From positions 1 to 22,579 of the IMG/VR virus record IMGVR_UViG_3300025121_000141: a DNA stretch of 22,579 nt. The stretch is one strand, 5' to 3'. Both the position numbers and the translations under genes were made by a program. The stretch comes from a virus. The first letter of the stretch is position 1; each line of letters opens with the position of its first letter. The notes under the pieces are model-generated. The model did no database searches. It had not been told where the DNA came from and saw only the letters and a list, made by a program, of their open reading frames with translations. This document shows positions 1 through 22,579 of this stretch, one piece after another.

Positions 1-1
1 T

Positions 2-511
2 GGGGAAAAACTTCGTGTAGCACAGGATTATGTCCTGATCTTGGCCGGGAAAGGCGGATCTGAAGGCGGAGAACTTCACCTCGCCGCACCTGCCAGTGGG
101 ACCACATTAGTGGGCGATGTAATCGTAGACGTGAGTGGCAATAATGTAAGGTTATTCGAGAGTGGTGGCAGCCTTAGAGGAGCTTATATTGATTTAACTG
201 CTGCGTCCGCTGGCGTGGGGTCGCTGCTCTTACATTCAAATAATGTGTTCCACGGCAGAATACAAACATCGGGAACACCATCCCTTAGATTACCCTCAGG
301 GTGGTCAGCTTCTCTTATTGGTACAGGTGAAGTTAGAATCACTCATAATTTAAATACTGTAGATATGACAATTCTATGCAGCACTGTAGATACAATTGGC
401 AAGATTGTAAATTCTACTATCATAAACCCGAATTATTTTCATCTTTATACCCGCGACCTTAGTGGTACTTCAGTAGGTTGTTTAGTCAATTTTTCAATCT
501 TCTTAGATTGA
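2..511 (+). CDS. virion protein, probable tail fibre, C-terminal part (5' end outside window)
   Basis: The frame is open from the left edge to the TGA at 509-511, leaving 169 residues of a longer protein. The sequence is rich in Gly, Ser, Thr, Val and short hydrophobic beta-type stretches (for example VGDVIVDVSGNNVRL), with no membrane segment, as in phage fibre or baseplate C-termini. A TTG at 41 could be taken as a start, but there is no ribosome site and the codons before it read on in frame, so I treat the gene as truncated by the window. Its place upstream of other virion genes supports a structural role. The exact function is not recognisable. Confidence 0.7.
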   Translation, partial: GEKLRVAQDYVLILAGKGGSEGGELHLAAPASGTTLVGDVIVDVSGNNVRLFESGGSLRGAYIDLTAASAGVGSLLLHSNNVFHGRIQTSGTPSLRLPSGWSASLIGTGEVRITHNLNTVDMTILCSTVDTIGKIVNSTIINPNYFHLYTRDLSGTSVGCLVNFSIFLD

Positions 512-515
512 AAAA
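490..515. terminator. A/T-rich hairpin at the end of the fibre gene
   Basis: TTTTTCAATC (490-499) pairs perfectly with GATTGAAAAA (506-515) around a 6-nt loop, overlapping the last codons and stop of the fibre gene. On the plus strand the hairpin is followed by A residues rather than U, so it is not a classical intrinsic terminator in that direction. It may instead protect the 3' end of the message. Confidence 0.35.
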
Positions 516-551
516 AGTCAATAGCTTAGAAAGTTAGAATTATTTTCATAT

Positions 552-581
552 TTAAAAATTTATTTTACAGCTTTCTATAAT
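552..581 (+). promoter_or_regulatory. possible sigma70-like promoter
   Basis: A perfect TATAAT lies at 576-581, with TTAAAA 18 bp upstream at 552-557, in an AT-rich 98-bp gap between two late genes. The -35 match is weak (four of six), and AT-rich DNA produces such matches by chance. If real, it would drive the gene starting at 610. Confidence 0.3.
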
Positions 582-609
582 GGAGCCGTTAGGCTCAAAG
601 GAAATAAAC

Positions 610-1011
610 ATGGCAGCAGGATATAACGTAACACTTCGCAATAGCAAGCTCGATGCTATCACTACTTTTGCAGGTAATGCAGCACTAATTCGTATCTACG
701 ATGGCACTCGTCCAGCTACAGGGGCTGCTATCACTACTCAAGTGCTTCTTGCAGAGCTTACAGGGGGAACTCCCTTCGCCGGAGCAGCTTCAGGCGGGGT
801 TCTTACCGCTAATGCTGTAACACAAGATTCCAGCGCTAATAATACAGGAACAGCTTCTTGGTTCCGTATTGTCAAATCTGACGGTACTACTCATGTATTT
901 GATGGAAATGTAGCTACTTCAGGTTCCGACATGAATCTGGTTACTACTTCTATAGTAGCTACACAACCTGTATCTATTACTTCTTTTACTATCACAGAAG
1001 GTAATCCTTAA
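610..1011 (+). CDS. phage virion-associated protein, 133 residues
   Basis: The ATG at 610 is chosen because AAAGGA lies 7 nt upstream; an in-frame ATG at 580 has no such site. The product (MAAGYNVTLRNSKLDAITT at its start) carries segments such as LIRIYDGTRPATG, ASGGVLTANAVTQDSS and WFRIVKSDGTTHVFDG. These resemble a small beta-rich protein family common in the structural modules of many tailed phages; this is from memory of the family, not a search. No signal peptide or membrane segment is present. A virion role is inferred from family resemblance and position. Confidence 0.75.
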   Translation: MAAGYNVTLRNSKLDAITTFAGNAALIRIYDGTRPATGAAITTQVLLAELTGGTPFAGAASGGVLTANAVTQDSSANNTGTASWFRIVKSDGTTHVFDGNVATSGSDMNLVTTSIVATQPVSITSFTITEGNP

Positions 1012-1029
1012 ACTGAATAAGAGGTCATT

Positions 1030-1347
1030 ATGAAAATATGGGAACCAGTAAGATGTAATTGCTTAATATGGGCTTTAATAATGAAGTTTAAATATAAAGG
1101 GGTGATTACATGGAGATGGTCTTATATTGGATGGTGGCCTCATTTCTTCTGGAGTCCTGATAAGTACACAATATATGAATATGTACCTTTAGAATACGAA
1201 GAAGGGCATTGGTTGAGAAAATTATATTTTAAAGGGTGTGTACAGATAATGATATCAGAGGTAATTAAAAAAGAAGTAATAAGAGATGCTACTAAAGAAT
1301 TAATTATTTTAGATATGACATCTATAATAAAGGACAGGTTGAAATGA
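1030..1347 (+). CDS. conserved phage protein of unknown function, 105 residues
   Basis: ATG follows AAGAGGTCATT, a good ribosome site. The N-terminal half is very rich in aromatic residues and Cys (PVRCNCLIWAL; WRWSYIGWWPHFFW), while the C-terminal third is a charged amphipathic helix-like stretch (SEVIKKEVIRDATKEL). A weak hydrophobic stretch near residues 9-18 could touch membrane, but no clear transmembrane helix is visible. The stop codon overlaps the next small reading frame as ATGA. The function is not recognisable; position suggests a virion or assembly accessory protein. Confidence 0.65.
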   Translation: MKIWEPVRCNCLIWALIMKFKYKGVITWRWSYIGWWPHFFWSPDKYTIYEYVPLEYEEGHWLRKLYFKGCVQIMISEVIKKEVIRDATKELIILDMTSIIKDRLK

Positions 1348-1439
1348 ATATTCACTTATTAATCAAGGCACAAGATGTCATACCTGCAACCAATTACATA
1401 AAATATATAGGAGATAGCAATGACCGGAATCGGGGATAA
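1344..1439 (+). CDS. 31-residue reading frame, possibly the remnant of a longer gene
   Basis: ATG overlaps the upstream stop as ATGA, with AGG about 8-10 nt upstream, which favours translation coupled to the previous gene. The peptide begins MNIHLLIKAQDVIPATNY and ends after DRNRG. Its last 20 nt overlap the next gene in another frame, and the base composition changes at that point. It may be the 5' stub of a gene whose remainder was replaced, or a leader whose only role is coupling. I recognise no family. Confidence 0.4.
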   Translation: MNIHLLIKAQDVIPATNYIKYIGDSNDRNRG

Positions 1440-1986
1440 TGCCATGACACCAGCCCAGAAACTAGTACTGAGTTCTGCGATAGCAGCGGAACCAACCTTG
1501 GCGGACGCATTGATGTACGGGCGTGACGCAGAGATAGCAGCGTGGCTGAATGCGGATAGAGTCTCTCCATCAACATTTTACGTCTACCGCACAGCAGTTC
1601 CAGTGCAGGATATTTTTGACGCAATCACATGGGCAAATTTTACACCTCAAGATGTTCCCGACAGCTCAGTGATCTACGGCAATCGCGTAGGTATCTGCCG
1701 CTGCAAGCAGGAAAATTTGCAGACGATGCTGCTAGGTGCTCAGGGGTTTTTAAATCCATCTAAGCCCAATATTCGGGCTGGACTGCAAGATGCTCTTACC
1801 GCCCTCCCGTCAGGAGCTGGCGGCGCCAACAAAAATGCAGGATCAGTGGCAGTAGCTGCAACTCTATACCGTCCAGCTACGCGGGCAGAGGCGCTACTGG
1901 CTACAGGTACCGGGACCACTGCATCACCGGGGACTATGACATTCTTTGGCCCCGTGATGCTGGATGAAATAGGAGGTCTGCGGTAA
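1420..1986 (+). CDS. phage structural-module protein, 188 residues
   Basis: ATG has AGGAG 6 nt upstream. The C-terminal half has the segments FLNPSKPNIRAGLQDAL and RPATRAEALLATGTGT, then GTMTFFGPVMLDEIG, which I recognise from a widespread phage protein family of about 150-190 residues found near tail genes of siphoviruses and podoviruses. Its function is unknown. The gene is clearly GC-richer (about 53% in a sampled line) than the genes before it, and its stop overlaps the next start as TAATG, so the two are translationally coupled. Confidence 0.75.
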   Translation: MTGIGDNAMTPAQKLVLSSAIAAEPTLADALMYGRDAEIAAWLNADRVSPSTFYVYRTAVPVQDIFDAITWANFTPQDVPDSSVIYGNRVGICRCKQENLQTMLLGAQGFLNPSKPNIRAGLQDALTALPSGAGGANKNAGSVAVAATLYRPATRAEALLATGTGTTASPGTMTFFGPVMLDEIGGLR

Positions 1987-2582
1987 TGGCTACATTTTCA
2001 AAAACTAATGGGCAGACATTATTCGCGCTGGCCTCTACCGCTGCAAGTTCTGTATCAATAGGGTCTGCGGTAGATGTATCAACCAAAATGGGGGGATTAG
2101 CTTTTGTTAGATTTGGCCGCAGAGCAGCGGCAGCGGCAGGGGCCAGTGCAAATATCCGGCTTGAAGCGTCTCAGTCAGCCAGCGCGGACAATTCATGGTT
2201 TCCTTTCGCTGTGCTGGCGACAGCATTCGCGGCTTGCGAGGCTGAGGCGGTATCTGGTACTGTTAGCGCCGGAACAAACGTAATCACAGTAGCGTCGACC
2301 ACAAATCTGACAGTAGGCGATATCGTATACATTGACAACACCACAATCGCTAACAGTGAGTGGGGGCGCATTAAATCAATCGTCGCGAACGTCTCTATCA
2401 CGCTGGAGGATAATCTGGTCAACGCTCAAACAGGGTCAACGATTTACGACGCTGCCGAAATTTACACGCCCTTAGCAATCCCGAGCGAGGCCATGCGGAT
2501 CAGAGCTGTGATTGATGGAGCACTCTTTACACAGGCATTTGCTGCGCAAGTTCTTTACTCGACTGTAGATGGGATAGCATAG
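1986..2582 (+). CDS. phage virion protein of unknown function, 198 residues
   Basis: Start ATG overlaps the previous stop (TAATG) with AGGAGG just upstream. The protein is rich in Ala, Ser, Thr and Val, with beta-type segments such as GTVSAGTNVITVASTTNLTVGD, which read like a small Ig- or carbohydrate-binding-like module around residues 88-125. A 107-residue protein at 7259-7582 has a broadly similar opening layout, so both may be virion decoration or tail accessory proteins. This is inference from composition and position. The stop shares a base with the following GTG (TAGTG). Confidence 0.7.
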   Translation: MATFSKTNGQTLFALASTAASSVSIGSAVDVSTKMGGLAFVRFGRRAAAAAGASANIRLEASQSASADNSWFPFAVLATAFAACEAEAVSGTVSAGTNVITVASTTNLTVGDIVYIDNTTIANSEWGRIKSIVANVSITLEDNLVNAQTGSTIYDAAEIYTPLAIPSEAMRIRAVIDGALFTQAFAAQVLYSTVDGIA

Positions 2583-4594
2583 TGACGGCGTCACTGTACA
2601 ATTTGGCTAACACCGTAGCCCCCGTTAATTACGGGCTGGTGAGATGGTGGCCATTTAGGGAAGGCGCGGGGATTAGGGCTGCTGATTTGTCGCTGTATTC
2701 GCGAACGGCATCACTGAGCGGATTTGGCGCTGCCGGACTTCCTCCAAAATGGGTCGGCACAGGACTCGGATTCGACGCCACCGGAAATTACGTCACTGCT
2801 GGCGCTCCGCTAATCCCAGCATCATCTAATTTTGCAGTGTCGGCGTGGGTATCACCTGTTGATAGGTCCGACTATAGATCAATCTGTGGGCAGCACGCCA
2901 CAGGACAGGCTGGGCGATTTATTATTGAGATCGAAATTACCTCTGGGCAATTGCTGGCGTTCAACGGCGCCGACCAGTTGAGCGGATTAACAGTCCCGCT
3001 CAATCAATGGTCGCATATCGTCGTATCAAGGAAAGGCGATGTGTATTCATTTTGGGTAAACGGTGTCCGTGGCACCGACAGAACGTCAAGCACAGCTCTA
3101 TATCAGGGGGCCAACACTGTTATAGGTAATGCAAACATTGCCAATGTTGACCCATTTAAAGGGCAGATAGCATCTGTCAGGATCTACAACAGAGCGCTGA
3201 CAGAGGTAGATGTTCGTAGTTTAGCTCTATCTAAGGTGGTCGGCGTCATAGATAGAGGCCCGGAGTTTTACGCCTTGGTCGCTGGCGGAGTAACGGGGGC
3301 TGTTTCTATAACTAATCTAGGAGATATAACCTCCTTAGCTGGGTCGCCTCAAATAATAGGCAACTCTGCTATTTTAAATAATAATGATAGTGTTTCTATC
3401 AATGTCGTCACTTCTGTAACAGGGGGTATAGCTTGCCAAAGCAATAGTGATTCAGTAACTATTAACGGATCTTCTTCTGTAAATGGTACTGTGCCTATTT
3501 CCAATAACGACGATGCCATTAATTCACAAGCCATCTCTTCTGTAATTGGGGAAGCTTCGGTAGTAAATAATGGGGATAGCGTTAATTCACAAGCCATCTC
3601 TTCTGTAATTGGGGAAGCTTCGGTAGTAAATAACGACGATGCCATTAATTCACAAGCCATCTCTTCTGTAATTGGGGAAATGCCTGTAGTAAATAGTAAT
3701 GACACTGTGTTAGTAGCAGCTGTTTCTACCTCGATTGGAACTATTTCTATTAATAATACTAATGATGTAGTTTCAATCACAGGATCTTCCTCTGTAAGTG
3801 GGGATGTATCTGTTTCTAACAGTAATGATAATGTAGTTATACAAGGCAGTGTTGGTTCAGAGGTAGTTGGTAATATCTCAGTAGTTAATATAGGGGATAC
3901 CCTCAACGCTTCAGGGATGTCTACTATCGTAGGTACTCTAGGAGTATTGAATACAGGAGATGCTGTTTCTTCACAAGGTGCTTCCACAGTATCTGGCGAG
4001 TTATCCATCCTTAATTTTGGGGATGTAGTATCTATCATTGGAAGTACTACTGTAATAGCTTCTATAGGTATTGTAAATATTGGAGACGCCCTTACTATTT
4101 CAGCTACTCCTGCTGTTATAGGTAATATATCCTTAATTAATAATGGAGATATTGTAGCTATACAAGGAAGTGTAGGGGATGCTGTTACTGGTACAGTAGA
4201 ACTGACAACAGCAAGCGATAATATAATCATTCTTGCTAACTCTACCGTAGCAGGCTCAATATCTGTTATTAATAGTTCAGATAGTATAAGTATAGATGGT
4301 CTCACTTCTGTAGCGGGCAACATTAGTTTTAATACTCAAAATGATATTATAAGCGTACAAGGGATAGTTTCAAATTTCGGAAGTATATCTACCCTCAATA
4401 ACGGAGATAGTGTATCACTATTAGGAAATACCTCTGTTGTAGGTACTATTAGTGTCATTAATGCTAATGATATATCCACTTCAGTTCCAGGAAATGTATT
4501 TACACACCCTATAGGCGCAACTACATTAATTCGTATAGGTAATAATTATAGCCTAACTCAAACAGGTATCACCTATACTATATCTAAACTTTGA
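2582..4594 (+). CDS. LamG-domain protein with about nineteen 21-residue repeats; probable tail fibre or spike
   Basis: A GTG start overlaps the previous TAG. Residues about 15-215 are a LamG / concanavalin-A-like lectin fold (YGLVRWWPFREG; NFAVSAWVS; WSHIVVSRKGDVYSFWVNG; GQIASVRIYNRALTEVDV), typical of sugar-binding receptor proteins. From about residue 239 to 640 the chain is a tandem 21-residue repeat, roughly G-x-[IV]-S-[IV]-x-N-x-[GN]-D-[ST]-[VI]-x-[IV]-x-G-x-[ST]-S-V-[IV], which fits a beta-solenoid shaft. Two copies carry a 2-residue insertion. A C-terminal cap of about 30 residues follows. GC content falls from about 55% in the lectin part to about 38% in the repeats, suggesting a chimera. 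Confidence 0.8.
   Translation: MTASLYNLANTVAPVNYGLVRWWPFREGAGIRAADLSLYSRTASLSGFGAAGLPPKWVGTGLGFDATGNYVTAGAPLIPASSNFAVSAWVSPVDRSDYRSICGQHATGQAGRFIIEIEITSGQLLAFNGADQLSGLTVPLNQWSHIVVSRKGDVYSFWVNGVRGTDRTSSTALYQGANTVIGNANIANVDPFKGQIASVRIYNRALTEVDVRSLALSKVVGVIDRGPEFYALVAGGVTGAVSITNLGDITSLAGSPQIIGNSAILNNNDSVSINVVTSVTGGIACQSNSDSVTINGSSSVNGTVPISNNDDAINSQAISSVIGEASVVNNGDSVNSQAISSVIGEASVVNNDDAINSQAISSVIGEMPVVNSNDTVLVAAVSTSIGTISINNTNDVVSITGSSSVSGDVSVSNSNDNVVIQGSVGSEVVGNISVVNIGDTLNASGMSTIVGTLGVLNTGDAVSSQGASTVSGELSILNFGDVVSIIGSTTVIASIGIVNIGDALTISATPAVIGNISLINNGDIVAIQGSVGDAVTGTVELTTASDNIIILANSTVAGSISVINSSDSISIDGLTSVAGNISFNTQNDIISVQGIVSNFGSISTLNNGDSVSLLGNTSVVGTISVINANDISTSVPGNVFTHPIGATTLIRIGNNYSLTQTGITYTISKL
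3512..3681 (+). repeat. nearly identical 63-bp tandem repeats within the fibre gene
   Basis: Three successive 63-bp units, each encoding an N-D/G-D-x-[IV]-NSQAISSVIGE segment, are almost identical at the DNA level. The long tract running from ATTAATTCACAAGCC to GTAATTGGGGAA recurs at 3518, 3581 and 3644 with few changes. The other repeats in the gene are far more diverged at DNA level, so these look like recent tandem duplications of one coding unit. Confidence 0.85.
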
Positions 4595-4598
4595 TTTA

Positions 4599-4622
4599 GA
4601 GCACCAGCTTCTAATCAAGCTG
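4599..4622 (+). other. hairpin after the fibre gene
   Basis: CAGCTT pairs with AAGCTG around a 5-6 nt loop in the 50-bp gap after the repeat-protein gene. No U-run follows, so it is at most a weak or factor-dependent transcription stop, or an mRNA end protector. Confidence 0.3.
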
Positions 4623-4644
4623 ACTAACTTGGAAAGGAGTATGT

Positions 4645-4959
4645 ATGACAACGCTTACAGCGTATGTAGGGAGAGATAATAAAGATCAGTTGAGGCTTCT
4701 CCAAAATGGATCTGTAGTAGGAAACAATATTGTTACTAAGGCAGAATTATCTTTTGGCAATTGGTGTATCGAGACAGGCGTAGATTCAAATATTCGCTTA
4801 ATTACTAATGCAACAATAGTTGAAATGGAAATAGGATTAACTACAGGCCTAGTAGTAGGCAAGTACGAAGGTAAACTAACCATCTATGACGCTTCAATAA
4901 TTAATGGTATAGCTTGGGCGAACATAGAGATTAATGTGGTAAATTGGGAAGTTTGTTAA
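4645..4959 (+). CDS. conserved phage protein, 104 residues, unknown function
   Basis: ATG has AAGGAG 5 nt upstream. The product begins MTTLTAYVGRDNKDQLRLL and contains alternating hydrophobic strands (ATIVEMEIGLTTGLVVGKYEGKLTIYD, here positions about 54-80), consistent with a small all-beta fold such as an Ig-like domain. No signal peptide is present. I have an impression of similar short proteins next to fibre genes in other tailed phages but cannot name a family. It sits between the fibre gene and the first lysis candidate, so a virion role is slightly more likely than lysis. Confidence 0.65.
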   Translation: MTTLTAYVGRDNKDQLRLLQNGSVVGNNIVTKAELSFGNWCIETGVDSNIRLITNATIVEMEIGLTTGLVVGKYEGKLTIYDASIINGIAWANIEINVVNWEVC

Positions 4960-4975
4960 TTAATAAGGATTAATT

Positions 4976-5287
4976 ATGAGATCAGTAGAAGAGAGGCTAT
5001 CTGAGACGGAACGGGAGGTTGCTGTCATGAGGGATATATTAGAGCGTAACTTAGTTAATGATGGAGATTTTCAAAAAGAGATTAAACTCACTTTAGATTA
5101 CCTTAAAGAGCGTAATATTAAAGTAGATAACTTTATCGAGAGCGAGATGCAAGTAAGAAAAGACAGAGCTGAATTCTGGAAAAGTCAGAAAGATAAACTG
5201 GCTACAGCTGGAATATTAGGAGCTTTAAGTGGAATAGGAACAGTTATTTGGTATGCAATAGTTCACTGGGTTCAGAATCCTAGATAA
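4976..5287 (+). CDS. coiled-coil protein with C-terminal membrane segment; holin or XhlA-like lysis candidate
   Basis: ATG has AAGGA 6 nt upstream. Residues 1-75 are highly charged and heptad-like (VEERLSETEREVAVMRDILERN), predicting a helix or coiled coil. Residues about 77-97 are one hydrophobic segment (AGILGALSGIGTVIWYAIVHW), followed by a short VQNPR tail. A coiled coil ending in one membrane helix is the layout of XhlA-type hemolysin/lysis accessory proteins and of some phage holins. The next gene is another lysis-cassette candidate. Function is inferred from architecture and location. Confidence 0.65.
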   Translation: MRSVEERLSETEREVAVMRDILERNLVNDGDFQKEIKLTLDYLKERNIKVDNFIESEMQVRKDRAEFWKSQKDKLATAGILGALSGIGTVIWYAIVHWVQNPR

Positions 5288-5305
5288 TAATAAAGAGGTA
5301 ACATA

Positions 5306-5734
5306 GTGCCAGCAATTCTATCACTCATTAGGGATACTTTTACAAATAATGAAACATTTGGAAAGATGTATATAGATGGGGAATTTATCTGTCATACAAT
5401 TGAAAGACCTTGGAAAGGAAATATACAAGGGGAGTCTTGCATACCAGAAGGTAAATATAAATTACAGTTAAGATTTAGCCCAATGGTAAAGAAGAGTTCT
5501 GGTGGTAAGTACGATGAGGGGTATGAGATTACTAATGTAACTGGTCGCACATACATAATGCTGCATCCGGCTAACTTCGCTAGTGAGCTTAGGGGATGTT
5601 GTGCTACAGGTGAAAGCAGAGGAGTTATCAATGGAATACCTGCTGTATTGAACAGTAGAAAAGCATTTGATAAGTTGATGAACAAACTAGAAGAGAGAAA
5701 TGAGTGGGAGATATTGATTACTAATTTGAAATAA
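5306..5734 (+). CDS. DUF5675-like protein, possible cell-wall-acting lysis enzyme
   Basis: A GTG start follows AGAGGTAACATA. The 142-residue protein shows the DUF5675 layout: an N-terminal strand pair with ICHTIERPWKGN (residues about 29-40), SCIPEGKYKL (about 45-54), and a C-terminal IMLHPANF...LRGCC block (about 85-100) with a His and a Cys that could act as a catalytic pair. DUF5675 proteins are found in phages and resemble L,D-transpeptidase-like folds, but enzymatic activity is not established as far as I know. No other endolysin is visible in the window, and its place between two membrane lysis proteins makes it the best endolysin candidate. Confidence 0.65.
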   Translation: MPAILSLIRDTFTNNETFGKMYIDGEFICHTIERPWKGNIQGESCIPEGKYKLQLRFSPMVKKSSGGKYDEGYEITNVTGRTYIMLHPANFASELRGCCATGESRGVINGIPAVLNSRKAFDKLMNKLEERNEWEILITNLK

Positions 5735-5736
5735 TT

Positions 5737-5769
5737 ATTGAACCCCCTTACTATAAGGGGGTACTCAAT
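5737..5769. terminator. strong hairpin between the DUF5675 gene and the antisense HNH gene
   Basis: CCCCCTTA (5743-5750) pairs perfectly with TAAGGGGG (5754-5761) around a 3-nt loop. The stem extends through ATTGA (5737-5741) and TCAAT (5765-5769) after a small internal loop. It lies exactly where the plus-strand gene ending at 5734 meets the minus-strand gene ending at 5773, so it can separate convergent transcripts. There is no clear U-run on either strand. Confidence 0.6.
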
Positions 5770-5772
5770 ATC

Positions 5773-6450
5773 TTACTTCTTACTGCGTCTACTTATATAT
5801 TCTATCGAATATTCATGGCAATCTTCAGCAGAATATCTTGCAGCTATCGCTTCGGAGAGGTCTTCAAACGAGCCTAGATATTTCTTCTTGTTGTTGATAC
5901 GGATATCTGCAATCCATTTCGAAATCCTTTTGTCATAAGATACACCTGAAACACCAGATGTATTATTATGTTGTATTCGACGATTGATAGTTTGTGTCAA
6001 GCGTGATGCCCAAATACAGTTCGAAGGCTCATAGTTGCCATTTACATTTATCCGATCTAATGTATACCCGTTAGGTGGCTCCCCCATATCTTTATAAAAG
6101 GTTTCGAAAGAGTCTGACCACTCTCTACAAACCGTAATATCTCTTCCACCATAATACTTAAAATCAGACCTATTCTTGTTGAAACATCTTGATACCATAT
6201 CCTTCCATTGTTTATATATCCTTGTGCCTGTCATACCATGAGTTTTAGTCCTAGCACTTGTCAAATCATTCGCTAAACAACCACAAGACTTGGTGCGACC
6301 ATTTTTTAATGGGTTTGATGGGACCAAACAATAGTTTCCACATATACACTTACACAACCAATGTATCCTTTTACCTGGTTCCCTATCACACATCTCGATA
6401 ACAGTCAACCTATTAAAGGACATTCCCGTTAAATCTACAAATTTTCCCAC
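5773..6450 (-). CDS. HNH homing endonuclease with AP2 DNA-binding domain, inserted in the lysis cassette
   Basis: A GTG start with GAGGT just upstream gives 225 residues. An N-terminal zinc-ribbon-like part has KCICGN (about 34-39) and KSCGCL (about 54-59). The HNH core follows: GMTGTRIYKQWKDMVSRC, YYGGRDITVC, then LDRINVNGNYEPSNCIWA around residues 130-147. A C-terminal AP2-type domain (SGVSGVSYDKRISKWIADIR, then YLGSFEDLSEAIAARYSAE) would bind DNA. Such genes are mobile and cut alleles lacking the insert. It is the only gene on this strand between 2 and 9138, and it separates the DUF5675 gene from the holin candidate. A diverged relative lies at 18981-19690. Confidence 0.88.
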   Translation of the reverse strand: MGKFVDLTGMSFNRLTVIEMCDREPGKRIHWLCKCICGNYCLVPSNPLKNGRTKSCGCLANDLTSARTKTHGMTGTRIYKQWKDMVSRCFNKNRSDFKYYGGRDITVCREWSDSFETFYKDMGEPPNGYTLDRINVNGNYEPSNCIWASRLTQTINRRIQHNNTSGVSGVSYDKRISKWIADIRINNKKKYLGSFEDLSEAIAARYSAEDCHEYSIEYISRRSKK

Positions 6451-6489
6451 GTTACCTCACAATCATTAATTTTAAAGTAGGAGTATATC

Positions 6490-6699
6490 ATGTTAAGTAT
6501 GAAAGATGCAAGGGGAACCAATAGCAAGACACTTTTTTTCGTACATATGGCTTTTGTGATTGGAACCGTTGCTTTTATATATGCAGTTATAACTTCAGGT
6601 GCAGCTGATCTTGTAGAGTACGGGGCGTTCGTTACAACTATTCTTGTACCTTGGTTATATCGTGAGACAATTTCAAAAGGAAAAGAAAATGTTCAGTAG
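6490..6699 (+). CDS. holin candidate, 69 residues, two membrane segments
   Basis: ATG has AGGAG 6 nt upstream. Two hydrophobic segments are visible, at residues about 17-37 (VHMAFVIGTVAFIYAVITSG region) and about 43-57 (EYGAFVTTILVPWLY), followed by a charged C-terminus RETISKGKENVQ. Small size, two helices and a basic tail directly before the spanin genes are the usual picture of a class II-type holin, which permeabilises the inner membrane to start lysis. The end overlaps the i-spanin start. The 4976 gene is a competing or partner holin. Confidence 0.7.
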   Translation: MLSMKDARGTNSKTLFFVHMAFVIGTVAFIYAVITSGAADLVEYGAFVTTILVPWLYRETISKGKENVQ

Positions 6700-6895
6700 T
6701 TTTAAATTACAATTAATAGCAGGAGCTTCCGTGATGATCTTGGTTGCTTCTTTTATGACATACCTACACATAGGTATGCTTAAGAAGGATAACAAGCTCC
6801 TAGAGGCTGAGAATCAGTCCTACGAGATGGTCATAGACTCATATGCGCAGAATGCAGAAATCTCCAGGAAAATACAAGAGAAAACCGACGAATAG
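6689..6895 (+). CDS. i-spanin (Rz-like) N-terminal part, ending at an in-frame TAG
   Basis: The ATG at 6689 follows AAAAGGAAAAGAAA; an in-frame upstream ATG at 6644 lies inside the holin gene without a good site. Residues about 6-26 form one N-terminal membrane anchor (FKLQLIAGASVMILVASFMT), then a periplasmic helix rich in Glu, Lys and Gln (LKKDNKLLEAENQ; SRKIQEKTDE). This is the i-spanin layout, an inner-membrane protein that links to the outer-membrane o-spanin and fuses the membranes in the last lysis step. At only 68 residues it is short, and translation stops at TAG 6893-6895 although the same frame continues with spanin-like sequence. Confidence 0.72.
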   Translation: MFSSFKLQLIAGASVMILVASFMTYLHIGMLKKDNKLLEAENQSYEMVIDSYAQNAEISRKIQEKTDE

Positions 6896-7057
6896 ATGGT
6901 AAGCAATAGGGTAGCTAGGGGTAAGCTAATTAACCAGCTAACGCTGGAGAAAACTAAGCAAAAGGACAGGTTAAATGGGATTTCTGAAGGGGTTTCTAAG
7001 GACTGCCTTAACACTAAGCTGCCTGATTCTATTCTTGACAGCCTGCGCATGGAATAA
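6896..7057 (+). other. in-frame continuation of the i-spanin after the amber codon
   Basis: Directly after TAG 6893-6895 the same frame stays open to TAA 7055-7057, starting with an ATG at 6896 and encoding 53 residues. It reads like the distal periplasmic part of Rz proteins: a charged helix (TLEKTKQKDRLNGISEG) and an ending LPDSILDSLRM. Its last 83 bp overlap the o-spanin gene in the +1 frame, the arrangement seen for lambda Rz/Rz1. Readthrough of the amber codon would give a single i-spanin of about 122 residues. Restarting at the ATG would give a fragment with no membrane anchor. Confidence 0.6.
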
Positions 7058-7256
7058 ACCATTAATTAAAGAGAGAATTATATATGTTAATCCGCCATCA
7101 AATTTACTTATTCCTACAGACATTCCAAGATTTTCTGGTTCCACTTGCAGTGACATCATTATTGATTATATCCCAGAGTTAAAGGCTGCTATCCAATCTT
7201 GCAATATAGACAAGGAGAGTATAAGAAAACTAAATAACGAAGTAATCAAGGATTAA
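6975..7256 (+). CDS. o-spanin (Rz1-like outer-membrane lipoprotein)
   Basis: ATG follows GGACAGGTTAA. The 93-residue product has a lipoprotein signal: charged N-terminus (MGFLKGFLRT), hydrophobic core (ALTLSCLILFL) and a lipobox LTAC placing the lipidated Cys at about residue 24. The mature part contains the Pro-rich stretch VNPPSNLLIP and two Cys (SGSTCSD, IQSCNID). The first 83 bp overlap the i-spanin continuation in another frame. It would sit in the outer membrane and bind the i-spanin. The mature part of about 70 residues is longer than lambda Rz1. Confidence 0.8.
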   Translation: MGFLKGFLRTALTLSCLILFLTACAWNKPLIKERIIYVNPPSNLLIPTDIPRFSGSTCSDIIIDYIPELKAAIQSCNIDKESIRKLNNEVIKD

Positions 7257-7258
7257 CA

Positions 7259-7582
7259 ATGACAACATTTACGATATTTTCAGATGTAACAGCAACAGGT
7301 TCTAGCTCTACAGATTATTCAGGGTATCTTGATAATCGCCCAGACCGCACCTTTCAAGCCTTCGGCAATACAACAGCAGGTGCTGGAGCTGCCACAGTCC
7401 TTGTGGAAGGATCTAATGATAATTCCAATTGGATTACCTTGGGTACTATTTCATTGACGCTAGGTACAGCGGTAGTAACAGACGGATATTCATCTACAAA
7501 CTCTCCTTGGAAGCATATAAGAGGCAGGATTTCAGCAATTTCAGGTACGGGGGCTAAGGTCAGTCTTATAGGCTCCGTATGA
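7259..7582 (+). CDS. small virion protein, 107 residues
   Basis: ATG has AAGGA 6 nt upstream. The sequence is Thr, Ser and Gly rich with an all-beta look (FTIFSDVTATGSSSTDYSG; ATVLVEGSNDNSNWITLGT). The segment VLVEGSNDNSNW and the late KHIRGRISAISGTG suggest a small phage decoration or tail accessory domain, a family I know only as unnamed phage proteins. The stop overlaps the next ATG as ATGA, so it is made together with the large virion protein that follows. Confidence 0.7.
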   Translation: MTTFTIFSDVTATGSSSTDYSGYLDNRPDRTFQAFGNTTAGAGAATVLVEGSNDNSNWITLGTISLTLGTAVVTDGYSSTNSPWKHIRGRISAISGTGAKVSLIGSV

Positions 7583-9069
7583 CGGTCCAGATACATGATG
7601 TAGCGAATGGATATACAGGGGAGCCTAATATTGAGTTTAAAGACGGCCCTGCTTTAGACGCCTTCTCCCGTCAACGTGTCTCTCAGCCTTTTGGCATATT
7701 CGACTTTAAAGCTATAACAGGGAGAGGGGAAACTGTTTGGGAAGAGAGATTGACAGGAGCTGTAATAGTACACGGCACGGTAACTGGAACTTTCACAGCT
7801 GGAGATACTTTCTCAGGGGGTACGTCAGGCAAGAAAGGGACTATTACGGCTGTAGGAGCGGGTAACATTACTTACTCCACCTCTAACAATGATTTCGTAG
7901 ACGGGGAAACTATAACTATCCTAACAGGAGGAGTCCCCGGTTCTACAGCTGTAATCACAAGTCATGATACAGGAGCAGATATTGTTTATAACTATGACAG
8001 ATCTAGTATAAATCTAAAAGTAGGTAACGTAAGCGGACAAAGGGTGGTAAGGCAGACTATAAGATATTTTACTTACAATCCAGGTTACTCTCAGCTGATA
8101 ATGACTACTCAAGTATTAAGCCCTACAAAGACTGGCTTGAAGCAAACTGTGATGTATGGAGATGATCTTAATGGCTTAGGTATTTGTTTAGAAGATGCTA
8201 CAGTAAAAGTATTTAAGAGGTCTTCTGTGACAGGTTCTGCTGTTACAACTTATGTATCTCAAGCAGATTGGCTAGACAGAATGGATGGAACTGGAGGGGA
8301 TAGAAATGCATCTGGGATAAAGCTCGATATAGTCAAGTCTCAAATTCAAGCTATAGACTTTCAGTGGTTGGGGTCAGGAAGGGTGAGGTTTTGTTTAAAT
8401 ATTAGAGGTGTTCTCATACCTATTTATGAATTTGAACATGCTAATGACTTAGATGTTGTATATATGAAAACACCATCTTTACCTATTAGGTATGAGATAG
8501 AGAATACTGGCACAACCTCTTCTGCTTCTACTCTTGAGCAGATATGCTGTTCAGTTGCTTCAGAAGGAGGGTATTTACTCCCAGGTTATGAATTTGCAAG
8601 TGGTAACAAATTCTCTACTCGTAGTGTCACAACAAGATCTCCAATCTTTGCTGTCAGGTTGAAGGCTAATTACCCAAGCGGAAAACCTAACCGTAGAACA
8701 ATCAGGTATTTGACCGCTCAGTTGTCAGCTATGACAAACGACGCTTGTTTTGAAATAGTTCATGTCCACACACCATTAACTATCACAGCTACATGGGCAG
8801 ATGTAGATGATTCTAGCTCTATGGAGTATTCTACAAATATTTCTGCTTTAACAGCTACTCACATGCACGTAGTAGATATCATTAACGTGTACTCTGGTCA
8901 AGCAGGCAAAGGAGAATCATCTGTTGCGAATTCCGGATTTATTAATCAACATGCTTTTATTAGCCAGAATTTTGAATCTAACAACTCTCAAATGTTTGTG
9001 GTATACGCAACTTCAAGAACTGGAACAGCAGATTGCGCAGCTCAAATATCTTGGATAGAAAGTGATTGA
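7579..9069 (+). CDS. large virion structural protein, 496 residues
   Basis: ATG overlaps the upstream stop (ATGA) and probably relies on translational coupling, since its own ribosome site is weak. Residues about 66-122 form a Gly/Thr-rich beta module (HGTVTGTFTAGDTFSGGTSG; DFVDGETITI). The flanking sequence has strongly conserved-looking patches such as FSRQRVSQPFGIFDFK (29-44), IRYFTYNPGYSQLIM (about 161-175) and QSQIQ-like hydrophobic strands. I recognise this as a family of roughly 450-500-residue phage structural proteins without assigned function. It has no signal peptide or membrane segment. It is the last gene of the late block. Confidence 0.75.
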   Translation: MTVQIHDVANGYTGEPNIEFKDGPALDAFSRQRVSQPFGIFDFKAITGRGETVWEERLTGAVIVHGTVTGTFTAGDTFSGGTSGKKGTITAVGAGNITYSTSNNDFVDGETITILTGGVPGSTAVITSHDTGADIVYNYDRSSINLKVGNVSGQRVVRQTIRYFTYNPGYSQLIMTTQVLSPTKTGLKQTVMYGDDLNGLGICLEDATVKVFKRSSVTGSAVTTYVSQADWLDRMDGTGGDRNASGIKLDIVKSQIQAIDFQWLGSGRVRFCLNIRGVLIPIYEFEHANDLDVVYMKTPSLPIRYEIENTGTTSSASTLEQICCSVASEGGYLLPGYEFASGNKFSTRSVTTRSPIFAVRLKANYPSGKPNRRTIRYLTAQLSAMTNDACFEIVHVHTPLTITATWADVDDSSSMEYSTNISALTATHMHVVDIINVYSGQAGKGESSVANSGFINQHAFISQNFESNNSQMFVVYATSRTGTADCAAQISWIESD

Positions 9070-9087
9070 TATATTGTTCCAGACATG

Positions 9088-9126
9088 AAAAAACCCTCAA
9101 AGACTCAACATCTAAGAGGGTTTTTT
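9088..9126. terminator. bidirectional intrinsic terminator between convergent blocks
   Basis: AAAAAACCCTC (9088-9098) pairs with GAGGGTTTTTT (9116-9126) around a 17-nt loop. Read on either strand it is a stem ending in a U-run. It lies between the plus-strand gene ending at 9069 and the minus-strand gene ending at 9139, so it stops transcription from both sides. Confidence 0.88.
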
Positions 9127-9138
9127 ATTAGCTGAGGG

Positions 9139-9879
9139 CTATACAACCCCACACGCAATCTTGATCGTATCTTCACCAAGAACTTCAATAGCTTTATGAC
9201 AACCTTCACTGTCTTTGAAATAAATAACAGCTGCCCTAAATGAAACATTGCTAGTGACAGTGAGGTGCGTACCATACAAGTGCATGTAATATCCAGTATT
9301 CAGGCCAGGCTTGTATTTCCAATGTTTGTTATACTCATCAGCTGTCTTTTGCAATAAATACCTGCTATGCGTTACAGGACTCTTCAACCAATCTTTATAA
9401 TGTTCTGCTTCAGCTTTTGTTTTGAAATAGTTGTGCATTGCTTTACGATGGATGTCAGTTTCGCCTGAGGTCCAATATGTAAGCACACATTGATTTTTAT
9501 ACCCCACATAATAGTAGAAATCATTATTTTGAGGCCACTCTTTAGGCTTACAACTCTCTTCCTGAAGAGCTTTTGTAAGCTTCTCTAGTCGTTCTTGTGT
9601 ATCTTTAATCTGTTGTTCTAGGGTTGTCATTGTATGGTCTTCCTTTTTATAAAATTCTTGTTCGCTGATTTCTTCAGACTTTAAGGCTTTAAATGTAGCG
9701 TAAATATTGGAATAAGATATATTACCTTCAAGGTTGGTGAATAGATAAGGGGCTTCAGTAAGTTGCGTAGTATTTCTTTCACCTATGAACCACTGGTATC
9801 TTAACTCAAACAACTTCTTTTGTACAGCTACAGATTCTGCTGGATTCTCTACATGAAACTTCATTGCTTTAAATATCAT
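9139..9879 (-). CDS. two-part phage protein of unknown function, 246 residues
   Basis: The N-terminal part (residues 1-83: KFHVENPAESVAVQKKLFELRYQWF, here 7-31) resembles small phage domains built around a helix and a GYxW-type motif. The C-terminal part starts with a coiled-coil-like helix (MTTLEQQIKDTQERLEKLTK) and is rich in Tyr and Trp (NDFYYYVGYKN; KHWKYKPGLNTGYYMHLYG). An internal ATG at 9630 has AAGGAAG upstream and could produce the second half alone. ATG starts at 9879 or 9864 are both possible; the first overlaps the upstream stop. No known enzyme motif is visible. Confidence 0.65.
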   Translation of the reverse strand: MIFKAMKFHVENPAESVAVQKKLFELRYQWFIGERNTTQLTEAPYLFTNLEGNISYSNIYATFKALKSEEISEQEFYKKEDHTMTTLEQQIKDTQERLEKLTKALQEESCKPKEWPQNNDFYYYVGYKNQCVLTYWTSGETDIHRKAMHNYFKTKAEAEHYKDWLKSPVTHSRYLLQKTADEYNKHWKYKPGLNTGYYMHLYGTHLTVTSNVSFRAAVIYFKDSEGCHKAIEVLGEDTIKIACGVV

Positions 9880-10069
9880 TTATGTCCTTCCTGTCTTTAC
9901 GCCTTGGTTGTCCATCTCTCCAAAGGAATCTAGTATAACACTCTTGGTAGTTTGTTCGCCACCATTTTAATCTGTAGCATTTATTCCTTGGGCAACCCAT
10001 CTCTGCAATACAGTCTAGCCAGTAGGCTTTACCGTAAGACCTAAAGTATCTGACAGATTTATGTAGCAT
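9869..10069 (-). CDS. small basic phage protein, about 66 residues
   Basis: The start is taken at ATG 10069, two bases after the upstream stop, rather than at ATG 10099 inside the previous gene; neither has a strong ribosome site, so this is uncertain. The product is basic and rich in Cys, Trp and Arg (WLDCIAEMGCPRNKCYRLKWWRTNYQ, residues about 18-43), with CxxxxxCPRNKC suggesting possible metal binding. It ends in a charged RKDRKDINDI. The function is not recognisable. Its end overlaps the start of the next gene by 11 bp. Confidence 0.55.
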   Translation of the reverse strand: MLHKSVRYFRSYGKAYWLDCIAEMGCPRNKCYRLKWWRTNYQECYTRFLWRDGQPRRKDRKDINDI

Positions 10070-10070
10070 T

Positions 10071-10457
10071 TTAATAAGAGATTTTCCCAAGGCGGTCATG
10101 TGTATTTATACCTCGTGACTTTGCTTGCATGTAAAATACTCGTTTACTTTTGTAATCTCCGCTTTTTACATCTTCTTCATAGACAAGTTCATTGTCTTCC
10201 CAAGAGACATCTCCTCTATATCTTTTAGTAATTTCTTTGATTTCCTCTTCTGATAATTTGTGATCAAAATCATTCAATCCAACTTGCTGCTCTAGTTCCA
10301 CATAGTATATCCATTTAGATAGGGATGTTTTCACAAGCATAGCTTCTACAAGATCAGGGGATATATCCATCCAATCTCCTACGAAACTGTTCCAGAAAAG
10401 AATATCTGGATTACCTTTAATGTTATTGAGTAGTTCTATCAGCTTTGATTTTTTCAT
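10071..10457 (-). CDS. conserved phage protein, 128 residues, unknown function
   Basis: ATG overlaps the previous stop as ATGA. The acidic product starts MKKSKLIELLNNIKGNPDI, includes FWNSFVGDWMDISPDLVEA (about 21-39), and a charged middle (KLSEEEIKEITKRYRGD). The opening 'KLIELLxxIKGNPDI' layout occurs in many small phage proteins of unknown role. No membrane segment, signal peptide or catalytic motif is visible. It is cytoplasmic by composition and co-transcribed with its neighbours. Confidence 0.7.
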   Translation of the reverse strand: MKKSKLIELLNNIKGNPDILFWNSFVGDWMDISPDLVEAMLVKTSLSKWIYYVELEQQVGLNDFDHKLSEEEIKEITKRYRGDVSWEDNELVYEEDVKSGDYKSKRVFYMQAKSRGINTHDRLGKISY

Positions 10458-10711
10458 GGTAAGTAGTCTTCGTAGTTATCAATAATTTTATTCATCTCTT
10501 TATTAATTAGTGCTATTTGCTCTGAACGTCGCTCTTCCCAGCCTGCATTATTGATGCTATTCATTAGCTGCCTAAGCACCTCATAGAGTTTTGCATTTTC
10601 ATTCCCAACTGCATATTGCACACGGCGTTGTAGAAGCATTTCTATTTTTTCACATAGATCGAAATCGTTCTTCTTAGCCATGAAAAGTTCAAATAGTTCC
10701 TGGTCTGGCAT
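10454..10711 (-). CDS. small helical phage protein, 85 residues
   Basis: The first gene after the promoter at 10744-10772, with CGGAAAA upstream of the ATG. The product is mostly charged helix (LFELFMAKKNDFDLCEKIEMLL; SEQIALINKEMNKIIDNYEDYL). No family is recognised. The stop overlaps the next start as ATGA. Its position next to a strong promoter makes it the lead gene of the last early transcription unit (10711 to 9139). Confidence 0.65.
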   Translation of the reverse strand: MPDQELFELFMAKKNDFDLCEKIEMLLQRRVQYAVGNENAKLYEVLRQLMNSINNAGWEERRSEQIALINKEMNKIIDNYEDYLP

Positions 10712-10743
10712 ATAGTATTTTCCGTTGTGTAGATAGTAGGTGT

Positions 10744-10772
10744 ATCTTATATAAGATCACTACTTTTGTCAA
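10744..10772 (-). promoter_or_regulatory. near-consensus sigma70 promoter with palindromic -10 region
   Basis: On the minus strand TTGACA (10772-10767) is followed after 17 bp by TAAGAT (10749-10744). A perfect 14-bp palindrome, ATCTTATATAAGAT (10744-10757), covers the -10 and part of the spacer and could be a repressor site. The start of the next gene is 33 bp downstream of the -10. The promoter lies just past a terminator, so it opens a new transcription unit. Confidence 0.8.
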
Positions 10773-10784
10773 TATGCAAATAAC

Positions 10785-10818
10785 AAAAAAGCCACTCAAG
10801 GATTTCTCCAAGGTGGCT
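10785..10818 (-). terminator. intrinsic terminator after the membrane-protein gene
   Basis: Read on the minus strand, AGCCAC (10818-10813) pairs with GTGGCT (10795-10790), with an inner GGA-GAAA-TCC tetraloop hairpin, followed by a T-run (10790-10785). It lies 8 bp past the stop of the 10826-11092 gene and ends that unit before the 10744-10772 promoter. Confidence 0.85.
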
Positions 10819-10825
10819 ATACTTG

Positions 10826-11092
10826 CTAAATTGTTTCCGTACTTTTCTTTTGATAACGCTCGGATAGAATACCAAATATCCAAACTAGTAAGACAAAGGA
10901 GAGGCACTTATCCAATATACCAATCAACCACCATCCATAAGTCAGCGTAACAATCCTATCTTGATCTATGAGGGCATACTCTGCATAGCTCTTATAAACT
11001 AGGTACACACTAGCTAAAGATAGGATAATTACCTCATACCTAGTGAGATTGTTCCAAACACCTTTGAAAAACTCTTTAATACTTTTGATCAT
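10826..11092 (-). CDS. small membrane protein, 88 residues
   Basis: The start at ATG 11092 shares a base with the upstream stop (TAATG) and has AAAGAGG upstream; a longer frame from 11122 lies inside the previous gene and is less likely. The product starts MIKSIKEFFKGVWNNL and has two hydrophobic segments, about residues 22-38 (VIILSLASVYLVYKSY region) and 56-78 (GWWLIGILDKCLSFVLLVWIFG), followed by a charged tail SERYQKKSTETI. It is probably in the inner membrane. Superinfection exclusion or host takeover are possible roles, but nothing shows this. It is the last gene before a terminator. Confidence 0.7.
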   Translation of the reverse strand: MIKSIKEFFKGVWNNLTRYEVIILSLASVYLVYKSYAEYALIDQDRIVTLTYGWWLIGILDKCLSFVLLVWIFGILSERYQKKSTETI

Positions 11093-11274
11093 TAGTAAAT
11101 CCTCTTTCCTGTTGGCCGCCAAGGCTCATTAAACTTCAATTTAGTACCTGTTATCACCCTCTCAGTCTTCTCTCCACACTTCTCACAAGGAGGAGGTGGA
11201 TCATCAAACTTCTGAAAGGATTCTTGCAGGTTGGCGCAGTCTACGCAAACACACTTGAATGTAAAAATGGGCAT
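11092..11274 (-). CDS. FmdB-type zinc-ribbon protein, 60 residues
   Basis: The opening MPIFTFKCVCVDC matches the FmdB-family regulatory-protein layout (MPxYxYxCxxCG), with a second Cys pair, CEKCGEK, at about residues 30-36. The Cys pairs would bind one zinc ion. After the ribbon comes ERVITGTKLKFNEPW, also usual for this family. FmdB-like small proteins are common in phages; their role is unknown but nucleic-acid binding is often assumed. It starts just after the upstream stop and ends in a TAATG overlap. Confidence 0.75.
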   Translation of the reverse strand: MPIFTFKCVCVDCANLQESFQKFDDPPPPCEKCGEKTERVITGTKLKFNEPWRPTGKRIY

Positions 11275-11275
11275 G

Positions 11276-11473
11276 TTATTTAAGTTTATTAACTAGGAGT
11301 GTAGTAACTAGAGTTGTTACCATAATACCGACCTCTCCTTCATTCCCTACAAGGGCTAGCATTTTTTGTTCTAAGTCCTGTAACTTCAATTGAATATCTT
11401 CAGGAAGCATTGCTATAGTTCCCCTCATATAAGCTTCTTGTTGTTCGCCATTAAAATCTCCTAAGGTGCTCAT
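11276..11473 (-). CDS. small phage protein, 65 residues, unknown function
   Basis: ATG overlaps the upstream stop as ATGA. The N-terminal part is soluble and helical (NGEQQEAYMRGTIAML; QLKLQDLEQKMLAL). The C-terminus has a hydrophobic run, GIMVTTLVTTLLVNKLK, which may be a buried or membrane-associated helix. No family is recognised. It belongs to the string of tightly linked small genes between nrdA and the terminator at 10785. Confidence 0.65.
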   Translation of the reverse strand: MSTLGDFNGEQQEAYMRGTIAMLPEDIQLKLQDLEQKMLALVGNEGEVGIMVTTLVTTLLVNKLK

Positions 11474-11679
11474 GCTACCTTCTTCCCAATCTTATAATCA
11501 TTGATATGACTAAAATCCAACAACAAGTCACGCAACGCTGCCGGAATACGAAGAGATGTTTCGTTGCCTTCTGTATCTAGCAAGTAGATTACTTCAGTGT
11601 TGCCGTAAGTAAAGGAATAATCCACAAGTGTCTTACCTTTAATCTGTGCCAGAATATCCTTTTCAATTACTAAACCCAT
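11470..11679 (-). CDS. small phage protein, 69 residues, unknown function
   Basis: ATG has AGGAAAA upstream. The product begins MGLVIEKDILAQIKGKTLVDY and looks like a compact alpha-beta fold, with strands around VIYLLDTEGNETSLRIP (about 29-45) and then ALRDLLLDFSHI. No Cys or His clusters or membrane segments are seen. The last 4 bp overlap the next gene (ATGA), supporting expression as one message with the genes on either side. Confidence 0.65.
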   Translation of the reverse strand: MGLVIEKDILAQIKGKTLVDYSFTYGNTEVIYLLDTEGNETSLRIPAALRDLLLDFSHINDYKIGKKVA

Positions 11680-11694
11680 TCTAATTTTCCTATA

Positions 11695-11820
11695 TTAATT
11701 TAAATTACTTTGTTCTATCATAATAGCATCTTCAATATTTCTCTTATACTTCCAGAAATCTTCAAGTGTGCCACCATTCTTAACCCATATAGCTGCTAGA
11801 CGCTTGATCAGTTCGTGCAT
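11695..11820 (-). CDS. 41-residue helical phage protein
   Basis: ATG 11820 is preceded by GGAGAATTAAAC, the best ribosome site in this stretch. A longer frame back to 11940 has no such site and overlaps two other likely genes, so I choose the short form. The product MHELIKRLAAIWVKNGGT... continues with EDFWKYKRNIEDAIMIEQ and looks like two short helices. No family is recognised. Confidence 0.6.
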   Translation of the reverse strand: MHELIKRLAAIWVKNGGTLEDFWKYKRNIEDAIMIEQSNLN

Positions 11821-11822
11821 GT

Positions 11823-11894
11823 TTAATTCTCCATTATAATCATTATAATGAAAGCCACAATTGCTGCAAGGATTACATAACTTAGAGTTTCCAC
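11823..11894 (-). CDS. 23-residue single-helix membrane peptide
   Basis: A GTG start has AAGGA 6 nt upstream, two bases after the upstream stop. The peptide is a nearly continuous hydrophobic helix (ETLSYVILAAIVAFIIMIIM) ending in EN, and its TAA lies 2 bp before the next ATG. The tidy spacing on both sides, the ribosome site and the coherent composition argue that it is a real micro-gene. It might modify a host membrane complex; no such partner is known from the sequence. Confidence 0.55.
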   Translation of the reverse strand: METLSYVILAAIVAFIIMIIMEN

Positions 11895-11896
11895 AA

Positions 11897-12112
11897 TTAA
11901 TCCTTTTTATTAAGAGTCCCATTCTTAAACAAGAGACCACTTAATACTAGTAAGCCGAAGGATTGCACCCACGTAATAGTCCCCAACCCAAACAGTGTAG
12001 GCATTAACCAGTCCCATAATAGCATTACCGGAAGTGATACGAAAGCAGCCATTAAAATTAGAATTAATGTTATAAGCATTAAAGCGTTTGTTAACTCAAT
12101 AAATTTATCCAC
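11897..12112 (-). CDS. small membrane protein, 71 residues, two or three helices
   Basis: A GTG start has AAAAAGGGA upstream. Hydrophobic segments are at about residues 11-33 (LMLITLILILMAAFVSLPVML) and 37-61 (LMPTLFGLGTITWVQSFGLLVLSG), with an ending KNGTLNKKD on the positive side. It is followed immediately by the 23-residue membrane peptide and lies in the same run as the 10826-11092 membrane gene, so three membrane proteins are made from this unit. The function is not recognisable. Confidence 0.65.
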   Translation of the reverse strand: MDKFIELTNALMLITLILILMAAFVSLPVMLLWDWLMPTLFGLGTITWVQSFGLLVLSGLLFKNGTLNKKD

Positions 12113-12129
12113 TATATTCCCTTTTTAAA

Positions 12130-12372
12130 TTATGTAATTTTAAAATGGCTTAATTCTTTTACGAAGATTACTCTACAACCTAATAAAGTGTTCTCGGTAA
12201 TGTCTGTTTTAATGTAACTAACCATATCGAGAAAAGCTTCTCGTTCTTTCTCTCCAAGGTATATTGTAATTTTACTTCTATCTAGTACACCATCTTGATA
12301 TTGTTTATGCCGTAGGTACTCTACAGTCTTTTCTACAAAGGACTTTGCTATATGATAAGGCTTATCGTTCAT
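12130..12372 (-). CDS. small phage protein, 80 residues, unknown function
   Basis: ATG overlaps the upstream stop as ATGA. The product begins MNDKPYHIAKSFVEKTVEYL and carries a mix of helix and strand (RSKITIYLGEKEREAFLDMV; GCRVIFVKELSHFKI). The pattern is of a small soluble alpha-beta domain. No motif is recognised. It is co-translated with the previous gene by overlap. Confidence 0.65.
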   Translation of the reverse strand: MNDKPYHIAKSFVEKTVEYLRHKQYQDGVLDRSKITIYLGEKEREAFLDMVSYIKTDITENTLLGCRVIFVKELSHFKIT

Positions 12373-12563
12373 TCGATAAATTCCTTACTATCAATAATAC
12401 AACCCCACTTCTTATCGTAATTGTACTGTGGAAATCGTCTACGCCAACCTTGTACTTCTTCGTAAAGCTCAGGAAGGGTGACTAGAGTAGCGTGTTGGAA
12501 CCACTCCACGTCTTTCTTTAATTGTTCTTCTGTAGCTAGTAATCTAAAATTGGTTCTTGTCAT
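12369..12563 (-). CDS. small phage protein, 64 residues, unknown function
   Basis: The start at ATG 12563 has GGGGAG 7 nt upstream, a strong site; an in-frame ATG at 12581 would place that site inside the gene. The product begins MTRTNFRLLATEEQLKKDVEWF and includes LPELYEEVQGWRRRFPQYNYD, with several Trp and Tyr residues. It looks soluble and mostly helical. No family is recognised. The end overlaps the next gene as ATGA. Confidence 0.65.
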   Translation of the reverse strand: MTRTNFRLLATEEQLKKDVEWFQHATLVTLPELYEEVQGWRRRFPQYNYDKKWGCIIDSKEFIE

Positions 12564-12601
12564 GTAATTCTCCCCGCACATTTTAATTTACCCTTTAATT
12601 T

Positions 12602-12829
12602 TTAAGCTTCATCTTTATGCTTATAAAGCTTGTCTAGTATAGTTTCAAATTCTTGGTCTGTATAAAATCTAGCAGAAGAAATAAATGTACGCCTTATATC
12701 TTGTATATGTAAAATATATACATTTTCTACTTTGCAACAATAACCTCTAAAATAACCACTTATGTTTAATACGCAAGACTCCTCGTGTAGCAGAGCTTTT
12801 AGTTGTTTCATATCACGTTCTCGGCTCAT
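12602..12829 (-). CDS. small phage protein, 75 residues, unknown function
   Basis: ATG overlaps the upstream TGA as ATGA. The product begins MSRERDMKQLKALLHEESCV, has a strand-rich middle with paired Cys (GYFRGYCCKVENVYILHI), then a helical end (TDQEFETILDKLYKHKDEA). The Cys residues could bind metal but no standard motif is present. The gap of 38 bp to the next gene holds only that gene's ribosome site. Confidence 0.65.
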   Translation of the reverse strand: MSRERDMKQLKALLHEESCVLNISGYFRGYCCKVENVYILHIQDIRRTFISSARFYTDQEFETILDKLYKHKDEA

Positions 12830-13008
12830 CTTAGCGTATCCTCATAAGCTAATGCCATCTCCCCAAGAGCTTCTAAGAAGCTGGTGGAACGCCAAGTAGG
12901 ATCATCTCTTAGTCTTCTATACAAATCAAGTTGAATCCCAACTTCTTCAGGGATTACGCCTTGACTCAGAGCTTGCCTCCAATTGTTTCGTTCTTCCAAA
13001 GCTGTCAT
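12826..13008 (-). CDS. small helical phage protein, 60 residues
   Basis: ATG lies 2 bp after the upstream stop with only a weak ribosome site, so it is probably coupled to its neighbour. The product (MTALEERNNWRQALSQGV; QLDLYRRLRDDPTWRS; LEALGEMALAYEDTL) is charged and helical throughout. No family is recognised. Confidence 0.6.
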   Translation of the reverse strand: MTALEERNNWRQALSQGVIPEEVGIQLDLYRRLRDDPTWRSTSFLEALGEMALAYEDTLR

Positions 13009-13010
13009 AT

Positions 13011-13196
13011 TTACCAGTGTATTACTTCCTCTGTCTCTCTTACGACGGCAATATCCGACCTCGTAAGGTTACTCTTTTTCATAATCCTTTCAGCATAGTC
13101 TATAGCATATTCTAACTGAAATGTGCTATTTAATACATGATAATCTACTACGCCACTTGCTAACCTTATGTATTGTTTTACTTTATAAACTTCCAT
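13011..13196 (-). CDS. small phage protein, 61 residues, unknown function
   Basis: ATG has AAAAGGATTTAAA upstream. It is the first gene after the nrdA 3' hairpin region. The product begins MEVYKVKQYIRLASGVVDYH and continues AIDYAERIMKKSNLTRSDIAVV, resembling a small alpha-beta fold. No family is recognised. If the 13219-13263 hairpin stops transcription fully, this gene would need a promoter I cannot see, so partial read-through from nrdA is more likely. Confidence 0.65.
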   Translation of the reverse strand: MEVYKVKQYIRLASGVVDYHVLNSTFQLEYAIDYAERIMKKSNLTRSDIAVVRETEEVIHW

Positions 13197-13218
13197 TTTA
13201 AATCCTTTTGAATAGGTG

Positions 13219-13263
13219 AAAAAAGGAATGGTGGAGCGTTACCCCACATCTTGGTAACGCTCC
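13219..13263 (-). terminator. perfect 11-bp hairpin downstream of nrdA, probable terminator
   Basis: On the minus strand GGAGCGTTACC (13263-13253) pairs perfectly with GGTAACGCTCC (13243-13233) around a 9-nt loop. A run of six T (13224-13219) begins 8 nt after the stem. The delayed T-run makes termination likely but perhaps incomplete, which would allow some read-through into the small genes beyond. Confidence 0.65.
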
Positions 13264-13327
13264 GGCTATAGCTCTGCCAATTACGCCTTATGCTAAAGGC
13301 TTTGCGATAGCTTGAGACTCACAAGCT
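13264..13327 (-). other. run of three small hairpins in the nrdA 3' untranslated region
   Basis: Between the nrdA stop and the terminator-like hairpin, the minus strand has AGCTTG/CAAGCT (13327-13309), GCCTT/AAGGC (13300-13285) and GGC/GCC around AGAGCTATA (13278-13264) in succession. The 163-bp gap 13197-13359 holds no reading frame of note. It could be a structured 3' end or the remains of an RNA gene. Confidence 0.4.
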
Positions 13328-13359
13328 TCATCCCTAACACTTCTTAATACATGTATCTA

Positions 13360-14253
13360 CTAGCCTTCACAAGCTTTGCATTCATCTTTAGCTGCCTGAA
13401 CACCTGCCAGAGTTCTGACATAATACAACCCTTTAATCCAAAGATCAAGTAAAGCTTCTTTATGGATTTGAGCAATATACTCTTCAGACTCTTCAGCAGC
13501 AAAGAATAAATTCAGACTCTGCCCTTGGTCTATGTATCTCTGCCTAGTAGAGGCCAATCTAAGAATAGCTCGTTGATCAATCTCAAAAGCTGTTTTAAAG
13601 ACTTCCTTTTCTAAGGCTGTTAGCCAGTCGAGATGCTGTACAGACCCATTATTATCTATGATAGACCTGATAGTAGCCTTAGTATGCTTCCCCCTCTCAT
13701 TCATTAAACTTAGAAATTGAGGATTAATACGCTGCATCTCTCCAGCTGACGTTGCTTGCATAAATACGTTGGCATAGATAGGCTCAATGCCTTGGCTTAC
13801 TTGGCCTGCTATTACAGCGGAGGACATATTAGGAGCCACGCTTAGGCGATGTGTATTTCTAACCCCGTACCCTCTACACCAACCAGGCGCTCCCCACTCC
13901 TTCGCCATCCATTGTGAAGCCTCTAATGTTTCATCGTGAAGATGTTTAAACATCTCAGTATTCTTCTGGTGCGCTTCAAAAGAATCAAAAGGAATCATAT
14001 TACGTTGAAAGTAAGAATGAAGCCCTAAAGTTCCTAATCCAAGGCTTCTAGCTCGTTCTGTGTAAGCTACGACTTTTTCAAGCCCTCTGGTGGTTTTACA
14101 TCTTTGAATAAAGGATTCTGCTACGCAGTCTAAGAATACAAGTGCAATAAATGCTGCTCCGGTATCTTTCCATTCATCATAAAAGAACAAATTCATGCTT
14201 GACAATACACAAGAGTATGTAAATTCTTTATCTGCGAATAGTGTAATCTCTGT
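13360..14253 (-). CDS. nrdA: ribonucleotide reductase large subunit, exon 2
   Basis: Second exon, 297 residues after splicing. It starts TEITLFADK, completing the active-site loop NLC-TE begun in exon 1 (Escherichia coli N437, C439, E441). It then has YSCVLSSMNL with the second redox Cys (C462 equivalent), and PNMSSAVIAGQVSQGIEP, the conserved region contacting substrate. Near the end, YYVRT carries the Tyr pair of the radical path (Y730/Y731), and DECKACEG holds the C-terminal Cys pair reduced by thioredoxin or glutaredoxin. The reading frame can be opened by a TTG at 14265, but the four extra codons lie in the intron. The exon boundary is inferred from family alignment plus the intron's terminal G. 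Confidence 0.9.
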   Translation of the reverse strand, partial: TEITLFADKEFTYSCVLSSMNLFFYDEWKDTGAAFIALVFLDCVAESFIQRCKTTRGLEKVVAYTERARSLGLGTLGLHSYFQRNMIPFDSFEAHQKNTEMFKHLHDETLEASQWMAKEWGAPGWCRGYGVRNTHRLSVAPNMSSAVIAGQVSQGIEPIYANVFMQATSAGEMQRINPQFLSLMNERGKHTKATIRSIIDNNGSVQHLDWLTALEKEVFKTAFEIDQRAILRLASTRQRYIDQGQSLNLFFAAEESEEYIAQIHKEALLDLWIKGLYYVRTLAGVQAAKDECKACEG

Positions 14254-14542
14254 CAAAATGTTCAATAGCAGTCGTTAATTACTATCAGCGGCATCACCCG
14301 CATCTATATATTGCTACATAGCTCAGACTATATCATGTACTGTGCTCAGTACCCCTCCGCTTCGCTTCACTTGAAGCTACTCTACTCCATTCCATCTATT
14401 ATACATAGAAAGTGTTTCGATAGTCGTTACAGATTTTCAAGGTGCTCACAATCAATGTTGTAGAAGAGCCTTGAACTTTCCACGGTATTGTCTACTTAAG
14501 AGTTCCACCGTTTTCAAAGGGTTTTTATTGTGCTAGCTATTA
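14254..14542 (-). ncRNA. group I self-splicing intron in nrdA, 289 nt, no open reading frame
   Basis: The intron follows a U (exon ...TTGTGT) and ends in G. The internal guide GCACAA (14533-14528) pairs with the exon end TTGTGT (14548-14543), giving the required U-G wobble at the splice site. Conserved core elements are AACGACTATCG (about 14428-14418) and ATGATATAGTC (about 14336-14326); GACTA and TAGTC form P7. ACGGT and ACCGT pair further upstream, as do GAAC and GTTC, fitting the P3-P6 area. Removing these 289 nt restores one nrdA reading frame across the catalytic motif. No endonuclease is encoded inside, so it would need outside help to move. Confidence 0.88.
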
Positions 14543-15391
14543 ACACAAATTACTTGCTTTATTAGTTAATCCTCTATCCTTGTACATTTGAGGTTGTTGC
14601 TCATTCACATGATCTACCTTCCAGAAGTAGCCCTTACCTGTCTGCATCTTTACCCATAAAGCCTTCTTGAATCGTCGGATAGAATCTTCATCTCCAGCTT
14701 CACATTTAGCTATAAATGCTTTAGTGATATTCCAACCTATATTCAGACCTTGGGGGTTCTTATGTAAATGGTCCGCCCACTCATCAAAGTCTGCGTGATC
14801 TATTTCAATATACCCCGCCCAAGAACCTCTTCGAATACCAGCTTGGGATACTTCCTTAGCATCATTAGTAAAGCCTATAAGCACAGGTAGAGTGCCTTCA
14901 GCCTTCCCTCCTTTGCTTATAGGCGATCCTCTTGGGCGTATGCCACCTAAGTATGCTGAAGTTCCGAAACCTTCTTTAGTGAGCAATGCTGCCTCTCTAC
15001 GCCCGCTCCAGAAGCCATCAATACTATCTTCTATGTAACTTCCGCTACAGCTAACGGGGCTACCTCTATTTGTGCCGCCATTGGCAAGTACGGGGGAGGA
15101 AGGGGCTAGAAATCCCCTCGCCATTAGATTGTAAAAACAAGCCGTCCAATCCTTCCCGTAGTTGTTAACTATTCTTTCGTAGTATGGATTATCCTTAGCG
15201 ATAAAAGTTGACGCATACTGAGCCATGTGTTTTGAAATGCGTTGAATTTGATCGAAGTATCCATCAGCCTCAACCATGTATCCTTCTTTAAACATTTGCC
15301 AAGAGCCTGTTGTCATCCAATCAGGGAGTTTGCCCTCGGCTTGCAGTTTCTTTCTCTCTTCCGAGAGTTGTTCATATATAGACTTACTCAT
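14543..15391 (-). CDS. nrdA: ribonucleotide reductase large subunit, exon 1
   Basis: NrdA reduces ribonucleotides to deoxyribonucleotides with NrdB. ATG 15391 is chosen because AAGAGG lies 6 nt upstream; a GTG six bases earlier overlaps this site. The 283-residue exon has SSPVLANGG...SPVSCSGSY with the first redox Cys at about residue 115 (C225 in E. coli), KEGFGTSAYLGGIRPRGS, and RRGSWAGYIEIDHADFDEW. It ends NLC, the last residue being the catalytic radical Cys; in-frame TAA follows in the intron. The protein starts close to the catalytic barrel, so the ATP-cone allosteric domain of longer NrdA proteins is missing. Spliced length is 580 residues, against about 760 for E. coli NrdA. Confidence 0.9.
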
Positions 15392-15400
15392 TTGCACCTC

Positions 15401-16369
15401 TTACCATTCAAATCTGTCCATGTTCCATTTACGGTGGTATTCTCCACTTTGTGTATTAAAGAAGTCATGGAGTTTAATGCTATTAATCCCATCAAAAAAC
15501 CAATCAGCTATAGGGTTGTACTTAACCTCGTAGATGCTCTTGATATCTAAATTATTCAAGCAAGCATTAATACGACTTTCCACAAAGTGTTTCATCTGTA
15601 CGCTAGTAATACCTTCAATAATCCCTTTTTCAAAGATCATATCAATGATACGACACTCGTGTTCGTATATCTTCTTAGCAGCTTCTATAATAAGCTGCTC
15701 CTTAGCTTCCACTTCTTCTTTAGAAAGGTTAAGTTCTTGCTTTAGAGTTTTATATAACCAAGCACCTCCTTCAGCATGTAGATTCTCATCCTTTACCGAG
15801 GAATTGATGCCGCTTACTAAGTTCTTCAGTAGGTTCTTTCCCCCGTTCCGGTAATGCTTAAGGAATGCAAAAGCGGAATACAGCACAGCTCCTTCCACAA
15901 TGCTAAAAGCCCCTAGTGAAAGTAGGTCGTCGTCAGAACTTACAATTTCATTAATGTGGTCCATACGCTCTTTCAAAGTAGGATCATTAATATAGCTTGT
16001 GTAGAACTCCTCTGTATCTAAGTTCAGCACTCTATTTACTTCATTATAAAAAACTGCGTGCATATTTAATTCTGCGTAAGCAAACGCATTAGCCATTCGC
16101 TGAATACAAACTCTAGGGAATCTTTTGGCAATTCTATTACCCCAGTATTCATTTCCAGCTACTAATTCATACTTAGTGAAGAGCTTTAAAACTGTAGTAA
16201 CTGCGTGTCTATCAGCATCTCCGACTTTAGTTAGAAGTTCATGCAAGTCATCTTCTACAGGAAATTCAGAAGGCGGCCAGGCAATGCTGAACTGTGCCTC
16301 CGCAAATTCTATAGCTGCTGGATAAGTTACAATGTAAGATGTTTGTGGTTGTTTACACAAAGGAAGCAT
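15401..16369 (-). CDS. nrdB: ribonucleotide reductase small subunit (radical-generating)
   Basis: 322 residues. NrdB carries the di-iron centre and tyrosyl radical needed by NrdA. Visible ligand segments are DRHAVTTVLKLFTKYE (about 52-67, Asp ligand), AELNMHAVFYNEV (about 98-110: Glu, His and, four residues after His, the radical Tyr), SIVEGAVLYSAFAF (about 156-169, Glu) and KDENLHAE (about 193-200, Glu and His). The C-terminus NMDRFEW would dock on NrdA. Its ATG shares the A of the MazG-like stop (TAATG) and it ends 9 bp before the nrdA start, so the three genes form an operon. Confidence 0.92.
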   Translation of the reverse strand: MLPLCKQPQTSYIVTYPAAIEFAEAQFSIAWPPSEFPVEDDLHELLTKVGDADRHAVTTVLKLFTKYELVAGNEYWGNRIAKRFPRVCIQRMANAFAYAELNMHAVFYNEVNRVLNLDTEEFYTSYINDPTLKERMDHINEIVSSDDDLLSLGAFSIVEGAVLYSAFAFLKHYRNGGKNLLKNLVSGINSSVKDENLHAEGGAWLYKTLKQELNLSKEEVEAKEQLIIEAAKKIYEHECRIIDMIFEKGIIEGITSVQMKHFVESRINACLNNLDIKSIYEVKYNPIADWFFDGINSIKLHDFFNTQSGEYHRKWNMDRFEW

Positions 16370-16674
16370 TAAACCCCCTCTTTCACAAAAACCCCATTTA
16401 TCATGGAACCTTTACGTTTAGCAATTACATTATAGGCAGACTCAAGACAGTCAGTGAGGCGGAGCTTTTCCATTTCACAGAGAAGAATCAGAGTAACTAC
16501 GACATCGCCAATCGCATCTGTTGTCTCTTCACGATCTTTCTTATTGATGCCATCAGCTAGCTCTCCAATCTCACTAACTGTCTTGAGAAGCTGGCTCTTG
16601 GAATCTGATTTTGCCATAATCCCTTTGTCAATACCCCATTGTTTTACTGCAACTTCTAGTTTTTCAAACGTCAT
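16369..16674 (-). CDS. MazG-like nucleotide pyrophosphohydrolase, 101 residues
   Basis: All-alpha NTP pyrophosphatase of MazG type, which hydrolyses (d)NTPs to the monophosphate and PPi. The metal-binding motif is visible as KTVSEIGELADGINK (residues about 31-45, ExxE-type) and then EETTDAIGDVVVTLILLCE (about 49-67, ExxD-type). The length fits the short single-domain phage forms. The ATG follows the upstream TGA directly, and the stop overlaps nrdB. It could remove unwanted nucleotides, or lower (p)ppGpp, while the reductase supplies dNTPs. Confidence 0.85.
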   Translation of the reverse strand: MTFEKLEVAVKQWGIDKGIMAKSDSKSQLLKTVSEIGELADGINKKDREETTDAIGDVVVTLILLCEMEKLRLTDCLESAYNVIAKRKGSMINGVFVKEGV

Positions 16675-16926
16675 TCAAATACTCTGCTCATTAACCATCT
16701 TACGACGTTCCATTTCTCTTGTACTTTGATGAGGCACATATTTACTAGAGGACTTAACCTTCTGCCGAGTACAGCTCAATCGGATTGTCTCAACTTTCTG
16801 TACCCCCCCTTGCTGCCATAGACGATCTACAGCAGTACCTTCGTAGTAATGCTTCTTAGTTTCCCAATTATGAGGGTAAACACTAGAAGTTTCTACTAGT
16901 TCAAAACCGATCAGACTTTCATTCAT
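16675..16926 (-). CDS. small phage protein, 83 residues, unknown function
   Basis: The start is taken at ATG 16926 (MNESLIGFELVETSS); a GTG nine bases earlier overlaps the previous stop and is less likely. The protein is polar and basic in its C-terminal half (CTRQKVKSSSKYVPHQST; REMERRKMVNEQ), which could bind nucleic acid. No family is recognised. Its stop touches the MazG-like start, so it is part of the nrd operon. Confidence 0.65.
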   Translation of the reverse strand: MNESLIGFELVETSSVYPHNWETKKHYYEGTAVDRLWQQGGVQKVETIRLSCTRQKVKSSSKYVPHQSTREMERRKMVNEQSI

Positions 16927-16928
16927 AT

Positions 16929-17144
16929 TCAACACCCTCTTTCGTCATCACTAAAGTTATAGACATCTTCAAATAACTGAAGATCTTCTGCAATCTCTTC
17001 TCTGTACACACCACAAAGAGTATTAATCGTAATATTCAATCGTTCTGCTAGATCTTCTGCTGAGATACCAAGACGATCAATGAAATCGTCTGGTTCAACA
17101 GCATCCTTGATATTATTAATAATGTCATCAAGATGCTGGGTCAT
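16929..17144 (-). CDS. small acidic helical phage protein, 71 residues
   Basis: ATG 17144 (MTQHLDDIINNIKDAVEP) is chosen over an in-frame start at 17171 because the N-terminal extension MIICKKWRS is unlike the rest; neither has a strong ribosome site. The middle segment GISAEDLAERLNITINTLCGVY (about 27-48) looks like a helix-turn-helix, and the C-terminus is acidic (EIAEDLQLFEDVYNFSDDE). It may be a small DNA-binding regulator, but the call rests only on that segment. It overlaps the end of the preceding frame by 17 bp. Confidence 0.55.
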   Translation of the reverse strand: MTQHLDDIINNIKDAVEPDDFIDRLGISAEDLAERLNITINTLCGVYREEIAEDLQLFEDVYNFSDDERGC

Positions 17145-17331
17145 TGAGCGCCATTTCTTGCATATTATCAATTTGTGTAGTTAAGTTAGGAGATACATCT
17201 AACACCATCTTACCTTTTACCCTTGCAGTTACTTTAGGGTAAGTTGCAAAACCTACTTCAGCTTTAATACTCTCTTCCTTTGCTGTTTGTTCTGTATACT
17301 TATCAAAGTAAGAACCATCTTCAATAAACAT
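17128..17331 (-). CDS. 67-residue reading frame, downstream part of a probably interrupted gene
   Basis: This frame starts at ATG 17331 (MFIEDGSYFDKYTEQT) one base after the TAA of the 17333-17452 frame. Upstream in the same frame a TTG at 17415 could open it, but it has no ribosome site and its N-terminal extension is out of character. The product has strand-like stretches (AEVGFATYPKVTARVKGKMVLDV) as in a small beta domain. It may be a separate gene translated by restart at TAATATG, or the 3' half of one gene split by a one-base shift. Confidence 0.5.
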   Translation of the reverse strand: MFIEDGSYFDKYTEQTAKEESIKAEVGFATYPKVTARVKGKMVLDVSPNLTTQIDNMQEMALNDPAS

Positions 17332-17332
17332 A

Positions 17333-17452
17333 TTACGAGTGACTATCTGTTCCTTCAATAGCAAAGGTATTAGTCTGAAGTTCTGTCTTAGGAACTTGAA
17401 CGTAGCCTTCTCCAAGGAGTTTAATTTGAAATCTAAATAAATCTGTACTCAT
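17333..17452 (-). CDS. 39-residue reading frame, upstream part of a probably interrupted gene
   Basis: The ATG overlaps the DUF3310 stop as ATGA and has GAGGT 5 nt upstream, so translation certainly can start here. The product MSTDLFRFQIKLLGEGYVQV... looks like an ordinary folded N-terminus and then stops at TAA after GTDSHS. The next frame begins one base later in a different register. Because the start is stronger than any start for the downstream frame, this is likely the true beginning of the gene. Confidence 0.5.
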   Translation of the reverse strand: MSTDLFRFQIKLLGEGYVQVPKTELQTNTFAIEGTDSHS

Positions 17453-17682
17453 ACTACCTCTTTCTTTTTAAGTTCATCTGCAAGCAACCAATCAAGGTAT
17501 TGCATAGCCTTTTTCAAGTCTTCTATACCGTTCTTACTTCTAAATCTAGTGACATACTTTATTACGTTTCCTTCGAGGAATCCTAGATTATTTGCAAGAA
17601 TATATTCGATAGGTTGGATTGGACAAGACATATAATGTTCTTGTGTACCTACTCCTTCATGGAGTTTATCTTTATCAATCAT
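17449..17682 (-). CDS. DUF3310 protein (phage nucleotide-metabolism family), 77 residues
   Basis: The segment CPIQPIEYILANNLGFLEGNVIKYVTRF (about 20-47) and then KNGIEDLKKAMQYLDWLL (about 50-67) is the DUF3310 signature. The same domain occurs at the end of T7 gp1.7, a nucleotide kinase, and in many small phage proteins. It would act in nucleotide or DNA metabolism, but the activity of the isolated domain is not established. It sits two to five genes before MazG-like and nrd genes, which fits. Both ends overlap the neighbours by ATGA. Confidence 0.85.
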   Translation of the reverse strand: MIDKDKLHEGVGTQEHYMSCPIQPIEYILANNLGFLEGNVIKYVTRFRSKNGIEDLKKAMQYLDWLLADELKKKEVV

Positions 17683-17921
17683 TCTTCATCATCTCCAACA
17701 TCTGCACTTAATAGAAACTCCTTAGCCCTTTCCAACTTACCTACCATACCATCAATCTCATCATAAGTGGAGATACCAAACCAAGAGTAATATAAATTAC
17801 CGTCTGATACCATCACTGAGAAGATTGTGTCAGGAGGATTCTGTTGAAGGTCTTCAATGTAAGCTTCAATATTAGTTGGTTCTCGGAATCGTGCTTGTAC
17901 TACGTTGTCTTTTTCTTCCAT
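17679..17921 (-). CDS. small acidic phage protein, 80 residues
   Basis: The product begins MEEKDNVVQARFREPTNIEAY and contains a beta-hairpin-like middle (TIFSVMVSDGNLYYSWFGIS, about 33-52) and a helical end (EIDGMVGKLERAKEFLLSAD) with an acidic tail. No enzyme motif. The stop overlaps the DUF3310 start (ATGA), and its ATG follows the phosphoesterase stop by 2 bp. The family is not named to my knowledge. Confidence 0.65.
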   Translation of the reverse strand: MEEKDNVVQARFREPTNIEAYIEDLQQNPPDTIFSVMVSDGNLYYSWFGISTYDEIDGMVGKLERAKEFLLSADVGDDEE

Positions 17922-17923
17922 TC

Positions 17924-18703
17924 TTAGTCTCTAGTATACCAATTCTTAATAAGGTAGTCTATGGATAATTCTAACAAGCAATAATCCCCGTCCTTCACTT
18001 CATGTTTCATGATGCAACCTCTCCAGTGGGAGTTACCTTGATAACCTTTATAAGATTCTTCATGGGTATAGTACGAACCGCACACTAAGCCTCTCAAAGT
18101 CTTACCATTAGACAAGTGTTTCTCAGCTATATCCTTACCTTGCCTATGCCCCATAGTGAAGGAATATCCAATGTTGTTAAGCATAGTAGAGGCAGTCCCT
18201 CCGTAAGGCTTCCCAGTATTAGGATTATAGAAGTAATGGGAGTAAGTAACAGAATCTATCTCTACAGGTTTTAGGAAATCATATACTTCCCAACCATATT
18301 CTTCTAGCTTCAGCTCGTGTAAGCCAATAACACCTTCAAGACGAGGGTCTTCTTCTACAGCTCTTGTTTGTCTAAAACAGTGATTCCCGATAAGAAATAC
18401 CATCCTTGGCTTATATTGCTTTTCTTTGTTCTTACGCTTACGTTCGTTGTAATCATTAAGAGGTTGTAGTAAAGCTCTCATGCCCTTATGGCCAGCTTCT
18501 ATATCATCCTTATAACGCTTACCTTCAAAGTATTTACTACCTTTCTTTTCATAAGAAGAAAGACTTGGAAAATCCCAAAAGTCCCCTAGACAAACCCACA
18601 CCTCTGGTTGTTTTGCTACAGCGTAATTCCCTATAGCTGTAAGATGTTCATATGTTAATCCCGGCTTACATTGTACGTCAGGTATCACAAGATGACTTGT
18701 CAT
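17924..18703 (-). CDS. calcineurin-like metallophosphoesterase, 259 residues
   Basis: ATG 18703 has AAGAGG upstream; a GTG six bases earlier is weaker. Metal-binding motifs appear in order: PDVQCK near residue 8 (DxQ in place of the usual DxH), CLGDFWDFPS near 38 (GDxxD), IGNHCFR near 106 (GNHx), SHYFYNP near 155 and MGHRQG near 184. This di-metal fold hydrolyses phosphoesters. Phage members include nucleotide or DNA-end phosphatases, but the substrate here cannot be told. The unusual Gln in motif I occurs in some phage homologues as I recall them. Confidence 0.82.
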   Translation of the reverse strand: MTSHLVIPDVQCKPGLTYEHLTAIGNYAVAKQPEVWVCLGDFWDFPSLSSYEKKGSKYFEGKRYKDDIEAGHKGMRALLQPLNDYNERKRKNKEKQYKPRMVFLIGNHCFRQTRAVEEDPRLEGVIGLHELKLEEYGWEVYDFLKPVEIDSVTYSHYFYNPNTGKPYGGTASTMLNNIGYSFTMGHRQGKDIAEKHLSNGKTLRGLVCGSYYTHEESYKGYQGNSHWRGCIMKHEVKDGDYCLLELSIDYLIKNWYTRD

Positions 18704-18712
18704 TAACACCTC

Positions 18713-19003
18713 TTAATTAATTACCTTTAATCCATTATTTTCAAATTCAGGATTATCCGGCAGAGTACAAGTGCAGAATGGAATTTGTTCTTTACCTTTT
18801 TGAACGTATTCATAGATGGTACGACCCTCACGATTCCACTCGTATAAATCCCTTTTAGGATCATAATTTTTAATCTGTTCAATGATTCCATCAATGTTAC
18901 CGCATGTTGGACACCGAGTAGTGTGAAATTTACGAGTATCATCTTTCATTTGTACTGCCTTTCTAAATTGTTGACTTTTACTACTTTTGTTCTGTGATTT
19001 CAT
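18713..19003 (-). CDS. zinc-finger phage protein, about 96 residues
   Basis: CPTCGN (about residues 31-36) and a later FCTCTLPDN give two Cys pairs, likely a zinc-binding site. The region between is charged (EQIKNYDPKRDLYEWN). The start is uncertain: ATG 19003 has AAGAG 9 nt upstream and overlaps the end of the HNH pseudogene, while ATG 18949 has AAAGG 8 nt upstream. The N-terminal Lys/Ser/Gln-rich extension (MKSQNKSSKSQQFRK) looks low-complexity, and it may have been added by insertion of the HNH gene just before it. Function unknown. Confidence 0.6.
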   Translation of the reverse strand: MKSQNKSSKSQQFRKAVQMKDDTRKFHTTRCPTCGNIDGIIEQIKNYDPKRDLYEWNREGRTIYEYVQKGKEQIPFCTCTLPDNPEFENNGLKVIN

Positions 19004-19690
19004 TTTGCAATCTCTTTTGTTGATATTCTTCAGCATGTTCTGAAGCGTCTTCTGCTGTGTATCTAGCAGAGGCGGCTTCTTCTTTTGTTTTAAAACAACC
19101 TAAATGTTTAGGTCTTTTGTTGATGCTTATTTGAGCAATCCAGCTCTTGCTAGATTTATGCCAGCTAACTCCGTTAATACCAGACTTATTTTTATTAGTT
19201 AAACGTTGGTTTATAGATTGTATTGTTTTATCTGCCCACCTACAATTAGCAGGCTCATAATCACCATTATTGTCTATACGATCCAAGCCATAATTTTTAG
19301 CAGGTCTTGGCTCTACATCTTTTTTAAAGTTCTCAAATGATTCTAACCAATAATCGCAAACTTTAATACCTCTTCCCCCATGATCCTTGTATTGCTTGTT
19401 ATTTGGATTATAACAACGCTGTATAATAGACCTGTAAATATCGTACAAATTTGTCTTAGAACTGCCATGAGTAGTCATAAGTTTCTTAACAATGTCTTTT
19501 TGTAAACAACTGCAAGACTTGGTTTGACCTGACTTTAATAACTTTCCGGTAGTTTCAATTTTATTGCCACAATCGCATTTACATAACCAAACTGAATTAC
19601 CTTTTTTATCATTCAGAGATTTTGCTACTACTAAAAGCCTACCAAATCTTTGTCCTGTTAAATCTGTAAATTAATAGGAGGTTTTCTCAT
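18981..19690 (-). pseudogene. HNH-AP2 homing endonuclease, frameshifted near the start
   Basis: Related to the gene at 5773-6450 over its whole length. ATG 19690 with AGGGA upstream opens MRKPPIN, but stops soon after. From 19670 the other frame reads FTDLTGQRFGRLLVV, then WLCKCDCGN, TKSCSCL, the HNH core (YNPNNKQYKDHGGRGIKVC; LDRIDNNGDYEPANCRWA) and an AP2-type domain (SGINGVSWHKSSKSWIAQ; LGCFKTKEEAASARYTAE). One extra T in the run at about 19670 would join MRKPPIN to FTDLTGQ and give about 236 residues. As it stands only an internal start at 19478 gives a protein, lacking the N-terminal zinc ribbon. Confidence 0.82.
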
Positions 19691-19930
19691 TTACAAATCC
19701 CTAGTAACTGTGGCTTTTTGTAAATTGACTTTATAATAAGGAATCTGTTCTTCTATATTTAAATGTTGAAAGTGAGAACTATACCCTGTAAAGACGTACT
19801 CATCATAAAAATTAAAACTATCAATAGCGATAGGAATAAACTCTATAGATTTAAACATGTCAAGAACCCTCACGTCCCTATTTTCTATAAGCCCTGAGCT
19901 GATTCTTATCTTACCCACTTGTCTACTCAT
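19691..19930 (-). CDS. small phage protein, 79 residues, unknown function
   Basis: ATG overlaps the resolvase stop as ATGA. The product (MSRQVGKIRISSGLIENRDV; FIPIAIDSFNFYDEYVFTGYS) looks like a beta-rich soluble domain with later EQIPYYKVNLQKATV. No motif is recognised. Its stop is followed at once by the ATG of the HNH pseudogene, so the HNH insertion point is between this gene and the zinc-finger gene. Confidence 0.65.
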   Translation of the reverse strand: MSRQVGKIRISSGLIENRDVRVLDMFKSIEFIPIAIDSFNFYDEYVFTGYSSHFQHLNIEEQIPYYKVNLQKATVTRDL

Positions 19931-20343
19931 AACTTGTCAACTCCTGGAAATGTATCTTTAGTAAACCATCTAAATTTATTCTTTGTAGCCCACTGGCCGT
20001 GATTCAACTTAGTCCCACATTTCTTTCGTACTTTAGCAAAAGGCATTGGAGTTTCAGGCTTTTCAAATATAAATATAATCTCATATTCAGGATTACATTC
20101 TCTTACGTGCTTATAGATACTCGCGGCTTGAGTATCTTGAAAACGACCCTTGCACTCAATCAGGAACTTCTTATGTTCAGGATGTACAAAGTCTACCGTA
20201 TACGTATGATCAACTGTGTAATCTAGCTTGAAAGGTTCTCTATCGAAGCCTTCGAGGATTGTTTGGTGGAGTAGATATTCTAAGCCGCTATCATACCCTT
20301 TAGGTAAGTTCTTTTCTTTCTTTTTGAAGTATCGTTTCTTCAT
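19927..20343 (-). CDS. T7 endonuclease I-like Holliday-junction resolvase, 138 residues
   Basis: ATG has AAAGGA upstream. The family (T7 gp3) resolves branched DNA and helps break host DNA. The catalytic set is visible: Glu in SGLEYLLHQ (about 20-28), Asp in YTVDFVHP (about 48-55), and Glu and Lys in FLIECKGRF (about 59-67), matching T7 residues E20, D55, E65 and K67. The length is close to that of T7 gp3 (149). It is followed by a coupled small gene. This is one reason to see the phage as sharing modules with T7-like podoviruses. Confidence 0.88.
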   Translation of the reverse strand: MKKRYFKKKEKNLPKGYDSGLEYLLHQTILEGFDREPFKLDYTVDHTYTVDFVHPEHKKFLIECKGRFQDTQAASIYKHVRECNPEYEIIFIFEKPETPMPFAKVRKKCGTKLNHGQWATKNKFRWFTKDTFPGVDKL

Positions 20344-20359
20344 TGATCCTTTATGATAA

Positions 20360-20548
20360 TTAATTTTTCCTTAGCACGAACCCAATCCTAGAGACTTGCT
20401 GCATGTTGAGCACAATAACATTGGCGCTAATGGTTTTAAGCACCATGTAATCGCCGAGACTAAGATCTTCATACAGATTCTCATGTTCAATAATTGCCTC
20501 ATCAATAGCTCCGTTTATATACACAACCTTCACATCATAAATACTCAT
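20360..20548 (-). CDS. small phage protein, 62 residues, unknown function
   Basis: ATG has GAGGATTAGCA upstream. The product starts MSIYDVKVVYINGAIDEAII and has a strand-rich pattern with YEDLSLGDYMVLKTISANVIVLNMQ, like a small SH3-like or beta-barrel domain. No motif is recognised. It is followed after 16 bp by the resolvase gene. Confidence 0.65.
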   Translation of the reverse strand: MSIYDVKVVYINGAIDEAIIEHENLYEDLSLGDYMVLKTISANVIVLNMQQVSRIGFVLRKN

Positions 20549-20550
20549 TG

Positions 20551-20742
20551 CTAATCCTCGTACTTGAAATTAATTTCAACAATGTCTCTATCGTGAATAG
20601 GTACAATACCTTGCAATGAAGTAGGGGACACTGTTGCTTGAGTATTATAGAGATAAAGATAGTTTGAATCTCGTACTTTATAAGTTACACAAGAGTATTT
20701 ATCCACAGTTTCTTTTCGTACTACTTCAATCAGTACCTTCAA
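20551..20742 (-). CDS. small phage protein, 63 residues, TTG start
   Basis: A TTG start has AGGAAGAG 4 nt upstream, inside the end of the preceding 44-residue gene (17-bp overlap). The product MKVLIEVVRKETVDKYSCVT... is strand-rich and ends EINFKYED. No in-frame ATG replaces the TTG near the N-terminus. No family is recognised. Confidence 0.6.
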   Translation of the reverse strand: MKVLIEVVRKETVDKYSCVTYKVRDSNYLYLYNTQATVSPTSLQGIVPIHDRDIVEINFKYED

Positions 20743-20860
20743 AATACTCTTCCTGTTTACGTGAATCTAGCTTCTCAAGCCATTCTTCATACTCTTCTTT
20801 TGCCTTGTAAAAGGATTCAAGGTCTTCATCATTATTTACAATAATATCTTCTTCAGTCAT
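20726..20860 (-). CDS. 44-residue acidic phage protein
   Basis: ATG 20860 overlaps the nuclease stop by 8 bp and the stop at 20726 overlaps the next gene by 17 bp, with AGAGAAAAAG upstream. The product, MTEEDIIVNNDEDLESFYKA then KEEYEEWLEKLDSRKQEEY, is very acidic and helical. Without it a gap of about 110 bp would remain in a region that otherwise has none, and the overlaps on both sides support it. The function is not recognisable. Confidence 0.6.
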   Translation of the reverse strand: MTEEDIIVNNDEDLESFYKAKEEYEEWLEKLDSRKQEEYFEGTD

Positions 20861-21719
20861 TATCTTTTTCTCTCGTGTATTGGTTACAATAGTTCTTTAC
20901 CTTACAATAATTCTCACATCTTGTTGGTACAGAAGGTCTGAATTCAATCCTTCCTTTAATTTGGCTTACATGAATCTTTGCTTCAAGTTCATTATCGTGC
21001 AGCTTAACGGCTCTCTTGCCATCTTGTTTATAGACAGCCCACTGAGAAGGATCTTGCCATTTATCCTCTAAAGAGCAATCGGGAAGTTCATTATCTGCGG
21101 TGTCTTCATGAGACCTCAAAGTAGTCACTCTGTCAAGTAGAAACTTCTCTGCTTCTTCAAGGCTCCACATCGGAATCTTAACTTTTGCGACTTGATGCAC
21201 AGGGTAATCTTTAGTGAAGCCAGCTTTCATTTTAGACCAGTCACGAAGAATATAAACAATCTGAATTTCATTTACTGTATAACCAGCTTCTTGAAGGAGT
21301 AATCTTAACGTGTTCGACTGCGCTTCATATTCAAACTTTGTTTTATTCATTACAGAATAAACTGTTGTGAACTTATAATCTGTTAAGATGCCTTGCTTGA
21401 AATCAAAGTTATCGAACTGACCACTAAACAAGATGCCACAAACCTCTTTAAAGAGCCTCTGTTCAATGATCTCATTCTCTGAATGCTCTGCCCCAACCTC
21501 TAAAAGATGGTGCATTAGGGTTCCTACCAAACTCCAAATAAGATCACTCACATCTTCTGTAATCTCAGAACTATATCTCTTTTGAAGATGAAAGATTCTA
21601 GGGGGTGTTGTAATGCTCGATGCTGAGACATACGAACTGGAACCGCTGTATTGACTCTGTACGGCTCTTACTGCATTTACAATGGCTTCTGGTAAGCCTA
21701 GTTTGTTTGTTAGCTTGAT
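20853..21719 (-). CDS. PD-(D/E)XK nuclease (Cas4/RecB-like fold) with an apparent ATC start
   Basis: Reading from ATC 21719, just after AGGAGG-ACAT, gives 288 residues opening IKLTNKLGLPEAIVNAV. This is the opening I know for this phage nuclease family, which begins MKxTNKxGLPEA. Core features are EDVSDLIWSLVGTLMHHLLE (about 56-75), FSGQFDNFDFKQGILTDYKF (about 96-115, with D and DxK of the active site) and a C-terminal CENYCKVKNYC cluster that may bind an Fe-S centre or zinc. No ATG, GTG or TTG occurs in frame before GTG 21551, which would remove 56 conserved residues. It likely acts as an exonuclease in DNA degradation or recombination. Confidence 0.8.
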   Translation of the reverse strand: MKLTNKLGLPEAIVNAVRAVQSQYSGSSSYVSASSITTPPRIFHLQKRYSSEITEDVSDLIWSLVGTLMHHLLEVGAEHSENEIIEQRLFKEVCGILFSGQFDNFDFKQGILTDYKFTTVYSVMNKTKFEYEAQSNTLRLLLQEAGYTVNEIQIVYILRDWSKMKAGFTKDYPVHQVAKVKIPMWSLEEAEKFLLDRVTTLRSHEDTADNELPDCSLEDKWQDPSQWAVYKQDGKRAVKLHDNELEAKIHVSQIKGRIEFRPSVPTRCENYCKVKNYCNQYTREKDND

Positions 21720-21761
21720 ATGTCCTCCTGTTAGTTGTTAGACTGATATAACGTCTGAATT

Positions 21762-21789
21762 AAGGTGCGCCGCTTTTAGGCGTCACCTT
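21762..21789 (-). other. 5'-leader hairpin before the nuclease gene
   Basis: On the minus strand AAGGTG-A-CGCC (21789-21780) pairs with GGCG-CACCTT (21771-21762) with one bulged A and a 6-8 nt loop. It is transcribed from the promoter at 21810 and lies 30-40 nt before the ribosome site. AGAC/GTCT pair again between it and the ribosome site. It may stabilise the message or control translation; no T-run follows. Confidence 0.45.
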
Positions 21790-21809
21790 GAATGACTCGT
21801 TATACTTTC

Positions 21810-21837
21810 AGTATACGGCAATTAAATTCTATTGCAA
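21810..21837 (-). promoter_or_regulatory. sigma70-like promoter with inverted repeat over the -10
   Basis: On the minus strand TTGCAA (21837-21832) is followed after 16 bp by TATACT (21815-21810). The -10 is one arm of the inverted repeat TATACT-GAA-AGTATA, a possible repressor site. The 139-bp gap 21742-21880 contains no reading frame. It would drive the nuclease gene and the genes after it. Confidence 0.65.
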
Positions 21838-21880
21838 CAACTATTTACTCCATTAGCTGCACTTTCAGAAGCTAATCGCT

Positions 21881-22114
21881 TCAGGCTAACTTAAATTCAC
21901 GAAGTTTATCTTGAAGATCAGTCAGCTTATCAATCTTAGCTTGAGTATCGTCCTTATGTGCTGCCTTAATCATACTCTTTACTTCAGCTGCTTTGATGCC
22001 TTCCTTCTCTTCTACGTCTGCACAGAGCTGTTCAATGAAATCATTCTCTGCATCAATACGGACCATTGCGTCAAGACCTTTATTAAGGGCATCTTCTACG
22101 TACTTTTTATCCAT
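21881..22114 (-). CDS. small helical protein resembling phage DsbA-type DNA-binding proteins, 77 residues
   Basis: ATG has AAAGG upstream. The protein is charged and helical: ALNKGLDAMVRIDAENDFIE, then LCADVEEKEGIKAAEVKSMIKAAHKDD (about 30-56) and a C-terminal coiled stretch (KIDKLTDLQDKLREFKLA). The pattern of a helix, a KGI-type turn, a helix and a YHK-like end is reminiscent of the T4 double-stranded DNA-binding protein DsbA, which binds late promoters. The resemblance is weak, so I name it only as a possibility. Confidence 0.5.
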   Translation of the reverse strand: MDKKYVEDALNKGLDAMVRIDAENDFIEQLCADVEEKEGIKAAEVKSMIKAAHKDDTQAKIDKLTDLQDKLREFKLA

Positions 22115-22393
22115 TTATAAACCTTTATATTATGTGTTTTAGAAATAAATCCCGCTTACTAAATACGGGGAGGTCTTGACGCAACCACAGCTCTATATCA
22201 CGCTTGTTTATCACAAGACACCGAAGTCTAGTGTACTTCCAACAAGTATCCTCATTGGCTAGATAATATCTGTAAATTCAGATTAAGATTTGAGCATAAC
22301 CTCCGTTAGAAGGTCAGAGGCTTTCCGGTTGTTACTCAAATTGTACAAAAGATTCTGTCTAGTATTAATAGTAAGGTTTCTGTCTATTACACG
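22115..22393 (-). other. non-coding intergenic region with several stable hairpins
   Basis: Between the methyltransferase stop and the next ATG there is no reading frame worth calling. On the minus strand there are three stems in order. ATTTGAG/CTCAAAT encloses 40 nt (22341-22288). An ATCTG/CAGAT hairpin follows. Then CTTGTT/AACAAG (22246-22203) encloses an 8-bp inner stem with one mismatch, CACTAGAC and GTCTTGTG. A short CCCG/CGGG stem comes before the gene. No group I core or tRNA could be found. It may be a structured RNA or long leader. Confidence 0.5.
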
Positions 22394-22579
22394 TTATGCC
22401 CCATCATCGTTTCCGCACGGTTTGATGAAGGAAACCCAATGTGTTTGCGCCTTTTTCCCGCTTCGATGTCCGTATAGCGGCTTTTCAGGTGTCAGAGCTA
22501 ATACTTCACGAAGCGGTATTTCAATCTCGCACCACTTGAAGATTAAAGTGCCGTTAGGCTTGAGTACACGGAAGCATTC
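22394..22579 (-). CDS. SAM-dependent methyltransferase, C-terminal part (5' end outside window)
   Basis: Frame open from the right edge to TAA 22396-22394, 61 residues. It starts ECFRVLKPNGTLIFKWCE, the strand-turn-strand of class I methyltransferases near the end of the Rossmann fold, then LTPEKPLYGHRSGKKAQTHW, which I know from a phage family of putative DNA or small-molecule methyltransferases. The last residues KPCGNDDGA are a short tail. The SAM-binding motif lies outside the window, so the substrate cannot be told. Confidence 0.75.
   Translation of the reverse strand, partial: ECFRVLKPNGTLIFKWCEIEIPLREVLALTPEKPLYGHRSGKKAQTHWVSFIKPCGNDDGA

Follow-up and report, generated by a model that had tools for sequence, protein, structure and literature searches.

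How can a viral ribonucleotide reductase (RNR) gene with a stop codon immediately behind the codon for its catalytic residue yield a complete enzyme, and by which route did the interrupting sequence arrive there? The locus that raises these questions lies within a stretch of 22,579 nucleotides, positions 1 to 22,579 of the IMG/VR virus record IMGVR_UViG_3300025121_000141, hereafter referred to as the window. Here, the gene for the RNR large subunit, nrdA, consists of 2 exons on the minus strand, a strand that the first-pass annotation of this DNA had not named. Exon 1 (14543 to 15397; Pfam PF02867/PF00317 and PHROG RNR matches) encodes the N-terminal half of the protein and ends in SNLC, and exon 2 (13360 to 14253; Pfam PF02867 and PHROG RNR families) extends from TEITL to the C-terminal CKACEG. 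They are separated by an insert of 289 nt (14254 to 14542, minus strand), and the small subunit gene, nrdB (15401 to 16369, minus strand; Pfam PF00268, E 3.7e-40), is located directly upstream. The catalytic motif of class I RNR is NLC.E, and the cysteine of the window is the counterpart of C439 of E. coli NrdA. The 3' end of exon 1 reads AAT TTG TGT (N-L-C) and the 5' end of exon 2 ACA GAG (T-E), matching the earlier placement of the cut directly after the catalytic cysteine codon (NLC/TE). The predicted junction after removal of the 289 nt is AATTTGTGT-ACAGAGATT. The joined frame stays open for 582 codons from a GTG, or for 580 codons from an in-frame ATG, which is the start supported by homologues, so that both the 580-residue product and the coordinates proposed previously are correct. 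The earlier statement on the unspliced gene needs a small amendment: reading does end at the cysteine, but the TAA stop is the very next codon, not one codon further.

The insert is an ORF-less group I intron, as judged from its match to the Rfam family Intron_gpI (RF00028), its helices, and the introns found at the same site in other phages. A scan of the window at the default Rfam thresholds returned no match, because the score of the insert falls below the curated cut-off of 50 bits. A scan by E-value overturned this result: the match is full length and reaches 45.4 bits, 4.6 bits below the cut-off, with an E-value of 8.4e-9 for the window and 1.9e-10 for a 501-nt segment. The covariance-model scan that the first-pass annotation had put forward as a check on its group I assignment thus gives a match, albeit one below the cut-off. 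Folded as a whole, the insert has an unexceptional minimum free energy (z -0.88), which was therefore not counted as evidence; the identification is based on the covariance match, on single helices, and on comparison across phages, all in agreement with the original assignment.

The P3-P9 core of group I introns, including the guanosine-binding helix P7, is present in the insert, and P4, P7, P8, P9, P9.1, and P9.2 are all fully paired. All elements lie on the minus strand. The guide sequence GCACAA (14528 to 14533) pairs with the exon sequence UUGUGU to form P1, with a U.G pair at the 5' splice site, and the short P1 hairpin folds at -6.8 kcal/mol. Folding and comparison place the P4-P5 domain (ACGGU/ACCGU) at 14482 to 14511, and folding places the P6 stem-loop at 14436 to 14475. 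In the Rfam alignment, the 5' strand of P7, GACUA (14421 to 14425), is matched by UAGUC (14326 to 14330). Between P7 and P3', fold and sequence reveal stem-loops of the P7.1/P7.2 type (14364 to 14416), followed by the P8 hairpin GUACUG AGCA CAGUAC (14337 to 14352) and by P9, P9.1, and P9.2 (14264 to 14321), both defined by fold and comparison. The last base of the insert is a G at the 3' splice site (CAUUUUG/ACAGAG). The U.G pair of P1, the P7 pairing, and the terminal G noted at first pass are accordingly all in place, whereas by-eye inspection saw no convincing P10 pairing between ACAGAG and the guide region. The helices also pair in 6 other phage introns wherever they could be placed by hand, and P4, P8, P9, and P9.2 carry compensatory changes across related phage introns (for P4, ACGGU/ACCGU, ACAGG/CCUGU, and ACGGG/CCCGU); the P7 pairing is conserved throughout the introns compared. 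The extra stems between P7 and P3' are the mark of subgroup IA, to which the td intron also belongs, and the fold, the alignment with the td-type intron, and the P9.1/P9.2 extensions make IA2 the best placement, an assignment based on structure and not on a dedicated subgroup model. No ORF of at least 60 aa was found within the 289 nt, consistent with the earlier remark that an internal homing endonuclease is missing.

Taken together, we consider it very probable that an IA2 group I intron, acquired horizontally, resides after the catalytic cysteine codon of nrdA and is spliced out to yield the 580-residue NrdA. From its architecture we infer self-splicing chemistry: in the transcript, exon UUGUGU would pair with the guide GCACAA, exogenous guanosine bound in P7 would attack after the U of the U.G pair, and the free 3' OH of the exon would then attack behind the terminal G, so that NLC and TEI are joined. 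In unspliced mRNA, reading would end at the UAA behind the cysteine codon. It is conceivable that the intron has decayed and lost splicing, leaving nrdA as a pseudogene or as a split gene, with exon 1 read to the TAA, exon 2 translated from an internal TTG, and the halves assembling as in Aeromonas phage Aeh1. A split NrdA working without splicing is documented for that phage (PMC3653736, PMC2988022), an in-frame TTG is available 12 nt upstream of the exon 2 start (ORF 13360 to 14265), and the Rfam score lies under the cut-off. Nevertheless, P1, the helices of the core, and the terminal G have all been preserved, both exons are full length and open, the exact boundaries restore the conserved SNLC-TEITL, and similar ORF-less introns occupy the same site elsewhere, 3 of them scoring above the Rfam cut-off. 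We therefore regard such decay as very improbable. An intein is ruled out in the window by the stop directly after the cysteine codon, which leaves the frame closed.

Relatives of the window NrdA provide empty sites. The 2 nearest NrdAs in IMG/VR (L001 and L002; 74-76% identity) run without a break through precisely the predicted junction, which supplies the comparison with intronless nrdA genes proposed in the first-pass annotation, and none of the 80 related IMG/VR loci inspected has an intron at this site. About 10 of these 80 contain an in-frame, intein-like insert that ends in HN before the cysteine. That annotation had also named the finding that would speak against an intron, namely that the 289 nt would code for conserved protein in homologues; inteins apart, coding sequence matching the insert is present in 0 of the 80 loci. 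A split gene with a conserved coding insert is rejected for the same reason. The 51-kb contig of L002 (G002), the closest intronless relative, shares with the window only nrdAB and one weakly similar structural protein, and hence does not represent a near-isogenic genome with an empty site. It appears that the RNR cassette travels as a unit between phages that are not otherwise related.

Annotated phages were surveyed by tblastn for insertions at the NrdA active-site motif, and this survey, together with a pattern scan, showed that the motif is repeatedly interrupted. Staphylococcus phages Stau2 and Romulus harbor an 839-nt insert with a GIY-YIG gene exactly at NLC/SE, and 39 phage records contain the Stau2-type intron sequence with at least 99% identity. 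Vibrio phage VH-8 (L211) contains a 254-nt ORF-less group I intron 4 nt upstream (75.9 bits). This VH-8 intron (vB_VhaM_VH-8; L211 1327-1591) is unannotated, and the record calls its exon 1 a hypothetical protein. Intein-type inserts at NL/C were detected by tblastn in phages of Curvibacter, Rheinheimera, Synechococcus, Caulobacter, and Vibrio (inserts of this type are found in L010, L030, L038, L039, L041-L043, L055, and L056, and in phage records L214-L218). The pattern scan, which required a td-like intron end followed by codons for [T/S]-E-I and left the 5' exon unconstrained, uncovered 4 further unannotated introns in uncultured phages (L260, L261, L264, and L279). All 4 lack an ORF, measure 245-281 nt, occupy the same position, and have a stop codon immediately behind TGT. 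Rfam scores exceed the cut-off for 3 of them. The exception, L261, was without an Rfam match even at an E-value limit of 0.1, and its classification therefore derives from its alignment with the window intron and from elements identified by hand. A scan of viral contigs for the 5' splice site plus guide gave no convincing intron among the matches listed.

The relationships among these introns are indicative of movement between distant genes. A maximum-likelihood tree was built from 240 aligned columns of 17 phage introns. Most of its deeper branches are unresolved, but the window intron and that of L261 are sisters with support of 100/98 and are 69% identical over 237 columns. In the same tree, the Stau2 intron groups with another Silviavirus nrdA intron, and the VH-8 intron with a T4-type td intron. 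A single clade of all 6 same-site introns including Silviavirus was rejected (AU p 0.0008), and with it the descent of the window intron from the GIY-YIG-containing Silviavirus intron at the same site; a single clade of the 5 ORF-less same-site introns was neither rejected (p 0.39) nor supported. The introns of L260, L264, and L279 are not clearly of the lineage of the window intron. The host proteins are highly diverged: NrdAs of L260, L261, and L264 are 30-42% identical to that of the window, with L261 at 30%, and the NrdA of L279 is 55% identical. The L261 NrdA itself shares 76% identity with its counterpart in Rheinheimera phage Barba29S, where an intein-type insert at NL/C is found in place of the intron. 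Because one intron lineage occupies 2 very distant nrdA genes and close kin of both genes are without it, we infer that the intron moved horizontally and would have come to the nrdA site by such transfer.

The exon sequence flanking the intron bears on how it may have moved. Immediately ahead of the intron, the window, L260, and L261 share the 12 nt AGTAATTTGTGT, from which L264 and L279 deviate by at most 1 base. The upstream identity between the window and L261 (12/12 nt) extends to a serine AGT codon, for which the intronless kin of the window have TCN, along with other leucine codons. An exon end compatible with P1, xTGTGT, is found in all 6 intron-bearing genes versus 6 of 61 distinct intronless loci, an enrichment (Fisher p 9e-6) that is only indicative since the loci are related. 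Two causes, which may act together, can explain this bias: selection of targets by P1 pairing, and co-conversion of flanks during homing.

Because neither the window intron nor its L261 counterpart encodes an endonuclease, the intron would either have relied for homing on a free-standing endonuclease acting in trans or, once homed, have lost a gene of its own. The latter course, as for other ORF-less phage introns, is the simpler default, and we give it roughly even chances. Silviavirus phages carry a GIY-YIG gene within an intron at the identical site, in the very place where the P9.1 loop of the window intron is tiny, and homing cycles usually end with decay of the endonuclease (PMC2814812). 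At the same time, rejection of the 6-intron clade (AU p 0.0008) means that the Silviavirus intron is not the direct ancestor, the 4 other same-site introns recovered by the pattern scan all lack an ORF, and no ORF remnant is visible in the window intron.

Mobilization in trans is a more tentative proposition, in which free-standing HNH endonucleases of the window would cut intronless nrdA (collaborative homing). The window contains 2 HNH frames. One is a free-standing, AP2-containing HNH endonuclease gene and possible trans partner (5773 to 6450, minus strand; phrog_374, E 2.4e-83), which sits antisense between plus-strand genes. The other (18984 to 19670, minus strand) is 45% identical to the first; it has no ATG, GTG, or TTG for its full length, the first usual start giving 165 aa (19478-18981), and is therefore possibly decayed, unless it begins at 19478. 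An HNH gene of 49% identity is present on the L261 contig, which carries the sister intron, and no HNH match was obtained in the contigs, several of them fragments, of the other same-site introns or of the intronless relatives searched, including the 51-kb contig. Free-standing endonucleases that mobilize ORF-less introns are established in other phages (PMC3984707, PMC2988022), with collaborative homing described for cyanophage psbA and a second phage system (PMC3984707). However, HNH genes of this family are widespread (matches at E up to 1e-20 in 576 of the 50,697 phage records), the L261 gene lies ~45 kb from nrdA, one of the window genes is without a usual start codon for its full frame, and a single concordant genome pair does not constitute a statistical association. 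Given how common the family is and how distant the L261 copy, the HNH partnership is a lead, no more.

A third route, in which free intron RNA would reverse-splice into nrdA mRNA and the product be reverse transcribed and recombined, appears improbable. It would need P1 pairing alone, and the intron-bearing genes all have the xTGTGT exon end, yet the window genes searched included no evident reverse transcriptase, and co-conversion of flanks accounts as well or better for the 12/12 upstream identity to the sister, including the serine AGT.

The preference of invading elements for active sites is standard knowledge and not new (PMC2988022, PMC2814812). The literature yielded no account of group I introns at the catalytic cysteine codon of nrdA, in a search whose scope left aside the original Twort and Romulus/Remus papers, and we claim no priority. 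ORF-less introns make up the majority of the same-site introns found in this analysis, and the window intron, with its sister in a 30%-identical NrdA, offers a compact test case for the movement of introns without an endonuclease. The 2 HNH genes, with intronless and intron-bearing targets, suffice to probe collaborative homing in vitro.

In phages, group I introns reside most often in RNR genes. Such introns occur in nrdB and nrdD of T4, nrdE of Twort, and nrdE and nrdF of SPbeta and, like the window intron with its predicted splicing, have a self-splicing group I architecture near conserved residues (PMC3653736). They reside in other genes or sites, most with a present or past endonuclease gene, whereas that of the window is ORF-less. 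The Silviavirus nrdA intron (Romulus, Remus, and Stau2) has the identical insertion point and a similar 3' domain but is 839 nt long, carries GIY-YIG in P9.1, and belongs to a different lineage. The introns of L260, L261, L264, and L279 share both the position and the absence of an ORF and differ in their diverged host NrdAs. The VH-8 intron is likewise an ORF-less group I intron in the same active-site motif, although it lies inside the leucine codon, 4 nt upstream, and groups with td. The T-even td intron, which in Escherichia phage 215Ecol030PP (L239) occurs without an endonuclease gene, resembles the window intron in subgroup, domain order, and P7-P9 and P9.2 sequence, but interrupts a different gene and is ~56% identical over aligned positions. 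Finally, NrdA inteins at NL/C, e.g., in Rheinheimera Barba phages, likewise interrupt nrdA at this motif, a single codon away from the intron, but leave the protein instead of the RNA and use the catalytic cysteine as their +1 residue. The kind of intron is thus ordinary, and the new part is its comparative setting: within 4 nt of a single NrdA motif, several group I lineages as well as inteins have settled independently in phages.
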